From: Natrinema ejinorense
GTDB taxonomy: Archaea; Halobacteriota; Halobacteria; Halobacteriales; Natrialbaceae
NCBI RefSeq assembly: GCF_002494345.1
Contig: NZ_NXNI01000001.1
Location: 1,860,001-1,924,000 of the forward strand
DNA length: 64,000 nt
Direction of reading: 5' to 3'
Shown here: positions 1 through 64,000 of the stretch, one piece after another
Layout: each line of letters opens with the position of its first letter
Numbering within the stretch: the stretch's first letter is position 1
Position numbers and translations under genes: made by a program
Notes under the pieces: generated by a model
The model's database searches: none
The model's input: only the letters and a program-made list of their open reading frames with translations
Told to the model about the DNA's origin: nothing

Positions 1-357
1 GATCACCGACTCACCGGTGGACCCGTATTTGTCCGCGTACTCGTCGCCGGAACTCGCGAGTTCGTCGGCCGACGGGAGCCCCTCGAGTGCGTCCCGCTCC
101 AGCAAGAGGCCGTGGTATTTCGGGATCCCTGCCGGCGTCACCGTCGTGAACGCCGTCGCGTCGCCGTTTCCAAGCGCGACGGGATCACTCCACTCGGTTA
201 CGCCGGCCGGTGGGAATTCGGTGTTCGTGTCCGCACTCGCCAGCCCACTCGTCCCGATGGCTGTGCCGGTCGCAGCTACGGTCGCGATGAACCGGCGTCT
301 CCCGACGCGGTGCCGGTCGGCGTCACACGTTCGCTTCCTGCTTGTTTCTCGTGGCAT
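1..357 (-). CDS. Partial Tat-exported protein of unknown function
   Basis: The frame opens at an ATG at 357 and runs off the left edge, so only the first 119 codons are present. Near the N-terminus, about residues 17-42, there is a twin-arginine signal: a GRRRFIATVAA segment followed by a small-residue hydrophobic stretch ending in SGLASA, a plausible signal peptidase site. This indicates folded export by the Tat pathway, the main route in haloarchaea. The mature part starts with a short acidic segment and includes KYHGLLLERDALEGLPSADE. I do not recognise the family and assign no function. The 436 bp up to the divergent protease gene must hold its promoter. Confidence 0.75.
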   Translation of the reverse strand, partial: MPRETSRKRTCDADRHRVGRRRFIATVAATGTAIGTSGLASADTNTEFPPAGVTEWSDPVALGNGDATAFTTVTPAGIPKYHGLLLERDALEGLPSADELASSGDEYADKYGSTGESVI

Positions 358-793
358 TGGTGAACGGAATCTGTCGGAACGACTACGTCCGCTTCAAACT
401 CCGACGATGGACATGTTTGCAGAGATAATAATAGTATCGTATAATTCCGGAACCCGATTACGTCCGGCCGTCCGACCGAACCCGACGGGACATCTCCCCG
501 GGAACGGCGAGTGACGGAGGGACTGGTTCCCCAACACGACGAGGCGAACGTCAGCCGTTTGCCACATAAATCCCGGGACTCGATTCGTCCGTTACGGTGT
601 CGGTTTCGATGTCGTATGGGAACCATACGGTGGCCTTCGCTGGACGTGGCCTCCCGATTCGATCCCGACGGGGGACGGACACGTGCTTCCACCGGTGTCG
701 CGGGACCGATCACCAGTCGGAACGCGTCACGGATGACTACCACCCAGACCGTTCGAGGAAAATTTTTGGTTGTAGAGATGAGAATTAGACCCA
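358..793. other. Divergent intergenic region, no gene seen
   Basis: This spacer separates the leftward Tat protein from the rightward protease. An AT-rich patch near 418-450 could serve the leftward gene, and an A/T run at about 761-769 lies some 25-30 bp before the GTG at 794 and fits a TATA box. No convincing small gene or RNA is visible. Confidence 0.4.
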
Positions 794-1894
794 GTGCCCT
801 CCACGAAGCTTCGCGTTCGGATCTGTGCCGTTCTCGGCGTGTTCGTCGCCATTACCGCCGTGTTCGTCCTCGCGTTGCTGTGGGCGTACGGCGTCTTGCT
901 GCCGGGGGTCGTCGGCGGAACGATCGTCTTTCTACAGCACGGTGCCGTCGAGTTCGACCTCTTCCAGTTGCCGGTCTCGTGGGGGACGGCGCTGGTGGTG
1001 ATCGCCGGCTTCCTCGCCGCACAGACGTATTACGGCTACCAGCGCGTACTCTCCGGGACGAGCGGTACCGACGGCGAGGGGAACCACGCCGTCGCCCGGA
1101 CGGTCCGCCGACTGGCGATGAGTGCCGACATCCCGGAGCCCGACGTTCGCGTCGTCGCCGACGAGACGGCGAGTTGTTACACCGTCGGTCGACTCACCGA
1201 CGCGACGATCGTCGTCACGACGGGGCTCGTCGCGTCGCTCGACGCCGACGAACTCGAGGCGGTCCTCGCCCACGAGATCGCCCACGTCGCCAACCGCGAC
1301 GTGACGCTGATGACGATCACGACGTTATTCCTCGAGATCGCCGATCGAGCGTACCACGCGGCGCGGCTCGCCCGGCGCGCCCTGGTCGACCCCGACGCGC
1401 TCTCGGACGGCGGACGGCTCGCGCTCTACTGGTTCCTGCCGCTGGTCGCGCTCACGTACGTCTTCGTCGCCCCGATTCTGTGGGTGTTCCCGACGATCGC
1501 CGATTGGGCGACGCGAACGCTGTCGCAGTCCCGGGAGTTCGCCGCGGACGCTGGAGCCGCCCGGATCACCGGGAAGCCGATGGCGCTCGCGAGCGCGCTG
1601 GTGAGCCTCGCCGGGACGACGGAAACGCCGGCGATGGACCTTCGGGCCACACGGACCCGCGCACTGTGTATCGTGCCGACCGATCCCGTAACTGGCGAGG
1701 ACACGACGTCGCTGCCCGCAATCGGGCGACCGATGGATGCGACGCGACGGCGCGAGCACGTCCGCTCGTGGCTCGAGGGGGAGACACCATCGGGACCCCG
1801 CGACCCCGGCGACTCGGCCCCGACCCACCCGTCGGTCGAGGCTCGCGTCCGCCAACTAACCGAGCTGGCTGCCCAACTGGAGGTGAACTCGTGA
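794..1894 (+). CDS. HtpX-like M48 family membrane zinc metalloprotease
   Basis: A 366-residue integral-membrane protease. Two hydrophobic segments lie near residues 8-45 and 64-80, then a soluble region with the zinc signature HEIAHVANRD (H160, E161, H164) and the third zinc ligand in SREFAADAG (E248), followed by a hydrophobic stretch around 208-235. That order is typical of M48/HtpX proteases, which cleave membrane or misfolded envelope proteins with the active site on the cytoplasmic face. The start is GTG at 794; the nearby ATG at 778 is out of frame. The stop overlaps the GTG of the DUF4129 gene (GTGA), so it probably heads the MoxR/DUF58-type operon here. Its substrate is unknown; association with this module suggests envelope quality control (inference). 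Confidence 0.9.
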   Translation: MPSTKLRVRICAVLGVFVAITAVFVLALLWAYGVLLPGVVGGTIVFLQHGAVEFDLFQLPVSWGTALVVIAGFLAAQTYYGYQRVLSGTSGTDGEGNHAVARTVRRLAMSADIPEPDVRVVADETASCYTVGRLTDATIVVTTGLVASLDADELEAVLAHEIAHVANRDVTLMTITTLFLEIADRAYHAARLARRALVDPDALSDGGRLALYWFLPLVALTYVFVAPILWVFPTIADWATRTLSQSREFAADAGAARITGKPMALASALVSLAGTTETPAMDLRATRTRALCIVPTDPVTGEDTTSLPAIGRPMDATRRREHVRSWLEGETPSGPRDPGDSAPTHPSVEARVRQLTELAAQLEVNS

Positions 1895-3549
1895 CGGGGA
1901 CGCGCCGGTTTCTGTTCGTCGTCGGCTGTCTGTGCTGTCTGCTCGCGGTCGCGAGCGCGCTTCCGGCGGCCGATCCGCGGATCGAGGGTCCCGGCGAAGC
2001 CGGCGGCGAGCCGATCGCCGGCGACTGGGAGTCGATCGACGAGACGCCCGAATTCGAGACGAACCCCGCACCCGACACGAACGAGACGACCGACGAGCGC
2101 GACCGTGAACCGAACGACGACGAGATCGATATCGAGGGGGCCGTGGAACCGGGCAACGAGGTGACGGTCGATATCGGTCACGTCGGCCACTTCGACGAGG
2201 GAACGATCGCAGTCAACGGCGAGAACGTCACGAGTTCCGATATGTTCGGTAACGCCAATATCACCGTCCCCTACGCCGAGGAGATGACCGTTTCGGTTCC
2301 CGACGAGAACCGCTCGCGGACGGTCGACGTCCGAACCGACGCCACCCTCGAGACACACGGCGGGGCCGCGCCGGCCCGCGACCTCGAGATATCGGCCGCG
2401 GTCGGGTCGACGCCGGTCCCCGACGCGACGGTGAGACGGGACGGGGAGGCCGTCGCGACGACCGACGAGGACGGCCACGCGAACGTGACGCTGCCGGAGA
2501 CGGCGAGGGACGTAGACCTGCAGGTCGAACGCGGGCCGGTGACGGCAACCCGAACCGTCGACGTCGCCGAGCCGACGGTCAGGTTCGTCTCCCCGCTGTT
2601 GTTCCCCGGGATGCCCGCCCCCGTACAGGTGTCCGCCGGCGGGGAGGCCGTTTCGGACGCGACCGTCCGCCTCGAGAACGGCGGGACGGCGACGACCGGA
2701 TCCGACGGGAAGGCGCGGCTCTGGTTGCCGGTCGGGGACGAGGCGACGGTGACGGTCGACGTCGGTGCGGAGACCGCGACAGCGACCGTCGGGAACCTCT
2801 ACCTTCGGCTGACGGCGGTCGTGGTGCTCGTCCCCGGGTTCTGTATCGGCGGGGTACTGACGTACCTCCGGGTCGTGGCTGCTCGCGAGCGCCGTCGAGG
2901 AGACGCGTGGGCCGGCTTCTTCGTCGCGCTGGCGGCGTTTTTCGACGGGCTTGCCGAGGCGTTCGCGCGGTTCCTCCGTACGCTTGGCGGTGGCAACTGG
3001 CCCTCGCTGTCGCTGCCAGTGCCGTCGGTGTCGTTCCCGACCCTGTCGATTCCACGACTCGAATTCGGCGGATTCGGCCGCGGGTTCCCCGCCCTCCCGT
3101 CGATCGGACGGACGTTCGGGACCCTCCCGTCGCTTGGGTCGCCTGGCTTGCTTGGCTGGTCGTCGAACGGAAGCGAGCGGTCAGTACTCGGCGAGTTGCT
3201 CGGATCGAGTAGCGACGAGTCCGACGAATCGACCGATTCCGAGGACGGCGGGCCTACCCTGGCAGCCGAACCGCTCACGCCACGCGGCCCGCGTGCGGAG
3301 GTCCGAGCCGCCTGGCACGCCTTCCTCGACCGGCTCGGCGTCGAGGACCGCGAGACGACGACCCCCGGCGAGGTGGCTCGCGACGCACTCGCCGCCGGAT
3401 TCCGGGCCGACCGCGTCGACCGGCTCGTCGGGGTCGTTCGCGATATCGAATACGGTGGCCACGAGCCGTCCCCCGATCGAGTGGCTGCCGTTCGGGCTAC
3501 GGTACGGGAACTACTCGAGTCCGATTCGGACGAGGAGGGATCGACGTGA
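1891..3549 (+). CDS. Membrane-anchored DUF4129 protein with Ig-like ectodomain
   Basis: A 552-residue protein starting at GTG 1891, overlapping the protease stop. The start is chosen because the signal-like segment RRFLFVVGCLCCLLAVASAL follows immediately. Residues about 25-295 form an acidic, extracytoplasmic region with repeated beta-rich modules of the kind VPDATVRRDGEAVATTDEDG, resembling carboxypeptidase-regulatory or Ig-like folds. A transmembrane helix lies near 303-325 (TAVVVLVPGFCIGGVLTYL). After a low-complexity Pro/Ser/Leu linker, the last ~85 residues match DUF4129 (HAFLDRLGVEDRETTTPGE, then IEYGGHEPSPD). DUF4129 proteins travel with MoxR and DUF58 and often transglutaminase-like proteins. 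The biochemical role is unknown. The paralogue at 28298-29233 lacks the large ectodomain. Confidence 0.85.
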   Translation: MTGTRRFLFVVGCLCCLLAVASALPAADPRIEGPGEAGGEPIAGDWESIDETPEFETNPAPDTNETTDERDREPNDDEIDIEGAVEPGNEVTVDIGHVGHFDEGTIAVNGENVTSSDMFGNANITVPYAEEMTVSVPDENRSRTVDVRTDATLETHGGAAPARDLEISAAVGSTPVPDATVRRDGEAVATTDEDGHANVTLPETARDVDLQVERGPVTATRTVDVAEPTVRFVSPLLFPGMPAPVQVSAGGEAVSDATVRLENGGTATTGSDGKARLWLPVGDEATVTVDVGAETATATVGNLYLRLTAVVVLVPGFCIGGVLTYLRVVAARERRRGDAWAGFFVALAAFFDGLAEAFARFLRTLGGGNWPSLSLPVPSVSFPTLSIPRLEFGGFGRGFPALPSIGRTFGTLPSLGSPGLLGWSSNGSERSVLGELLGSSSDESDESTDSEDGGPTLAAEPLTPRGPRAEVRAAWHAFLDRLGVEDRETTTPGEVARDALAAGFRADRVDRLVGVVRDIEYGGHEPSPDRVAAVRATVRELLESDSDEEGST

Positions 3550-4223
3550 GTCGCCGATCGAGTGGCGGCTGGTGGCGGCGGTTGATCGCGGGGATCGAGG
3601 GCCTCGATCCAGAGCGAGTCGCGACCGCGGTGGTCGGTGCCGGTGCCCTCCTGGCAGTGGGTGCAGTGCTACTCGGGGGGTTCGTGCCGTCCGTCCGCTT
3701 GCTCTCCTGGCTGCTGTATCCGATCGCGACGCTGTTTCCGCTGCTCGGCGTGGCGATCGCGGCGGCTGCGTGCTGGTGGGCATGGACGCTCGAGGAGGGG
3801 GGCGCGACGGCGATGCTCGAGGGACCACCGCCCGAAACGGCCGTCACCCAGACGACGTACCCGGTGGGCCAGGACGCGGAGCGAACACTCACTGACGCCA
3901 CGCAGGGGTGGTACCGCTGTCGGCCCACCGAACCGATCGCGGACGTTCGCGGTCGGCTCGCCGACGGGGCGGTTCGCGTTCTCACCACGAACCGGGGGCT
4001 TACGGCCGAGGCGGCCCGCGAGGCCGTTCGATCGGGGACCTGGACCGACGACCCGGTCGCTGCAGCGTTCCTCTCCGACGATCGCCGTCAGCCCGGGGAC
4101 GAGCGGCTCCGTGCCGTGGTCGATCCCGGCGCGGCGTATCATCGCCGCGTCCGTCGCACGCTCGCGGCCATCGACGGCGTCGCCGACGGGACGGTGCGGG
4201 GCGACGAGGAGGTGGATCGATGA
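3546..4223 (+). CDS. Small two-TM membrane protein of the MoxR/DUF58 module
   Basis: 225 residues; the ATG-type start overlaps the preceding stop by 4 bp and the stop overlaps the following ATG (ATGA). Two transmembrane helices (about residues 28-49 and 53-76) precede a cytoplasmic region of about 145 residues with the segment EAVRSGTWTDDPVAAAFLSD. The same pattern, LERGTWTDDPVGAALFTEE, occurs in the protein at 27731-28297, so the two are paralogues in matching positions of the two modules. I associate this with a haloarchaea-specific family (DUF7269 in my recollection, not checked). Function unknown; position implies it works with DUF58 and MoxR. Confidence 0.8.
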   Translation: MSRRSSGGWWRRLIAGIEGLDPERVATAVVGAGALLAVGAVLLGGFVPSVRLLSWLLYPIATLFPLLGVAIAAAACWWAWTLEEGGATAMLEGPPPETAVTQTTYPVGQDAERTLTDATQGWYRCRPTEPIADVRGRLADGAVRVLTTNRGLTAEAAREAVRSGTWTDDPVAAAFLSDDRRQPGDERLRAVVDPGAAYHRRVRRTLAAIDGVADGTVRGDEEVDR

Positions 4224-5569
4224 CCGCCCGGACCGTCGAACGGCTCGAGAGCGGCGAGTGGGCGCTCGCCGCCACGCTCTCGCTTGCGGGGCTGGGGATC
4301 GCCGTCGGCAGCCAGCTCCTCGTCGTCGCTGCGACGCTTCCGCTGTGGTATGCCGCTGGGGCCGTCCTGGGATCCGAGGGGACGGCGATGGTCCGCGTGC
4401 AGCGCCAGCTCGTCGTGTCCGACGACCCGGGGGGTCGCGAGAACGCCGATGCCGGGAATGGGACCGATTCCGGCGCGGTGTCCGCCGAGCCCGGGACGAC
4501 CGTCACCGTTCGAACGACCGTCCAGAACACCGGTTCGGAGACGATCGTCGATCTGCGCGTTATCGACGGCGTTCCGGGCGCGTTGCCGGTCGTCTCCGGC
4601 TCGCCGCGTGCGTGTGACACCCTCGAACCCCTCGAGGAGACGACCCTCGAGTACGAAGTCGAACTCCGGCGCGGGGAGTACGCCTTCGCCGATCCGACGA
4701 TTCGAACGCGCGATTTGACGGGGACGGTCGCCCAGACGTGGTACGCGAGCGCGGCCGGCGACGACACGGTCCGCTGTACGCCGGTCGTCGACGCGGTGTC
4801 ACTCGGCGACGGAACGAACGACTACGCGGGCGAGGTACCGACCGACGAGGGCGGCAGCGGCATCGAGTTCTACGCCGTTCGCGAGTACGAGCCGGGGGAT
4901 CCGGTCGGATCGATCGACTGGCGGCGATACGCCGCCACGCGGGACCTGGCGACCGTCGAATATCGCGCCGAGCGAGCGACGCGGATCGTCTGTGTCGTCG
5001 ATGCCCGCTCGAGTCAGTACCGTGCCGCGACGACGACGCACTGCCCCCCGATCGAGCACTCGGCCGATGCCGCCAAGCGGACGTTCGAAACGCTGGTGGC
5101 AGCCGGTCATCCGACCGGCGTCGTCGGCGTCTACAACGATCAGGTAGCAACCGTCCCTCCGGGCACCGACGCCGAAACCCGACGATCGGTCTCTCGCATA
5201 CTGAACACCGTGCAGGATTCCCCACAGCCCGGGAACTGGTCCACGTTTCGGACGCGAACGGACGATTTCGTGACCGATCTCCCCCGTCGTCTTCCCGGTG
5301 AAGCGCAGGTGTTCCTGTTCTCCTCGTTCGTCGACGACGATCCCGTCGAGCTCGTCGAGGCGCTCCGAGCGCGAGACTACGCCGTGCGCGTCGTCTCGCC
5401 CGACGTTACGGCCGACGGCGACGACGTCGCGACCCGACTCGAGGCGCTCGATCGGCGGACGCGACTCGCTCGTGCCCGCAAGGCCGGCGCTCGCGTCGTC
5501 GACTGGGATCGCGATCAGTCACTCGGCGTCCTCCTTCGCAACGCGGTCGGGGAGGTGAGGACCCGATGA
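4220..5569 (+). CDS. DUF58 domain membrane protein
   Basis: 449 residues, start ATG at 4220 inside the previous stop. Two N-terminal membrane helices (about 17-55) are followed by a beta-rich segment of about 160 residues that carries DUF11-like wording (TTVQNTGSETIVDLRVIDG). The DUF58 core follows, with GGSGIEFYAVREYEPGDPV and SIDWRRYAATRDLATVEYR, and then a von Willebrand A-like fold (RIVCVVDARSS). DUF58 proteins are recurrent partners of MoxR AAA+ ATPases, thought to act as chaperone clients or metal-dependent scaffolds in envelope maturation. The paralogue is at 26413-27738. Confidence 0.9.
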   Translation: MTARTVERLESGEWALAATLSLAGLGIAVGSQLLVVAATLPLWYAAGAVLGSEGTAMVRVQRQLVVSDDPGGRENADAGNGTDSGAVSAEPGTTVTVRTTVQNTGSETIVDLRVIDGVPGALPVVSGSPRACDTLEPLEETTLEYEVELRRGEYAFADPTIRTRDLTGTVAQTWYASAAGDDTVRCTPVVDAVSLGDGTNDYAGEVPTDEGGSGIEFYAVREYEPGDPVGSIDWRRYAATRDLATVEYRAERATRIVCVVDARSSQYRAATTTHCPPIEHSADAAKRTFETLVAAGHPTGVVGVYNDQVATVPPGTDAETRRSVSRILNTVQDSPQPGNWSTFRTRTDDFVTDLPRRLPGEAQVFLFSSFVDDDPVELVEALRARDYAVRVVSPDVTADGDDVATRLEALDRRTRLARARKAGARVVDWDRDQSLGVLLRNAVGEVRTR

Positions 5570-6954
5570 GCAATCCCGAGGCGGCGGTCCCGACGACGAC
5601 GCGGCGGGCGATCGCGATCGCCGCGACCGTCGGCGCGATCGCACTGGCCGTCCACGAACCGCTGGTGATCGGGGGAGCCCTCCTCGGAGTCGGGCTCGCG
5701 GCGGCGATCGGATCGTTCGCCGGTTCGAACCGCCGCGTACTGATCGCGTCGGCGCTGCTGCCGATCGTCGTCCTCTGTGGCGTCGCCGTCGTCGCGCTCG
5801 CGGGAGCGCCGGGCGCGGCTGTCGTGACGATCCTGGGCGCGATACTCGGCCTCTTCGCCTGCGGTGTCGTCTTCGGGCAGCCGAGGCCGTCCGCGCTCTC
5901 TCGATCGGTGACGGCCACACTTTGTTCGTCGGTCCTCGCCGGCGGCGCGACGCTGCTCGCGTTCGGCATCGATGCGATGGGCGGACCACGATCGACACTC
6001 GCCGCGACGCTGTGGCTCACCGGCAGGGGGATGTCCGGCGCGATCCTCGCGGTCGTCGGCGCCGCCCTCGCAGCGGCGATCGCGCTCTTCCTCGTCCCGC
6101 CGGCGGCAGTGACCGTCCCCTCGAGGCGCTCCGCCTACGCCGGCACTCGAAACGCGCTCGCGATCGGCGTGGGGGTCGCGACGACGCTCGCAGTCGTCGG
6201 ACTGGCGATACTGCTGGGGCTCTCCCGGTACGTCCCACTTCTCGGGGGGGTCGTCGACGCGATCGCCGGCAGTGGTGTCGTTCGCGGACTGCTCGCGACC
6301 GTCACGATCGTAGCGCTCGCCCTCGCCGCGATCGCGACGGCCGTTCGCGGCTCGTGGGTGCAGGCAGCGGGCCGACGCAACGCCACCGTCGCGATCGTCG
6401 CCGGCGCGGTTTCCGGTGTGGCCGTCCCGTTCGTCGCGATCACCGGCCATGACGGTGCCGAGACGACCCTCGTGGCCACCCTCTTCGGCGCGACGGCGGT
6501 CGTTCTCGGCATCGGCTGGCTGATTGCCTGGCTGTACGAGGGGCTCGTCACGAGCGGCGATATCGATCGACTCCAGCCTGCGATCGTGCTGGCCGGTGCG
6601 CTCGCAGCGGGCGGTATCGTCACCGGTGCGAGCGCCGAGCCCGTGACGCTCGGCCTCGAGACCGTTCGGGCGGCGACGGCGACGTTCGGTTCGCTCGCGG
6701 CCGCACTGTTCACGTACGATGTCGGTCGGTACGGGCACACCCTGACGCGCGAGATCGGGCCGTCGGCGTCCCGTCGTCCACAGCTCGTCAGGGTTGGCTG
6801 GAGCGGGGTGGCGGCGGCCGTCGGCGTTCCGATCGCGGCCCTCGGCGTGGCGGGAGCGGCCCTCCTCGCCCCGACGTTGTCGATTCCGGCGACAGCGGGC
6901 GTCGTCGCCGCCCTGGGTGCGATCGTCACCGGCACCTGGCTCCTAGCGCGATGA
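5566..6954 (+). CDS. Polytopic membrane protein of the MoxR/DUF58 module
   Basis: 462 residues, ATGA overlap with the DUF58 gene. The protein is almost wholly hydrophobic, with roughly twelve Ala/Val/Ile-rich membrane segments separated by short charged loops; no catalytic motif is recognisable. It ends the operon. Its last 12 bp overlap, tail-to-tail, with the convergent MoxR gene. A much shorter membrane protein (25904-26416) occupies the same operon position in the second module. I recall a haloarchaeal family DUF7519 for such proteins but cannot verify it. Possible roles are a membrane platform or a transporter (inference). Confidence 0.75.
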   Translation: MSNPEAAVPTTTRRAIAIAATVGAIALAVHEPLVIGGALLGVGLAAAIGSFAGSNRRVLIASALLPIVVLCGVAVVALAGAPGAAVVTILGAILGLFACGVVFGQPRPSALSRSVTATLCSSVLAGGATLLAFGIDAMGGPRSTLAATLWLTGRGMSGAILAVVGAALAAAIALFLVPPAAVTVPSRRSAYAGTRNALAIGVGVATTLAVVGLAILLGLSRYVPLLGGVVDAIAGSGVVRGLLATVTIVALALAAIATAVRGSWVQAAGRRNATVAIVAGAVSGVAVPFVAITGHDGAETTLVATLFGATAVVLGIGWLIAWLYEGLVTSGDIDRLQPAIVLAGALAAGGIVTGASAEPVTLGLETVRAATATFGSLAAALFTYDVGRYGHTLTREIGPSASRRPQLVRVGWSGVAAAVGVPIAALGVAGAALLAPTLSIPATAGVVAALGAIVTGTWLLAR

Positions 6955-7908
6955 GGGCGGCTCCATCGCCGGCACCGTACACTCCTCGAGGACGGAGTCG
7001 ACCACCTCGGCGCGGGAGACCCCTTCGACGCTCGCTTCGGGAGTCAACACGAGGCGGTGGGCGAGCGTCGGGCCGGCGATCCGTTTGATGTCAGCCGGGA
7101 CGACGTACTCGCGGCCCTCGAGGACGGCCCGGGCCCGACTCACCTCGAACAGCCGCTGGACGCCTCGTGGAGACACCCCGACGTCGACGCGGCCGTCGGT
7201 TCGAGTCGCGCGACAGACGTCGCCGATGTAGTCGCGGACCGGGCCGTCGACGGTGATCTCCTCGGGGACTGCCTGAAGCTCGAGGACGCGGTCGCGATCG
7301 ATGACGGGATCGACGGTCGGCTCCGGACGGTCGCGATCGGCCCGTCGATCGATCAGCTCGCGCGTCCCGTCGGCGTCGGGGTAGCCAAGCGAGGTCTTCA
7401 CGATGAAGCGGTCTCGCTGGGCTTCCGGAAGTTCGAACGTCCCCTCCTGCTCGACGGGGTTTTGCGTCGCGATGACGACGAACGGGTCGGGGAGATCGTG
7501 GGTGTCACCGTCGACGGTCACCTGTCCTTCCGCCATCGCCTCGAGCAGCGCCGATTGGGTCTTCGGCGGTGCACGATTGATCTCGTCCGCGAGAACCACG
7601 TGTCCGAATATCGGACCGGGCGTGAAGTGAAACTCGCCGGTGTCCTCCTCGAAGACGTACGAGCCGGTGATATCTGCGGGCATCAGATCCGGGGTGAACT
7701 GGATCCGGGAGAACTCGAGTCCGAGCGCGGTCGCGAACGACCGGGCGGTGAGCGTCTTGCCCGTTCCGGGCACGTCCTCGAGGAGCACGTGACCACGGGC
7801 GAGGACGCCGGCGATGACCTCCTCGAGAACGGTTCGATCGGCGACGACTGCGGAGAGGATTTCGTCGACGACGGCCTCCGCCGTCGTCGCGGCGTCGGGG
7901 ACTGACAT
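6943..7908 (-). CDS. MoxR-family AAA+ ATPase
   Basis: 321 residues. Walker A is VPGTGKT (about 46-52), Walker B is VVLADEINRA (about 104-113), followed by the MoxR-type region TQSALLEAMAEGQVTVDG, sensor 1 around FVVIATQNPVEQEGT, and the C-terminal lid with ADIKRIAGPTLAHRLVL. MoxR ATPases remodel or activate partner proteins, usually with DUF58/VWA proteins. Unlike most such loci the gene is convergent with the DUF58 operon instead of leading it; its promoter lies to the right of 7908. It is strongly similar to the MoxR at 29236-30213. Confidence 0.93.
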   Translation of the reverse strand: MSVPDAATTAEAVVDEILSAVVADRTVLEEVIAGVLARGHVLLEDVPGTGKTLTARSFATALGLEFSRIQFTPDLMPADITGSYVFEEDTGEFHFTPGPIFGHVVLADEINRAPPKTQSALLEAMAEGQVTVDGDTHDLPDPFVVIATQNPVEQEGTFELPEAQRDRFIVKTSLGYPDADGTRELIDRRADRDRPEPTVDPVIDRDRVLELQAVPEEITVDGPVRDYIGDVCRATRTDGRVDVGVSPRGVQRLFEVSRARAVLEGREYVVPADIKRIAGPTLAHRLVLTPEASVEGVSRAEVVDSVLEECTVPAMEPPSSR

Positions 7909-7959
7909 ATCGATACCCGTTCCTACGGCACCTTATATCTCACGCCGACCGGCACGATA

Positions 7960-8307
7960 TCAATCGTCGGAGTCGATCGAAACGGCGTTGTTCGACGCTC
8001 CACTGCGGTAGACCGCATAGAGGACCAACACGGCGATCAGGAAGTCGAACCCGTGTTCCACGAGGTGGTGGACCGTCATCGGGACGAGTCCGAGGACGGT
8101 CCCGAGCCCGGTCACCGAACGGACGACGAGCAGCCCCAGGACGACCGTGATCAGTAGATACCGGACCGTCCGACGGCGGGAATACGCGACGACCCCGGCG
8201 ACGAACAGCACCGTCGTCCCGAGCACCGCGAGAGCGATCACACAGATGAGGACAGGGGTGAGCTGTGGGTTCAGCCACTCGCTGGCGACCGACATTGCGA
8301 GCACCAT
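7960..8307 (-). CDS. Small haloarchaeal membrane protein, unknown
   Basis: About 115 residues with four predicted helices: a helix beginning LTPVLICVIALAVLGTTVLF, then around YLLITVVLGLLVVRSVTG, GTVLGLVPMTVHHLVEH and FLIAVLVLYAVYRSG. The motif VPMTVHHLVEHGFDF resembles a haloarchaeal family I recall as DUF7471 (unverified). A longer start at 8340 and a shorter one at 8295 are equally open in frame; 8307 is a compromise. The two adjacent histidines within the membrane region could bind a metal or cofactor, but nothing else supports that. It lies just upstream of MoxR on the same strand, 51 bp away, so it may be co-transcribed. Confidence 0.65.
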   Translation of the reverse strand: MVLAMSVASEWLNPQLTPVLICVIALAVLGTTVLFVAGVVAYSRRRTVRYLLITVVLGLLVVRSVTGLGTVLGLVPMTVHHLVEHGFDFLIAVLVLYAVYRSGASNNAVSIDSDD

Positions 8308-8478
8308 ACGATCGATACTGGTACTCGGTCGGACATCCACCTATTCGCTTCGGTGTTTCCCACCGAGCCGAGGGACCGATCGGAACCGGATCCTGATCGA
8401 CTGTCGGCCGTCGTCGTGGCGTTCCGTGGAAACTGTGACGCTTACATGGGAGCCGGCAGTATCGCTACGCTACAGGAG

Positions 8479-8754
8479 CTACTGCTCGATGTACTGTTGT
8501 TCCCACTCTCGACGTTCTTCGATCGCTTGCCGGCCACGATCACTGATTTCGTAGTAGTTGGTTCGGCGATCGAGTTGTCCCTTCTCGACGAGTTCCTTGT
8601 TGACGAGTGTATCGAGATTGGGATACAATCGCCCGTGATTGATCTCGCTGTTGTAATACGTCTCGACTTCGTCTTTGACGTCCTGTCCCGACGGCTGATC
8701 GGCTCCTGCGATCACGTACAGCAGGTCCCGTTGGAACCCTGTCAGATCGTTCAT
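8479..8754 (-). CDS. PadR-family winged-helix transcriptional regulator
   Basis: 91 residues from the ATG at 8754 (MNDLTGFQRDLLYVIAG). The winged helix is recognisable from GRLYPNLDTLVNKELVEKG and RRTNYYEISDRGRQAIEER, the typical PadR helix-wing pattern. It is about 90 residues, the short-PadR size, and lacks the second dimerisation domain. A start ten codons upstream exists but adds an unlikely FPFVHPP prefix. The ligand and target are unknown. No clear operon partner is seen on either side. Confidence 0.88.
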   Translation of the reverse strand: MNDLTGFQRDLLYVIAGADQPSGQDVKDEVETYYNSEINHGRLYPNLDTLVNKELVEKGQLDRRTNYYEISDRGRQAIEERREWEQQYIEQ

Positions 8755-9135
8755 GTTGGGCGGGTGGACGAACGGGAACCCCACTATTTGTTATCGATTT
8801 CGTATCGACCGTTTTCAGTACATTCAGCGAAGCTAACTGAGGCAACTGTGACACGGACTGTCGTTTCGCTCGGTAACGAGAGCATACGCCCACCGGTCGT
8901 CCCCGCTCGATCCAGTTCGCTCTCGAGGCGGCGGCCGACGGCTCGTGGCAACCGCCACAGTGGGTCGACGAGCGTCCTCGAGACGTGGACAGCGCTGTCC
9001 ACGAGCGGTATCTGGGCGGAAATACCCGTCTCGAGGGGGTGAATCAGTGTCAGCCGTAGCGGCCGCTGTCGTAGTAGGTCGCTGAAGAATGATTAATCGA
9101 AGTGTGAAACCCGTTACCGAACGTAAAAAGCCGTA
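8755..9135. other. Intergenic region with one weak open frame
   Basis: The 380 bp between the PadR gene and the cold-shock gene hold no recognised gene. A leftward open frame of 72 codons (9002 to 8784) starts with ATG and ends 30 bp before the PadR start, but its composition gives no family resemblance. The sequence just before 9136 is AT-rich and would be the termination zone of the cold-shock gene. Confidence 0.3.
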
Positions 9136-9330
9136 TTACAGGCGGGTGACGTTGGTGGCGCGGGGGCCCTTGGGGGCCTGTTCGATATCGAATTCGATGT
9201 CTGTGCCTTCTTCGAGGTCCGGACCGCCAACGTCTTCCATGTGGAAGAAAACGTCATCGTCTGCGTCGTCCGTCTCAATGAAACCGTAGCCGCCTGTGTC
9301 GTTGAAGAAATCAACGTTTCCTTTCGCCAT
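9136..9330 (-). CDS. Cold-shock domain protein (CspA family)
   Basis: 64 residues, a single OB-fold cold-shock domain. RNP1 is visible as GGYGFIETD and RNP2 as DVFFHMEDV; the C-terminus GPRATNVTRL is typical. The protein is highly acidic, as in haloarchaeal homologues. Such proteins bind single-stranded RNA or DNA and act as RNA chaperones. The gene stands alone, with an 18-bp perfect palindrome 28-45 bp upstream of the start that overlaps the expected TATA/BRE position. Confidence 0.95.
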   Translation of the reverse strand: MAKGNVDFFNDTGGYGFIETDDADDDVFFHMEDVGGPDLEEGTDIEFDIEQAPKGPRATNVTRL

Positions 9331-9357
9331 TGCAACTCAAGAGAGGCCACCGATACG

Positions 9358-9375
9358 TATAACAGTTGTGTTATA
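9358..9375. promoter_or_regulatory. Palindrome over the cold-shock gene promoter
   Basis: TATAACA-GTTG-TGTTATA is a perfect 7-bp inverted repeat with a 4-bp spacer, 28-45 bp upstream of the cold-shock start codon. On the coding strand the inner half supplies GTTATA at about -28 to -34, close to the haloarchaeal TATA position. It could be an operator overlapping the TATA box, or simply two back-to-back TATA elements. Confidence 0.5.
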
Positions 9376-9529
9376 GATATCCTGTCGAAACAAAAATAAT
9401 TCCTGGGAAAATACGATGACCACCGGGTTCAATCAGGGTGAACGGAGAGATGCGGGTTTTCCCGTCCCTCGAGAAGTCCGTCCCGCCGAGAGCACTCCAG
9501 TACCCTCTCGAGACGGGACACGAGTCGAT

Positions 9530-9776
9530 TCACCGTACTATTCGGCCGCCGGTCACACCCTGGAGCGGGCTGATCACGGGCCGCTCGCGCCGGTCCGCCT
9601 GAACTCGGACCGACCGTCCGTCCAGATCCAGCAGCGAGTCGCCGGGGACGATCCCTTCGAGGACGATCGTCGAAATCGATCATCGGGGCGTCCATCGGCG
9701 GGAGCGACTCGACAGGAGCCGACCCTGACCCGTGGTGTTCCCTCGAGAATATCGAGTACGGATCCCAATCTCCCAC
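9530..9776 (-). pseudogene. Possible frameshifted remnant, unknown family
   Basis: From a GTG at 9776 the first frame reads VGDWDPYSIFSREHHG and on to DAPMIDFDD; near 9655-9665 the coding-like signal moves to another frame that reads TIVLEGIVPGDSLLDLDGR and then GVTGGRIVR before a stop at 9530. Together they would make a protein of about 80 residues with one frameshift. I do not recognise it, and chance is possible in high-GC DNA. Confidence 0.2.
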
Positions 9777-9828
9777 GAAGTGTACTGGAATAGTACCGTT
9801 TAGGTAGTTCCGACGGATACGCCGCGGC

Positions 9829-10554
9829 ATGAGCCGGACACAACCCCGTGGCGTCCCGACGGTCGCGCAGGTCGCGCTGATCGGCCTCTTCGTCACGGCG
9901 CTCGTAACCGCACAGTTGACCGCATCGAAGGTGCTCGCGTTCGAACTACCGGTCGCGCTTCCGGTCACGGGTGCACAACTCGCGTTGCCCGGGGCTGCAC
10001 TCGCGTACGCGCTGACCTTCCTCGCGAGCGACTGTTATACCGAGTTGTACGGCCGTCGCGCGGGACAGGTCGTCGTCAACGTCGGCTTCGTGTTGAACTT
10101 CGTCGTCCTCGCGCTCGTCTGGTCGACGATCGCCGCGCCGGCGGCCCCCACGAGCGTCGATCCCGCCGCGTTCGAGACGGCGCTGGGAGCGTCGACGAAC
10201 ATCGTCATCGGGAGTCTGCTCGCGTACGTCGTCAGCCAGAACTGGGACGTGATCGTCTTCCACCGCATTCGGGAGTACACCGGCCCCGAGAAGCTCTGGC
10301 TCCGTAATATCGCCTCGACGGCGAGCAGTCAGGCGATCGACACCGTCATCTTCGTCACGGTCGCGTTCGCCGTCGCACCCGCCGTCCTTGGCGTCGGTGG
10401 GGTCCTCAAGCCCGATCTCCTGCTCTCGTTGATCGTCGGCCAGTACCTGCTGAAACTCGCGATCGCCTTCCTCGATACGCCGGTCGTCTACGCCATCGTC
10501 TCGCTCGTGCGCTCGCGCGAGGGGGGTCCGGCCGAGGACGCCAGCACCGCCTGA
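9829..10554 (+). CDS. Queuosine-precursor transporter family (YhhQ/DUF165)
   Basis: 241 residues, about six membrane helices. Family features include TASKVLAF near residue 29, ALTFLASDCYTELYGRR near 60, and the NWDVIVFHRIREYTG and WLRNIASTASSQAIDTVIF segments. YhhQ proteins in bacteria import queuosine precursors (preQ0/preQ1). Archaea use preQ0 for archaeosine at tRNA position 15, so import of a 7-deazapurine is the likely role here; substrate is inferred from family alone. The ATG is preceded by a TATA-like element at about -28, consistent with a leaderless transcript. Confidence 0.88.
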   Translation: MSRTQPRGVPTVAQVALIGLFVTALVTAQLTASKVLAFELPVALPVTGAQLALPGAALAYALTFLASDCYTELYGRRAGQVVVNVGFVLNFVVLALVWSTIAAPAAPTSVDPAAFETALGASTNIVIGSLLAYVVSQNWDVIVFHRIREYTGPEKLWLRNIASTASSQAIDTVIFVTVAFAVAPAVLGVGGVLKPDLLLSLIVGQYLLKLAIAFLDTPVVYAIVSLVRSREGGPAEDASTA

Positions 10555-10646
10555 TCGCTCACGGCTCGCAGCCACTCTCCTCACAGTTGCCCGGAGTTTT
10601 CGGTCCGAACGGGGAGCGTTTAGTAGCCCGCTCGAGAGTGACGGGT

Positions 10647-11735
10647 ATGGACGAACGCGTACGCGAACACGCCGCCGTGTTGGTCGATTGGAGCGCTCGC
10701 GTGGCGGCCGGTGACAACGTCGTCTGCTCGGTGGGACCCGACGCCCACGAACTGGCGGTCGCCGTCGCCGAGAAACTCGGCGAACGGGGGGCGAATCTGC
10801 TTGCGACGTACAGCGCCGGCGAGATCACGCGGGCCTACCTCCGGGCCCACGACGGTGAGTTCGACGAAAATCCGGCCCACGAACTCGCACTCCTCGAGAA
10901 CGCCGACGTCTACCTCTCGCTTGGCGGGGGGCGGAACACGAGTGCAACGGCCGACGTTCCCGGCGAGCAGCGCCGAGCCTACAACGGTGCCAGAAGCGAC
11001 ATCCGCGAGACGCGGCTGGGAACCCGCTGGGTGTCGACGGTCCACCCGACCCGCTCGCTCGCCCAGCAGGCCAACATGGCCTACGAGGAGTACCAGGAGT
11101 TCGCCTACGACGCGATCCTCCGGGATTGGGAGTCGTTGGCCGACGAGATGGCCCAATTGAAGGAGCTTCTCGATGCCGGCTCCGAGGTGCGGCTGGTCTC
11201 GACGGACACCGATCTCACGATGAACATCGAGGGACGGACGGCGGTCAACAGCGCCGCCTCGGTCGCCTACGATTCCCACAACCTCCCGAGCGGCGAGGTC
11301 TTCACCGCCCCCTACGCGACCGAGGGCGAGGTGACCTTCGACGTGCCGATGACGGTGCGTGGCGAGTCCGTCCGGAACGTCCGCCTCGCGTTCGCCGACG
11401 GCGAGGTGGTCGACTACGACGCCGACCAGGGAGGGGCGGTCATCGGCGACATCCTCGAGACCGACGCGGGCGCGCGCCGACTCGGCGAACTCGGGATCGG
11501 CATGAATCGCGGGATCGACCGCTACACGGACAACATCCTCTTCGACGAGAAGATGGGCGAGACCGTCCACCTGGCGCTTGGCCGGGCCTACGACGCCTGT
11601 CTCCCCGAAGGCGAATCCGGCAACGAGTCGGCCGTCCACGTCGATCTGATCACCGACGTCAGCGAGGACTCCCGCCTCGAGATCGACGGCGAGGTCGTCC
11701 AGCGCGACGGCACCTTCCGCTTCGAGGAGGAATGA
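10647..11735 (+). CDS. M29-family aminopeptidase
   Basis: 362 residues, full length for the thermophilic metalloprotease M29 (AmpS/aminopeptidase II) family. Landmarks are the N-terminal VDWSARVAAGDNVVCSVGP, the mid-region VSTVHPTRSLAQQANM, the GEVFTAPYATEGEV block, and the C-terminal catalytic region with GIGMNRGIDRYTDN, GETVHLALGRAYD and AVHVDLITD, which contains the metal-binding histidines and carboxylates. It removes N-terminal amino acids from peptides using a two-metal centre. The ATG at 10647 is preferred to an upstream in-frame start at 10587 because conservation begins there. The gene appears monocistronic. Confidence 0.9.
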   Translation: MDERVREHAAVLVDWSARVAAGDNVVCSVGPDAHELAVAVAEKLGERGANLLATYSAGEITRAYLRAHDGEFDENPAHELALLENADVYLSLGGGRNTSATADVPGEQRRAYNGARSDIRETRLGTRWVSTVHPTRSLAQQANMAYEEYQEFAYDAILRDWESLADEMAQLKELLDAGSEVRLVSTDTDLTMNIEGRTAVNSAASVAYDSHNLPSGEVFTAPYATEGEVTFDVPMTVRGESVRNVRLAFADGEVVDYDADQGGAVIGDILETDAGARRLGELGIGMNRGIDRYTDNILFDEKMGETVHLALGRAYDACLPEGESGNESAVHVDLITDVSEDSRLEIDGEVVQRDGTFRFEEE

Positions 11736-12114
11736 GTTTCGCGGGCGCTCGCGTCGCGGGCGAGTCGACAGGGCTGGATCGTTCGGTCGAACTCGGCAAC
11801 GCCGCGTTGCCCGGTAGGAAGTGATTACGATCCGCAGATGGCTACCAGCGACCCGTAAATAACAGCATACTAATATCTACGACGAACGTTACATCGACTC
11901 CCGCCACACCGGTGGCGGCCAGTAACCGGTTGGGATACCGCGTCCCGGAATCCACCCGTCCACAGTCTGCCCCACCCAGCTGGTGTCGACGGTGGCTATC
12001 GGCCGGCGACCGGCGGTTCGTCAGCCTCACCTGACGCAGGTCGCCGCTGCCGACGAGCGATCGTCCGACACCGTTTTCGTCACGTTCTCGAGTCTCGAGC
12101 CCCAACGGACACCT
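11736..12114. other. 379-bp gap, no gene recognised
   Basis: An AT-rich patch around 11856-11884 (AAATAACAG...ACTAATATC) looks promoter-like on either strand. I see no recognisable stable-RNA signature and no convincing small ORF. The longer open frame that extends leftward from the DUF309 gene lacks conserved-looking content before 12115. Confidence 0.35.
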
Positions 12115-12729
12115 ATGCGCGATCGGCTCCGGGCCGGCGTCGCCGTCTTCAACGATGGTCACTACCACGCCGCCCACGACGCCTGGGAGGGCCGCTGGCT
12201 CGAACTCGAATCGGGGAGCGACGACGAACGACTGCTCCACGGACTGATCCAGTACAGCGGCGCGGTCTTCCACGCCCGCGAGCGCAACTGGGAGGGCGCG
12301 GTCGGGCTCGCGAAAGGCGCCGGCGACTACCTCGCGGCGCTGCCGGCCGACTACCGCGAGCTTCGGCTCGATCCCGTCCGCTCGTTTCTGTCTCGGCTCG
12401 CGGCCGATCCCGAATGCATCGAGCGCCGGCCGCCGGTGTGGATCGAGCACGAGGGTCGAGCCCCGACGCTGTCGGCGCTTGGATTCGAGCCGACCGCGAT
12501 CGCTGCCGTCGTCCTCGCCGAGGAGTTCGGCTACGACGAGGACCCCGTCGAGCAGGCCCGACGGTACGCACGGCAGGATCTCGAGGCCGGCGAAGACGGG
12601 AGCGTGTTCATCACGCTCCTGTTCGATTTCGTTCGCGAGGACGAGACTCGCGGCATCATCTACCAGCGGCTGACGGATCACGTCGGCAGGCGACGGGCTC
12701 GCGAGGGGGACGTCGAAGGGCTGTTCTAA
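12115..12729 (+). CDS. DUF309 family protein
   Basis: 204 residues. The N-terminal half carries the DUF309 hallmark FNDGHYHAAHDAWEGRW followed by LLHGLIQYSGAVFHA, an all-helical fold. The C-terminal half (from about residue 105) is a haloarchaeal extension with ALGFEPTAIAAVVLAEEFG and LFDFVREDETRGIIYQRLTD, resembling an additional small domain. DUF309 proteins are conserved but functionally uncharacterised; the HxxxHDxWE residues suggest a metal or ligand pocket. Start at 12115 is the ATG immediately before the domain; upstream codons look non-coding. Confidence 0.85.
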   Translation: MRDRLRAGVAVFNDGHYHAAHDAWEGRWLELESGSDDERLLHGLIQYSGAVFHARERNWEGAVGLAKGAGDYLAALPADYRELRLDPVRSFLSRLAADPECIERRPPVWIEHEGRAPTLSALGFEPTAIAAVVLAEEFGYDEDPVEQARRYARQDLEAGEDGSVFITLLFDFVREDETRGIIYQRLTDHVGRRRAREGDVEGLF

Positions 12730-12947
12730 TCGCTTGAAATCTCGGCGGAGACTCGAGTCGTGTGGCAGTTCCGTGTACTGGAGCGATGTGACCTGCCGCT
12801 ACCCATCCGACTGTTCGCGGAACCGCGGGTTCCGTGCTACCGTTCGACAGCGCGCGCCACCGCGCGTGGACGATCGCATGAGTCGTCGGATCGTGATAGC
12901 TTCAGCGACAGGTACATTTTCAAGTTCGACCCGGTCGAAGGCCGTGT

Positions 12948-13820
12948 ATGGAAATCGGTACCGTACTCCCGCAACTCGAGATCGGACACGATCCGGAGAC
13001 GATCGCCGGCTACGCACAGCGGGTCGAGGCGTCGGGCTACGAGCACGTCCTGGCGTACGATCACGTCCTCGGCGTGAACCCGGATCGGGAGGGCTGGGAC
13101 GGGCCCTACGACTACGAAAATACGTTCCACGAGCCCCTGACGACGTTTTCCTATCTCGCCGGGCGGACGGACGAGCTGGCCGTTATGACCGGGATTCTCG
13201 TCTTGCCACAGCGCCAGACGGCGCTCGCGGCGAAGCAGGCCGCCCAACTGGATCGCTTCACCGACGGCCGGTTCCGCATGGGAGTCGGCGTCGGCTGGAA
13301 CGAGCCCGAGTACGTCGCCCTCGGCGAGGACTTCTCGCGGCGAGGGAACCGCATCGAGGAACAGGTCGAGGTGCTCCGACGGCTCTGGACGGACGACCTC
13401 GTCGACTTCGACGGCGAGTTCCACGAGATCCCCGACGCCGGCATCCGACCGCTACCGGTCCAGCAGCCGATCCCGCTCTGGATGGGCGGCATGGCCGACC
13501 CGGTCAAACGCCGCGTCGCCCGCATCGCGGACGGGTGGCTGCCGCAGTTCCAGCCCGGCGACGAGGCCCAGGAGCACCTCGCGGACCTCTACGAATACGC
13601 CGAGGACGCCGGCCGCGACCCCGACGAGATCGGCCTCGGCGGCCGAATGTACGCCGTTCCGGGCGAGGAAGACGAGTGGATCGAGCGCGCACAGGCCTGG
13701 CGGGACCTCGGGGCCGACTTCCTCTCGATCACGACGATGTACCAGGGGCTCGAGGGCGAGGAGCACACGGCCCACGTCGAGCGGGTCGCGGCGGTACTGA
13801 CCGAAACCGGGCTGTTGTAA
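12948..13820 (+). CDS. Luciferase-like (LLM) F420/FMN-dependent oxidoreductase
   Basis: 290 residues, a single TIM-barrel luciferase-like domain: MEIGTVLPQLEIGHDPETI at the N-terminus, YEHVLAYDHVLGVNP, then VMTGILVLPQRQTALAAKQ and FRMGVGVGWNEPEY, ending with a DFLSITTMYQG strand. These motifs match the archaeal/actinobacterial F420-dependent LLM subclass (TIGR03619-like in style) rather than true luciferases. Substrate unknown. The ATG at 12948 follows a TATA-like TACATTTTC at about -30. Convergent with the aldo/keto reductase gene. Confidence 0.88.
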   Translation: MEIGTVLPQLEIGHDPETIAGYAQRVEASGYEHVLAYDHVLGVNPDREGWDGPYDYENTFHEPLTTFSYLAGRTDELAVMTGILVLPQRQTALAAKQAAQLDRFTDGRFRMGVGVGWNEPEYVALGEDFSRRGNRIEEQVEVLRRLWTDDLVDFDGEFHEIPDAGIRPLPVQQPIPLWMGGMADPVKRRVARIADGWLPQFQPGDEAQEHLADLYEYAEDAGRDPDEIGLGGRMYAVPGEEDEWIERAQAWRDLGADFLSITTMYQGLEGEEHTAHVERVAAVLTETGLL

Positions 13821-13850
13821 CGTGCAGGCGGCCGCGATCGGTTCCCACCC

Positions 13851-14822
13851 CTACTCGTGGCCCGCGACCGGCAGCGGCTCGTACGGCTCCTCGAGGTACT
13901 CCATGTCCGAGTCGGAGAGATCGATCTCGAGCGCTTCGACGGCGTCCTCGAGGTGTTCGATGCTGGTCGTCCCGACGATGGGGGCGTCGACCCACTCCTT
14001 GTGCAACAGCCAGGCCAGCGATATCTGGCCCATCGAGACGCCCTTTTCGGCGGCGAGTTCCTGAATCCGTTCGTTGATCGCCTCGCCGCCGCCCTGGAGG
14101 TACGACATCTGCTCGAGGTACTGGTCGGTCTGGCCGCGCGTCGTCGACTCGATCTCCTCGTGGGGACGGGTGGCGACGCCGCGGGCCAACGGCGACCACG
14201 GGACGACGCCGATGTCTTCCCGGTCACACAGCGGCAGCATCTCGCGTTCCTCCTCGCGATAGAGGACGTTGTAGTGGTTCTGCATCGTCGCGAACCGCTC
14301 GAGGCCCAGCGCGTCGCTGGTATGGAGTGCGTCGGCGAACTGGTGGGCCCACATCGACGAGGTGCCGATATACCGCACCTTCCCCCGTCGGACCGCGTCG
14401 TCGAGCGCGCGCAGGGTCTCGTCGATCGGCGTCTCGTAATCCCACCGGTGGGTCTGATAGAGATCGATGGTGTCCATCCCCAGTCGGTCGAGGCTGGCCT
14501 CGAGTTCCTGTTCGATCGCCTTCCGCGAGAGCCCGCTCGCGTTCGGATTGTCGGGATCCATCTCGGCGAAGCCCTTCGTCGCGACGACCTGCGAATCGCG
14601 GTCGTAGCCCGCGAGGGCCTCGCCCAGAATTTCCTCGGACTCGCCCGTGGAGTAGACGTTCGCGGTGTCGAAGAAGTTGATCCCGAGATCGATCGCGCGC
14701 TCGATGAGGGCTTTGCTTTCCTCGGGCTCGAGCATCCACTCCTGGCCGGTGCCAAAGCTCATACAGCCCAGACAGATTCGACTGACCGTCATCCCCGTCG
14801 ATCCGAGCGTCGTGTATTCCAT
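13851..14822 (-). CDS. Aldo/keto reductase
   Basis: 323 residues, complete AKR barrel. The catalytic tetrad is visible: Asp and Tyr in FFDTANVYSTGESEEILGEA, Lys in VVATKGF, and His in YQTHRWDYETP. The C-terminal NADPH-binding segment includes VDAPIVGTTSIEHLEDAV. The best likeness is to the voltage-gated-potassium-channel-beta/YccK-like group of NADPH-dependent reductases that act on aldehydes. Start ATG at 14822. A second, more distant AKR lies at 31028-31888. Confidence 0.92.
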   Translation of the reverse strand: MEYTTLGSTGMTVSRICLGCMSFGTGQEWMLEPEESKALIERAIDLGINFFDTANVYSTGESEEILGEALAGYDRDSQVVATKGFAEMDPDNPNASGLSRKAIEQELEASLDRLGMDTIDLYQTHRWDYETPIDETLRALDDAVRRGKVRYIGTSSMWAHQFADALHTSDALGLERFATMQNHYNVLYREEEREMLPLCDREDIGVVPWSPLARGVATRPHEEIESTTRGQTDQYLEQMSYLQGGGEAINERIQELAAEKGVSMGQISLAWLLHKEWVDAPIVGTTSIEHLEDAVEALEIDLSDSDMEYLEEPYEPLPVAGHE

Positions 14823-14988
14823 AGAACCAGTTGCGATGGCCGGCACCAAAACGTCGTGGCTCGTCCGAACGGATTGCCGACTCTCGCGGGCGCAGGGTCG
14901 GCGCGTCGGTACTGCGATGGCGCCGCTGTCGAGCGGTTTGTGACAGTCGTCAGTCCGGGTGGGGAGTGACTCGGCGACGTGGGGCCGA

Positions 14989-15762
14989 TCAGGTATCGGG
15001 TTCGACGACCTGCTCCTCGCCGTCGAAGTGTGCGGAGTTGTCTCGTGGCCTGTAGCCCAGGACCTCGCGGGCCCGCTCGAGCGAGTAGTACTTGCGGTCG
15101 TTGTCGGAGATGCCGTAGACGATCTCGTACTCGTAGTCGGCGCGGATACAGCGGTCGAACAGGCGCGCGCAGTCCCGATAGGAGAGCCACATCGCCTGCC
15201 CGCGCTCGTAGTCGATCGGCGGGTGGCCTCGGGTGAGGTTCCCGATGCGGACGCAAACGACCGAGAGGTCGTATTCGTCGTGGTAGTAGCGACCCAGCGT
15301 CTCGCCGGCGGCCTTCGAGACGCCATAGAGGTTGCTCGGCCGGGGGAGTTCGGTGCCGTCGAGGAGGTAGTCGTCGTGCTCGCGGTAGAGATCGGGCGTC
15401 CGCTCGTCGGTCTCGTAGTTCCCGACGGCGTGGTTCGAGGAGGCGAAAACGACCTTCTCGACGCCCGCGTCGACGGCGGCCTCGAAGACCGTCTGCGTGC
15501 CGTCGATGTTGTTGGTCAGTACGCTGTCCCAGGGGGCCTCGGGACGCGGATCGCCCGCGAGGTGAATCACGACGTCGATCCCCGCCATCGCCTCGCGGAC
15601 GGCCTCCTCGTCGGTGATGTCCGCGACGACGAACTCGCCCGGTTGGTCGTCCGTCGGCGGATCCCGATCCAGTAACCGCCATTCGTGGTCGTCCGCGAGG
15701 CCGCCGAGGATGGCCTCTCCGACCCGCCCCGCAGCCCCCGTGAGCAGGACTGACTGTGCCAT
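14989..15762 (-). CDS. azf: NAD-dependent glucose-6-phosphate dehydrogenase-type epimerase family (Azf-like)
   Basis: 257 residues, short-chain extended dehydrogenase. The Rossmann glycine motif is TGAAGRVGEAILGG at the N-terminus, the catalytic Ser/Tyr/Lys triad lies in FASSNHAVG and SNLYGVSKAAGE, and an Asp of LLDRDPPTDDQ suggests NAD preference. From memory it is very similar throughout to Haloferax Azf, the archaeal NAD-dependent glucose-6-phosphate dehydrogenase that starts a pentose-phosphate route with no homology to bacterial Zwf. ATG at 15762 chosen because the glycine motif follows at residue 7. Annotation is by remembered similarity, so an NDP-sugar epimerase remains possible. Confidence 0.78.
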   Translation of the reverse strand: MAQSVLLTGAAGRVGEAILGGLADDHEWRLLDRDPPTDDQPGEFVVADITDEEAVREAMAGIDVVIHLAGDPRPEAPWDSVLTNNIDGTQTVFEAAVDAGVEKVVFASSNHAVGNYETDERTPDLYREHDDYLLDGTELPRPSNLYGVSKAAGETLGRYYHDEYDLSVVCVRIGNLTRGHPPIDYERGQAMWLSYRDCARLFDRCIRADYEYEIVYGISDNDRKYYSLERAREVLGYRPRDNSAHFDGEEQVVEPDT

Positions 15763-16094
15763 TCGTTCGGTGTGAGGGACAGCGTCGATAAGTACCATGC
15801 GGTTCGCCGTCGGCGCGTGCGGTAATGGCACGCGTCTCCCTAGCGGTGAGACACTCGGTTATCGTCTCGGTTTCGTCACGTCCGTTCCCCGCCGCTGCTC
15901 TTCCGTGCGGTGTGCACGCTGTGTCACGGTGCGGAGTGCGAGGGCTGGGCGGAGCGGACCGCAGTCGACTCGGGAACGTGTGGCCCATCGTGGTGCGACG
16001 GTCGCAGACCGCTCGTCGTCCCCGATCGACGGTCTCGGCCGAGAACTCCACCCGCATCGCAATCCCCTTCCCGACCGCACGCGAGCACTCACGC
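15763..16094. other. 332-bp divergent intergenic region
   Basis: Lies between the divergent Azf-like and MptD genes. Both promoters must be here, but no strong TATA box is evident; a GATAAG element sits at about 15789-15794, 27-32 bp from the leftward start. No RNA gene or repeat recognised. Confidence 0.35.
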
Positions 16095-16472
16095 ATGTCA
16101 CCGACCGAACCGCCGACCGACGCCCAGACCGCCTGCTTCGAGGCCGGTATCAAGTTCGGCTCGCTGTACCACCAGTTCGCCGGCACGCCCGTCTCGCCCG
16201 AGAGCGCGCCGAGTCTCGCGACCGCCATCGAAGAATCGATCGAGAACCAGCCCCACTGTACCGAGGTGACCGTCGCCGTTCGAACCGAGGAACTCGAGGC
16301 CGAACTCGCCGAGTCGACGGCCGACTACACCGAACTGACCGGTCGCTTCCTCGAAGTCGAGATCGTCGTCGACTACGAGGGGTGGACGGTCGTTACCCGG
16401 ATGGAAATGGAGGACGGCTATCCGCTGATGCGACTCGAGTCGGTTCGCGAACGGGCGTCGTCGGATCGGTAA
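16095..16472 (+). CDS. mptD: Archaeal dihydroneopterin aldolase (MptD family)
   Basis: 125 residues. The segments QTACFEAGIKFGSLYHQFAG, LATAIEESIENQPHC and YPLMRLESV match the archaeal MptD family, which cleaves 7,8-dihydroneopterin to 6-hydroxymethyl-dihydropterin and glycolaldehyde in folate/methanopterin synthesis. It is unrelated to bacterial FolB. Haloarchaea make folate-type cofactors, so the pathway is expected. Size matches the family. ATG at 16095; a longer upstream frame is non-conserved. The gene is convergent with nikR. Confidence 0.85.
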   Translation: MSPTEPPTDAQTACFEAGIKFGSLYHQFAGTPVSPESAPSLATAIEESIENQPHCTEVTVAVRTEELEAELAESTADYTELTGRFLEVEIVVDYEGWTVVTRMEMEDGYPLMRLESVRERASSDR

Positions 16473-16516
16473 TCGAGTCCGCCGGGTAGGTCGAGGACGA
16501 CTTCGCAACTCGGCCG

Positions 16517-16912
16517 CTACGGAGTTGGATTTCGAATCACCATGACCTTTACCCGCTGTACGCCGTCGAAATCACGGAGTTGGTAGGTCAGTTCCCGCAC
16601 CTGTTCGGCGTCCCCGCGGCAGAACAGCGACTCGAGACACCACTCCCCCTGATGGGTGTGGCTCGTGCTCTGGATTACGTCCTGATAGTCGTGCTGGACG
16701 GTGTGGAGTTCGCCGATCACCTCGTGGTGGCGATAGTCGAAGCCGACGAGCGCGACGACCTCACCGGCCCGTTCCTCGAGCCTCGAGTGGGATTCGATAT
16801 ACTCCGACATCGCTTCTCGCACCGCCCGCGAGCGGTTCTCGATTCCTTCTTCGGTCCAGACCCGATCGAACTCCGCGACGATCTCGTCGGGAATGTTAAA
16901 ACTCGTCCGCAT
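16517..16912 (-). CDS. nikR: NikR-family nickel-responsive ribbon-helix-helix regulator
   Basis: 131 residues from ATG 16912. Residues 1-45 form a ribbon-helix-helix (RTSFNIPDEIVAEFDRVW, RSRAVREAMSEYI); residues 55-131 form the ACT-like nickel domain with H74, H85, H87 and C92 in VQHDYQ and SHTHQGEWC. NikR represses nickel uptake genes when Ni is bound. The His-to-Cys spacing (H87 to C92) is one residue shorter than I recall for E. coli NikR (H89 to C95), so metal specificity could differ. Divergent from a nickel permease 113 bp away, its probable target. Confidence 0.85.
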   Translation of the reverse strand: MRTSFNIPDEIVAEFDRVWTEEGIENRSRAVREAMSEYIESHSRLEERAGEVVALVGFDYRHHEVIGELHTVQHDYQDVIQSTSHTHQGEWCLESLFCRGDAEQVRELTYQLRDFDGVQRVKVMVIRNPTP

Positions 16913-16947
16913 ACGAACCGGTTCGCCACGAGGACACAAGATAGCTC

Positions 16948-16959
16948 GTATGACGATAC
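16948..16959. promoter_or_regulatory. Candidate operator in the nikR-permease divergent promoter
   Basis: GTAT-GACG-ATAC is a small perfect inverted repeat about 36 bp from the nikR start in the divergent region. It begins with GTATGA, the half-site of the enterobacterial NikR operator, but the usual TCATAC partner at 16-bp spacing is absent. Weak candidate only. Confidence 0.25.
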
Positions 16960-17024
16960 CCCCGGTTGGATATTAACAACCCCTATGAACCCAGGTTTCG
17001 GATGTTCTCGCACGTTACACCTCG

Positions 17025-17894
17025 ATGATAGGGACGGACGCATCCGGGCTGTTCGTCGGGGCGATCACGCTCGGGGTCATACACGGTATCGAACCGGGCC
17101 ACGGGTGGCCGATCGCCGCCGCGTACGCCCTCGATCGGACCAACAAGTGGGCCTACGGGCTCGCGGCGAGTCTACTCATCGGGATCGGCCACCTGATAAG
17201 CAGCATCGCGATGGTCGGCGCGTTCTTCTACGCGACATCGTATTTCGACCTGACGCGGCTCAACGAACCGCTCACCGTCCTCGGTGGGGTTCGAATCGGC
17301 GGTCCCGTCAGTATCGTCGCCGGGGTCGTCCTCATCGCCCTCGGGATTCGAGAATACCGCCACGGCCACTCACACGCGGGCGAGACGGACCCTCATGCGG
17401 ACGAAACGCACCCACGCGCGGACGAAGCGCATTCCCACGACGACCGGGTTCACGACCACGACCACGACCACATCCACAACCACAACCACGACGAGTCCCG
17501 CTCGGAGGGTGGCGTCCTCGCTCGACTGTCGCGCTCCCTCCCGTTCGTCGATACCGATTCCCGCTCGCACACTCACTCCCACTCGAGAGACGACCTCGAG
17601 GCGGCCGCCGACCGCGGTTTGCTCGACATCGCGTGGGTCGCGTTCGTCCTCGGATTCGCCCACGAAGAGGAGTTCGAGATCATCGCACTCTGTGCCGGCT
17701 CGACCCACTGTCTCGAGTTGATGAGTGCGTACGCGATCACGGTCGTCCTCGGAATCGTTAGTCTCACGATGCTCTTGATCGCAGGCTATCACCACTCCGA
17801 GGAGCGGGTCGAAAAATACACGCCCTACCTGCCCCTCGTCTCCGCCGTGGTTCTCGTCGGCATGGGCGGTGGATTCGTTCTTGGCGTCTTCTGA
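17025..17894 (+). CDS. Nickel/cobalt permease-like protein with His-rich loop
   Basis: 289 residues. The N-terminal motif HGIEPGHGWPIAA in the first helix resembles the metal-binding signature of the NiCoT/RcnA/UreH permease superfamily. About six helices are split by a long cytoplasmic or external loop (residues about 112-185) that is extraordinarily His- and Asp-rich, with over 25 histidines in runs such as HDHDHDHIHNHNHD. A second conserved helix carries AWVAFVLGFAHEEEFEI. The divergent NikR points to nickel as substrate; import is more likely than export because NikR is a repressor of uptake, but RcnA-like efflux is not excluded. ATG at 17025. Confidence 0.85.
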   Translation: MIGTDASGLFVGAITLGVIHGIEPGHGWPIAAAYALDRTNKWAYGLAASLLIGIGHLISSIAMVGAFFYATSYFDLTRLNEPLTVLGGVRIGGPVSIVAGVVLIALGIREYRHGHSHAGETDPHADETHPRADEAHSHDDRVHDHDHDHIHNHNHDESRSEGGVLARLSRSLPFVDTDSRSHTHSHSRDDLEAAADRGLLDIAWVAFVLGFAHEEEFEIIALCAGSTHCLELMSAYAITVVLGIVSLTMLLIAGYHHSEERVEKYTPYLPLVSAVVLVGMGGGFVLGVF

Positions 17895-18057
17895 TGCGGA
17901 CTGCTGTCAGTCAGTGTCGACGAATCCACGTCTCGTCCGTGGGTTCGCCGGTCAATCGATACAGCAGACCGCATGAAACCACGGCACGGCCGGGTCTGGG
18001 ACGCAGCTCGTGGCCACTGACCGAGCCGTCCCTGTAATAATCACCGCACGTCACTAT

Positions 18058-18112
18058 ACACCGAATCGCACGACAGCGTTGCGATCAGTGTGTCACTCGT
18101 TTCAGTTGCTAC
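18058..18112 (+). repeat. 55-bp dispersed repeat, copy A
   Basis: Matches copy B (24974-25028, opposite strand) at 53 of 55 positions. The core contains a perfect inverted repeat ATCGCA-N9-TGCGAT, and the outer parts (ACACC... and ...GTGTGT) are roughly complementary, so the transcript would form a hairpin. No gene overlaps it convincingly. Identity unknown. Confidence 0.8.
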
Positions 18113-18206
18113 TATCGCCGGCACCGAAATCGGTCGCAGCGATCAGCGGGACTCCCGTTCGCCGGAATTCGAACTCGAGACCGTGCTCCGGCCGGTTTGG
18201 CCGCTG

Positions 18207-18326
18207 TTAGAACTCCCTGTCGGTCGCTTCTTCCGCCGTCTCCTCGGCACCTTCTGCTATGGCTTCATCTACCCCACCGGAGATATAGCCCTCGACTATT
18301 TCAGCCAGTATCTTGATTATATTCAC
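18207..18326 (-). CDS. Possible 39-codon acidic small protein
   Basis: GTG at 18326 to TAA at 18207, 39 codons: starts VNIIKILAEIVEGYISGG, continues VDEAIAEGAEETAEEATDREF. The reading frame is helical, strongly acidic, and amphipathic at its N-terminus. An unusually good TATA box (TTATTATATATAG on the coding strand) ends about 20-25 bp before the GTG, exactly where a leaderless haloarchaeal transcript would need it. Codons ATA and AGG and lower GC differ from neighbouring genes, suggesting acquired DNA. No family recognised; a microhalocin-like or toxin-antitoxin peptide is mere speculation. Confidence 0.45.
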   Translation of the reverse strand: MNIIKILAEIVEGYISGGVDEAIAEGAEETAEEATDREF

Positions 18327-18624
18327 GGCAGTGAGTTTTGACTCTATATATAATAACGGACTGTCTCGAGAGTGCCCACCCATTCGTCTCGGACGCTTGG
18401 TAGACAGGTTCGATCTACTGCCGGTGAAAGCGAACTCTCCGAATCATTACGCTCGGGCCCACGTGCGGTGCAGTCCCAAAGTAACTCGAGTAAGCATGAC
18501 ATAACTCCAGCGAAGCGTTGATTCCAGAGCGTTACTCGGACAACTCGTTTGGATAGGGCTTGCACGGTTTTCGTTACAGTCCTTCGCGGATATTAAAAAC
18601 ACGCTCAAGCACTGTAACGGGTTG

Positions 18625-18955
18625 TCATTGAATATCTCCTGGGGCGAGAGCGTGCTGGATCAGCGGATGATAGCGATCGAATTCGATATTCGAGCCCTGA
18701 ACGTGGAGATTCACCCCTTCCTCGAGATCATCGGGTATGGAGATCGTCCCGCCACCCTTGCTCGGCATTTCCTGCCAACGCGAAGCGATGTGAGTCTGGA
18801 GCGATCGCTCACCGACGACGTCGTCGCCGCTCTCTACGCTGCCTCCCGTCGCCGTCCTTGATCCGACTGTCCCACGCGAAGAACGGATCGAGACCGTGTG
18901 CGGCGAAGCGATAGTGGGCCGCGAACTCGTGGGGCGCGGTCTCGATCGGTTGCAC
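18625..18955 (-). pseudogene. Frameshifted remnant of an unknown gene
   Basis: From a GTG at 18955 the frame reads QPIETAPHEFAAHYRFAAHG, then LDPFFAWDSRIKDGDG. Near 18840-18846 (a GGGAGG tract) the coding signal shifts by one base and continues GSVESGDDVVGERSLQTHI, then MPSKGGGTISIPDDLEEG and HPLIQHALAPGDIQ to a TGA at 18625, followed by a T-run that could terminate transcription. The two halves together are about 110 codons with protein-like composition. One extra base appears to disrupt an otherwise complete gene. I do not recognise the family. Confidence 0.5.
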
Positions 18956-19040
18956 CCGCGCTCACTCCCGTGACGAGAAGCGACGAACAGACCCCTGAGT
19001 AGGGGGGGTGTCGTTCCGGCGTGTAAACCGAGACGGTCAT

Positions 19041-19119
19041 GCCGCCTCCCGGATTTGAACCGAAATCAGACGTGCTCGCTTCGCTGCGCGCGACTGATAG
19101 GGTTCAAAATCCGTTCGGC
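19041..19119. repeat. Mirror unit 1: palindromic echo of the tRNA-Phe 3' end
   Basis: The left arm (with 19040) repeats 22 bp of the tRNA-Phe gene exactly (19040-19061 equals 19162-19183). The right arm, GGTTCAAAATCCG at 19101-19113 plus CGGC at 19116-19119, is its inverted copy with one extra T. Inside, ATCAG (19065-19069) pairs with CTGAT (19094-19098). On the tRNA strand the right arm comes first and is complementary to the tRNA T-arm/acceptor. A separate hairpin GGCTAC-N11-GTAGCC lies at 19131-19153 between unit and tRNA. Confidence 0.8.
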
Positions 19120-19161
19120 GTCGTTTCTTCGGCTACTCACTTCGTTCGTAGCCTCAGAATA

Positions 19162-19235
19162 TGCCGCCTCCCGGATTTGAACCGGGGACAGCTCGATCTT
19201 CAGTCGAGTGCTCTCCCAGTCTGAGCTAAGGCGGC
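19162..19235 (-). tRNA. tRNA-Phe (GAA)
   Basis: 74-nt cloverleaf on the minus strand: acceptor GCCGCCU paired with AGGCGGC, discriminator A, D-arm TAGCTCAGACTGGGAGAGCA, anticodon loop CTGAAGA giving GAA, and T-arm CCGGTTCAAATCCGG. No intron and no encoded CCA. Its 3' end is echoed downstream in mirror unit 1. Transcribed leftwards toward the scarred region. Confidence 0.96.
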
Positions 19236-19456
19236 GCACCTCTATCTCCGTCCATGGTATAAAAAAGGATTTCGAATCGGAATCGTTGTTCCGCCCAGCT
19301 TACACGAAGCCCTACCGGGATCCGAACACTCGAGTATGATCTCGAAAACTCGAGAAGAGGGACGATACTGTGACATCCATGTTCGATTACCTGCCGTCTG
19401 TTGGAACATCGGATATTCAAGACACCCTTTTGCGCCCTGGAAGGTAATATCGTGTT

Positions 19457-19903
19457 ATGGCAGCCCTTACCTCGAGTCAAGAGAACCAAGAACTCGATGC
19501 CGACACGATCCTCGAGCTGTTAGCGAACCGCCGGCGTCGATATCTCCTCTATGCGCTGCGCGGACAGGACGATCCCATCGAACTCTCGACGCTGGCCGAA
19601 ACGGTCGCGGGCTGGGAACACGACGTGCCGCCGGACGAGGTCGCGAAAAACGAGTACAAGAGCGTCTACGTCTCGTCGGTTCAGTGCCACGTTCCGAAAC
19701 TGGACGACGCGGGCGTCGTCAATCACAACGAGGACAACCACACCGTCGTCCTCGCGGACAGCTTCGAGCAACTCGAGCCGTACCTCCAGGTCGTCGTCGA
19801 GGACGAACCGGAGAACTCCACGCTGTACGCCGCCCTCCAGACCGAGTCCGGCGATGGCCTGCTCGGGCAGATTCGGGAGAACGTCGCGCGACTCAAGCAG
19901 TGA
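19457..19903 (+). CDS. Haloarchaeal winged-helix DUF7344-type regulator
   Basis: 148 residues. An N-terminal winged-helix-like segment (residues about 17-95) contains DTILELLANRRRRYLLYALR and VQCHVPKLDDAGVVNHNED, a layout common in a large haloarchaeal family of putative DNA-binding proteins (DUF7344 from memory). The C-terminal part is acidic and helical. ATG at 19457 with a TATA-like TAATATC near -13 to -7 and AT-rich DNA further up. The target is unknown; it stands alone between two tRNA genes. Confidence 0.7.
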   Translation: MAALTSSQENQELDADTILELLANRRRRYLLYALRGQDDPIELSTLAETVAGWEHDVPPDEVAKNEYKSVYVSSVQCHVPKLDDAGVVNHNEDNHTVVLADSFEQLEPYLQVVVEDEPENSTLYAALQTESGDGLLGQIRENVARLKQ

Positions 19904-20093
19904 CTCCCCTCGAGGTGTCGCGATCGTGACAGCGATCGGGTCGAATCGCGTTCGTGCGTGAGTCGAATTCGGTCGGGCTGTGTCTCTCGCTCGAGCGTAC
20001 CGCGTCCGCACTCGTCTCCGTCTCTGTTGCTCACGAGGTTTCGCGTCACACACCTGCTGCTCGCGAGAGTGCTCGCAGCAGGAAGTGGGCTCG

Positions 20094-20156
20094 GGCGGGT
20101 TCGAACCACCTGAACTTCGCTCGCTTGCGCTCGCTCGTTCCGTCGTTCGAACCGCC
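20094..20156. repeat. Mirror unit 2: palindromic echo of the tRNA-Val 3' end
   Basis: A 27-bp exact copy of the tRNA-Val end and 2 bp beyond it (20084-20110 equals 20202-20228) supplies the left arm GGCGGGTTCGAAC (20094-20106); the right arm GTTCGAACCGCC is at 20145-20156, with an inner pair GAAC (20112-20115)/GTTC (20137-20140). Flanking simple hairpins are TGCTGCCGC-N13-GCGGCAGCA at 20169-20199, between unit and tRNA, and CTGCTGC-N14-GCAGCAG at 20054-20081 on the far side. Confidence 0.8.
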
Positions 20157-20203
20157 GCTCGATCACAATGCTGCCGCTCACGAGTTGTTCGCGGCAGCAA
20201 TAG

Positions 20204-20277
20204 TGGGCTCGGGCGGGTTCGAACCACCGACCTCGGCCTTGTAAAGGCCGCGTCATGACCAGCTAGACCACGAGCCC
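20204..20277 (-). tRNA. tRNA-Val (TAC)
   Basis: 74-nt cloverleaf on the minus strand: acceptor GGGCTCG/CGAGCCC, discriminator A, D-arm GGTCTAGCTGGTCATGAC, anticodon stem-loop CGGCC-TTTACAA-GGCCG with anticodon TAC, and T-arm GGTGG-TTCGAAC-CCGCC. No intron, no encoded CCA. The 3' end is echoed in mirror unit 2. Confidence 0.96.
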
Positions 20278-20339
20278 GTACCCGAGACGAGTAGATCCGT
20301 CCGAATAACCTTTACTCTCTCGTCGCGCAGCTATCGTCC

Positions 20340-21083
20340 ATGGCCTTCGAGTACGTATGGAAGGGAGTGCTGGTGATTGCGATCCTTTCTATCGCCGGCG
20401 TCGTCCTCGTTCAGGCGGGACTCGTTTCTGCTCCCTGGGGCCCTGACGAGGGAGAGGTTCGCGTTTTCGGGGACGACTCCGACGGCGGATCGACCGGCGA
20501 AGTCGAAAACGAACCGGGCACTGAAGCCACCGCCGACAGCGGTGACTCCGCAACCGACACCGATGGGACCGACGACTCGAGAGACGAACCCGACAGCCCC
20601 GATGGCAACGCTAGTGAACCGAAAGCCGTCGTCGATGTCGAAATCGCGGACTCCGCTACGGAACGGTACACCGGCCTAAGCGACCACGACACCCTCGAGC
20701 GGGGCACTGGGATGTTGTTCATCCACAGTAGCGAGGACGAGCAAACCTACGTGATGCGCGAGATGGACTTCGATATCGATATTATCTTCATCGGTGCCGA
20801 CCGCGAGATCACGACGATCCACCACGCCCGCGCGCCCGGTCCAAACGAGAACGGGAACGATCTCCAGTACTCGGGCCAGGCGAAGTGGGTCCTCGAGGTG
20901 CCACGCGGGTACACGAACGAAACGGGGATCGAAGTCGGTGACGAGGTTGAGATCGACCTCGAGTCGAACCGAACGATCATTACCAGTGTCGGTACCGACG
21001 CGCCCGAGCGAGTCGCCGCGACGGCGGATCGCGACGTGGTCGCACCCGAAGCCGTCGCCGCGGGGACCTATTTCGATTCGTAG
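20340..21083 (+). CDS. DUF192 domain protein, membrane-anchored
   Basis: 247 residues. A single N-terminal helix (GVLVIAILSIAGVVLVQAGL, residues 9-28) anchors an acidic Asp/Glu/Thr linker of about 60 residues, followed by DUF192 (residues about 100-215) with RYTGLSDHDTLERGTGMLF, YVMREMDFDIDIIFIGADRE and QYSGQAKWVLEVPRG. DUF192 is a small beta domain of unknown function, often exported. The acidic linker is a typical haloarchaeal spacer. ATG at 20340; 37 bp before the ABC exporter gene, so possibly co-transcribed with it. Confidence 0.9.
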   Translation: MAFEYVWKGVLVIAILSIAGVVLVQAGLVSAPWGPDEGEVRVFGDDSDGGSTGEVENEPGTEATADSGDSATDTDGTDDSRDEPDSPDGNASEPKAVVDVEIADSATERYTGLSDHDTLERGTGMLFIHSSEDEQTYVMREMDFDIDIIFIGADREITTIHHARAPGPNENGNDLQYSGQAKWVLEVPRGYTNETGIEVGDEVEIDLESNRTIITSVGTDAPERVAATADRDVVAPEAVAAGTYFDS

Positions 21084-21120
21084 GTAATTCTTATTGCCTG
21101 CGGCCCCCGAAGCCAGTGCA

Positions 21121-23064
21121 ATGAGTAGTGCCGACTGGGACGAAGACGACCCCTTCGAGGAACAACGGGAAGAGATCGAGAACCCGATGAAGCGACTGTT
21201 CCTCGAGTACGGGTCGGACTACATCGGTGCGGCAACCATCGGTGTTATCGCGAGTTTCTTCGCCCGGATCCTGGATCTGCTTCCCGCGCTCATGCTCGGC
21301 GTCGCGATCGACGCCGTACTCCGTCAGGATTCGAATATCGGGTACGCCGAGGCGTTCCCGGTCGGCAGCGGGTTCATCGCACCCTACGTCCCCGACGGAC
21401 GGATGGCCCAGTTCTGGCTGACGATCGGGATCATCGCGGCTGCCTTTCTCTGTTCCGCGGTCTTTCACTGGACTCGAAACTGGGGGTTCAACACTTTTGC
21501 CCAGAACGTCCAACACGACGTCCGGACCGACACCTACGACGAGATGCAGCGCCTGGACATGGGATTTTTCGCCGACAAACAGACCGGCGAGATGATGTCG
21601 ATCCTCTCGAACGACGTCAACCGCCTCGAGAAGTTCCTCAACGACGGGATGAACTCCCTGTTTCGGTTGCTCGTGATGGTACTCGGCATCGGTGGCCTCC
21701 TGTTCGCGATCAACAGACAGCTCGCGCTGGTCGCCTTGCTGCCCGTCCCGTTGATCGCCGTTTTCACCTATCTGTTCATTCAGACTATCCAGCCGAAATA
21801 CGCGCAGGTTCGCTCGACCGTCGGCAAAGTCAACTCCCGACTCGAGAACAACCTCGGGGGCATTCAGGTCATCAAGTCCAGCACGACCGAGTCGTACGAG
21901 TCCGACCGGGTCGAAGACGTCTCTCGGGAGTACTTCGACGCCAACTGGGGCGCGATTCGAACCCGGATCAAGTTCTTCCCCAGCTTGCGCGTCCTCGCGG
22001 GGATCGGCTTCGTCATCACCTTCCTCGTCGGCGGCCTCTGGGTGATCGAGGGGCCGCCGGGCCCGTTCTCGGGCGAGCTCACCACCGGGATGTTCGTCGT
22101 CTTCATCCTCTACACGCAGCGTTTCATCTGGCCGATGGCTCAGTTCGGCCAGATTATCAACATGTACCAGCGCGCTCGCGCCTCGAGCGCCCGCATCTTC
22201 GGGCTGATGGACGAACCAAACCGGGTCGGGGACAAGCCCGACGCGCCCGATCTCGAGGTGACCGACGGCCGCGTCGAGTACGACGACGTCTCCTTCGGGT
22301 ACGACGAGGAGACGATCCTCGAGGACATCGACTTCACGGTCGAGGGCGGCGAGACGCTCGCCCTGGTCGGCCCCACCGGAGCCGGCAAGTCGACGGTACT
22401 CAAGCTCCTCTTGCGGATGTACGACGTCGACGAGGGCGAGATCCGTGTCGACGGCCAGCGAGTCCAGGACGTAACCCTCCGGAGTCTCCGCGAGTCGCTG
22501 GGCTACGTCAGTCAGGACACCTTCCTCTTCTACGGCAGCGTCGAGGAGAACATCACATACGGCAGCTTCGACGCCGACCGCGAGGACGTGATCGAGGCCG
22601 CGAAGATGGCCGAGGCCCACGAGTTCATTCGGAACCTGCCGGAGGGGTACGATACCGAGGTCGGCGAACGCGGCGTCAAGCTTTCCGGCGGCCAGCGCCA
22701 GCGGCTCTCCATCGCCCGCGCGATCCTCAAAGACCCCGACATCCTCGTCTTGGACGAGGCGACCAGCGACGTCGACACCGAGACGGAGATGCTCATCCAG
22801 CGCTCGATCGACGAGCTCGCGGAGGACCGAACCACGTTCGCCATCGCCCACCGACTCTCGACGATCAAAGACGCCGATCAGGTCCTCGTCCTCGAAGGCG
22901 GCGAGATCGTCGAACGAGGGACCCACGAGGAACTACTCGCAAACGGCGAGCTCTACTCCCATCTCTGGGGTGTACAAGCCGGCGAGATCGACGAGTTACC
23001 ACAGGAGTTCATCGAACGCGCCCAGCGCCGGCAGGCGCGGACGGAAGTCGGCGACGACGACTGA
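21121..23064 (+). CDS. ABC exporter, fused permease and ATPase
   Basis: 647 residues. Six-helix transmembrane domain (residues about 33-350) then one nucleotide-binding domain: Walker A GPTGAGKST (about 416-424), signature LSGGQRQR (about 521-528), Walker B ILVLDEATSD (about 541-550) and H-loop FAIAHRLSTI (about 573-582). This is the half-transporter ABCB/MsbA type that works as a dimer exporting lipids, drugs or peptides. Start ATG at 21121 is placed by the acidic haloarchaeal N-terminus MSSADWDEDDPFEEQ; nine codons further upstream are open but unlikely. The substrate is unknown. Confidence 0.95.
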   Translation: MSSADWDEDDPFEEQREEIENPMKRLFLEYGSDYIGAATIGVIASFFARILDLLPALMLGVAIDAVLRQDSNIGYAEAFPVGSGFIAPYVPDGRMAQFWLTIGIIAAAFLCSAVFHWTRNWGFNTFAQNVQHDVRTDTYDEMQRLDMGFFADKQTGEMMSILSNDVNRLEKFLNDGMNSLFRLLVMVLGIGGLLFAINRQLALVALLPVPLIAVFTYLFIQTIQPKYAQVRSTVGKVNSRLENNLGGIQVIKSSTTESYESDRVEDVSREYFDANWGAIRTRIKFFPSLRVLAGIGFVITFLVGGLWVIEGPPGPFSGELTTGMFVVFILYTQRFIWPMAQFGQIINMYQRARASSARIFGLMDEPNRVGDKPDAPDLEVTDGRVEYDDVSFGYDEETILEDIDFTVEGGETLALVGPTGAGKSTVLKLLLRMYDVDEGEIRVDGQRVQDVTLRSLRESLGYVSQDTFLFYGSVEENITYGSFDADREDVIEAAKMAEAHEFIRNLPEGYDTEVGERGVKLSGGQRQRLSIARAILKDPDILVLDEATSDVDTETEMLIQRSIDELAEDRTTFAIAHRLSTIKDADQVLVLEGGEIVERGTHEELLANGELYSHLWGVQAGEIDELPQEFIERAQRRQARTEVGDDD

Positions 23065-23112
23065 CGATCGAAACGGATCGAATCCGAGATCGATCGACTC
23101 CCGGGCGTCGGG

Positions 23113-23457
23113 CTAGAACGATTCCTGTCCTTCCTGGCCGCCCTGATCCGGTGCCCCCTCCTCTTGGCGATCCTCGCCCGACGCGGGCGGCGTGCGGTCG
23201 CTGTAGTTCTTCCGACCGATGGCCTCGTCGCCGACCATGTTCATGATCGCCCCCTCGACCTCGCCGTAGTCCTGATACTCGTCTTCGTTCAGCGGCCCGA
23301 TGAGGTCCTCGAGGGTCGTCGTATTGCCGCTCATCTCGACCGTTTCCTCGCCGTGTGCCTCGAGGAGTTCGTCGTGGCCGATCGGGTACTCCAGGTTCTC
23401 GAGTGTCTCCTGTAAGTCGCCGAGTTCGACGCCGAGCTCGCGGCTGTCGTCTGGCAT
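23113..23457 (-). CDS. DUF5789 family protein
   Basis: 114 residues from ATG 23457. Recognisable as the small acidic haloarchaeal DUF5789 family (related in form to DUF2795) through LEYPIGHDELLEAHGEETVE, TTTLEDLIGPLNEDEYQDYG and MVGDEAIGRKNYSDRTPP. A Gln/Gly-rich acidic tail follows. Function unknown. Divergent from the creatininase-family gene with about 130 bp between start codons. Confidence 0.82.
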   Translation of the reverse strand: MPDDSRELGVELGDLQETLENLEYPIGHDELLEAHGEETVEMSGNTTTLEDLIGPLNEDEYQDYGEVEGAIMNMVGDEAIGRKNYSDRTPPASGEDRQEEGAPDQGGQEGQESF

Positions 23458-23589
23458 ACTCGGTGATTGGTCACGGAGCGGAAACCGGTTGGCCCTGCGC
23501 ACGCCACGGGAGCGACCCAAGCCGTCCGTGGGTTCGCGCCGATCGCACCCACCGGGAGTTTCATCACCGTCCGGTCGGTGTACTCGCGC

Positions 23590-24327
23590 ATGAACCTCTC
23601 CGACGCGACGTGGACGGACGTGAAGGATCTCGAGACGGATCTCGCGGTCGTCCCCGTCGGCAGCACGGAACAGCACGGCCCCCACGCGCCCCTCGGGACG
23701 GACGTGCTGACGGCCGAGGCGGTCGCCGACGCCGGAGTCGAGCGGGTCGATCGCGAGGTCGTTCGTTCGCCGGCGATTCCGGTCGGGATCGCCGAGGAAC
23801 ACCGCCAGTTTCCCGGTACGATGTGGGTCTCCGCGGATACCTTCCGAGACTACGTCGGCGAGGCCGTCACGAGCCTCGCTTCTCACGGATTCGACCGCGT
23901 CGTCCTCGTCAACGGCCACGGCGGCAACGTCGACGCCCTCCGTGAGGTCGGCGGGCGGCTCACGCGAGACGGTGACGCCTACGCCGTTCCCTTCACCTGG
24001 TTCGAAGCTGTCGGCGAGCACGCCGCCGACATGGGCCACGGCGGCCCCCTCGAGACCGCGCTCCTGCGCCACTGCGAGCCGGACCTGATCCGGGAAGACC
24101 GGATCGACGAGGCGCGAGCCGGCGCTGCCGACGGCTGGGGGGAGTGGACGAGTCACGCGAATCTCGCCTACGATGCGGCGGAATTTACCGAAAACGGCGT
24201 CGTCGGTAATCCGGACGAGGGCGACGACGGGCGAGGGGAAGAACTGCTCGAGGGAGCCGCCGACGCGCTGGCTCGGCTACTCGAGGCGGTCGCCGAGCGT
24301 GACGTGTCCCGCCCCGAGAGCCGATAA
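23590..24327 (+). CDS. arfB: Creatininase family amidohydrolase, likely ArfB-type
   Basis: 245 residues. Metal-binding motifs of the creatininase family are clear: STEQHGPHAPLGTD near residue 24, VVLVNGHGGN near 102 and MGHGGPLETALL near 146. In archaea this family includes ArfB, the formamide hydrolase that acts on the GTP ring-opening product of ArfA in riboflavin and F420 synthesis; size and archaeal context fit. Creatininase proper is improbable in haloarchaea. The ATG at 23590 is where conservation begins; codons upstream to 23467 are open but unlike the family. Gene symbol is an inference. Confidence 0.75.
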   Translation: MNLSDATWTDVKDLETDLAVVPVGSTEQHGPHAPLGTDVLTAEAVADAGVERVDREVVRSPAIPVGIAEEHRQFPGTMWVSADTFRDYVGEAVTSLASHGFDRVVLVNGHGGNVDALREVGGRLTRDGDAYAVPFTWFEAVGEHAADMGHGGPLETALLRHCEPDLIREDRIDEARAGAADGWGEWTSHANLAYDAAEFTENGVVGNPDEGDDGRGEELLEGAADALARLLEAVAERDVSRPESR

Positions 24328-24401
24328 CGTCCGAGACCGCTTTGGCCGGCGGTCGACGGTGGCGATCTATTCGTCGGCGATAAGACGGAGGGGCGATTCG
24401 A

Positions 24402-24851
24402 TTACTCCTCGTCTTCGTCCGCGTCGTCACCGTCGTCCGTCGCTTCCGAGTCGCCTGCCGGACCGGCGTCCTGGAGCGTCCCGCGAAGCGCCGGAATCGT
24501 CGACGTGAGTTCGCCGACCTGCTCACCCGCCTCCGAGATGTCCGTAATCGCCTCCTCGAGGTCGGCGATCTCTTCCTCGAGATCGTCGGCGTCGTCGAAG
24601 GCGTCGGCCCGCTGGCCCATCGTGAACCACTTCTTCGCGTCGCGGAGGTGTTCCTCGGCGTCGCCGGCCTCGAGCGTCGAGTTGAGTCCGTTGAGTACGC
24701 CAAGCACGTTATCCGCGTCGGTCTCCCAGACGTCGTCGGCGTCGGGCAGCGTGGCCCAAGCGTCCTCGAGCGAGGACTCGACGTCCTCGCGCATTTCGTT
24801 GGCTGCTTCCCCGAACAGTTCCTCGTCGTCGCCGAGCGTGGCTTGGCTCAT
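24402..24851 (-). CDS. DUF5790 family acidic helical protein
   Basis: 149 residues, ATG at 24851. Very acidic, almost wholly helical with coiled-coil-like heptads in the centre (DDADDLEEEIADLEEAITDI). Sequence such as EANEMREDVESSLEDAW-type N-terminus and LKxLNSTLEAGD-like centre match a haloarchaeal family I recall as DUF5790. The last 20 residues are an Asp/Glu tail. Function unknown. The 55-bp repeat copy B lies 123-177 bp upstream of its start. Confidence 0.75.
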   Translation of the reverse strand: MSQATLGDDEELFGEAANEMREDVESSLEDAWATLPDADDVWETDADNVLGVLNGLNSTLEAGDAEEHLRDAKKWFTMGQRADAFDDADDLEEEIADLEEAITDISEAGEQVGELTSTIPALRGTLQDAGPAGDSEATDDGDDADEDEE

Positions 24852-24973
24852 GTCATCGTGTTTGCGGGCACCATGGTTAAAAGATAGCCCGAAAGTGAAA
24901 GTGAAATCGGTCGGGAGCGGATCGATATCGGTCGAACGGCGACAGAATTTCGAAAGAAACGTCGGTGGGTCGA

Positions 24974-25028
24974 GTAGCCACTGAAACGAGTGACACACTA
25001 ATCGCAACGCTGTCGTGCGATTCGGTGT
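24974..25028 (-). repeat. 55-bp dispersed repeat, copy B
   Basis: Reverse orientation to copy A at 18058-18112, 53 of 55 identical. It lies between the DUF5790 gene and the carbonic anhydrase gene, upstream of the former and downstream of the latter, both on the minus strand. The imperfect hairpin core is intact. See copy A. Confidence 0.8.
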
Positions 25029-25121
25029 GCAATGACTTTCGGTTGCTACGATAGTACGAGGGGCAGTCGACGGCGACAACGCTCGAGTCGCCCATCGAAG
25101 CGAGTCCCTGCTGACGAATTC

Positions 25122-25727
25122 TCAGGTCCGTCGCTCGCTAATCTCGTCGCCGACGCGGTCGCCGGGCCGGCGGAGTTCCCCCGACTCGACCTCGTAGACG
25201 TATCCGGTCACGGTCACATCGTCCGGAACGAACGACGACTCGCGGAGGTGCTCCACCTGGGCGGCGCAGGCCTCGTCGATGTCGTCCGTCATCTTCACCC
25301 AGTCCATGATGTCGGCGTCCCCGATGGTCAACTCGGGCAGCGACGGATCGAGGGGCGTCTCGTCGAGGTCACCGGCCTGTGCCTCGAGTCCCTCGCGAAC
25401 GGCCTCGTCGGGTGCGCTCATCATTCCGCAGTCGGTGTGATTGATCACGATGATCTCGTCGGTGTCGAAGAAGTTCGTCGTCAGTGCGGCCGAACGGATG
25501 ACGTCGTCCGTTACCTTGCCGCCGGCGTTCCGGAACACCTGCGCATCCCCCAGTTCGAGGCCCAGCGTCTCCTCGATGGGGATCCGTTCGTCCATGCAGG
25601 CGACGACGAGCAGGTTCTCGTTCGTCGGGACGCCCTCCCGACGGCGGCGGGCCCAGGTTTCCCGGTCGTCGACGGTCGCGTCGACCCGTTCGTGGTGGTG
25701 GTCGTGGTCGGAGTGGTCGTCGGACAT
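25122..25727 (-). CDS. Beta-class carbonic anhydrase
   Basis: 201 residues. Zinc ligands and the Asp-Arg dyad are visible: C44, D46, R48 in CMDERI, and H97, C100 in NHTDCGM. These belong to the beta class (similar to Methanothermobacter Cab), which interconverts CO2 and bicarbonate. A His/Asp-rich N-terminus (DDHSDHDHHHE) may load zinc or reflect haloadaptation. The C-terminus includes VTVTGYVYEVESGELR. ATG at 25727. Monocistronic. Confidence 0.93.
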   Translation of the reverse strand: MSDDHSDHDHHHERVDATVDDRETWARRRREGVPTNENLLVVACMDERIPIEETLGLELGDAQVFRNAGGKVTDDVIRSAALTTNFFDTDEIIVINHTDCGMMSAPDEAVREGLEAQAGDLDETPLDPSLPELTIGDADIMDWVKMTDDIDEACAAQVEHLRESSFVPDDVTVTGYVYEVESGELRRPGDRVGDEISERRT

Positions 25728-25903
25728 CGAGAACAGACACGGCTGCCAGTAGCTGAATAGTTCCGGTTGCCCTCGCGATTACCGTTATCGGGAAGGTGCG
25801 GAGAATGCTACCGGTACTGATCCGGTGATCGACGGTCATTCGCCGGCCAGGTTCCGATTAGCCGTCCGTGTCGACGCGAAAGATCGGCGCGTCTCAACCA
25901 GCG

Positions 25904-26416
25904 TCACTGCTCGAGTTCGCGGAGGGCAGCCAACAGCGCTGTCGCACCGATAAGTAACGAGACCAGAGTCAGTACCGATTGCCCGCCGCTGGCGAACAGA
26001 AAGACGAGGTAAACGGGACCGACCCCGACTGTGGCGACCGCGATGGTGACTGCCGCATGGGCCAACTCGAGACGCCGCGTCCTGGCCCGCGGGCCGAGTT
26101 GGTCGCCGAGAGTTATCGCACGTTCCCCGAAGTCCCAGGCGACGAAGGTAGCTGCGACTGCGAGGACGATCCGTGCGGGCTCACCGCCGGCAACCCCCGT
26201 TGCCAGCGTGGCACACCAGAGGGCTGCACAGCCACCGACCACGATTCGCCGGTCCGACCGCCAGAGGCCGCCGGCGACGAGGGCGACGCCGAGCGGAGCG
26301 AGCAGGATCGACCAGCCGGCACCGCCGAGTCCCGTCACGCCCGCCACTCCTGCAGCCCCGACTGCGAGGCTCGAACTGATTCTCGACGGGGTGGTCCGTA
26401 TTCCGGCGTCGGTCAT
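25904..26416 (-). CDS. Short membrane protein closing the second MoxR module
   Basis: 170 residues if started at ATG 26416, which overlaps the DUF58 stop (ATGA); a start two codons earlier (26422) is also possible. Five or so membrane segments of Ala/Gly/Val composition, with a charged loop DFGERAITLGDQLGPRART. No motif recognised. Same operon slot as the 462-residue protein at 5566-6954 but only about a third of its length. Probably a membrane partner of DUF58. Confidence 0.75.
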   Translation of the reverse strand: MTDAGIRTTPSRISSSLAVGAAGVAGVTGLGGAGWSILLAPLGVALVAGGLWRSDRRIVVGGCAALWCATLATGVAGGEPARIVLAVAATFVAWDFGERAITLGDQLGPRARTRRLELAHAAVTIAVATVGVGPVYLVFLFASGGQSVLTLVSLLIGATALLAALRELEQ

Positions 26417-27738
26417 TGCCATCCCTCCTCGGCCCGCTCGAAGGCGACTGCGAGTGGCTCCGACATCTGGCAGTCGATGACGCGGACGTTCGCCCGTTGC
26501 AGCGTCTGTATCCGCTCTTTCCGATAGAGTCGGGCGACTCGAGCCCCCAGCGTCTTCCGGTCGGTGACGTCGGGACTGACGACCGTTACGGCAGTCCCGG
26601 CGGCCTGCAAGCGTCGGGCGATCGTAACAGCGGCGTCGTCGGCCAACGGTGAGCAAAAGAGGACCTGTGCGTCGTCCGGGAGGTAAACCTCGAGCCGGCG
26701 AAGTTGCAACGCGGTTTGGCGGTCGACTTCGGGTGAGGGCGTGGACAACCTGTGTGTTCGGATCCGTTCGCGTGGCGGACTCGAGGACAACGTCGGATTC
26801 GTTGCCAGCAGGTCGCGTGCGCGTTGGCGGTGCGTCTCTCCCGCGGACGGGCCGAGCCATACGAACTCGGATCCGACCGCCGTGATGCCCGCCCGGTTAC
26901 CGGCGTCGAGCAGCCCAGCGAAGATCTCTCCGGCCGCCCGAACGCTCCATTCCACGGCATGCGTCCCGGTCGCATCGTCTCTGACTCCCACGTAGGCCGG
27001 CGGCCGTGCGTCGACGAAGAGGAGGGCCGTCGCCATTCGTTCCTCGCGAAAGTCGAGCGTCGTTAGCTCGCCGGTCCGTGCGCGTCTCGCCCAGTCGATG
27101 CGGTTCACCCGGTCGCCAGGTCGGTAGTCACGAACCCCGTAGAATTCGGTTCCGCTGCCGCCGCTGTCGGTCGGGATCTGCCCGCCGTAGTGGGAGACCA
27201 GCCGTCGAAGCGGTGGTTCGCTCGAGCCGTCCATCGACGGCGAGCAGGTGAGCGTCGTTTCGACGGGCTCGCGTAGCGCCGTCTCGTAGGCTCCGTTGAA
27301 GCTCCGGCAGACGACGCGGACAGGATCGAACTCGTGGGTCCCGCGTTCCGCCCGGATCGTGTACGTATGCGTCAGTGATTCGCCAGCATGCAACACGGTC
27401 CCGAGATGTGGCGATCCCTCGGGGACGTCGAGTGCTGTGGGGACTCCATCGACGATGCGTACGTCGGGCAACAGCCGGTTGCCGCGGTTTTCGACGGTCA
27501 GTCGGACGGTGACGTGCTGGCCCGGCGTCGGCGTTCGATCGTCTAATTCCCTCGTCATTCGGATCTCGGGTTCCGGCTGCGTTCCGAGTCTGGCGTAGGC
27601 CGCGAACACGACACCGACGGCGGCGAGGAGGAGGACGCCCGGTTCGCGCGCGAGTAATCCGACTGCGGCGGCGGCCCACGCGACTGCGTCGACGCCCGCC
27701 CACCGGTTCGTCGGCCGTTCGGTCGCCGTCTCACTCAT
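26413..27738 (-). CDS. DUF58 domain membrane protein (second module)
   Basis: 441 residues from ATG 27738, which lies 8 bp inside the previous gene. Two short membrane helices near residues 16-47 precede a beta-rich region (TVRLTVENRGNRLLPDVRIV) and the DUF58 core with GGSGTEFYGVRDYRPGDRV, RIDWARRARTGELTTLDFR and ATALLFVDARPP, followed by the VWA-like part. Clear paralogue of 4220-5569. An upstream in-frame extension to 27900 is only a shadow of the neighbouring gene. Confidence 0.9.
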   Translation of the reverse strand: MSETATERPTNRWAGVDAVAWAAAAVGLLAREPGVLLLAAVGVVFAAYARLGTQPEPEIRMTRELDDRTPTPGQHVTVRLTVENRGNRLLPDVRIVDGVPTALDVPEGSPHLGTVLHAGESLTHTYTIRAERGTHEFDPVRVVCRSFNGAYETALREPVETTLTCSPSMDGSSEPPLRRLVSHYGGQIPTDSGGSGTEFYGVRDYRPGDRVNRIDWARRARTGELTTLDFREERMATALLFVDARPPAYVGVRDDATGTHAVEWSVRAAGEIFAGLLDAGNRAGITAVGSEFVWLGPSAGETHRQRARDLLATNPTLSSSPPRERIRTHRLSTPSPEVDRQTALQLRRLEVYLPDDAQVLFCSPLADDAAVTIARRLQAAGTAVTVVSPDVTDRKTLGARVARLYRKERIQTLQRANVRVIDCQMSEPLAVAFERAEEGWQ

Positions 27739-28297
27739 CGGGGCCCTCCATGCGTTCTTCGAGGGCGGCGACGGCGTGTCGTACTCGTCGCTGGAACAGC
27801 GTCTCACGGCCCAGTAGCGAACGGATTCGATCGCGCCACGTCGGGACGTATTCCTCGGTGAACAGGGCGGCTCCGACGGGATCGTCGGTCCACGTCCCAC
27901 GCTCGAGACGCCTTCGGACGACCTCGGTCGAATCGCCGGTTTCCGCGACGAGTATCCGAACGGCGGCGTGTCTGAGATAGCGCGTGAGGCGGGTACGGCG
28001 GCCAGTCTGCGTCTGATAGCTGCTCAGTTCGAACGTCCGATCGAACGTCTCGCCCGGGAACGTCGGCGATTCGACCCGGTGGGCGTCCGGGAGCGTCGCA
28101 CGCTCCCACGGGGAGTTCCAGACGGCACTCGCGGTCCGGACCGTCTGGACGAGGGCGAGTATTCCGAGCAGCGGGACGAACGCATCGCTACCGCCAAAGA
28201 GCGTTGCGACGCCGGGGATCCACATCGCAACGATCCCGAGCCCCACGGCGACGACGCCGCCGGCGATCAACGCGCGTCCGACCACTGGACTTCCCAT
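27731..28297 (-). CDS. Small two-TM membrane protein (second module)
   Basis: 188 residues. Two helices (about residues 8-31 and 38-57) then a cytoplasmic part carrying VVRRRLERGTWTDDPVGAAL, the same signature as the paralogue at 3546-4223, and a basic C-terminal region (FQRRVRHAVAALEERM). Start ATG 28297 abuts the DUF4129 stop at 28298. Function unknown; likely complex partner of DUF58. Confidence 0.8.
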   Translation of the reverse strand: MGSPVVGRALIAGGVVAVGLGIVAMWIPGVATLFGGSDAFVPLLGILALVQTVRTASAVWNSPWERATLPDAHRVESPTFPGETFDRTFELSSYQTQTGRRTRLTRYLRHAAVRILVAETGDSTEVVRRRLERGTWTDDPVGAALFTEEYVPTWRDRIRSLLGRETLFQRRVRHAVAALEERMEGPDE

Positions 28298-29233
28298 CTA
28301 GTTCCCTCCATTCGGGGGTACGCCGTCCGAGTCGTCAGCTGTCGTGGGACCCTCGCCGACGCTCTGGAAACTCGCTTCGATGCGCTCGAGGGCGTTCCGC
28401 GCGCGTGTTTCCCGATCGGCCGTCGCGTCGAACCCGCCGTAGCGTACTTCCTCGAAGCGTGCAGTCAGCTCGCGCACGGCGTCGGGATTCAGGCCCGCTT
28501 CGATAGCTGCGTCGGCGAACTCGCCCGGCGTACTCGATTCCGGACTGGGAACGTCGAGGTGGACCGCCATCTCTCGCCACGCCCGATGGATCTCGGTCTC
28601 GAAACCAGCACTGCCCTCGAGACGCTCGGCCGCGTCGCCGGCGGCACGTGCTGCCGCCGCCCCGTCCGAATCGTCGTCCGCCTCGACGGGAGAGGCCGAC
28701 GCAGCGCCACGATCGACGAGCGAAACGGAGAACGATATCGCGGCGAGGGCAAGTCCCGCGAGGAGGACCGCGCCGAGGAGCACGGCCGGGACGACTGGAC
28801 CGGACCCGCTCGCGGAGTCGCCGACGCGACCCAGCGGGAGTCGATCGAACTGTCTGTACACGATCGTCGCTGCGCCACCGGTTGCGCAGTCGGTGAGCAC
28901 CAGATACAAGCCGAGGGCAGGGCCACCGACGCCAGCCCCGACCGCGATCGCCTCGAGGCGACTGTAGCGGTGCCAAACGAGCAGGCTCCCGCCGCCGAGG
29001 GCACCGAGGAGCCCCATCGTCGCCCAGGGCGTCGCGAGCCAGGAAACGCAGGGGGGACCTGGGGAGACACCGGGCCGATCCCCGTTCGATACCGGGGATG
29101 GGCTCGCTCCGTCACCGGTTCCGCCGCCGCCAGGGGCGGGATCCACTGTCGAATCGAGCGTTGCCGCGGCCAGCGAGAGCGCGAGCACACAGACCGCCGC
29201 GACGATGAGGAGACGGTGTTGCCGTGGCCGCAT
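28298..29233 (-). CDS. DUF4129 protein (second module)
   Basis: 311 residues from ATG 29233. N-terminal signal or anchor (LLIVAAVCVLALSLAAATL), a short Gly/Ser/Pro linker, two more membrane segments around residues 64-105 and one around 137-160, then the C-terminal DUF4129 region (AWREMAVHLDVPSPESSTPG and FEEVRYGGFDATADRE). It lacks the long Ig-like ectodomain of the paralogue at 1891-3549. Located 2 bp after the MoxR stop. Confidence 0.82.
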   Translation of the reverse strand: MRPRQHRLLIVAAVCVLALSLAAATLDSTVDPAPGGGGTGDGASPSPVSNGDRPGVSPGPPCVSWLATPWATMGLLGALGGGSLLVWHRYSRLEAIAVGAGVGGPALGLYLVLTDCATGGAATIVYRQFDRLPLGRVGDSASGSGPVVPAVLLGAVLLAGLALAAISFSVSLVDRGAASASPVEADDDSDGAAAARAAGDAAERLEGSAGFETEIHRAWREMAVHLDVPSPESSTPGEFADAAIEAGLNPDAVRELTARFEEVRYGGFDATADRETRARNALERIEASFQSVGEGPTTADDSDGVPPNGGN

Positions 29234-29235
29234 AG

Positions 29236-30213
29236 CTACGTCCCGTTCCCACTCCGTTCGATTCCGTCGACCGTCGGAACGGGTTCGGATCCGAGGACGC
29301 CGTCGATGACGGTGCGGCCGTCGATGCCATCGATGCGCGCGTCGGCGGTAAGCACGAGTCGGTGGGCCAGTACCGGGTGGGCGACTCTCTTGACGTCGTC
29401 CGGCGTGACGAAACCCCGACCCTGCATGACGGCACGTGCACGACACGCTTCGAGCAGTTGCTGTGTCCCGCGGGGTGAGACGCCGATATCGACACGGCGG
29501 TCCTCCCGAGTCGCGCGTGCCAGTCGACCGATGTAATCGAGGGTGTCGGCGTCGACCCGTACCGTCTCGGGCACGCGCTGCAGTTCTCGCACCTGTGCTC
29601 CGGACAGGACGGGTTCGACGTCGGGACTCCGGGTTTCCCGGTCGAGACGCCGTTGGAGGATATCGATTTCGCCCTCGTGATCGGGGTAACCCAGTTGCGC
29701 TTTCACGGTGAAGCGATCGATCTGTGCCTCGGGGAGGGGAAAGACGCCCTCGCTCTCGATGGGGTTTTGGGTCGCGATGACAACGAACGGATCCGGGAGC
29801 GGCCGCGTTTCACCCTGCGTCGTCACCTGCCGCTCGGCCATGGCCTCGAGGAGTGCAGCCTGTGTCTTGGCCGGTGCTCGATTGATCTCGTCGCCCAGAA
29901 CGACGTTCGCGAAGACCGGGCCCTCGCTGAACTCGAACGTGCCGTCGCGTTCGTCGTAGAGCTGGCTCCCGGTCACGTCCGTCGGCAGCAGATCGGGCGT
30001 AAACTGGATTCGGGAGAACGAGAGGCCCAACGCCGTCGCGAAGCACCGCGCCGTAAGCGTCTTGCCGGTTCCCGGGACCTCCTCGAGAAGAACGTGGCCG
30101 CGCGAAAGCACCCCGATGAAGACGGTCTCGAAAAACGACCGGTCTGCGACCACCGCGGTCGCTACTTCGTCGAGGACGTCGCTGCAAACCGCGCTCGCTT
30201 CCGCGATGTCCAT
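29236..30213 (-). CDS. MoxR-family AAA+ ATPase (second module)
   Basis: 325 residues. Walker A VPGTGKT (about 46-52), Walker B VVLGDEINRA (about 104-113), sensor 1 FVVIATQNPIESEG, and lid segment DVKRVAHPVLAHRLVL. It aligns without gaps to the MoxR at 6943-7908 over most of its length. Here it is the first gene of a five-gene operon with DUF4129, small membrane protein, DUF58 and membrane protein, the standard order. Promoter must lie in the 313 bp upstream. Confidence 0.93.
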   Translation of the reverse strand: MDIAEASAVCSDVLDEVATAVVADRSFFETVFIGVLSRGHVLLEEVPGTGKTLTARCFATALGLSFSRIQFTPDLLPTDVTGSQLYDERDGTFEFSEGPVFANVVLGDEINRAPAKTQAALLEAMAERQVTTQGETRPLPDPFVVIATQNPIESEGVFPLPEAQIDRFTVKAQLGYPDHEGEIDILQRRLDRETRSPDVEPVLSGAQVRELQRVPETVRVDADTLDYIGRLARATREDRRVDIGVSPRGTQQLLEACRARAVMQGRGFVTPDDVKRVAHPVLAHRLVLTADARIDGIDGRTVIDGVLGSEPVPTVDGIERSGNGT

Positions 30214-30526
30214 GACAATTCACGGCACGCCACTGAGTTAGGTATTCCGCTCGAACGGGTGGTTCGCACCGAACGGGAGCCCACGGCAAGTCATCGACAC
30301 CGACTCGCGATCCATCGTGATCGATCCCGGGCCGAATCGGCCGACCGGATGTCCTGCCAGGAGCGGACTCCGCCGGGACTCGTCCCGACGGATCGCAATC
30401 GACGAACGGCTCGCGTTCGGCCATCGGCCCGAGCGTCGGAACGGACGTCCTCGCTAACCGGGTCAAATTCGGATCGACCGGAACCATGAAAGGAATTAAG
30501 ACCGGTTAGAAGCAAAGTAAGTGCAG
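30214..30526. other. 313-bp divergent intergenic region
   Basis: Separates the leftward MoxR operon from a small rightward membrane-protein gene. Position 30490-30520 (AGGAATTAAGACCGG...AGCAAAG) is AT-rich and contains a TATA-like AATTAAG at about -34 from the ATG at 30527. Nothing else recognised. Confidence 0.35.
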
Positions 30527-30754
30527 ATGTCAAACGTATCCGAATCCGCGGCGTCGGAATCGACAGCAACCAAATCGAGGCAGGTAGCTCGCGTCCTGAA
30601 CCTGTCTATTCTCTTCGTCGGTATCGGACTGTACGCGGCGATCGGGTTCGCGATGCATTACGTCGCCCTGTTTTCGGAACACCAGACGACGTACTTCGTC
30701 GTCGGGACTGCTATCGGAGTCATCGGACTTCTCCTCTGGATCGTTACCAGATAA
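30527..30754 (+). CDS. Small two-helix membrane protein
   Basis: 75 residues, ATG 30527. After a Ser/Glu-rich start, two helices: around LNLSILFVGIGLYAAIG and TTYFVVGTAIGVIGLLLWIV. No known family recognised. A TATA-like element sits roughly 30 bp upstream, consistent with expression as a leaderless or short-leader mRNA. Monocistronic. Confidence 0.7.
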   Translation: MSNVSESAASESTATKSRQVARVLNLSILFVGIGLYAAIGFAMHYVALFSEHQTTYFVVGTAIGVIGLLLWIVTR

Positions 30755-31027
30755 GGCGTCGTGAACCCGACACCCCGAAACCGACGGCGGAATCACAACT
30801 GCGTGGTTCGACAGCGAGTGGTCACGATACGACAGGGATAGTCTGCTCAATCGGATCCCGGCTGAGACGGACACGAGGGCGGCTGTGGACCGAGATACTA
30901 TCGACGAGGCCGACTCGACGATCGATCACGCGACCGTCAGCGATTTTCGAGTCCCGGTGACGCTTCGGTTCCGGCAAGCACCTCGCAACCGCCAACGATT
31001 ATCCCCGCTCGGTGTGGTACTGCAAGC

Positions 31028-31888
31028 GTGAGCAGCAACTCGATCACAAACGAGAGTGGGACGTTCGAGATCGGCGAGACGACGGTCCATCGGCTGGGGT
31101 TCGGCTCGATGCGGCTCTGTGGCGACGACATCATCGGCTCGCCCGAGGACGAAGAAACCGCACGGGAGGTCGTCCAGCGCGCCGTCGACTGTGGCATCGA
31201 CCTCATCGACACGGCCGACTCCTACGGCCCGGCCGTGAGCGAGCGACTCATCGGCGAGGCGATCGGTGATCCCGACGACGTCCTGGTCGCGACCAAGGCC
31301 GGCCTGTTGCGCAACCGGGAGGGCGAGTGGATCGCCCACGGCGATCCCGACTACATCCGCAATCAGGTGCTTACCTCGCTCGACCGGCTCCGGACGGACA
31401 CCATCGACCTCTATCAGTTCCACCGGCCCGACGGCGATACCGACTTCGAGGACTCCGTGGCTGCGTTCGCCGAACTCAAAGACGAGGGACTCGTCCGCGA
31501 AGTCGGTCTCAGTAACGTCTCCCCCGAACTCATCGATCAGGCTCGCGAGCAGGTCGATGTCGCGACCGTCCAGAACCGGTACAACCTGAACGACCGCGGG
31601 GCCGCCGATTCCCTCGAGGTCTGTGCCGAGAACGATATCGGGTTCATCCCGTGGGCCCCGATCAACGGCGACGATCTGGCCGCACACGACGATCTCCTCG
31701 ACGACATCGCAGCGGCACACGACGCGACGCGACGACAGGTCGCGCTGGCGTGGCTCCTCGAGCGTGCAGACGTCATGCTGCCGATTCCGGGGACGTCCGA
31801 TCCCGCTCACCTCGAGTCGAACGTCGCCGCCACACAGCTCTCGCTGTCCGACGACGAGGTGCAGCGACTGACCGACGCGGCCGACTAG
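31028..31888 (+). CDS. Aldo/keto reductase
   Basis: 286 residues from GTG 31028. Catalytic tetrad visible as Asp/Tyr in LIDTADSYGPAVSERLIG, Lys in VLVATKAG and His in YQFHRPDGDTD; cofactor region contains MLPIPGTSDPAHLESNV. This is the compact AKR group that handles small aldehydes and ketones with NAD(P)H. Only weak similarity in detail to the AKR at 13851-14822, so not a recent duplicate. Convergent with the following membrane protein gene. Confidence 0.9.
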   Translation: MSSNSITNESGTFEIGETTVHRLGFGSMRLCGDDIIGSPEDEETAREVVQRAVDCGIDLIDTADSYGPAVSERLIGEAIGDPDDVLVATKAGLLRNREGEWIAHGDPDYIRNQVLTSLDRLRTDTIDLYQFHRPDGDTDFEDSVAAFAELKDEGLVREVGLSNVSPELIDQAREQVDVATVQNRYNLNDRGAADSLEVCAENDIGFIPWAPINGDDLAAHDDLLDDIAAAHDATRRQVALAWLLERADVMLPIPGTSDPAHLESNVAATQLSLSDDEVQRLTDAAD

Positions 31889-31902
31889 GGCACCGAACCC
31901 GA

Positions 31903-33186
31903 TTACGACGCTGCGAGTCGGCCGGCGATGCGCTGGGAGAGTTCGGTGAGGTAGAACAACCCCCAGATCGCGGCCACGACGGCGCCGACGACGTCGTACA
32001 CGAGGTCGACGATCGTATCGTTGAGACCGTGTTGGGCGAGAACCGCCTCGAGGCCGTACCGTCGTGCGCTCCAGTCGATGACGAACTCCATGAGTTCCCA
32101 GACGACGCCGAATGCGAGGACGAACACGAGGATGAACGCGAACAGCATCGCCGGGGGAACGTAAATCTCGTCCGTGTGGAGGTCGATCGCCCGGACGACC
32201 GCATAGCCCCCCGCGGCGACGATCGACGCCGAAACCGTATGCGTCAGGCTATCCCACGGGCCAACGATCGCGTACAACCCGGCAGAGCCGAGTACGTGGA
32301 GGAAAACGGCCGCCGTGAGCCAGAAGACGAGTCCCGGCTCGAGCGGTAGTTTGGCATCCCGCTCGAGGAGGGCGGAGAGAAAGGTGATGGCGAGCGCGAT
32401 GGCGGCGTTCGAGACCGTCGTCAGGTCGCGGCTGACGATCCCATACAGCAGGAGGACCCCCAGGGCCGCCTGCATGACTCGGGAGAGTCGCCGAACGATC
32501 TCGTCGGGGACGTCTAGCTGATCGCGGATCAGCGTCGGGACGGGGTCCGATTCCTCGTCGGGCGACGCGTCCCGCGGCGTCGGCGTCCGCTGTCTCTCGA
32601 TCTCGGTACCGTACGACCCGAAGTAGCGACCGAAGACGACGCCAGCGAACAGCCCGGCGGCCGCTGCGTACGCGAAGTTGATCATCAGCGCGCGGTTGGC
32701 CGCGTCCTGCGAGCGGCCGTCCAGTATGTAGTCCGTCCCGAACGTCACGTCGGCGACCCACTGGGCGACGTTCCACGCGCCGGCGACGGCGAGCGTCGTC
32801 AGCACGACGAGCGCGACCGCGAACGCGTGGTTCATCCGGACCGTCGTGAACCGGTCGATCTCGACGGTGGCCACGAGCGCGACTGCGGCGACGGCGACGT
32901 AGACGGCGATCGACGTCAGGAACGACTCACCGAGTACCGTCGCGTCGACGACGGGCAGGGAGACGAGGCCCAACAGCTCCCAGGGTGGCATCATCAGCGG
33001 ATCTCGAAACGCGACGGCCGGAAGCATCACGATCACGGTCGCGAACCCGGTGAACGCGAACCATCGGTAGGAGTCGGCGAGGCCGTGAATGATCGCGAGC
33101 GCGACGAGCGCGATCGTGATTGCCCAGGCGAGCGCGGCGTTTCGCTGCGTTTTGTCGAACGGGCCGCCGAATCGAGCGTCCGCCAT
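31903..33186 (-). CDS. Polytopic membrane protein with DUF2238-like C-terminus
   Basis: 427 residues, about ten helices. The C-terminal 130 residues (WDSLTHTVSASIVAAGGYAV, VLAFGVVWELMEFVIDW and LNDTIVDLVYDVVGAVVAAI) show the Asp, Glu and Asp residues in helices typical of the DUF2238/YjdF membrane family. The N-terminal half is a separate multi-helix region of no known family, joined by a charged loop with RQRTPTPRDASPDEE. Start ATG 33186. Function unknown; intramembrane acidic residues suggest a transporter or hydrolase-like role, unproven. Confidence 0.78.
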   Translation of the reverse strand: MADARFGGPFDKTQRNAALAWAITIALVALAIIHGLADSYRWFAFTGFATVIVMLPAVAFRDPLMMPPWELLGLVSLPVVDATVLGESFLTSIAVYVAVAAVALVATVEIDRFTTVRMNHAFAVALVVLTTLAVAGAWNVAQWVADVTFGTDYILDGRSQDAANRALMINFAYAAAAGLFAGVVFGRYFGSYGTEIERQRTPTPRDASPDEESDPVPTLIRDQLDVPDEIVRRLSRVMQAALGVLLLYGIVSRDLTTVSNAAIALAITFLSALLERDAKLPLEPGLVFWLTAAVFLHVLGSAGLYAIVGPWDSLTHTVSASIVAAGGYAVVRAIDLHTDEIYVPPAMLFAFILVFVLAFGVVWELMEFVIDWSARRYGLEAVLAQHGLNDTIVDLVYDVVGAVVAAIWGLFYLTELSQRIAGRLAAS

Positions 33187-33289
33187 GTGTCCCCTACGAG
33201 ACGACGCGCCTAAACGCGAGAGCATGCGAGAGCCATCGAGCGGGCAGCGACACGTCCGGGGGGAGACGGTTCGACCGCTCGCAGTCGAC

Positions 33290-33457
33290 TCACTCGCCGA
33301 CGAAGACCGTCTTGAGTCGCGATCCACAGGACGGGCAGCAAAGCGTCTGCCACGTGGCCGGGTCGAGTCCACCGATCGTTTTCGTCCGTCGAGCGTCGTC
33401 GAACGGGACGGTTTCTCCACAGGAACCACACTCGAGGCTGTCGTCCGTCTCGGTCAT
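33290..33457 (-). CDS. 55-residue double-CxxC zinc-ribbon protein
   Basis: ATG at 33457 to TGA at 33290. The protein reads MTETDDSLECGSCGETVPF, then DDARRTKTIGGLDPATWQ, then TLCCPSCGSRLKTVFVGE. Two CxxC pairs (CGSC and CPSC) about 32 residues apart form a classic zinc ribbon, a very common design among haloarchaeal micro-proteins. It is too short for default gene-calling cutoffs. Function unknown; RNA or protein binding is likely for ribbons of this size. Confidence 0.72.
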   Translation of the reverse strand: MTETDDSLECGSCGETVPFDDARRTKTIGGLDPATWQTLCCPSCGSRLKTVFVGE

Positions 33458-33557
33458 CGATCGATGGGACGGTCCGAACGCGCTTTGGTTTGACGACGGC
33501 TCACGTCCGCGCCGGTTCCGACGGAAGACTGATAGTTAATCCTCGTAACAGTGTCGT

Positions 33558-34406
33558 ATGGTCGAACACGACGACTTCGAGCACGGACAGGCCCGCGTCA
33601 ACGGCGTCAAACTGCACTACGTCACCGCCGGTGAGGGGCCACCGCTGGTGTTGCTCCACGGCTGGCCACAGACCTGGTACGAATGGCGGGACGTGATCCC
33701 GGAACTCGCGGCGGACCACACCGTCATCGCACCGGATCTCCGCGGATTGGGTGACTCCGAGGCGCCCGTCTCGGGATACGACAAGGATACCGTCGCGACC
33801 GACGTCCGAGAACTCGTTTCCCACCTCGGGTTCGACGACGAACCGATCGCGCTCGTCGGCCACGACTGGGGGATGCCGACCGCCTACGCCTACGCCGCTC
33901 AGTACCGCGAGGATGTCCGCGCGCTCTGCGTTCTCGAGGCCGGACTGCCGGGCATCAACGAGGACGAGAAGCTCAAGCTCTGGCACACCCGCTTTCACAG
34001 CGTTCGCGACCTCCCCGAACGGCTGGTCGCCGGTCGCGAACGGCTCTATCTCGACTGGTTCTACGGGGAAGGGGCGTACGATCCCACGGCGATCGACGAC
34101 GACGCCCGCGAGGAGTACGTCCGCTGTTATGCACAGGCCGGCGGACTGCGGGGTGGCTTCGAGTACTACCGGGCCTACGACGCCGACGCCGAGCACAATC
34201 AGGACCACGCCGAAGATCCCCTCGAGATGCCCGTCCTCGCCCTCGGCGGCGCGGCGTCTTTCCGCGAACTCCCGATCAGAGACATGGAGGCGGTCGCAAC
34301 CGACGTCGAGAGCGAGGTCGTCGAGCGCGCCGGCCACTGGATTCCCGAGGAACGGCCGGAGTACTTCGTCGAGCGCCTGACCGAGTTCCTCGAGGAGGCG
34401 GCGTAG
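33558..34406 (+). CDS. Alpha/beta hydrolase, epoxide-hydrolase type
   Basis: 282 residues. HGWPQTWYEW carries the oxyanion-hole HGxP motif, GHDWGMPTAY holds the nucleophilic Asp (rather than Ser), and AGHWIPEERPEYF holds the catalytic His. An Asp nucleophile with HGWP and a HWIPEE terminus points to epoxide hydrolase or haloacetate dehalogenase. Without a bound-substrate clue I favour epoxide hydrolase. ATG at 33558; a TATA-like TAGTTAAT lies at about -27. Confidence 0.88.
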   Translation: MVEHDDFEHGQARVNGVKLHYVTAGEGPPLVLLHGWPQTWYEWRDVIPELAADHTVIAPDLRGLGDSEAPVSGYDKDTVATDVRELVSHLGFDDEPIALVGHDWGMPTAYAYAAQYREDVRALCVLEAGLPGINEDEKLKLWHTRFHSVRDLPERLVAGRERLYLDWFYGEGAYDPTAIDDDAREEYVRCYAQAGGLRGGFEYYRAYDADAEHNQDHAEDPLEMPVLALGGAASFRELPIRDMEAVATDVESEVVERAGHWIPEERPEYFVERLTEFLEEAA

Positions 34407-34436
34407 GCGGAGGCGTTAGGGGACGGCGGCTCGCGG

Positions 34437-34790
34437 TCAGTAGTCGTCTTTGACCGCGTCGATCTGGCACTGAATACAGTGATCGTCGGCGAAACAGGCG
34501 ACGTTGTCGTACGGGCAGTCGTACGCCTCGACGTCGACGGACAGGCGCCGTTTGGCGTGCTCCCACTCCGTCTCCCAGTCGTCGATACTCATCTCGGCGG
34601 AGGTGAAGACGACGGCCCCGTCCCGGTCGACGATCTTCGCGACCGTGACCGAGCGGTGGTTCTCCTTGACGACGGCGATGGCCTCTTCGTACGACGTACA
34701 ACGGATTTGCTCTCTCCCCGCCGTGTCGTCCAGGAGGCGGACGACGATGGAGCCGTCGTACTCCTCGGTCGGCTCCAGCCCATGGCTCAT
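34437..34790 (-). CDS. Haloarchaeal Cys-rich hypothetical protein
   Basis: 117 residues. An N-terminal alpha/beta region (YDGSIVVRLLDDTAGREQI, SVTVAKIVDRDGAVVFTSA) is followed by a Cys-rich C-terminus, DCPYDNVACFADDHCIQCQ, with four cysteines that could bind zinc or an Fe-S cluster. No known family recognised. It reads into the region 31 bp from the stop of the hydrolase gene, on the opposite strand. ATG 34790. Confidence 0.75.
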   Translation of the reverse strand: MSHGLEPTEEYDGSIVVRLLDDTAGREQIRCTSYEEAIAVVKENHRSVTVAKIVDRDGAVVFTSAEMSIDDWETEWEHAKRRLSVDVEAYDCPYDNVACFADDHCIQCQIDAVKDDY

Positions 34791-35029
34791 GCCATCTACT
34801 GTCGGAACGACGCGACAAAAAGTTGCGCTTCAGCGAGGCGAGGGAAGGGGCGCTCGAGAACGCGATTCCGAGCGGCCGCAGTCGCTCGAGAGAGGCGGAT
34901 GGCCGTCCGATTCGAGAATCGAACGGGCCCGACTCACTTCGGTCGCGACGACCTCGAGTGCGGACAGCACGTACATCCCGGTCGACTCACCGTAACCCAC
35001 AACCCGACGCTCGCCGAAGGGCCTGTCGT

Positions 35030-35764
35030 ATGTCACCGAACCTCGATACCAGCGTCTCTCTCGTCCGCAACGCAACGCTCCTCGTGACCATCGGAGAGAC
35101 GACGTTTCTCGTCGATCCGCTGTTTGCGTCTCCCGGAGCGAATCCGTCGATACAAAATACGCCGAACGATCGTCGGAATCCCCTCGTCCCGATGCCCGAC
35201 GTCGAACTGTCGTACGATGCCGTGATCGTCACCCACCGTCATCCCGACCACTTCGACGACGCGGCGAAAGCGGAACTCGACGCGGACGTTCCACTGTTCT
35301 GTCAGCCCGTCGAGGCGAATGCGTTCACAGACGAGGGGTTCACCGACGTGCGGCCCGTCGACGATTCGGTCTCGTTCGGCGGCGTCACCATCTCCCGGAC
35401 GCCGGGTCGCCACGGACACGGCGAGTTAGCCGAAGAGATGGGGCCCGTCTCGGGATTCGTTCTCGAGGCCGAGGAGACGCTGTACCTTGCCGGCGACACG
35501 GTCTGGTACGATCAAGTGAAACGGACGCTTGAGCAATTCGAACCCGACATGGTCGTTCTCAACGGCGGTGAAGCACAGTTCGATCACGGCGAGCCGATCA
35601 CGATGGGCGTCGCGGACGTCTCCGCCGTCCGTGAGGCCACCGATGCGACGGTCGTCGTCGTTCACATGGAGGCGATCAACCACTGCTTGCTCACACGCGA
35701 CCAATTGCGGTCGGAAACTGAGAACGTCCACGTCCTCGACGATGGAGAAGCGATCACGCTGTAG
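35030..35764 (+). CDS. MBL-fold metallohydrolase
   Basis: 244 residues from ATG 35030. The metallo-beta-lactamase signature is THRHPDHFD, with further ligands in GRHGHGEL and LAGDTVWYD, and a final His in VVHMEAINHC. It resembles the UlaG/YtnP-like hydrolases that open lactones or phosphoesters; the exact substrate cannot be told. Codons upstream of 35030 remain open but are not protein-like. Monocistronic. Confidence 0.85.
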   Translation: MSPNLDTSVSLVRNATLLVTIGETTFLVDPLFASPGANPSIQNTPNDRRNPLVPMPDVELSYDAVIVTHRHPDHFDDAAKAELDADVPLFCQPVEANAFTDEGFTDVRPVDDSVSFGGVTISRTPGRHGHGELAEEMGPVSGFVLEAEETLYLAGDTVWYDQVKRTLEQFEPDMVVLNGGEAQFDHGEPITMGVADVSAVREATDATVVVVHMEAINHCLLTRDQLRSETENVHVLDDGEAITL

Positions 35765-35854
35765 CGCGAACGACATCGTGCGACGGCGGTCAGAATCGGC
35801 CGATCGTGGGGACACGCTTTCCTCGAGCGATCGACCGCTCCGCAGTGACCCCGC

Positions 35855-37651
35855 TCATTCGAGCTGGTGGTAATCGAGTTCGTACCCCCTATCGAGGGCC
35901 GCCTGTACCGCATCGCTCGGCGTGCCGACGGGGCTAGTCGAGAGGTCCATCGCGCCGACGCTGTCCGAGCGAACCACCACGTTGCGTCGCCATTCGGGGG
36001 TCGTGTCCGGGAAGTCGGTGCGGAAGTGTGCGCCGCGTGACTCCGTTCGCTCCCGCGCACTGCGGAGCACGGCATCCGCGGTGAGCAGGGCGAACCCGAG
36101 GTTGAGCGCGAACTCGTAGGACGCGCTCGTCCTGTCCCCGACCGCGAGATCGGACGCCCGCTCACGGAGTTCGTCGAGGCCGGCCAATCCGTTCTCGAGT
36201 CCGTCCGCGTCGCGCAGGATGCCCGTGTGGTCCCAGAGCAACGACCGGAGGTCGTCGAACACCGCCGCCGGGTCGTGCGTCCCGTCGCTGTTTGCGAGAT
36301 CGGCGAGATCGTGGAGGTGGAACGCGGCGTGCTCGCCGAGTTCGTCGGCTCCGCGCACCTCGCGTTCGGCGAGCCGGTCGGCGACGGCTTCGCCAGTGAC
36401 CGCGCCGTACGCGACCGTCTCTGCGAGCGAATTTCCCCCGAGCCGGTTCGCACCGTGGACGCCCGCCATCGTCTCCCCGATGGCGTACAGCCCGTCGACG
36501 TCGGTCTCGCCCTCGTCGTCGACACGAACCCCACCCATTCCGTAGTGGGCGGTCGGCGCGACCTCGACAGGCTCTTCGGCCATGTCGACGCCCAGTTCGG
36601 CGAACCGTTCGTCCATCCGCGGGAGCCTCGTTTCGATGAAGTCGCGCCCCCGGTGGGAGATATCGAGATAGACGCCGCCGGAGTCCGTACCGCGGCCGTC
36701 GGCGATCTCTTTCGCGATGGCGCGGGCGACGACGTCTCGGGCGTCGAGCTCCATCTGGTCCGGCGAGTACCGTTCCATGAACCGTTCCCCCTCGGCGTTG
36801 TACAGTCGACCGCCCTCCCCGCGAACGGCCTCGGTCACGAGCCGCCCGTCCCACGACTCCCCGTACCGCTTGCCGACCATGCCCGTGGGGTGGAACTGGA
36901 CGAACTCCATGTCCATCAGCGTCGCACCCGCCTGATAGGCGAGTGCGGGCCCGTCGGCGGTGTTCTCGTCGTCGCGCGAGGAGTGGCGGCGGTAGAGCCC
37001 GGTGTACCCGCCCGCGGCCAGAACCACCACCTCGGCGTCGAAGACGACGAACTCCCCAGTGTCGAGATCCGTTCCGACTGCCCCGAGCACGCGGCCGTCG
37101 TCGGCGAGTATCCGGGAGACGAAGACGTTCTCGCGGTAGGGGATCGAGAGCGCCTGTGCACGGTCGACCAGCGCGTCGAGGAGCGCCTCCCCGGTGTAGT
37201 CGCCGGCGAACGCCGTCCGGCGAAACGACTGTGCGCCGAAGTAGCGCTGGTCGATGTCGCCGCTTTCGGTGCGGCTGAACTCCATGCCCCATTCCTCGAG
37301 TTCGCGGAGGATGTCCGGCATTCGGCGGGTGACCGTCTCGACCTTCCCCGGATCGTTGAGGTGGTGGCCCTCGGTCAGCGTGTCGGCGGCGTGGATCGTC
37401 CAGTCGTCCTCCGGGTCGAGGGTCCCGAGCGCCCCGTTGATGCCGCCGCGGGCCCACGTCGTGTGGGCGTCGCCGTGGGCACGCTTCCCGACGACGAGCA
37501 CGTCCGTCGGGTCGACGCCGCGTTCGACCAGTTCGATCGCGGTCCGTGCTCCTGTGGCACCCGCGCCGATGACGAGCACGCGCCGGTCCACGGTCTCGTA
37601 ATCGACCGTATCGGCCCGCGTACCTGCGTCTGTTGGGGGTGATTTGTTCAC
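35855..37651 (-). CDS. Fumarate reductase/succinate dehydrogenase-type flavoprotein
   Basis: 598 residues. FAD-binding GAGATGARTAIELV at the N-terminus, then ARGGINGALGT, FVQFHPTGM, EAVRGEGGRLYN, HYGMGGVRVDDEG and IGETMAGVHGANRLGGNSLA: the complete active-site set of the SdhA/FrdA/NadB family. HYGMGG (rather than HYxCGG) favours the SdhA/FrdA side over L-aspartate oxidase. There is no iron-sulfur or membrane subunit next to it, so it is an orphan flavoprotein that may reduce fumarate or act on a related substrate with a soluble donor. ATG 37651. Confidence 0.85.
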   Translation of the reverse strand: MNKSPPTDAGTRADTVDYETVDRRVLVIGAGATGARTAIELVERGVDPTDVLVVGKRAHGDAHTTWARGGINGALGTLDPEDDWTIHAADTLTEGHHLNDPGKVETVTRRMPDILRELEEWGMEFSRTESGDIDQRYFGAQSFRRTAFAGDYTGEALLDALVDRAQALSIPYRENVFVSRILADDGRVLGAVGTDLDTGEFVVFDAEVVVLAAGGYTGLYRRHSSRDDENTADGPALAYQAGATLMDMEFVQFHPTGMVGKRYGESWDGRLVTEAVRGEGGRLYNAEGERFMERYSPDQMELDARDVVARAIAKEIADGRGTDSGGVYLDISHRGRDFIETRLPRMDERFAELGVDMAEEPVEVAPTAHYGMGGVRVDDEGETDVDGLYAIGETMAGVHGANRLGGNSLAETVAYGAVTGEAVADRLAEREVRGADELGEHAAFHLHDLADLANSDGTHDPAAVFDDLRSLLWDHTGILRDADGLENGLAGLDELRERASDLAVGDRTSASYEFALNLGFALLTADAVLRSARERTESRGAHFRTDFPDTTPEWRRNVVVRSDSVGAMDLSTSPVGTPSDAVQAALDRGYELDYHQLE

Positions 37652-37862
37652 GCTATCGCTAGGGACGCGACACTGTTAACTCTCTCGCCAAACCCGCTTT
37701 GTGAGCGCCGCTTAACTGTCTTGGAGGCTGTTTCGTTACCTGCGGAAGGAACGCTCAACACCGCGACCTCCTTGGTCGTCGTTCGGACAGCCGTCACTCG
37801 TCGCCGGCGGTTTCTGCCTCGAGTCGGCCTCGGTATCTTCAAGCGAGGTTCACGAACGGCCT

Positions 37863-37936
37863 GGGTGCGAGAATCGAACCACGGCCGTTCGGCTCACTGC
37901 GTTCGCTTCGCTCCCTGGTTCGATTTCGCCTTCCGG
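37863..37936. repeat. Mirror unit 4: distal echo of the tRNA-His 3' end
   Basis: The left arm carries 18 bp of the tRNA-His end (37863-37880). GCGAGAATCGAACCA (37867-37881) pairs with TGGTTCGATTTCGC at 37916-37929, with one unpaired base, around a loop rich in TTCGC. A further CCGG follows at 37933-37936. A simple hairpin CGGAGC-N9-GCTCCG lies between this unit and unit 3, at 37962-37982. Confidence 0.78.
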
Positions 37937-38023
37937 CTCCTCCACTCCTCCCTGTGGCTCCCGGAGCGACATTGCCGCTCCGAGCAGTCGCTCACTTCGC
38001 TCGCGACGACGTCGTGAAAAAGT

Positions 38024-38095
38024 CCGGGTGCGAGAATCGAACCCGACTGCGAGACTCGTTTCACTCGTCTCGCGTGGTTCGATCTCGCCTTCCGG
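38024..38095. repeat. Mirror unit 3: proximal echo of the tRNA-His 3' end
   Basis: Positions 38019-38045 repeat 27 bp at the tRNA-His 3' end (38121-38147) exactly. The right arm GGTTCGATCTCGCC...CCGG (38076-38095) is an inverted, partly diverged copy. In the middle GCGAGAC (38049-38055) pairs perfectly with GTCTCGC (38067-38073) around the 11-nt loop TCGTTTCACTC. As in the other units, the arm nearest the tRNA is complementary to its T-arm. Confidence 0.8.
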
Positions 38096-38123
38096 CCTTC
38101 TTCGTCACTACGTTCCTCAGAAA

Positions 38124-38196
38124 GTCCGGGTGCGAGAATCGAACCCGCGTCTCAGCCTCCACAAGGCTGAAGGATAACCACTACCCCAACCCGGAC
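38124..38196 (-). tRNA. tRNA-His (GTG)
   Basis: 73 nt on the minus strand including the encoded extra G at position -1: GTCCGGGT pairs over 8 bp with ACCCGGAC. Anticodon loop TTGTGGA with anticodon GTG, flanked by CAGCC/GGCTG. T-arm GCGGG-TTCGATT-CTCGC. No encoded CCA. Two mirror units lie downstream. Confidence 0.95.
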
Positions 38197-38374
38197 ACGC
38201 TTACACGTGAACCTACAGCCGGTTGGACTAAAATACGTTACGACTCTGCGACGCGGTGTGGGACACTGTCGCGTGGGATTTCGCCCGGCGTGAGCGATTC
38301 CTGGTAACTCGGCGCACTCGAGCCCGCTCGCGACCGAGACGTTTTTCGGCCCACGCGCGGTAACACCGACAAGC

Positions 38375-38830
38375 GTGGCCATCACCGACAAGATTTACAT
38401 CAAAAACCACCGTCAGCTCAGCTCCCAGCTCGAGACGAACATCCCCAAGGGCGCGTTCAAGGGTGCGACGCTGGACATGCTCTTCCAGGGCGACGGCCTC
38501 GAGAAACTCGACGACGCGACGCGCGATCGGGTGCTGGATTTCACGCAGGACTTCCTCGATTGTGGCTGTGACAACAACCCCTACTGTGGGTGCCCGGAGC
38601 GGAAGTTCGTCGGATACCTCCTCGAGTTGCGCGCCCAGGGTCTGGGACCGGACGCGATCGTCGACGTGATGACCGACGACTACATGGTGTATGCCTACTC
38701 CGGCGACGTCCTCTCCTTCCTCGACAACGGCGTTCGCACGCTCGAGGCCGCGGAAGGACTCGCGCGGGTCGACGGGGCCGACGAGAAGTACGACGAGATC
38801 CGGCAAGCAAAACGGGAACTCGAGCGGTAG
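38375..38830 (+). CDS. DUF5814 domain protein
   Basis: 151 residues from GTG 38375. The sequence (AITDKIYIKNHRQLSSQLE, then FQGDGLEKLDDATRDRVLDF and VDVMTDDYMVYAYSGDVLSF) matches, from memory, the DUF5814 module found at the end of some haloarchaeal DEAD/DEAH helicases, here as a stand-alone protein. Cysteines DCGCDNNPYCGCPE suggest a zinc site. Function unknown; nucleic-acid related by association. Stop followed by no obvious operon partner. Confidence 0.72.
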   Translation: MAITDKIYIKNHRQLSSQLETNIPKGAFKGATLDMLFQGDGLEKLDDATRDRVLDFTQDFLDCGCDNNPYCGCPERKFVGYLLELRAQGLGPDAIVDVMTDDYMVYAYSGDVLSFLDNGVRTLEAAEGLARVDGADEKYDEIRQAKRELER

Positions 38831-38979
38831 ATCGCTCTCGAGGATTTCGTACTGCCGGAGAGGGCTCCGTGAAGACTTCTGATTGGAGCCATCCTGAAGG
38901 GTCTAAGACGCCGCCCGTGGTTCCGACCGGATCGGAATCGTGACCGATTATATACGTATCTGCCAGCTAGTCGGCGGTG

Positions 38980-39192
38980 ATGCCCCAGACGGCTTTCGAG
39001 ACCGTTGAAACGATGCTCACGAGCGTTCAATCGGAGGTCGACGATCCGGAACTCCGTTTCAAGCTCCGGACGTCCCGACAGCTGCTCCGCTTGTTGAAAG
39101 AGCAAAAGGAGGCGGGACGCGAGGCGTTGGCGGAGACGGATCTCGACGACTCGACGCGTGAAAACCTCGAACAGTTAGGATATCTCGAATAG
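38980..39192 (+). CDS. 70-residue helical protein, unknown
   Basis: 70 residues from ATG 38980; a GTG codon just before it could also serve. A TATA box (TTATATACG, about 38948-38956) lies at -24 to -32, the leaderless distance. The protein is highly charged and helical (VETMLTSVQSEVDDPELRF, LLKEQKEAGREALAETDL). No family recognised. Positional promoter support makes expression likely. Confidence 0.65.
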   Translation: MPQTAFETVETMLTSVQSEVDDPELRFKLRTSRQLLRLLKEQKEAGREALAETDLDDSTRENLEQLGYLE

Positions 39193-39261
39193 AAACCGCT
39201 GGCTGTCCCACGATCGGACGGGTAGAACCGTTCCGGACCCGGTTTCGACCACCCCCGTTCG

Positions 39262-39684
39262 TTACCGCAGTTGGTAGGGTTCGTCTTCGTCGTCCAACTC
39301 GTCTAACTCATCGAGCAGCAGTACCTCGTCTTCCTCGTCCTCGAGTCGGTCCTGCAGGTCGTTGACGTATCCCTTGTACTCCTCGAGTTGCTCCCGGAGG
39401 TGTTCGGCCTCGAGTTCGAGCCGTTCGTGTTCGCGAATGAACCGCTTCGGGACTTCGACGGTCGGCGGGAACGAGATGTCGTCGCCATCTCCGTCGCCGC
39501 CGGTTCGGGCCTCGAGTTCGGTCTCGGGGACCACTTCGACCTGGCCGTCGTGTTCGACGAGCTGGTCGACGTAATCCCGAAAGACGGCGGACAGCGAGAT
39601 GTCGCGCTCCTCGGCGATCGCCTGAAGTGCCTCGAAGGCGTCCTCGTTGACCCGAAACGAGATCGTCTTGTTCTTGTTCCCCAT
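39262..39684 (-). CDS. RHH-like DNA-binding protein with coiled coil
   Basis: 140 residues from ATG 39684. The N-terminal 45 residues (KTISFRVNEDAFEALQAIAE, ISLSAVFRDYVDQL) resemble a ribbon-helix-helix. A second half holds a long predicted coiled coil (RLELEAEHLREQLEEYKGYV) and an acidic tail. Haloarchaea use several such RHH regulators, for example CdrS, but this protein is longer and carries its own dimerisation coil. The target is unknown. It is the only gene on the minus strand here, opposite a MhqO-like operon. Confidence 0.75.
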   Translation of the reverse strand: MGNKNKTISFRVNEDAFEALQAIAEERDISLSAVFRDYVDQLVEHDGQVEVVPETELEARTGGDGDGDDISFPPTVEVPKRFIREHERLELEAEHLREQLEEYKGYVNDLQDRLEDEEDEVLLLDELDELDDEDEPYQLR

Positions 39685-39844
39685 CGATACCCCTAGTCGT
39701 CGTTCACGCCACTTAACCATTTGTCAGACGGTGTGTACGACCGACGAACTGGTCGAGCCCGCTCGAGCGCTCGAACCGCTGCGTAAACCGGTAGACCGGC
39801 AGCGACCCGGCAGGCTATCTGCCTCGAGGCCCAATTTTCGACTC

Positions 39845-40825
39845 ATGCTGACCGATACGCCGGGCCTCCACCACGTGACGGGGATCGTCGGGGACGCCCA
39901 GACAGCGATCGACTTCTACGGCGGCGTGCTCGGCCTCGCGCTCGTCACGCAGACGGTCAACTTCGAGGACATCCTCCAACATCACCTCTACTTCGGCGAC
40001 GCAAACGGGACGCCGGGAACGGTCCTGACGCACTTCCCGGATCCACACGGCGATCCCGGCCGGGCCGGAACCCCACAGATCGAATCGGTTTCGTTCGTGA
40101 TTCCGGCCGGCTCCCTCGAGTACTGGCGGATACGGCTCGGGAACCACGGGATCGCAGTCGAGGGACCGTTCGAACGGTTCGACGAACGGGTCTTGCGGTT
40201 CGAGGATCCTGCGGGCACGCAGATCGAACTCGTGGCCGGGCCGCCGGTGCCGGACGATATCGAGCCCTGGACCGCGGGCCCGATTCCGACCGCCCACGCG
40301 ATCCGCGGACTCCACGGCGTCGCGACGCTGTCGGTCAACCCCTACGCGACCGCGGGCACGCTCGAGACCCTGGGATTCGAGCACGACGCGGAAGACGGCG
40401 ATCGGATTCGATATCGCACCGACGGATCGCGAGCGACGGTCGTCGACGTTCTCGATCGCGACGCCCCGTTCGGCCGGGAGGGGCAGGGAACGCTCCATCA
40501 CGTCGCGGTCCGCGTCGAAGACGAAGACGAACTCCACGAGTGGCGGGAACGCTTCGACGACCGCGACTATAGCGTCTCGCGGGTCAAAGACCGCCGCTTC
40601 TTCCACTCGCTGTACGTCCGCGAACCGGGCGGGATCCTCTTCGAACTGGCGACCGAGACTGACGGGGTCGCGGCCGGCGAGGACGGGGCGGACCAGGGCG
40701 AGTCGCTGTACCTCCCCGACTGGTTCGAGGAGGATCGCGACCTGATCGAGAGCCAGCTCCCGACGCTGACGGTTCCGACGGCTCGCTGGGATAGCGAGGA
40801 ACGCACAGGTTTCGAGGGGCGATGA
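39845..40825 (+). CDS. VOC-family ring-cleaving dioxygenase (MhqO-like)
   Basis: 326 residues with two vicinal-oxygen-chelate modules. The first begins GLHHVTGIVGDAQTAIDFYG; the second has GTLHHVAVRVEDEDEL and GGILFELATETDG, supplying His and Glu metal ligands. Length and double-module form match MhqO/MhqA-type dioxygenases that open hydroquinone or catechol rings. Its stop overlaps the start of a serine hydrolase, the same pairing as mhqO-mhqD in bacilli. ATG at 39845; the earlier open frame is not conserved. Confidence 0.85.
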   Translation: MLTDTPGLHHVTGIVGDAQTAIDFYGGVLGLALVTQTVNFEDILQHHLYFGDANGTPGTVLTHFPDPHGDPGRAGTPQIESVSFVIPAGSLEYWRIRLGNHGIAVEGPFERFDERVLRFEDPAGTQIELVAGPPVPDDIEPWTAGPIPTAHAIRGLHGVATLSVNPYATAGTLETLGFEHDAEDGDRIRYRTDGSRATVVDVLDRDAPFGREGQGTLHHVAVRVEDEDELHEWRERFDDRDYSVSRVKDRRFFHSLYVREPGGILFELATETDGVAAGEDGADQGESLYLPDWFEEDRDLIESQLPTLTVPTARWDSEERTGFEGR

Positions 40826-41499
40826 CGGAATCAGGTCGTCCGACGGACGCCGTAGCGGGACTCCACACCGGCCAGCCGCTGCGTACCGCCGGCGCACCCG
40901 CACTGGCGGCGGACGCGGCGCTGATCTGCTGTCACGGCCGCGGCGCGACGGCGCAGGGCGTCATCAACCTCATGGATCCTGCCTCTCGACACGGCGTCGC
41001 CGTCCTCGCGCCACAGGCCGAGCGAAGCCGCTGGTATCCGCACCCGTCGACCGCACCGCGAGCCGACAACGAGCCGTGGCTCTCCTCAAGCGTCGACCGT
41101 ATCGGGCTCGCACTCGAGCGGGCACGAGCGATCGACGTCCCGCCCGAGCGGACCGTCCTCGCCGGTTTTTCACAGGGAGCTTGCGTCGCCGCGGAGTTCG
41201 TCCGCCGAACCCCGACTCGCTACGGCGGGCTCGCCGTCCTCTCCGGACTGCTCCCCGGATCGGCCGCCGAAATCCGTTCGACCGCGATCGACGGCTCGCT
41301 CGAAGGAACGCCGGTGCTCGTCGGCTACGGCGACGCCGATCCACACGTGGAGTCCGAACACATTGCGGAGACGATCCGAGTGTTCGAGGAGGGGGATACA
41401 GCGGTCGACGAACGCTGCTATCCCGACACGGGCCACGAAGTCACCGCCGACGAGTTCACGGCGATCGGAGCGATGCTCGAGCGGGTGCTAGACGAGTGA
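40822..41499 (+). CDS. Serine hydrolase/carboxylesterase (MhqD-like)
   Basis: 225 residues, start in the ATGA overlap with the dioxygenase. The nucleophile elbow is AGFSQGACVA, the catalytic Asp lies in YGDADPHVESEH and the His in YPDTGHEVTADE; the oxyanion segment is ICCHGRGATAQG. It belongs to the phospholipase/carboxylesterase (acyl-protein-thioesterase-like) family. Translational coupling to the dioxygenase suggests it hydrolyses the ring-cleavage product (inference). Confidence 0.88.
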   Translation: MTESGRPTDAVAGLHTGQPLRTAGAPALAADAALICCHGRGATAQGVINLMDPASRHGVAVLAPQAERSRWYPHPSTAPRADNEPWLSSSVDRIGLALERARAIDVPPERTVLAGFSQGACVAAEFVRRTPTRYGGLAVLSGLLPGSAAEIRSTAIDGSLEGTPVLVGYGDADPHVESEHIAETIRVFEEGDTAVDERCYPDTGHEVTADEFTAIGAMLERVLDE

Positions 41500-41590
41500 T
41501 GCCGTCGACGGTCACTGCTGGGATCGCCGTCGTCCGACTACGATGGCCGCCGCTTTCGAGTCGGGAAAAAGAACCGTCCGTGAGTCGCGT

Positions 41591-42235
41591 TCAGACTGTC
41601 GCTTCCGCGTCGTCGGTCTCCTCGATGGCCTCGAGGCTCTCGAGTGCCTGAATCACGTCGTTGCGGTAGTTGACGACCGGTGAGTCGTAGCGTTCGCGGG
41701 CCATCTCGGCGTACTCGTTCGTCGGTGCCGTCGAGGCGCTTTCGGGCGCTTCCTGTTCGGCCTCCCACTCCTCGAAGGACTCGATGCGATCGAGGGTGCG
41801 CTCGGCGGTTTCGACGACCCAGCGGTCGCGGGTGTCGTCGTCGACGACCGCGATGGACTCCGGTCGCAGGGAGACGTTGACGGTGCCGTCGTCGGTCTCG
41901 TAGGTGCGCGGTTTGCCGACGATGGAGACGTATTCCGGCGGCTCCGTGTCACGCAGCACCGAGGCGGCCTCGGGCTGGTACTGGCCGGCGTAGACGAAGA
42001 ACGTTCCCGTCGGGTCGACGACCCGTCCGCGCCAGTACTCGCTGTCGTCGCCGACGTCTTCGGTCTCGGTGAGGGTCCCGACGACGAACACGCGGTTCGC
42101 GCGGTCGCCCGTCGGCAGGAGCGCGAAGTTCGGCGCTCGCTCGTCGTCGCTCTCTTTGAACGCGTACGTCGAATCGTTGAATTCGGAGGCGAAGACGCGG
42201 CGGGCGACTTCGCGCGTGAGTTCTGACTGGCTCAT
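41591..42235 (-). CDS. rpap3: RPA-associated protein (RPAP3-like, COG3390)
   Basis: 214 residues. OB-fold features such as RVFVVGTLTETEDVGDD and WRGRVVDPTGTFFVYAGQYQ are followed by a helical tail. This is the haloarchaeal RPA-associated protein that pairs with RPA3 in DNA replication and repair. Only 1 bp from the upstream RPA3-type gene, so co-transcribed. Acidic linker with EAEQEAPESAST. ATG 42235. Confidence 0.87.
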   Translation of the reverse strand: MSQSELTREVARRVFASEFNDSTYAFKESDDERAPNFALLPTGDRANRVFVVGTLTETEDVGDDSEYWRGRVVDPTGTFFVYAGQYQPEAASVLRDTEPPEYVSIVGKPRTYETDDGTVNVSLRPESIAVVDDDTRDRWVVETAERTLDRIESFEEWEAEQEAPESASTAPTNEYAEMARERYDSPVVNYRNDVIQALESLEAIEETDDAEATV

Positions 42236-42236
42236 A

Positions 42237-43166
42237 TCACATCGACCTCGCTTTGATCAGCAGTTCCTCGGGATCGGCTGGCCCGTCCAGTTCCTCGACG
42301 TCGTCGGCCAGGACGTACCGGCCGAAGGTCGGCCCTTCGATGCGGTAGTAGGTCCCGACGATATCGTCCCGGATCTCGTCGGCGACGACGGTCGTATCGA
42401 GCGCGTCCATCGCCATGTCCTTGGCTTCCTCGAGGCTCAGACCCGTCAGCTCCTCGGTCGCGTCCTTGTCGAAGATGACCTCGTGGGCGTCGATGCCGTC
42501 GTCGACGACGGCCTTGATGCGGAGGTCGAACTCGCCTTCGCCCTCGCCGTGTTCGTTACAGCGCCCGTTCTGGAGGACGCGGGTACAGCCCTCCTCCGGA
42601 CAGCGCTTGATCAGCCCGCTGCCGCTTTGCATGTCGACCAGTGCGCCCTCGACCTCGCTGGTGTCGTTGCCGACCTCGAGGTCCTCCTCGAGTTCCTCGA
42701 TCACCGTCGTCGAGTTGAGTTTGACCGAGTACCGGCCCTGGTACTCGTCGGTGACGACGTTGCGAAGTTCGTAGACGCCCCCTTCCTCGAGCGCGGGGAG
42801 ATCGGATTTGGCCCACTTGGTGAACTTGATCGTCCCGGTCGGGTCGCCCAGCAGGCCGACCTGCGCGACGGAGTCGCTGCGGGGATCCCAGAGTTCGATG
42901 ACCTTCGCGGTGAGGTCGATCCACTCCTCGGGCTCGTCGACGTCCTCGACGTTGGCTTTCTCGCTGTCGCCACTCGAGATGTCCTCGCGATCGAGGCCGG
43001 CCTCCTCGAGGTAATGGTTGGTGACGCTCCGGCGTGCCTCGTCGATCGGTACTTTGTATTCGTCGACGAGCGTGGTCAGGCGCTCCTCGACGTCCTCGAC
43101 GCTCACGTCGAGGTGGTCCGAAAACTGCTCGTGTATGTCGTCGGCGTGTTGGCGTACGTCGCTCAT
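42237..43166 (-). CDS. rpa3: Replication protein A, RPA3-type single-strand binding subunit
   Basis: 309 residues from ATG 43166. After an N-terminal helical region (MSDVRQHADDIHEQFSDHL), two OB folds are recognisable: ELWDPRSDSVAQVGLLGDP and VEGALVDMQSGSGLIKRC. A zinc finger with CPEEGCTRVLQNGRCNEHG follows (C-x4-C-x8-C-x2-H), then a third OB-like region. The size matches Haloferax Rpa3 better than the longer Rpa1. It binds single-stranded DNA in replication and repair. Operon with the RPA-associated protein. Confidence 0.88.
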   Translation of the reverse strand: MSDVRQHADDIHEQFSDHLDVSVEDVEERLTTLVDEYKVPIDEARRSVTNHYLEEAGLDREDISSGDSEKANVEDVDEPEEWIDLTAKVIELWDPRSDSVAQVGLLGDPTGTIKFTKWAKSDLPALEEGGVYELRNVVTDEYQGRYSVKLNSTTVIEELEEDLEVGNDTSEVEGALVDMQSGSGLIKRCPEEGCTRVLQNGRCNEHGEGEGEFDLRIKAVVDDGIDAHEVIFDKDATEELTGLSLEEAKDMAMDALDTTVVADEIRDDIVGTYYRIEGPTFGRYVLADDVEELDGPADPEELLIKARSM

Positions 43167-43336
43167 GGTTTCTCGCCTCCTCTTTGGTTTCACTGGGAGG
43201 CATACGTCCGTTCGCGCCCGATAGTATTTAAAGTACCGCCACCGGAGCGAAAGTGAAGGCCCGCGAAAGAAACCGCCGGACTGCGTCGAGGGGCGTGTTC
43301 GGTACGGCGATCGAGACCGGCACGGTCGGCTCCCCG

Positions 43337-44227
43337 TTACCGCTCGCCGACCGCGAGTGCGGTCTCGAGAGCGCCGGCGATCGTTTCGGTGCCCGCGTCG
43401 TCGACGGCCACGAGTGGCGGCCGAACCTCGTCGGATGGGATAACGCCGCGTTCGGTGAGCGCGGTCTTCGTCGCCGGGGCGAAGCCGTGTGTCGTGCAGG
43501 CCTCGAACAGCGGCGAGATGGCATCACGCTGGAGCGCTCGCCCGCGTTCGTCGTCGGCCCGCTCGAAGGCCGCTCGCAGTATGTCGGGAACGACGTTCGA
43601 CAGCGCGTTGATCCCGCCGTCCGCACCCATCCGGAGCGCGGGGACCAGCAAGGCGTCGTACCCCTGCAGGCACAGGAACTCCGCGGGCGTCTTCTCGAGC
43701 ACCGAGAGGAAATACTCGAGGTCGCCACTCGAGTCCTTGATCCCGACGACCTGGTCGTGCTCAGCGACGGCGGCCACCGTTTCGGGCTCGATGCGCTGGC
43801 CCGTACACTGGGGAATGTTGTACAACAAGATCGGGAGCGACGCGTCCTGCAGGACTGCCTCGAAGAACTGGTGGTTGCCAGCGGGGGCGTTCGCCGTGGT
43901 GAAGTAGGGTGCGACGATCGCGGCGGCGTCGGCACCCGCATCGCCAGCCCGGTCGATAGCTGCTATCGTGTCGTCGACGCTCGTCGCCGCGGCCCCGGCG
44001 ACGACCGGGACCTCGGCGTGTTCGACGGTCGTCTCGACAACGTGGTGTTGCTCGGCGGCCGTCAGGGCCGGGAACTCGCCGGTCGTCCCGCAGGGGAAGA
44101 CCGCGTCGATGCCGCCCGCATGAAGGTGCTCGAGCAACTCGGCGAGTGCCGCGTCGTCGATCGATCCGTCGTCGAAGGGAGTCACCATCGGGCAGGTGAT
44201 TCCCCGGAGCGCATCGGTGATGGCCAT
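43337..44227 (-). CDS. DapA/NanA-family aldolase (dihydrodipicolinate synthase-like)
   Basis: 296 residues, TIM barrel. The Schiff-base lysine is in VVGIKDSSGD, the catalytic Tyr in ILLYNIPQCTG, and the GTTGE signature in FPCGTTGEFPALT. The family includes dihydrodipicolinate synthase, N-acetylneuraminate lyase, and 2-keto-3-deoxygluconate aldolases. No lysine-pathway genes accompany it, so a sugar-acid aldolase is equally possible. ATG at 44227; another ATG seven codons upstream cannot be excluded. Divergent from the following operon. Confidence 0.85.
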   Translation of the reverse strand: MAITDALRGITCPMVTPFDDGSIDDAALAELLEHLHAGGIDAVFPCGTTGEFPALTAAEQHHVVETTVEHAEVPVVAGAAATSVDDTIAAIDRAGDAGADAAAIVAPYFTTANAPAGNHQFFEAVLQDASLPILLYNIPQCTGQRIEPETVAAVAEHDQVVGIKDSSGDLEYFLSVLEKTPAEFLCLQGYDALLVPALRMGADGGINALSNVVPDILRAAFERADDERGRALQRDAISPLFEACTTHGFAPATKTALTERGVIPSDEVRPPLVAVDDAGTETIAGALETALAVGER

Positions 44228-44314
44228 GTTTTTGACTTGGGCCATTCGATCAAAGTCGTTGGCATCGCAGTGCCGTCCGACAGTATATGTGCCCGGGGGC
44301 CAAACGGTGAGCCA

Positions 44315-44626
44315 ATGGCGGATCGGCGTCGACTCGAGCGGTTCCTCCGCTCGACGCTGCAGGAGGCGGGCGAGCAGTTCGAGGAGCTCCGCAGGTCGAC
44401 CGACGAGCAACTCGAGGAGGCGCGGGACTCCTACGCGGTCGCGAAAAACGCCCGCGGGTTGCCGGCCGACGATGCGGGGCGGGCGAAGATCGTCTGCCGG
44501 CGCTACGCCGAACAACGGGCGGCGAAGCTCGACGAGGAGTACCGGCCGGCCTGCTACGAGGAGGGCCATCCCGACTGCGAAGGGTGTGCCGAGGACGTCC
44601 GCAACGGACGGATCGAGACCTGGTAG
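44315..44626 (+). CDS. DUF7091-like small protein
   Basis: 103 residues from ATG 44315. Charged, helical N-terminus (RRRLERFLRSTLQEAGEQFE) then a Cys-containing tail (CYEEGHPDCEGCAEDVRNG). I recall a haloarchaeal family DUF7091 with this pattern but cannot verify it. The stop TAG is 1 bp before the ATG of the nucleotidyltransferase, so the two genes are almost certainly co-transcribed. Function unknown. Confidence 0.7.
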   Translation: MADRRRLERFLRSTLQEAGEQFEELRRSTDEQLEEARDSYAVAKNARGLPADDAGRAKIVCRRYAEQRAAKLDEEYRPACYEEGHPDCEGCAEDVRNGRIETW

Positions 44627-44627
44627 T

Positions 44628-45656
44628 ATGGACCGTCCAATCGTCGCCTGCGTCCTCGCCGGCGGAACCGGAAGCCGACTCTACCCCGCGAGCCGGAGCG
44701 ATCGCCCGAAACAGTTCCACTCCTTTGGCGGCGAGCGTTCCTTGCTCTCCCGGACGATGGATCGAACGGCCTTTGCCGACGAACGGTACGTCCTGACTCG
44801 CGACTCGTTCACCGACGAAATCCACGACCACGCGCCCGAGGCGGGCGTGCTGGTCGAACCCGACGGAAAGGACACCGGCCCGGCGCTGGTCTACGCCGCC
44901 TGGCGGCTGCGCGATCGGTTCGAGCGGGAGCCGGTACTGGTCTGTCTCCCCAGCGACCACCACGTCGCCGACGAGGCGGTGTTCGCCGCTCGGCTCGAGC
45001 GCGCCGCCGAGATCGCCGTCGAAACGGACGGGCTGGTCACGCTGGGCGTCGAGCCGACCCGGCCGGCGACGGGCTATGGCTACATCGTCCCGACGCGGAG
45101 CGATTTCGACGAGGACGGCTACGCTGCAGTCGAACGATTCACCGAAAAACCCGACCGCGAGGCGGCGACGCGCCTCGTCGACGCCGGTGCGTACTGGAAC
45201 GCCGGGATTTTCGCGTGGACGCCGAGCGCGCTCCTGCAGGACGCGCGTGACTCCCCGCTCGCGCCGCTGGTCGATGCACTCGAGGACGGCGATCCCGACG
45301 GTGGGTTCGACGCGGTCGACTCCATCAGCGTCGATTACGCGATCATGGAGCGTTCGACCGACGTCTCCGTGACGCCGCTGTCGGTCGGATGGGACGATCT
45401 CGGGACGTGGGACGCCGTCGGACGGGTATTCGAGACCACGCGCGACGACACGGCGAACGACCTCGTTGCGGGAGAGATCCTCTCGATCGACGCCGCGAAC
45501 AACGTCGTCGCCGCACCCGACTCGCACGTGTCCGTACTCGAGGTCGACGACCTGATCGTCGCCGCGTTCGACGACCGGATCCTCGTCGCCCCGCGGGACG
45601 CCTCACAGCGAGTTCGCGACGTGGTCACTCGACTCCGCGATCGGGACGCCTTTTGA
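44628..45656 (+). CDS. Mannose-1-phosphate guanylyltransferase-type nucleotidyltransferase
   Basis: 342 residues. Nucleotidyltransferase signature LAGGTGSRLYPASRSDRPKQ at the N-terminus, then LPSDHHVADE, TGYGYIVPTR and FTEKPDREAA, ending with a beta-helix tail. Closest to GDP-mannose pyrophosphorylases, which activate mannose-1-phosphate for glycan synthesis such as S-layer N-glycosylation. Start ATG 44628 follows the stop of the preceding small gene. Nucleotide and sugar specificity inferred from the family motif. Confidence 0.9.
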   Translation: MDRPIVACVLAGGTGSRLYPASRSDRPKQFHSFGGERSLLSRTMDRTAFADERYVLTRDSFTDEIHDHAPEAGVLVEPDGKDTGPALVYAAWRLRDRFEREPVLVCLPSDHHVADEAVFAARLERAAEIAVETDGLVTLGVEPTRPATGYGYIVPTRSDFDEDGYAAVERFTEKPDREAATRLVDAGAYWNAGIFAWTPSALLQDARDSPLAPLVDALEDGDPDGGFDAVDSISVDYAIMERSTDVSVTPLSVGWDDLGTWDAVGRVFETTRDDTANDLVAGEILSIDAANNVVAAPDSHVSVLEVDDLIVAAFDDRILVAPRDASQRVRDVVTRLRDRDAF

Positions 45657-45671
45657 AAAAACGGTCCGGAG

Positions 45672-45875
45672 TTAGCTCGAGCCTGAGGGCCCGGCGTTCC
45701 CGTTGGGCGGCCACACCGCCCAGAGTACGATCGCGAGGACGGCTGCGCCACCGAGGACGAGCGACTCGAGGACCGAGAGCTCGATCCCGAACCACGAGAG
45801 CGCCGTCCGGAACTCGACCACGAACGGGATGAGGACGGCGATGACGACCAGCAGCGCCCCCTTCGAGATGCGCAT
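45672..45875 (-). CDS. Small membrane subunit of the ba3 oxidase locus
   Basis: 67 residues, two helices (GALLVVIAVLIPFVVEF, then LVLGGAAVLAIVLWAVW), ending in a short polar tail. Its start abuts the stop of the oxidase subunit I gene, so it is the last gene of the oxidase operon. The position matches the accessory membrane subunits called CbaC/CbaE in haloarchaeal ba3-type oxidases; exact identity is uncertain. Confidence 0.75.
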   Translation of the reverse strand: MRISKGALLVVIAVLIPFVVEFRTALSWFGIELSVLESLVLGGAAVLAIVLWAVWPPNGNAGPSGSS

Positions 45876-47609
45876 CTACGGCATCACCTCACTGACGGAC
45901 TCGAGCACGAGCGCGGGATCGGTGCCGATGGTGAGCTGGAAGCCGTCGATGCCGGGGCCGAACAGCCCGCCGGCGTCGACGATGCTCGCCAGCGGGAGGG
46001 TGTAGCCGATGATCACGAGGACGACGGCGATTGCCGTCCAGAGCTTGAGGTTGTCGAGGATGGCCGGCGAATCCTCGGGACCCGAGAGCGTGCCAGCGTA
46101 GGTGTTCTCGGGAATCGAACCGTTGCTGTCGTTGAACGAGGTCATGACCATGTTCAGGAGGAACAGGGCCAGCGACACGGTCAACAGAACTGCACCGAGG
46201 GCGACCTGAGCGTTGATCTCGCCCATGCTGCCGGCTGCGGGCTCGAACGAGAAGTTCTGGTACTGAGGTTCCGCGGTCCGTCGGGGCACGCCGAACAGCC
46301 CGGAGCGGTGCATCGCGTTGGACATGAACGTCATGCCGATGAACCAGATCAGGACCTGCCCCAGCGCGACCGAGCGGTTCCACAGCTCTTTGCCGGTGAC
46401 CTGCGGGATGAACCAGTAGGCCGCTGCCATGAAGGTCAGGGCGACGGCGGTGCCGACGGTGAGGTGGAAGTGACCGACGACCCACCACGTGTTGTGGACG
46501 AGGTAGTTGATGTTCATCCCGGCGTTGATCATCCCGGAGAAGCCGGCTGCGGCGAACATCAGGCCCGCAAGCGCCATCCCGGTGAACACCGGGTCACGCC
46601 ACGGGAGGGCCTTCAACCAGCCGAGATAGCCTTTGCCGCCGCGCTGGCGAGCGCCGTGTTCCATGCTGGCGACGACAGTAAAGGCGGTGAGCAGGCTGGG
46701 CAACAGCAGGAACATCGTGTTCGTCATCGCGATGAACTTGTACCCCTCCGCGATGCCGGGGTCCAAGTACTGGTGGTGGATGCCCACCGGCGTCGACAGC
46801 AACAGGAAGAGGACGAAGACGACCCGCGCGAGCGGATCGCTGAACAGCTTCCCGCCGGAGAGCTTCGGCAGCATGATGTACCACATCATGTACGCCGGCA
46901 TCAACCAGAAGTAGACGACGGCGTGACCGAAGTACCAGAACAGCGTTCTGGTCAACAGCGGGTTGACGGAGTCGACGATCCCCAGCGACCACGGCAGCAG
47001 GAAGACGAGGATCGACAGGGCGACGCCGAGCGTACAGAGATACCAGAACAGCGTCGTCGTCAGCGCCATGAACGTCGGCAGCGGGATCCGCTCGCTGGAG
47101 TTTTCCTTCCGCCAGGCCCACCACGTCCGGAACCAGTCCGCCCCGGCGAGCCACGAGCCGACGACGAACAGCACCAGCCCGATGTAAAAGGCGGGATGGG
47201 CCTGCAGCGGCGCGTAAAACGTAAAGAGCACGTCGGCGTTCGTCGGGATCGCGTCGACGACCCCGCCGAGGATCGAAATCCCGACTAACACCGTCCCGAC
47301 GACCATCATCGCGTACCAGCCCCAGGTGAATCGGATGTCGACGACACCCCGATCGAGGCTGGTGGTCACCGCCCAGGTGAAGATCCCCACGAGGAAGAAG
47401 ATCGTGAAGGTGATCGCCAGCAACACGCCGTGGGCGGTGAGGACCGTGTAGTAGTCGGCCGAGTCCATAATGCGGAGGAAGTCGGTCCGGTGAAGCGCCT
47501 GCAGGAGACCGAGCGAACCCCCGATCGCGAGCGCGAGGAAGGAACTCCAGAAGGCCGCCTTGATCACTCCCGCTTCGGCCGGGAACTGGTCGACGTAGGC
47601 GTTACGCAT
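45876..47609 (-). CDS. cbaA: ba3-type terminal oxidase subunit I
   Basis: 577 residues, about 13 helices. Haem and copper ligands are all present: H60 (VLTAHGVLLA) for the low-spin haem, H229 and Y233 in FGHAVVYFWLMPAY (CuB and the cross-linked Tyr of B-type oxidases), H278 and H279 in GIHHQYLD (CuB), and H380 and H382 in VGHFHLTVG. HAVVY instead of HPEVY is typical of B-family ba3 enzymes. It reduces oxygen to water and pumps protons. ATG 47609 overlaps the end of subunit II by 8 bp. Confidence 0.95.
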   Translation of the reverse strand: MRNAYVDQFPAEAGVIKAAFWSSFLALAIGGSLGLLQALHRTDFLRIMDSADYYTVLTAHGVLLAITFTIFFLVGIFTWAVTTSLDRGVVDIRFTWGWYAMMVVGTVLVGISILGGVVDAIPTNADVLFTFYAPLQAHPAFYIGLVLFVVGSWLAGADWFRTWWAWRKENSSERIPLPTFMALTTTLFWYLCTLGVALSILVFLLPWSLGIVDSVNPLLTRTLFWYFGHAVVYFWLMPAYMMWYIMLPKLSGGKLFSDPLARVVFVLFLLLSTPVGIHHQYLDPGIAEGYKFIAMTNTMFLLLPSLLTAFTVVASMEHGARQRGGKGYLGWLKALPWRDPVFTGMALAGLMFAAAGFSGMINAGMNINYLVHNTWWVVGHFHLTVGTAVALTFMAAAYWFIPQVTGKELWNRSVALGQVLIWFIGMTFMSNAMHRSGLFGVPRRTAEPQYQNFSFEPAAGSMGEINAQVALGAVLLTVSLALFLLNMVMTSFNDSNGSIPENTYAGTLSGPEDSPAILDNLKLWTAIAVVLVIIGYTLPLASIVDAGGLFGPGIDGFQLTIGTDPALVLESVSEVMP

Positions 47610-48411
47610 CGCCCTCACCTCCGTCGCCACCGTCACTGCCATCGGTCGGCTCGACGACCGAGAGGGTACCGCTGTCCTCGTAGCCGTCGGCGGTCACCGT
47701 CCAGTCGTACTCTCCCGTCCCGAGCTCCGTCGTATCGACCGGGAACTCGACGGTCTCGCTCCCGTCGCCGGCGACCGTGACGTCTTCTTCGTACTGCTGA
47801 TCGCCGATCTCGAGGGTGACGGTCGTCTCGAGGTCTTCCTGCATGCCGTTGCTCACGGTCGCGTTGATCGTCGTCTCGTTGCCTGCCTCGACCTCCCGTG
47901 GGGCATCGACCGACAGCTCGGTCAGGTCGAACTCTTCTTCGGGAACAACGGTGAGTAATCCTTCCATGGTGTGGTGACCTTCTCCACAGTATTCGTTACA
48001 GAGGATGCCGTACTCGCCCGGTTCGTCGAACTGGACGGTCATCTCCGAGACTTGACCCGGGACGACCATCGTGTTGATGTTCGTTCCGACCACCGAGAAG
48101 CTGTGTGTCACGTCGCGACTCGTGACGTAAAACGTCACTTCGCTGTTTTCCGGAACCTCGATTTGATCGGGCGTGTACAGCCACGCCTGGGCGACGACGT
48201 TGACTTCGTATTCGTTGCCGCCGACGTGTTCGACGCCGGGGTCGCCGAATCGCTCGTGGTCGTTGATATTGGCGGGGTCGATCGTCCCGCCATTGTCGTC
48301 GATCATCGCGATCCCGGGACCGACCGCGCCGTACGTGATCGTCGCGATGAACCCGACGATCAATACCATGGCTGCGGCCAGCCAGACCTTTTCGTAGGTG
48401 TGAATGTTCAT
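47602..48411 (-). CDS. cbaB: ba3-type oxidase subunit II with C-terminal CARDB-like domain
   Basis: 269 residues from ATG 48411. One N-terminal membrane anchor (residues 9-32), then a CuA cupredoxin domain with H103 (VTHSFSV) and C138, C142, H146, M149 in CNEYCGEGHHTM. Normal B-type subunit II proteins end soon after this motif. Here about 105 extra residues (VDAPREVEAGNETTINATVS, then EIGDQQYEEDVTV) form a beta-sandwich reminiscent of CARDB. The tail would sit outside the membrane next to the CuA site. Confidence 0.93.
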   Translation of the reverse strand: MNIHTYEKVWLAAAMVLIVGFIATITYGAVGPGIAMIDDNGGTIDPANINDHERFGDPGVEHVGGNEYEVNVVAQAWLYTPDQIEVPENSEVTFYVTSRDVTHSFSVVGTNINTMVVPGQVSEMTVQFDEPGEYGILCNEYCGEGHHTMEGLLTVVPEEEFDLTELSVDAPREVEAGNETTINATVSNGMQEDLETTVTLEIGDQQYEEDVTVAGDGSETVEFPVDTTELGTGEYDWTVTADGYEDSGTLSVVEPTDGSDGGDGGEGDA

Positions 48412-48611
48412 GCCAGTCCCACCACCGTCAGAAGCGTCCCGACGACGGTTGGACCGTTGCCGAGGAACTCGACGAAGTACATGAACACCCATAGCAGTAC
48501 CAGTATCAGAAAGTAGATCGTGATCAGGATCGCTGTCCCGACCGGATCGTACTCGTCGTGACCGATCTCACGAACCTGATCGGTCTCGCTTTTTTCCGTT
48601 GCCGAAGCCAT
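48408..48611 (-). CDS. cbaD: ba3-type oxidase small membrane subunit (CbaD-like)
   Basis: 67 residues from ATG 48611. Acidic N-terminus (SATEKSETDQVREIGHDEYD) and one helix, GTAILITIYFLILVLLWVF, followed by a second hydrophobic segment. ATGA overlap with the subunit II start. In haloarchaea this first small gene of the operon is called cbaD; the role is probably assembly or stability of the oxidase. Confidence 0.8.
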   Translation of the reverse strand: MASATEKSETDQVREIGHDEYDPVGTAILITIYFLILVLLWVFMYFVEFLGNGPTVVGTLLTVVGLA

Positions 48612-48711
48612 ATCGGGTGATAGGGGAGGGCCGTCACTTATTCTCGACCGTCCTTCCCGGTTCCTGGGAACACCGAAACGGTTTAAGCAGTCTACGCCCC
48701 CACTCGTCGGT

Positions 48712-48924
48712 ATGACTCTCGAGAACGTCACGCCGCGACACGCCGCGGCCGCCGGGTTGCTCGCGTTCGTTCCGGTACTCGTCTACGGGATCACCCACTC
48801 GCCACTCGCCGGCATCGTCAGTGGGATCAATCTGCTCATCATCTTTAGCTCGCTGTACATCGCGACGACGCCGGTCGATGGCGGGCACGGACACGGCCAT
48901 CCCGGTGACGGCACCGCGAGCTGA
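48712..48924 (+). CDS. 70-residue two-helix membrane protein with HGHGH tail
   Basis: 70 residues, ATG 48712, TATA-like TTTAAGC at about -28. Two helices (AGLLAFVPVLVYGITH; SGINLLIIFSSLYIATT) and a His-rich tail, GGHGHGHPGDG. It faces away from the oxidase operon, 100 bp from cbaD, and leads the copper-handling genes. A role in copper delivery or small-subunit assembly is a reasonable guess from the His tail and neighbours. Confidence 0.72.
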   Translation: MTLENVTPRHAAAAGLLAFVPVLVYGITHSPLAGIVSGINLLIIFSSLYIATTPVDGGHGHGHPGDGTAS

Positions 48925-48941
48925 GCGTTCTTTTCGCCCAG

Positions 48942-49784
48942 ATGATTCCAGTACCACTCCCAGCGGCTCCGGAGTCACCGTTGTTCGCACTCGAGGCCGC
49001 TTCGGGGTCCGGAGTGGCCCTCGAGAACGCGGATCTGCTCGTCCTCGTCGTCGTGGGACTGTTCGCCGGCGCACACTGTCTGGGGATGTGTGGCCCGCTG
49101 GTGACGACCTACGCCGATCGGATCGGAGCCGCGAGTGAGAAGCGCCGCGAGGACACGCTCTCCGGCTACGAGGTCCGCCAGCATGCACTGTTCAACCTCG
49201 GGCGGACGGCGAGCTACGCCGTGATCGGCGGCCTGTTCGGCCTCCTGGGCGCGATCACGGTCGCCTCGACCGAAGCAGTTGCCGCGGTCGGCGATAGCGT
49301 CAGGGGCGCAACGGGGATTCTCGTCGGGATCGCGATCATCGTCAGCGGCCTCTACTACCTGCGGGGACAAACCGCCGTTCCCGGCCACGGACTCCCCGTC
49401 GTCGGCTCGCTGTTCGCCCGGCTTTCGGGGCTGCTCTCGAGCCGGATCGATCGGCTCGCGACCTCGCCGGGGATCGTCGCACTCGGCGCGATCCACGGGT
49501 TCATGCCGTGTCCGATCATCTACCCCGCTTACCTCTACGCGTTCGCCCTGGGGTCGCCGACCCGCGGGGCGCTCTCGCTGGCCGCGCTCGGAATCGGGAC
49601 GATCCCGACGCTGTTCGTCTACGGGACCGCCCTGACCTCGATCGAGACGGAGACGCGACTGCGCCTCCATCGTGGACTCGGCGCAGCGTTCCTCCTCCTT
49701 GGCTACATTCCCCTCTCACACGGACTGATGCTGTACGGAATCCACCTACCACACCTGCCGCTGCCGTTCGCCCAACCGTTCTAA
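48942..49784 (+). CDS. SafE/DsbD-type membrane protein, oxidase assembly-linked
   Basis: 280 residues, about six helices. Conserved AGAHCLGMCGPLVTTYA near residue 45 and GFMPCPIIYPAYLYAFALG near 188 give the paired Cys motifs characteristic of the COG2836 family (sulfite exporter/CcdA-DsbD-like). In cbb3-type systems this gene sits with the copper ATPase CcoI and takes part in oxidase assembly. ATG 48942 is 17 bp after the small gene. The Cys pairs suggest thiol-disulfide or copper transfer across the membrane. Confidence 0.85.
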   Translation: MIPVPLPAAPESPLFALEAASGSGVALENADLLVLVVVGLFAGAHCLGMCGPLVTTYADRIGAASEKRREDTLSGYEVRQHALFNLGRTASYAVIGGLFGLLGAITVASTEAVAAVGDSVRGATGILVGIAIIVSGLYYLRGQTAVPGHGLPVVGSLFARLSGLLSSRIDRLATSPGIVALGAIHGFMPCPIIYPAYLYAFALGSPTRGALSLAALGIGTIPTLFVYGTALTSIETETRLRLHRGLGAAFLLLGYIPLSHGLMLYGIHLPHLPLPFAQPF

Positions 49785-49786
49785 CG

Positions 49787-52251
49787 ATGAGTCAGGACCC
49801 ACGAACCACGAACGCATCCGTTCCGCCCCCGGAACGGGCGGCTACAAGCCAGGATACCGCACACAGCGGGAGCGCCGCGGATACCGAGACGTGCGACCTC
49901 TGTGAGCTGCCCACCCCCGCCGAACCGATCACCGACGCCGACGTGGACGGCTCGTTCTGTTGTCGGGGCTGTCTCGAGGTCTCTCGCACGCTCGAGGGAA
50001 CCGACGACGCGCCCGAGGAGTCGGCGTTGCGGTCGCGTCTGGAAGGGGGAGACGACGGGACCGGGCGATCGCTCGACGAACTCGAGGGCGAGGACGCCTA
50101 TCTCGCGGTCGAGGGCATGCACTGTTCGACCTGCGAGGCGTTCCTCGAGACGACCGCCGAGCGCGAGGACGGCGTGGTCGGGGCGACCGCCAGCTACGCG
50201 ACGGACACGATCCGGCTCGTCTACGATCCCGACCGGCTCGCGGCCGATGAGCTTCCGGACGTCGTCTCGGGCTACGGCTACACCGCAGCCGAGCGGTCGG
50301 CCGACGGCGACGACGCCGGCTCGGCCGACGATTCCATCGGCCTCCTGTTGGGTGTGTTCTTCGGGATGATGGTCATGGTGTGGTACGTCCTGTTTCTCTA
50401 TCCGGTCTACTTCGGCTTCGAGCCGGTCGCCGACTTCGGCGGCTACGAGGGTACCTTCCTCGCGGCCAACATCTGGCTGCTGACCTCGATCGTTCTGTTT
50501 TATACCGGCCACTCGATCCTCCGTGGCGCGTACGTGAGCCTCCGCGCGGGGCAACCGAACATGGATCTGCTCGTCGCGATCGCCGCCCTGGGGTCGTATT
50601 CCTTCAGCGTCGTCGCGACGCTGCTTGGAAACATGCATCTCTACTTCGACGTGACCGTCGCGATCGTCCTCGTGGTAACTGCGGGGGCCACTACGAACGC
50701 GCCGTCAAGCGCCGCGCGACCGGGTTGCTCTCGGAGTTGACCGAACGACAGGTCGACGAGGCACGCCTCGAGAACGGCGAGACCGTCCCCCTCGAGACGG
50801 TCGACGCCGGCGACCGGCTCCTGGTGCGGGCCGGCGAACGGGTCCCCCTCGACGGCGAGATCGCCGAAGGGACTGCCGCGATCGACGAGTCGCTCGTGAC
50901 CGGCGAATCCCTGCCCGTCGGGAAGGAGCCCGGCGATTTCGTCCGCGGCGGCACCGTCGTGACCGATGCCCCGATCGTCCTGGAAGTCGGCGAGGGAGCC
51001 GAGAGCACGCTCGACCGACTCGTTTCGGTCCTCTGGTCGATCCAGAGCGCCCGACCCGGCGTCCAGCGGCTCGCTGACAAGCTCGCGACGGTGTTCGTCC
51101 CGCTGGTCGTCGCTCTCGCTGTCGGAACGGCTGCCGTGTTGCTCGCGACCGGCTCGAGCGTATCGAGGGCGTTGCTCGTCGGGCTGACGGTCGTGATCGT
51201 CTCCTGTCCCTGCGCGCTCGGGCTCGCGACGCCGCTTGCGATCGCCGCAGGCATTCAGGCTGCCGCCGAGCGGGGAATCGTCGTCGCCGCGGAGACGATT
51301 TTCGAGGACGCGCCGGCGATCGAGACCGTGGTCCTCGACAAGACGGGGACGCTCACGACCGGGCGAATGGCGGTCGAAGCCGTCCACGCTGCCGACGGGG
51401 ACGCCGACGAACTGCTCCGACGCGCCGGTGCGGTCGAGTCCCTCTCCGAGCATCCGGTCGCGGACGCCGTGGCCGACGCCGCATCCGACGCCGAAACCGA
51501 GGACGATCCCACCGCCGACGCGGGCGCAGTCGACGGGTTCGAGCGAGCAGCCCGCGGCGTCAGCGGGCTCGTCGACGGGCAGCGCGTCACCGTCGGCCAC
51601 CCCGACTTCCTCCGCGAGCAGGGTCACACGGTTCCCGAGTCCCTCGAGCCCCGGATCGACGAGGCCCGCGATGCCGGCCACGTCCCGGTCGTCGCCGGCT
51701 GGGACGGCCGGGCCCGCGGCGTCATCGTCGTCGGCGATTCCCCACGCGAGGAGCTCGAGGATGCACTCGAAACGCTCTCTGCGGGCCGCGAGGTCGTCGT
51801 CCTCACCGGAGACGAGGGGGCGGCTGCCGACGCGTTCCGCGAACTGGCCGGCGTCGACGAGGTCTTCGCCGGCGTCCCACCGGAAGCGAAGGCCGAGACC
51901 GTCGACCGGCTGCGTGCCCGCGGACCCGTCGCGATGGTCGGGGACGGGAGCAACGACGCGCCCGCGCTGGCCGCTGCCGACGTCGGCATCGCGATGGGGA
52001 GCGGGACGAAGCTCGCGACCGATGCGGCCGACGCGGTGATCGTCGGCGACGACCTCGAGGCGGTCACCGAGACGTTCGATATCGCGACGGCCACCCACCG
52101 GCGGATCCGCCAGAACCTCGGCTGGGCGTTTACGTACAACGCGGTCGCGATCCCGCTCGCGGTCGCCGGGCTGTTGAACCCGCTGTTCGCCGCCGTCGCG
52201 ATGGCCACGAGCAGCGCGCTCGTCGTCGTGAACTCGGCGCGATCGATCTGA
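49787..52251 (+). pseudogene. Copper P1B-type ATPase (CcoI/CopA-like), interrupted by a 1-nt frameshift
   Basis: Starts at ATG 49787, 2 bp after the SafE gene. First part: N-terminal CDLCELPTP...FCCRGC metal site, then HMA motif GMHCSTCEAF, and four helices up to VAIVLVVTAG. At the G-run 50683-50687 the frame changes; frame +1 continues GHYERAVKRRATGLLSELTE and contains VTGESLPVGKE, SCPCALGLATP (CPC transport site), DKTGTLTTG (phosphorylation Asp), SEHPVADAV, MVGDGSNDAPAL. Inserting one G restores a normal 821-residue protein. Sequencing error, true mutation or frameshifting cannot be told apart here. Confidence 0.9.
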
Positions 52252-52342
52252 CGGACGGACGACCAGTCGCGTCTCCGAATCCGTACGTGCAGCCGTCAAT
52301 GGGGACGCGCAGTCGTCGACTCGTCATCGGACCGCGAGCCGT

Positions 52343-52579
52343 CTACTCGGCGTCGCCCTCGGCCGTCACGAGCCGCTCGACGGCCCGACGGTCGCCGTCC
52401 TCGTAGACGTAGGTCGTTCCGTCGTCCTCGTCGCGCGTCTGCCGGTGGCTCCCATCGCAGAACGGAAACGACTCCGAGAGCCCGCACTGACAGACCGCGA
52501 TGTCACCGTTCTCGTCGTCGAGGTCCGACGGATCGAGTTTGCGCGGTCCCGTCTCCTCGAGTTCGACCAGTCGCGTCAT
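52343..52579 (-). CDS. CDGSH iron-sulfur protein
   Basis: 78 residues. The 2Fe-2S signature CQCGLSESFPFCDGSH is exact (C-x-C-x2-S-x3-P-x-C-D-G-S-H). Short N-terminal strand MTRLVELEETGPRKL and an acidic tail. Small CDGSH proteins carry redox-labile clusters and participate in electron or cluster transfer. ATG 52579 is preferred to upstream in-frame codons that would add a non-homologous extension. Opposite strand to the copper ATPase, tail-to-tail. Confidence 0.92.
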   Translation of the reverse strand: MTRLVELEETGPRKLDPSDLDDENGDIAVCQCGLSESFPFCDGSHRQTRDEDDGTTYVYEDGDRRAVERLVTAEGDAE

Positions 52580-52736
52580 CGTAATCGGCTCCGTGCCCCG
52601 GCTCCTAAACGGTTCGCTCGCGGGACGGGGTGATTCCGATCCGACGACGAAGTACGTGGCTAGCTGACAGTCACCATAGCGTTCGGCAACGGCAAGGTTC
52701 TTGGTACCGCTATTGAATATCGAATCACGAACAACA

Positions 52737-53030
52737 ATGTCGCTTGACGCCGCGGGACTGCCGATCGCGATCGCGCTTACGGTCGTCAAGACGCTCGTTC
52801 TCATCGTCGGCGGCGTCATCACGTTCATCGCGTACAAAGCCTATCGGCGAACCCAGCAGCCGGCGCTTGGCTATCTCTCCCTTGGGTTCGGACTCATCAC
52901 GCTGGGCCTGGTGCTTGCTGGCATGCTGACCGAACTGTTCTCCATGCCGCTGGCGACGGGTATCCTCCTCGAGAGTCTGTTGGTGCTCGCGGGCTTTCTC
53001 GTGATCGCGCGTTCGCTGTACGTCACCTGA
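52737..53030 (+). CDS. Small three-helix haloarchaeal membrane protein (DUF7521-like)
   Basis: 97 residues, ATG 52737. Three helices: LPIAIALTVVKTLVLIVGG, GYLSLGFGLITLGLVLAG and GILLESLLVLAGFLVIA. I associate the pattern, with VKTLVLIVGGVITFIAYKA, with a haloarchaeal family often next to HTH regulators (DUF7521, unverified). A gap of 69 bp leads to the IS6 left end. Function unknown. Confidence 0.75.
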   Translation: MSLDAAGLPIAIALTVVKTLVLIVGGVITFIAYKAYRRTQQPALGYLSLGFGLITLGLVLAGMLTELFSMPLATGILLESLLVLAGFLVIARSLYVT

Positions 53031-53099
53031 TCGACGGCTCCGTCGCTGGCCGGCGGTTGCGCTCCGATTCCCTGTCTCGGTTGAGAGATCCCGGGGGTA

Positions 53100-53789
53100 G
53101 TGTTCAGATAAGCTGATTCCATGCGAAGCTGAACGATCTGAGCCAGTCGTCGGCAGTTTCTGCTTCGGCGTTGCTGAAGCAGTTTGAGAAGCAGAGTGTT
53201 CGTCGTTTTATCTCTCTAAAGACACGTTCAACAGCATTTCGATTTCCATGCTTTTCGTATCTGAAATCGAAGCCGTGGCGCTGACATGCATCTTGTAACG
53301 AGTGCGACCCATCAACGAGAAACACGGCGTCAGAGACGTTGTGTTTCTCGGATAGTTCCGTAAGAAACGAATGAGCGAGAACCTTCGTTGTTGTCGGTTC
53401 AAGCTTTGTATGGAGCAATTCGTTTGTCTCTGGATCGATTGCGGCGTACAGCCAATACTGCTCATCGTTCAGTCGGATCACGGTCTCGTCAACCGCAACG
53501 TGATCCGGACACCGGCCAGATTCGGGCTGTAGATCGGCCTTGTGTACCCAATTGTGAACAGTAGACCGAGCGCGTTTGACACCGAATACCTCAAGAACAG
53601 AGACAGTATTCGAAAGCGAAAGTCCAGCGAGGTGCAGTTGAATACTGAGCTTCATCAGCAATCGCGGTGTCGCTTCTCGTTCAACAAACTCTAAGTTGAT
53701 CTCGTCTAAACAACCGTTGAGGCGGTCGTTTTCGGGCATAGATCACTCAGAAAACGAACCGCCTCATCCTTCATCCTTATCTGAACACC
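53100..53789 (-). mobile_element. IS6-family insertion sequence
   Basis: 690-bp element bounded by 13-bp perfect inverted repeats GTGTTCAGATAAG (53100-53112) and its complement CTTATCTGAACAC (53777-53789). One intact transposase gene lies between. The flanking 8 bp differ (CGGGGGTA on the left, CGCCTCCC on the right), so no target-site duplication is present. That suggests the element has taken part in a rearrangement or cointegrate resolution, since IS6 transposition usually leaves 8-bp repeats. Confidence 0.92.
53104..53739 (-). CDS. IS6-family transposase
   Basis: 211 residues, intact. DDE-type catalytic core with D84 (VAVDETVIRL), D143 (VFLVDGSHSL) and a Glu in NAVERVFREIKRRT (E171 or E176). 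An N-terminal helix-turn-helix includes KLSIQLHLAGLSLSNTV. The stop codon lies within the left inverted repeat. Resembles the ISH14/ISH15-type halobacterial IS6 transposases. GC is much lower than the neighbourhood (ATT/AAA-rich codons), a sign of recent acquisition. Confidence 0.92.
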   Translation of the reverse strand: MPENDRLNGCLDEINLEFVEREATPRLLMKLSIQLHLAGLSLSNTVSVLEVFGVKRARSTVHNWVHKADLQPESGRCPDHVAVDETVIRLNDEQYWLYAAIDPETNELLHTKLEPTTTKVLAHSFLTELSEKHNVSDAVFLVDGSHSLQDACQRHGFDFRYEKHGNRNAVERVFREIKRRTLCFSNCFSNAEAETADDWLRSFSFAWNQLI

Positions 53790-54060
53790 GCCTCCCGGGG
53801 ACACCAAACCATTTTGGGAACAGTTGTATGAGGGATGTCGCCGTCTTTGTTCGTACGGCAGGGCGAAGCGACACTGAACCATGGAGCTTGCCCCTGCCGT
53901 CGTACCCCCCCTTCCTCCCGTCCCCCAGTCGTCTTTCCTCGGGACCACCCAGACGTAAGTAGACCGCACCACGAGTGTCGTCCATGCAACTCGACGCCAC
54001 GAAACCCAGCGGTCGCGTCTCGAGTCGATTTCACCGATCGATAGCCACGGGTGATCGGCC

Positions 54061-55254
54061 ATGAGCGGGCCCGACGAGCCGGAACTGGCCGTCGGTGCGG
54101 ACGCGTTCACTCGGGCGGGAGCCGGCCTCGAGGTGGCGGTCGTCGGTGCAGGTGCCATCGGCGCGACCGCAGCCTACGACCTCGCGCGCGAGGGTGCGGA
54201 CGTGACCCTGTACGATCGTGACGACGTCGCGAGCGACGCGACCGGGCGGGCGGCCGGCATCTGCTACGACGCCTTTGCCGACGGCCTCGACGCCGAGATC
54301 GCCAGCGACGCGATCGAGCGATTTCGCGCGCTCTCCGGGGACGACACGTTCCCGTTCGTCGAATGTCCCTACGTCTGGCTCGCTCGTGACGGTGACGCCG
54401 ACGGGGCCGACGCCATTCGCGAACAGGTACGTCGCATGCAGGAACACGAGATCGTCGCCTTCGAAATGGACGGCGAGACGCTCGCGGACCGCTTTTCGTC
54501 CCTGCGAACGGACGACGTCGATGTCGCGGGGATCGCCGGCGCTGCGGGCTACACCGATCCGACTCGGTACACGGCCTGTCTCGCGGCCGCGGCCACCGGC
54601 GCCGGCGCGACCCTCGAGACCGGCACGCCGGTCGAGGTACGGACGGATCCCGCGCGGGTGATCCGTCCGGATGGGACGATCCGGGAGGTCGATGCAGTGC
54701 TGGTGGCTGCCGGCGCTCGAACCGGAGAACTGCTCGACGATGCGGGTATCCCCCTCGCCGTGAAACCCTATCGGGTGCAGGCGCTCGTCGCTGCCGGCGA
54801 CCTCGCGGAACCGATGTGTTACGACGCGACCGGCGACTTCTACCTGCGGCCCCACGCCGGCGGGATTCTCGCCGGCGACGGCGTCGAACACCGTGTGGCA
54901 GATCCCGATACCTACGACCGGGAGGCGGATCCAACCTTCGCCGACGATCTCCTCGAGCGGGTCACACACCGGGTTCCGGCGCTCGAGCGGGCGGGCGACG
55001 ATGGGCTCGAACGGGCGTGGGCCGGCCTCTGTACGGCGACCCCGGACCGCGATCCGCTGGTCGGACGGGTCGCCGATGGGCTGTACGTCGCGACCGGGTT
55101 CCAGGGGCACGGCTTCATGCGTGCGCCGGCGATCGGCGAGCGGATCGCGGAAGAAATACTCGGCGGATCGGGGATCGACGCCTTCGATCCGTTGCGGTTC
55201 GACGGCGACGAAGCCTTCGAGATCGTCGAGGGGATGGCCCTCGACCGGGAGTGA
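54061..55254 (+). CDS. FAD-dependent amine/sarcosine oxidase-type oxidoreductase
   Basis: 397 residues. FAD-binding GAGAIGATAAYDLAREGADV at residues about 25-44, then DRDDVASDATGRAAGICYDA, and C-terminal GLYVATGFQGHGFMRAPAIG, the DAO-family signature. Homologues oxidise glycine, sarcosine or proline. The substrate cannot be assigned. A ~20-residue N-terminal extension precedes the Rossmann motif. ATG 54061. Convergent with the Hsp20 gene. Confidence 0.87.
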   Translation: MSGPDEPELAVGADAFTRAGAGLEVAVVGAGAIGATAAYDLAREGADVTLYDRDDVASDATGRAAGICYDAFADGLDAEIASDAIERFRALSGDDTFPFVECPYVWLARDGDADGADAIREQVRRMQEHEIVAFEMDGETLADRFSSLRTDDVDVAGIAGAAGYTDPTRYTACLAAAATGAGATLETGTPVEVRTDPARVIRPDGTIREVDAVLVAAGARTGELLDDAGIPLAVKPYRVQALVAAGDLAEPMCYDATGDFYLRPHAGGILAGDGVEHRVADPDTYDREADPTFADDLLERVTHRVPALERAGDDGLERAWAGLCTATPDRDPLVGRVADGLYVATGFQGHGFMRAPAIGERIAEEILGGSGIDAFDPLRFDGDEAFEIVEGMALDRE

Positions 55255-55740
55255 TCAGTCGTCGATCGCGACCGGTTCCGTATCCGTGTCGGGTTCCGGT
55301 TCGGCGTCGGATTCGTCGGCCGCTTCGAGCCCGTCCGCCGTGTCGGCTCCGCCGTCGTCGATCGCCGAGCCTTTCGGAATTTCGACGCTCAGCGTGCCGG
55401 TTTCGCTGAGCCGTGCCGTTCCGGCGTTCGGATCGACGACCGCATCGGCCGGGAGCTCGGCTTCGCCGGACAGTCCCATCCCGCGACCGGGGAAGCGCAT
55501 CTCGTATCCCTCGTGGAACTGTCGGAACCGGTCGATTCGAACCTTGACGTTGCCCTCGAGGTACCGGACCTGAACGTCGTCCGGCTCGGCACCGGGTGCG
55601 TCGAAAACGACGTGATACGAGGTATCGTCCTCGAGAACGTCGACTGGGAGTGATCTGTGGTTCTGGAGGCGACTGTTCGTGCGGCCGATCTGTCGATAGA
55701 GTGCGTTCCCGACCGATCGGCCGAACTTCTTGAGGCTCAC
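55255..55740 (-). CDS. Hsp20/alpha-crystallin family chaperone
   Basis: 161 residues from GTG 55740. N-terminal arm (KKFGRSVGNALYRQIGRTN), alpha-crystallin domain (HVVFDAPGAEPDDVQVRYL, then GLSGEAELPADAVVD and SVEIPKG), and an acidic tail of about 30 residues in place of the usual IxI anchor. Hsp20 proteins bind unfolded clients without ATP. The GTG overlaps the stop of an upstream 38-codon ORF (GTGA), implying coupled translation. Stop TGA at 55255 is back-to-back with the oxidoreductase stop. Confidence 0.85.
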   Translation of the reverse strand: MSLKKFGRSVGNALYRQIGRTNSRLQNHRSLPVDVLEDDTSYHVVFDAPGAEPDDVQVRYLEGNVKVRIDRFRQFHEGYEMRFPGRGMGLSGEAELPADAVVDPNAGTARLSETGTLSVEIPKGSAIDDGGADTADGLEAADESDAEPEPDTDTEPVAIDD

Positions 55741-55853
55741 GGGGGGTCACCCCAGGCGGTACGTGCGACGGTGGCGACGGTCGTGGGGACCGGGAGAAGG
55801 GCCTGACAGTACATAGCAAGCATGACCGTAGTGACGGCTACGATAGTCCGCAT
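55737..55853 (-). CDS. 38-codon hydrophobic leader ORF coupled to Hsp20
   Basis: ATG at 55853, stop overlapping the Hsp20 GTG. The peptide reads MRTIVAVTTVMLAMYCQALL, then PVPTTVATVARTAWGDPP: one hydrophobic segment, then a short polar tail. An AT-rich CATAGAAAAGGATATA precedes the ATG, including a TATA-like element. It could be a small membrane protein or a translational leader. Too short for standard gene callers. Confidence 0.5.
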   Translation of the reverse strand: MRTIVAVTTVMLAMYCQALLPVPTTVATVARTAWGDPP

Positions 55854-55946
55854 TATATCCTTTTCTATGCTTTCAAAAGAAACGTCTGACGACGTCCCCC
55901 GTTTTCGGGTCGAACGCGCCGGTGTCGTGGTTCGAGACGACACCGA

Positions 55947-56105
55947 TCAGAGTTCGACCCGCTCGAGACAGTCGGTTCCCCCACAGACCGGGCACGACAG
56001 TTCCGAGATGGCGAACTCGTCGGGAACGTCGTACGTGTAGTGGTTCTCGAAGATGTCGAGAAAGCAATCCTCGGCAGTACACACGATTTCCTCTGTCGGA
56101 GGCAT
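55947..56105 (-). CDS. 52-residue zinc-ribbon-like protein (DUF7559-like)
   Basis: 52 residues from ATG 56105: MPPTEEIVCTAEDCFLDIF, then ENHYTYDVPDEFAISELSCP, then VCGGTDCLERVEL. Five cysteines (C9, C14, C38, C41, C46) including a CPVCGGTDC ribbon. Very likely zinc-binding, family possibly DUF7559 (from memory). Function unknown. Confidence 0.7.
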   Translation of the reverse strand: MPPTEEIVCTAEDCFLDIFENHYTYDVPDEFAISELSCPVCGGTDCLERVEL

Positions 56106-56264
56106 ATGCACGTCTAGCGTCACGACGACTATCAACGTCGGGGTTGCGGCACGCCAGTTCGAGATGGCACACAGCGAGCGTCTTCATCGAGACCGTCACG
56201 CGGCGAGAGCGATCGTCACAATCCGAGTTAATGAATATCCGTGAGCCCATAGACGGCCCCCGAG

Positions 56265-56771
56265 GTGTACGTCCACGTGGTCGCAGTCGACATCCCAAGC
56301 GTTTCGGTCGGACTGGTGGTCGGCCTCGTCGCGGGCTGGATCGCTGATACCGTCCTTCCGTATCATTACGAGGCGTGGCAGGACGGACGAACGGAGCGAA
56401 GGGAGCGGCGAACCGAGTGGTATCGCGAGGCAGCACAGATCGGGCAACGCGCACAGTCCGTTTGGAACCGACCGACGACCGATCTCGTCCGGGCCGATGC
56501 GGAGACGCACGCGGAAATCGGTCGCATCGCGGACCGGTTAGACGAGATGCGATACGAATCCGACGGGATAGACGAGGAGGTTCTCGAGGCAGCCAAAGCG
56601 CTAGCGGACGAGTGCCACGCAATAACGGACGAGATGGAGATGATGACGGACGCGGAACCGCTCGTTCGTCCGTCCAAAGCGGACCACTCCAACGGAACGC
56701 TGGAACACGGCATCACGAGGGCGATCGAAGTCGGTGCGGATCTCGAAGCGGAGGCTTCGAAACGGCTGTGA
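56265..56771 (+). CDS. Membrane-anchored helical protein, unknown
   Basis: 168 residues from GTG 56265. One N-terminal helix (VGLVVGLVAGWIADTVLP) with a cytoplasmic all-helical domain rich in Arg, Glu and Gln (RTERRERRTEWYREAAQIG, then GRIADRLDEMRYESDGID). Predicted coiled coil around 85-135. No family recognised. The anchor-plus-coil design suggests a membrane-tethered scaffold. ATG alternatives exist downstream but the hydrophobic start argues for 56265. Confidence 0.65.
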   Translation: MYVHVVAVDIPSVSVGLVVGLVAGWIADTVLPYHYEAWQDGRTERRERRTEWYREAAQIGQRAQSVWNRPTTDLVRADAETHAEIGRIADRLDEMRYESDGIDEEVLEAAKALADECHAITDEMEMMTDAEPLVRPSKADHSNGTLEHGITRAIEVGADLEAEASKRL

Positions 56772-56888
56772 TCGAGTCGACCGGTCTCGAGCGGCCCGGG
56801 TTTCGGTTTCACAGCGGTTGGAGTGACCGCTGGGGGACCCGGACCGCGTGTAGTCATTGTTTTACTCCTCGAGGCGCTACCGGGAGCC

Positions 56889-58616
56889 ATGACTGACCCC
56901 GAGACGCTGTCGGTGACGATCGTCGACGGCTACGTCGACGAACCCGCTCACTTCGGGGTGCCACCGTATATTTCGACGTATCCCCGGTACGCGGCCGGTG
57001 CGCTCGTCGACGCGGGCGTCCCACGCGAGCGGATCACCTACCACACGATCGATCGGCTTCGGGACCAGCCCGACTACTGGCGCGACGTCGACGAGGCGGA
57101 CCTCCTGGTCTACCTCGGCGGGATGACCGTTCCCGGCAAGTACGTCGGCGGCACGCCGGCCGAACCCGACGAAGTCCGAAAGCTCGCCTGGACCGCCACC
57201 GGGACGAGCCTGATGGGCGGGCCCGTCAAGTTCGGCGTCGGCGAGGAAAACGCCGGCGCGACGGAAACCGAACGGCAGGATCTGGACTTCGATTTCGTCG
57301 CCAAAGGTGACGTCGAGGCCGCCGTCTACGACCTCGTCGAAAGCGGTCTCGAAGGCTTCAACAACCGAATGCGCGACATCGACGAGGTGTCGCGGTGGGC
57401 CCAGGAGGGTGCGTTCATCGTCGACCAACATCCCAACCATCCCGAGTACCTCATCGCGGAACTCGAGACCTCGCGGGGCTGTGCGTATCGCTGTTCGTTC
57501 TGTACGGAGCCGCTGTACGGCAACCCCGAGTTCCGGCCGCCGCCGACGGTCGTCGGCGAGGTCGACGCGCTATCGGACCACGGCGTCAAACACTTCCGGA
57601 TCGGCCGTCAGGCGGATATCCTCGCCTACGGAGGGGACGGGGAAGCGCCCAACCCGGACGCCCTGCGCCAGCTCTACAGCGGGATCCGCGAGGTCGCGCC
57701 CGACCTCGAGACGCTGCATCTGGACAACATGAACCCCATCACGATCGTGGAGTGGCCCGAGCAGAGCCGCGAGGGGATCCGGATCATCGCCGAGCACAAC
57801 ACGCCCGGCGACACGGCCGCCTTCGGCCTCGAGTCGGCCGATCCGGTGGTTCAGGCGGAGAACAACCTGAACGTCACCGCCGAGGAGTGTTTCGAAGCGG
57901 TACGGATCGTCAACGAGGAAGCCGGCTGGCGGCCCGGTGAAGACCCCGAGGACGCGCCCACCTTCGGCGACGACGCGCCGCGACGGCTCCCGAAGCTCCT
58001 CCCCGGGATCAACCTCCTGCACGGCCTCAAGGGCGAACGAGAGGAGACCTACGAGCACAATCGCGCGTTCCTCCAGCGCGTCTACGACGAGGGCTACATG
58101 CTCCGGCGGATCAACATCCGACAGGTGATGGCCTTCGACGGGACCGACATGAGCGACACGGGGGCCGAGATCGCGAACGAGCACAAACAGCTGTTCAAAC
58201 GCTACAAGAAGCAAGTCCGCGAGGAAATCGACAACCCCATGCTCGAGCGCGTCGCCCCGCCGGGGACCGTCCTCCCGGACGTTCACCTCGAGTACCACCA
58301 GGACGGCAAGACCTTCGGTCGCCAACTGGGGACCTACCCGCTGCTGGTCGGGATTCCGGGCGAGCGCCAACTCGGGGAGACGGTCGACATCGCCATCGTC
58401 GATCACGGCTACCGCTCGGTGACCGGCGTTCCCTACCCGCTCGATCTCAACGCGGCCTCGATGAACGAACTGACGGCGATTCCCGGTATCGGCGACAGCA
58501 CCGCCGGCGACATCGTCGTCAACCGCCCCTACGAGTCGGTCACCGATGCCGACCTCGGGACGGAGTTCGACCTCTCTCGGTTCGTGACGACGCGCCCGCT
58601 CGAGACCGCCGACTAA
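56889..58616 (+). CDS. Radical SAM protein of the COG1031 family with HhH tail
   Basis: 575 residues. An N-terminal B12-binding-like fold (residues about 5-150) precedes the radical SAM core, whose cluster motif is CAYRCSFC (C-x3-C-x2-C) in ELETSRGCAYRCSFCTEP. Downstream motifs include GLESADPVVQ and RINIRQVMAFDGT. The C-terminal 55 residues form a helix-hairpin-helix (LDLNAASMNELTAIPGIGD), which binds nucleic acid. This arrangement matches archaeal COG1031, function unknown. ATG at 56889 chosen by position of the fold. Confidence 0.87.
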   Translation: MTDPETLSVTIVDGYVDEPAHFGVPPYISTYPRYAAGALVDAGVPRERITYHTIDRLRDQPDYWRDVDEADLLVYLGGMTVPGKYVGGTPAEPDEVRKLAWTATGTSLMGGPVKFGVGEENAGATETERQDLDFDFVAKGDVEAAVYDLVESGLEGFNNRMRDIDEVSRWAQEGAFIVDQHPNHPEYLIAELETSRGCAYRCSFCTEPLYGNPEFRPPPTVVGEVDALSDHGVKHFRIGRQADILAYGGDGEAPNPDALRQLYSGIREVAPDLETLHLDNMNPITIVEWPEQSREGIRIIAEHNTPGDTAAFGLESADPVVQAENNLNVTAEECFEAVRIVNEEAGWRPGEDPEDAPTFGDDAPRRLPKLLPGINLLHGLKGEREETYEHNRAFLQRVYDEGYMLRRINIRQVMAFDGTDMSDTGAEIANEHKQLFKRYKKQVREEIDNPMLERVAPPGTVLPDVHLEYHQDGKTFGRQLGTYPLLVGIPGERQLGETVDIAIVDHGYRSVTGVPYPLDLNAASMNELTAIPGIGDSTAGDIVVNRPYESVTDADLGTEFDLSRFVTTRPLETAD

Positions 58617-58751
58617 CGGAGGACCCTCTCGCTTCGGTCCGGTTTGCCGGGGTGCTCGATCCGGACGCGCCCGATTCGTCGGTGGATCGGTGGTTCCGTG
58701 TCGGTAGTTCTATTATGGATGGGAATCTGCACTGAAATAGAGGGTCTACCT

Positions 58752-59162
58752 GTGGAGATATCTGAAAAACTGCTGTGTCTGTTCAGTACGGACGTTTCCG
58801 AGGAAGAGGATCGATACGTCATCGAAGTACCGCGTCAGGAAATCGAAACCGGCGATGTCGACCCCGGGGACGTGTACCGCGTCGCGCTCATTTCCCGCGA
58901 GGACGAGGACGAGACCGACGGCGGGTCGGCGACCGCCACGGCCGGAAGTGTGCCATCCGAGCCACAACCACCGGTCGACGTCGGCGAAACGCGCTACGTC
59001 GAGATCGAAGACATCGGCAAACAGGGCGACGGTATCGCCCGGGTCGAACGCGGCTACGTCATCATCGTTCCCGGCGCTGACGTCGGCGACCGCGTCAAGA
59101 TCGAAGTGACCGAAGTCAAGTCGAACTTCGCCGTCGGCGAAATCATCGAAGAGACGTTCTAG
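58752..59162 (+). CDS. TRAM-domain protein
   Basis: 136 residues from GTG 58752 (VEISEKLLCLFSTDVSEEE). The N-terminal half is typical of haloarchaeal single-TRAM proteins; the TRAM domain follows from about residue 78 (VEIEDIGKQGDGIARVERGY, then VIIVPGADVGDRVKIEVTEV). TRAM is an RNA-binding OB-like fold, here as a stand-alone RNA chaperone candidate. Upstream frame to 58644 is open but not conserved. Confidence 0.88.
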   Translation: MEISEKLLCLFSTDVSEEEDRYVIEVPRQEIETGDVDPGDVYRVALISREDEDETDGGSATATAGSVPSEPQPPVDVGETRYVEIEDIGKQGDGIARVERGYVIIVPGADVGDRVKIEVTEVKSNFAVGEIIEETF

Positions 59163-59338
59163 AACGACGTCTCGGACGACGTTCGGCCGGACGGTCGGTG
59201 GCCGACCGTGTGGGGTGTCACGCTGTAACCCTACGCGCGGAGGATCGGCCGACCGCGGTTCGACAACCGCCGCCGCCGGACCCGGCGACGAGGTCCGGCA
59301 GCGAAGTCCCTATACCATCTCCATCCTAAGCGCCAGCC

Positions 59339-60244
59339 ATGCAAGCGCTGGTCATCGCGGCACACGGATCGCATCTGAATCCAGACGCGTCGGATCCGAC
59401 TTACGCCCACGCGGACACCATTCGCGAAACGGGTGCGTTCGACGAGGTTCGCGAGGCGTTCTGGAAGGAGGAACCACACTTCCGCGAGGTGATCCGGACC
59501 CTCGAGTCCGACGAAGTGTTCGTCGTTCCCCTCTTCATCAGCGAGGGGTACTTCACCGAGGAGGTCATTCCCCGCGAACTGCGCCTCGAGGAGTGGGATC
59601 CGGACAGATGGGAATCGGACGGGACGAGCGCCTCGCAGGCCACGCTCGAGGCCGAGGACGTCGGCAAGACGATCCACTACTGTGGACCTGTCGGGACCCA
59701 CGACGCGATGACGGACGTGATCGTCCAGCGCGCCGAGACCGCGACCGAGGATCCGGACGTCGGCGAGGGATTCGGCCTGTCCGTCGTCGGCCACGGGACT
59801 GACCGAAACGAGAACTCAGCGAAGGCGATCAAATATCACAGCGACCGGATCGCCGAACGCGACCGCTTCGACGAGGTGAAGGCGCTGTTCATGGACGAGG
59901 AGCCCGAAGTCGACGACGTGACGGATTACTTCGAGAGCGAGGATATCGTCGTCGTGCCGCTCTTTATCGCCGACGGCTACCACACCCAGGAGGACATCCC
60001 CGAGGACATGGGACTGACCGAGGACTACCGGCTCGGGTGGGACGTGCCGGCCGCGGTCGACGGCCACCGGATCTGGTACACCGGCGCGGTCGGCACCGAG
60101 GACCTGATGGCCGACGTCGTCCTCGAGCGGGCGGCGGACGCCGGTGCCGATATCGGCGACGCTCGCGAGGCGGTCCGCGAACTGGCCGCCTCGGTCGCTG
60201 ACACGGGTCCCGAACCGAGCGCGGGAACGGGTGCGGGGGACTGA
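59339..60244 (+). CDS. cbiX: Sirohydrochlorin cobaltochelatase CbiX, duplicated domain
   Basis: 301 residues with two CbiX-like halves: residues 1-130 begin MQALVIAAHGSHLNPDAS (first metal-site His) and residues about 143-265 repeat SVVGHGTDRNENSAK. Both halves contain VVPLFI strands before a chelatase loop. CbiX inserts cobalt into sirohydrochlorin in B12 synthesis. TATA-like CTATACC sits at about -30 of the ATG. The DR2241-type gene starts 3 bp after its stop. Confidence 0.9.
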   Translation: MQALVIAAHGSHLNPDASDPTYAHADTIRETGAFDEVREAFWKEEPHFREVIRTLESDEVFVVPLFISEGYFTEEVIPRELRLEEWDPDRWESDGTSASQATLEAEDVGKTIHYCGPVGTHDAMTDVIVQRAETATEDPDVGEGFGLSVVGHGTDRNENSAKAIKYHSDRIAERDRFDEVKALFMDEEPEVDDVTDYFESEDIVVVPLFIADGYHTQEDIPEDMGLTEDYRLGWDVPAAVDGHRIWYTGAVGTEDLMADVVLERAADAGADIGDAREAVRELAASVADTGPEPSAGTGAGD

Positions 60245-60247
60245 CGC

Positions 60248-61405
60248 GTGACCGTGGCGAGGGACGACCTCGAGACGCTGCTCGAACACGCATCCTCGGG
60301 CGTCGCGTTCGACGGCCTGCACGTCGACGCATCCGCCGACGGATACCGCCTCGAGACGCCGGACAACGAGTGGACCGGTCTCGACGAGACCGAGTTGCAC
60401 CACGCACTCGAATCCTGCGAGGAGTACGTGACGAACTGGCGGTACTGGCAAGAGCGCGTCGGCGGAGCGGGGACCGCCCGCCGCGCGTTCCTTCGGTGGT
60501 GTGAACGAGCGCCGCTCGCGGACGCCGAGACCGACCACGCGATGACCGGTCCCTGGAGCGAGGACGACGCCGGCACCGAGACACTCGCAGTACCCGAACG
60601 ATACGACGCCCTCCGCGACGGCATCGACCGCGAGTGGGGCCAGCTGTCGATCACGACCCGCTACCTCGACATCGACGAGCCCGACGGGGAGCGGGTCTAC
60701 GACCTGTGGCACGTCGACGACGCCGGTAGCGACGTCGCGGACCTCGAGGTGTACGATGATCCCCGCGATGCGCGAGAACTCGCGACCTACGACGACGACG
60801 GCCGGTATCGACCGCTAAAGACCGCGCCGACGCTGCCCGCCGGCTGGGCCTTTACCGGTCTCTCGGGCGCGGCCCTCGTCGAGACGGTCGAGTTCTTCTA
60901 TCCCGCGACGGTCGCCAACTGGCACCGCGAACTGCAGGGGACCCTCGACGTCGATCACTGGCTCGAGACCGCCGAGCGGCAGACGGGGATCTACGACGTG
61001 ATCGACGAACTCCCCCGGGAGGCCGTCGAGTGGATGGCAGAGGCCTGCTGCGTCGATTCCCAGTGTCTCCGCCGCCGGGAGTGGCAGTACGAGGCGGGCG
61101 ACGAACTCGACGCCGACGGCGGTGACGGCCACTTCCCCTGTCGCGAACCGTGCTCGCTCGTGGTCGCCGCCGCTCGTAAGTGGACGACCCTCGAGTCCGA
61201 GACGGAACACACCTACGAACTCGAACTCACGACCAGCGAACTGAATCAACTCGAGGAACTGATCGACGCCGTCGCGGAGGACCGAACCGACGAAATACGC
61301 GAGGCTGATGTCTACGACGGTGCGAACCGATACCGGGCACGATACCTCCGTGCCAAGCGATTCGACGACGAGGGCGAGCTCGAGGCGACGCGAGTCGACG
61401 ACTGA
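60248..61405 (+). CDS. DR2241-family protein, CbiX partner
   Basis: 385 residues from GTG 60248. It matches the DR2241 family by context and pattern: a mixed alpha/beta region, then a Cys-rich segment EACCVDSQCLRRREW ... HFPCREPCSLVVAAA with at least five cysteines that could ligate a 4Fe-4S cluster. In Deinococcus DR2241 this domain is fused to CbiX; here it is a separate gene directly behind cbiX. It probably stabilises or regulates the chelatase. Confidence 0.8.
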   Translation: MTVARDDLETLLEHASSGVAFDGLHVDASADGYRLETPDNEWTGLDETELHHALESCEEYVTNWRYWQERVGGAGTARRAFLRWCERAPLADAETDHAMTGPWSEDDAGTETLAVPERYDALRDGIDREWGQLSITTRYLDIDEPDGERVYDLWHVDDAGSDVADLEVYDDPRDARELATYDDDGRYRPLKTAPTLPAGWAFTGLSGAALVETVEFFYPATVANWHRELQGTLDVDHWLETAERQTGIYDVIDELPREAVEWMAEACCVDSQCLRRREWQYEAGDELDADGGDGHFPCREPCSLVVAAARKWTTLESETEHTYELELTTSELNQLEELIDAVAEDRTDEIREADVYDGANRYRARYLRAKRFDDEGELEATRVDD

Positions 61406-61427
61406 CCGTCGAGCCGCGGTCGCCGTG

Positions 61428-62018
61428 TTACCGAACCAGCAAGAACAGTGCGACGACGGTACCGACGAGGACGATCGCCAGTCCGGCCGTTGCGACGGGA
61501 CCGCCGATCGTCGCCGTCGTCAGCGCCGCGATACCGATCGCGACCACTCCGAGTGCCAGGACCCCGAGCGTCGCTGGCTCGAAACCGCTTGCACCGGTCA
61601 CCCGATCCAGCCCTCGCTCGAGCGTCGTCGGGTCCGGCTCCGATCGAGCGGGTTTCGCGAGCGACTCGTCGACGTCGACGTTCGGTGGGCCGGGGAGGAC
61701 GGTGACGTCGATCGAGACGGATTCGGAGCCGTAACCGGTTACCACTTCGAGGTGACCGTCGACGGGCCTATCGATACCGCCGGTATTGACGGCGACCGGG
61801 ACGGGCGTGACGGTACTCGGCTCGATGTAGTAGTTCGATTCATCGAGCGATGCGATTCGTCCGAGGCCACCATCGAGGCGACAGTGAACGTGGGCGGGCG
61901 TCTCGTGGCCTTCCAGCAGGAGCGTAAACGACTCGCTGGTCTCGAGGGCGGTGCCGGCTGGCTCGAGCGTGTTGGCCGCCTCGCGATTGACGTGGACGGT
62001 GACCTCGGTCCCGGACAT
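61428..62018 (-). CDS. Membrane-anchored beta-domain protein (DUF7524-like)
   Basis: 196 residues from ATG 62018. An N-terminal soluble beta-rich domain of about 110 residues (EVTVHVNREAANTLEPAG, then HLEVVTGYGSESVSIDVTV) precedes two C-terminal helices (TLGVLALGVVAIGIAAL; GLAIVLVGTVVALFLLV). Domain order suggests a tail-anchored protein. I recall family DUF7524 (unverified). Function unknown. 13 bp downstream of the Trm112-like gene, same strand. Confidence 0.75.
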   Translation of the reverse strand: MSGTEVTVHVNREAANTLEPAGTALETSESFTLLLEGHETPAHVHCRLDGGLGRIASLDESNYYIEPSTVTPVPVAVNTGGIDRPVDGHLEVVTGYGSESVSIDVTVLPGPPNVDVDESLAKPARSEPDPTTLERGLDRVTGASGFEPATLGVLALGVVAIGIAALTTATIGGPVATAGLAIVLVGTVVALFLLVR

Positions 62019-62031
62019 GATCGGAGCAGCC

Positions 62032-62226
62032 TCAGGCCGGCGTCTCTTCGCGCATATCCGGCGGCAATAGGTTCGGAATCCCGTCTTCGATCGGGTAGGC
62101 CTCTCCGCACTCCGTACAGACGAGTTCGCCGCCGACGACATCGTCGTCGTCGTACTCGGCGTCCTCGAGTTCCAGATCGTGTTTGTCGAGCGGACAGCAG
62201 AGGATATCCAGTAACGACTCGTTCAT
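62032..62226 (-). CDS. Trm112-like zinc protein
   Basis: 64 residues. NESLLDILCCPLDKHDLEL at the N-terminus and VCTECGEAYPIEDGIPNLLP at the C-terminus form the Trm112/UPF0434 zinc-binding core (CC and CxxC). Trm112 proteins activate several methyltransferases that modify tRNA, rRNA and release factors; haloarchaeal Trm112 interacts with many partners. ATG at 62226. Followed on the same strand by the membrane protein gene. Confidence 0.9.
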   Translation of the reverse strand: MNESLLDILCCPLDKHDLELEDAEYDDDDVVGGELVCTECGEAYPIEDGIPNLLPPDMREETPA

Positions 62227-62348
62227 ACTAGATATGCTTGCCGCCTGGAGCAAAAGGTTTCGGGAACGTTGCTCGTCCCCGGTGGGATCGAACCACTCGA
62301 TCCCATCGTGGCGACTCGAGCGAGCGGCGTCTCAGTCGCGTTCGTCCG

Positions 62349-62615
62349 TCAATCTTCACGCCAGATGACGGTCACGACGTCGTCGTCGCGCTCGACCGTC
62401 TCGTATCGGTAACCGCGGTCGTCCAATTTCGGGAACAGAAACTGGGGAACCCGATCGTTTTGCTGGATCAAGACGGTCTCGTCGGGTAGCTCGACGAGTC
62501 GCTCGAGCGTCTGCTGGAGCGGATTCGGCGGGCCGAGCGATCGCACGTCGAGGTGCTCCTGGGGTCGATCGCTCGGTGCGGCGGTCCGGTCGACGACGCT
62601 GGTGAGCGATTGCAT
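62349..62615 (-). CDS. DUF2249 domain protein 1
   Basis: 88 residues from ATG 62615; an earlier ATG at 62660 could extend it. DUF2249 core visible as EHLDVRSLGPPNPLQQTLER, LPDETVLIQQNDRVPQFLF and YETVERDDDVVTVIW. DUF2249 has a SirA/TusA-like fold and often occurs near nitrogen-oxide and anaerobic respiration genes. First of three DUF2249 genes here. Function not established. Confidence 0.85.
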   Translation of the reverse strand: MQSLTSVVDRTAAPSDRPQEHLDVRSLGPPNPLQQTLERLVELPDETVLIQQNDRVPQFLFPKLDDRGYRYETVERDDDVVTVIWRED

Positions 62616-62729
62616 ACGTGACTGTTCGATCCCTCGCTTGCTATCTTTCGTCCCGTACATGTTCCCCCGAGCAGTGATCGTCGGGGGATCAGCGGAACTC
62701 ACTCGACCGGACCGACGGCGTTTCCGGAG

Positions 62730-62963
62730 CTACGCTTCCTGTTTCGGGAACCTGGCGACGAACTCGTCGGGGGCGACCCGTTCGACCTCGTAGCCGTCGG
62801 CGTCGAACGCCTCGACCTCCGCTTCGAACTCGTAGAACAGCGGCTTGGGTTCGTGATCGTTGACGATCGTCAACGTCTCGCCCGGCTCGAGGGCGTCGAA
62901 CTCGTCGTGGATCTTCGGATGGCGGTTCACCGGCGGGATATCTCTGACATCGAGTCGTGTCAT
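62730..62963 (-). CDS. DUF2249 domain protein 2
   Basis: 77 residues: TRLDVRDIPPVNRHPKIHD, then ALEPGETLTIVNDHEPKPLF and DGYEVERVAPDEFVARF. A PPxxRHxxI-style motif is typical of the better conserved DUF2249 type. Its start lies 41 bp from a perfect GCGAA-CATA-TTCGC palindrome (63003-63016), a probable operator. Confidence 0.9.
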   Translation of the reverse strand: MTRLDVRDIPPVNRHPKIHDEFDALEPGETLTIVNDHEPKPLFYEFEAEVEAFDADGYEVERVAPDEFVARFPKQEA

Positions 62964-63003
62964 GTAGTTCTTCCTGGGTCCGAGTCAGCCATCGGCCTTT
63001 GTG

Positions 63004-63015
63004 CGAACATATTCG
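63004..63015. promoter_or_regulatory. CGAA-N4-TTCG palindrome upstream of DUF2249 gene 2
   Basis: CGAACATATTCG, extended by G and C to a 14-bp GCGAA-CATA-TTCGC palindrome. 41 bp upstream of the ATG at 62963. The identical 12-mer occurs upstream of the HTH gene at 63346-63357. It resembles the CGAAC-N4-GTTCG element associated with NarO-type regulators of haloarchaeal denitrification, from memory. Confidence 0.7.
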
Positions 63016-63032
63016 CGCTTCGCCTCGGCCGG

Positions 63033-63260
63033 CTACGCGGATTCGATGAGAACGTGCCAGACGCCGCCGTCGCGTTCCTCGCTCTCGTGGGTGAACCCGC
63101 GCTCGTCGAGTTCCTCGTAGAGCGGTCTGGGTTCGAACGGCGCGATCAACCGCAGTCGTTGGTCGGACTCGAGGTCTCCGAGTGCGGCGATGATGTCGTC
63201 GAACGGCGGGCCATCGATCTCCCTGACGTCCAGCGTTCGTTCGGTCGGTTTGGTTGCCAT
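63033..63260 (-). CDS. DUF2249 domain protein 3
   Basis: 75 residues from ATG 63260: ERTLDVREIDGPPFDDIIAA, then SDQRLRLIAPFEPRPLYEEL and ERDGGVWHVLIESA. Divergent from the Bat-type HTH gene with 135 bp of shared promoter DNA. The three DUF2249 proteins form a paralogous set, with the second and third most alike. Confidence 0.88.
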   Translation of the reverse strand: MATKPTERTLDVREIDGPPFDDIIAALGDLESDQRLRLIAPFEPRPLYEELDERGFTHESEERDGGVWHVLIESA

Positions 63261-63299
63261 CGGTTCCGCGTTCGGTCCGCGCTCCGTTGGTCGTTCGTC

Positions 63300-63311
63300 C
63301 GAACGTGTTCG
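63300..63311. promoter_or_regulatory. Palindrome CGAAC-GT-GTTCG in the DUF2249/HTH promoter
   Basis: CGAACGTGTTCG, a near-perfect 12-bp palindrome about 40 bp upstream of the DUF2249 gene 3 start and 85 bp from the HTH start. Its reverse complement matches GGAACACGTTCG at 63383-63394 with one change. Probably one of several operators for a regulator acting on both divergent genes. Confidence 0.6.
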
Positions 63312-63345
63312 ACTACCACAGTCTTCCCGGCGGGTGGGAATTTGC

Positions 63346-63357
63346 CGAACATATTCG
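63346..63357. promoter_or_regulatory. CGAACATATTCG palindrome at -39 to -50 of the HTH gene
   Basis: Identical to the 12-mer at 63004-63015. Lies directly upstream of the TATA box (GTATATAG, about 63367-63374) of the HTH gene, where an activator would touch the BRE/TFB region. Confidence 0.65.
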
Positions 63358-63377
63358 TAACCACCCGTATATAGATT

Positions 63378-63394
63378 CGAACGGAACACGTTCG
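63378..63394. promoter_or_regulatory. CGAAC-N7-GTTCG repeat between TATA box and HTH start codon
   Basis: CGAACGGAACACGTTCG, immediately before the ATG at 63396. With the TATA box at -22 to -29, the transcript would be leaderless and a protein bound here would block it, fitting autorepression of the HTH regulator. Confidence 0.5.
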
Positions 63395-63395
63395 T

Positions 63396-64000
63396 ATGGC
63401 CCAAGCAACCCTTACTCTCACAATGCCCGAGGAGATCTGGATTCAACAGATATCGACGGAGTATCCAGCGGCGACTTTTCGGGTCCTTGCAGCCGTCCCG
63501 GGGACGGAGTCCGGCTTCGCACTCGTCCGGATTTCCGGTCCGGCGGTCCCTGAAGTGATCGAGGCGATGAACGATCACCCACAGCTCACCGAAATCACGC
63601 TCGCCCAGTGGAGCGACAACGAGGCGACGGTTCACTTCGAGACGACGGTGCCCCTCCTGATGTTTTCCTCTCGAGAGTCGGGGATGCCGATCGAGCTCCC
63701 GGTCGAGATTCAGGACGGCGAGGCGTCGATCGAGGTCACTGGCTCCCGAGAACGGTTGGCCGAACTCGCCGAACAGCTCGAACACTTCGGCCTCCAGTAT
63801 CGGATCGAACACGTACGCGAGCGACTCCACGAGAGCCAACTCCTCTCGGAGCGCCAGCTCGAGGTCGTCGCGGCCGCCGTCGACGAGGGGTACTACGACA
63901 CCCCGCGGCGCTGTTCGCTGACCGACCTCGCGGGCCACCTCGACATCGCCAAATCGACCTGTAGCGAAACGCTCCACCGGGCGGAAGAGGCGATCATCAA
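63396..64000 (+). CDS. Bat-type HTH transcriptional regulator (partial)
   Basis: At least 201 residues, running off the right edge. N-terminal sensor-like domain (ATLTLTMPEEIWIQQISTEY, then FRVLAAVPGTESGFALVRIS), a central beta region, and the bacterio-opsin activator HTH_10 domain (SERQLEVVAAAVDEGYYDTP, then LTDLAGHLDIAKSTCSETLH). Related regulators include NarO and DmsR, which control anaerobic respiration; no CxxC metal motif is visible in the N-terminal part. Expected to be almost complete, missing only the end of the HTH. Promoter details are given under the palindromes. Confidence 0.9.
   Translation, partial: MAQATLTLTMPEEIWIQQISTEYPAATFRVLAAVPGTESGFALVRISGPAVPEVIEAMNDHPQLTEITLAQWSDNEATVHFETTVPLLMFSSRESGMPIELPVEIQDGEASIEVTGSRERLAELAEQLEHFGLQYRIEHVRERLHESQLLSERQLEVVAAAVDEGYYDTPRRCSLTDLAGHLDIAKSTCSETLHRAEEAII

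Follow-up and report, generated by a model that had tools for sequence, protein, structure and literature searches.

We analysed a window of 64,000 nucleotides from Natrinema ejinorense (contig NZ_NXNI01000001.1, positions 1,860,001 to 1,924,000). All three tRNA genes of the window are followed by structured units, one behind tRNA-Phe, one behind tRNA-Val and two behind tRNA-His. Read in the sense of the tRNA, the Val unit runs from the tail (T54 to position 73) through a hairpin (HP1), a 12-nt inverted copy of the T-arm and a 39-nt core to an exact copy of the tail. The features, with the evidence for each, are the following.

20203..20277, minus strand: tRNA-Val(tac), host of the Val unit (ARAGORN; Rfam RF00005, 63.6 bits)
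20204..20223, minus strand: tail of tRNA-Val, T54 to position 73, 20 nt, TTCGAACCCGCCCGAGCCCA (sequence)
20169..20199, minus strand: HP1 of the Val unit, a hairpin with a tandem GA/GA internal loop, TGCTGCCGC-GA-AC-AACTC-GT-GA-GCGGCAGCA (sequence; hairpin scan)
20145..20156, minus strand: inverted T-arm copy of the Val unit, 12 nt, sense GGCGGTTCGAAC (sequence; family-wide profile; position-57 tracking)
20106..20144, minus strand: palindromic core of the Val unit (HP2), 39 nt, GACGGAACGAGCGAGCGCAAGCGAGCGAAGTTCAGGTGG (sequence; core-class comparison)
20086..20105, minus strand: tail copy, exact at 20/20, closing the Val unit and lying inside the 27-bp match at 20084-20110 (sequence)
20053..20082, minus strand: second HP1-like hairpin, past the Val copy, CCTGCTGC-GA-GC-ACTCTC-GC-GA-GCAGCAGG (sequence; hairpin scan; comparison with genome G055)
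19162..19235, minus strand: tRNA-Phe(gaa) (ARAGORN)
19040..19161, minus strand: tRNA-Phe unit, made of HP1, inverted T-arm, core CCCTATCAGTCGCGCGCAGCGAAGCGAGCACGTCTGATTTCGG and tail copy (sequence)
19040-19059, minus strand: exact tail copy ending the tRNA-Phe unit
38123..38196, minus strand: tRNA-His(gtg) (ARAGORN)
38022..38123, minus strand: first tRNA-His unit, with its tail copy at 38022-38041 (20/20)
37859..38021, minus strand: second tRNA-His unit, in tandem, with its tail copy at 37859-37878 (18/20)

A preliminary description of the Val locus had reported a 27-bp direct copy of the tRNA end together with a 12-nt inverted copy, and its coordinates proved right when the sequence was re-read: the direct match joins 20084-20110 to 20202-20228, and the inverted 12-mer at 20145-20156 is GTTCGAACCGCC. 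The inverted copy is complementary to T54 onwards in both the tRNA tail and the tail copy. The core belongs to a class that is also present in Asp, Leu-tag and Gly-tcc units at other loci and in other genomes. The hairpin at 20053..20082 is a remnant of a further unit; an HP1 of the same type lies directly behind tRNA-Val in G055, a second genome of the same species as the window genome (G000). Over positions 18700-20500 of the window, Rfam 15 gave only tRNA above the gathering score and no other curated family.

A tail copy was scored when at least 15 of the 20 bases of a tRNA's own tail (T54-73) recurred within 300 nt downstream, and an inverted copy when at least 8 of 10 bases matched ahead of that copy. 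Own-tail copies follow 16 of the 44 tRNAs of the genome, 14 of these 16 with an inverted copy as well, as against a mean of 0.07 tRNAs and a maximum of 2 in 200 sets of first-order Markov shuffles. The upstream control gave a single tRNA, a tandem tRNA-Asp. The set was also widened to 192 tRNAs of this and related genomes: own-tail copies were found for 99 of them, and copies of another tRNA's tail for none; the regions outside the window genome were partly picked for known units, and 99/192 is therefore not a frequency, while the 0/192 control holds. The tail copy is perfect (20/20) in 85 of 140 units. The inverted copy at Val by itself is weak evidence because TTCGAA is palindromic. Across 108 units the evidence is strong: in 102 of them the inverted arm carries the complement of T-loop base 57.

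The inserts are 42-181 nt long, with a median of 101. In the profile of all units the direct copy has a sharp start at G53|T54 and extends to position 73; outward from position -2, identity is close to what composition predicts. In an ungapped profile the inverted arm is a dependable complement of T54-61 and a partial one of 62-65, with background beyond; a full-length acceptor complement was considered for this arm and is restricted to some units (Ile, Arg-cct, Val-tac and others). In the copy, acceptor bases 62-73 retain about 95% identity, the inverted arm pairing only with about T54-65. Within an array the last tail is the less well preserved (18.9 of 20 bases, against 19.6 for the inner tails), which selection on the first tail alone would predict.

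The cores can be grouped into classes, each of which may be represented at different tRNAs and in different genomes and genera. The same core recurs behind Val, Phe, Cys and Arg-cct, its arms matching each tRNA, and when two cores were traced through 101 genomes of the family, every match lay just behind a tRNA (Val, Phe, Cys, Arg-cct, Leu-taa, Ser-cga or Gln), in the tRNA sense and between fitted arms. That the arms follow their own tRNA, as originally proposed, is borne out by 33 tRNA kinds among 226 distinct units. On the other hand, the proposal that the bases are unrelated from one tRNA to the next, and the recurrence independent, does not stand: palindromic cores are shared between tRNAs and genera, sometimes at 40/40 positions, and only the arms differ. 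The recurrence thus points to a common module fitted to each tRNA rather than to independent inventions. The original exclusion of one ancestral tRNA duplication was sound; the units occur at many tRNAs at a rate far above chance, and arms and tails that differ by tRNA around shared cores rule such a duplication out. No foreign tRNA tails were found in the arrays. Core sharing between tRNA kinds is not in excess within genomes over that between genomes, so that no sign of recent hopping inside a genome was seen.

Between G000 and G055 the flanks are almost the same and the genes identical at most matched tRNAs; the arrays differ. Unit number is different at 14 of the 20 tRNA kinds that bear units in either genome. 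At Phe and Arg-cct there is one unit in G000 and a clean empty site in G055 (for Phe, also in other Natrinema), at Ser-gga the reverse, and at Ile two units stand against one, joined at the inverted T-loop. At Val the same core lies behind a different HP1 in the two genomes. Across species tRNA-Val carries from 0 to 4 tandem units, and at Phe one of two N. hispanicum records has a unit more than the other. The recurrence had been taken to argue for a mechanism or a selected function. Some mechanism or selection is indeed needed, but a selected function is not favoured by units that turn over at the level of strains.

To describe the distribution we used a generic unit pattern, consisting of T-loop, inverted T-loop and T-loop at the right spacing. 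It matches 180 of 194 Halobacteria genomes and 62 of 65 genera, while the reversed pattern has no match in any Halobacteria genome. Among 124 genomes of the phylum that lie outside Halobacteria there were 2 matches, both of which look incidental. Fewer than half of a genome's tRNAs carry a unit. Three identical copies of tRNA-Ala(tgc) with near-identical downstream sequence (L041, L056, L065) never carry units; they are probably the copies in rRNA operons, which would be unfavourable sites for an insert. A tandem pair of identical tRNA-Asp genes (G000 C1 3,112,686-3,113,129; L002/L061) has a unit behind each gene, with different cores.

The hairpins are strongly asymmetric between strands. In the tRNA sense, tandem mismatches are GA/GA in 123 cases and TC/TC in 3, T.G exceeds A.C beside the T-loop stem by 52 to 1, GCGAAGC exceeds GCTTCGC by 72 to 8, and GCGAGC and GTGAG are also far commoner than their complements; these cells are not independent, as core classes share ancestry, but the direction is uniform. 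In the other stems there is no clear bias (G.U 49 versus A.C 32, p = 0.07; 15 versus 21 in a smaller set). In class A, the largest core class, the inner stems have standard pairs in 64/67 and 61/67 cases and covary through at least three pair types, with no G.U in the four inner pairs of the 67 stems. Conserved unpaired motifs lie between the variable core stems. The folded structure is therefore constrained although the units turn over between strains, and the sense strand is the strand that folds, as RNA or as single-stranded DNA. The motif GCGAAGC forms an unusually stable DNA mini-hairpin, a link that we regard as a lead and not as proof. Hairpins of this GA/GA style (e.g., CTTCACGAACGAAGTGAGTGAAG) also occur, in small number, downstream of protein genes, in the gene sense and away from tRNAs (L058, L059, L063, L071), and perhaps represent a broader type of 3'-end hairpin in haloarchaea.

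The reading we favour, while rating it equally likely to be right or wrong, is that the units are structured DNA cassettes flanked by tails, and that recombination at the tail would add, remove and exchange them whole, within tRNA-specific pools. The observations behind it are the anatomy with its G53|T54 boundary, the tandem arrays, the clean gain and loss between strains, the shared cores with fitted arms and the constraint on the sense strand; from these we infer gain, loss and exchange at the level of DNA, through the repeated tail. Duplication of the tail leaves the tRNA gene complete whether or not a cassette is there, making the cassette neutral for the tRNA. What is more, the copied bases 62-73 are retained though nothing in the fold pairs with them, while the presence of a unit is optional and unstable, and we read this combination as recombination at the tail. 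Because no foreign tails occur in the arrays and cores are not shared more within genomes, exchange seems confined to one tRNA kind, which favours either a tail-specific recombinase or homology through the tRNA and its tail. A free pool of cassettes recombining at the universal GTTC was also considered; it predicts foreign tails in distal array positions, none was found, and exchange must hence be tail-specific or homologous.

In such a scheme, exchange would take place mostly inside pools specific to one tRNA kind. It would probably be carried out by a putative recombinase specific for tRNA tails, perhaps supplied by elements that integrate at these tRNAs; no recombinase linked to the arrays was found. 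The enzyme might act on the folded sense strand, or be helped by it, as at integron attC sites, with the T-loop arms as the recombination core and the core hairpin as the part recognised by its structure. Homologous recombination through the tRNA gene and tail may do part of the exchange, and losses could be explained by repeat-mediated deletion alone. Rare transfer of a core without its tail would be needed to place one core class between the fitted arms of different tRNAs.

The main rival, possible though clearly less probable, is an RNA element: the tRNA transcript would include the unit as a structured 3' trailer, acting in termination, in 3'-end processing or as a regulator of tRNA folding, the inverted T-arm of the unit would pair with the T-loop of either the tRNA or the copy, and the fold would be maintained by selection. 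The units always lie behind a tRNA and in its sense, HP1 often starts in a T-run right behind the tRNA like an archaeal terminator, and the GA/GA loops and T.G wobbles on the sense strand, the stems covarying around conserved internal loops and the similar hairpins behind protein genes would all be in keeping with a transcribed structure. However, an element that is missing behind more than half of a genome's tRNAs and turns over within a species is hard to reconcile with such a role. Moreover, the preservation of bases 62-73, when the arm pairs only with about T54-65, fits a DNA duplication and not an RNA fold, and neither the lack of G.U in the inner class-A pairs nor the lack of a clear bias between G.U and A.C in the other stems speaks for pairing in RNA.

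A mutational by-product, arising by template switching or fold-back synthesis at forks stalled on tRNA genes and involving no machinery or function, is unlikely. Two fold-backs would yield an alternation of tail and inverted tail with a hairpin at each turn, the arms are local copies of each tRNA, and the inner core stems pair without G.U. Such a process would not, however, be expected to share core classes across tRNAs and genera, to fix the start of the direct copy at G53|T54 or to be essentially absent outside Halobacteria, and conserved mismatched loops within stems, together with a strict strand asymmetry, are unexpected from random switching.

Even less probable is the scar of an integrated virus or plasmid, by which the unit would be what remains of an element integrated at the tRNA tail, its two ends without the interior. 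Archaeal integrases that target tRNAs typically have such a tail as their att core (PMC8371274), and at tRNA-Gly(tcc) a stretch of 2.37 kb (L036 5980-8336; G000 C1 ~452,980-455,336) lies between the tRNA and its unit with exact 20-nt tail copies on both sides. This stretch holds an HTH-like ORF and a hypothetical ORF, with no integrase recognised by eye, and, being flanked by the same tail, it indicates that the tail also marks larger insertions. The units, though, are uniform in size, tandem and built on structured cores shared across tRNA kinds. A viral, phage or plasmid carrier was rejected as well: the core patterns had 0 matches in IMG/VR, the generic pattern hit only unrelated contigs among the matches listed there, and blastn of the Val unit against phage and plasmid collections gave nothing similar. 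Chance, finally, by which a self-complementary T-loop would yield short matches only and the TTCGAA palindrome makes a 12-nt inverted match cheap, is refuted with near certainty by the shuffles (0.07 versus 16 tRNAs), the swapped tails (0/192) and the reversed pattern (0 in each genome).

Among known systems the cassettes most resemble integrons, whose attC sites have inverted cores around a variable palindrome with unpaired interruptions and are used as one folded strand (PMC3053210, PMC2727003). As there, the tRNA units form tandem arrays at one fixed site, are bounded by a G|TT... core, and are folded, strand-biased imperfect palindromes between inverted cores of 7-8 nt (GRTTYGAAC in the tRNA units). 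They differ in that the core is GTTCRAA / TTYGAAC, with C at position 4, instead of GTTRRRY / RYYYAAC, that the cassettes carry no gene, and that there are many platforms per genome, all of them tRNA tails and each with its own tail sequence. The integron integrase IntI (TIGR02249) was found above the curated cut-off in 0 of 39 Halobacteria genomes. Membership among integrons is rejected on the core consensus and this lack of IntI; the likeness to attC is architectural and serves as a working comparison. As to cassette excision or integration, what was seen is the presence or absence of whole units between strains. We can only tentatively suggest an integron-like, gene-free system in which docking at the T-loop and a tail-specific recombinase would move small, folded single-stranded cassettes between strains, each giving the tRNA a fresh 3' end and possibly acting as a decoy or buffer against integrating elements.

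Other systems each share one trait only with the units. Archaeal tyrosine integrases that target tRNAs use the 3' end of the gene, and the duplicated tail restores the tRNA (PMC8371274). The tRNA 3' end and duplicated tail are the same here, but those elements are kilobase-sized and carry genes, whereas the units are about 100 bp, gene-free, structured and tandem; an integrated provirus or plasmid is rejected since the 42-181 nt between tRNA and tail copy hold no integrase or other gene. The PATEs, SMRs and MITEs of Haloquadratum are short palindromic non-coding repeats without a transposase; PATEs and SMRs make no target duplication, and PATEs lack terminal inverted repeats and are related to IS605 (PMC3119063). 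They resemble the units in being short, palindromic, non-coding, haloarchaeal and transposase-free, but are not tied to tRNAs. Compared with MITEs, the sole inverted ends of the units are the T-arm of the host tRNA, differing by tRNA, and no autonomous relative was found in the part of the transposons that was searched. Casposons encode Cas1 and PolB, and their tRNA-associated targets overlap only the last 4-7 nt of the tRNA gene (PMC4046053). In casposon insertion and CRISPR repeat duplication, too, a short target is duplicated beside a tRNA 3' end or leader, and CRISPR arrays are polarised; the units, by contrast with casposons, have no genes and a duplication of 20-21 nt from T54.

In the papers that could be searched, among them few subscription papers, no description of tRNA-tail cassettes was found; they seem to be undescribed, although an earlier account may exist. 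In the window species about one tRNA gene in three has such a structured element behind it. The cassettes were detected in almost all haloarchaeal genomes searched, and link tRNA genes, palindromes and site-specific recombination. They could explain the variable neighbourhoods of tRNA genes in haloarchaea and the coexistence of integrating elements with those genes, and two strains of one species that differ at 14 tRNA kinds provide a direct test system. In genome G008 the tip of the core is expanded by nested hairpins of about 60 bp (GATCGGAAGACGC...) at tRNA-Val (L112/L120), and the same kind of expansion is seen at Ser-tga (L128); these core-tip inserts are nearly identical in two different tRNA units of different genomes.
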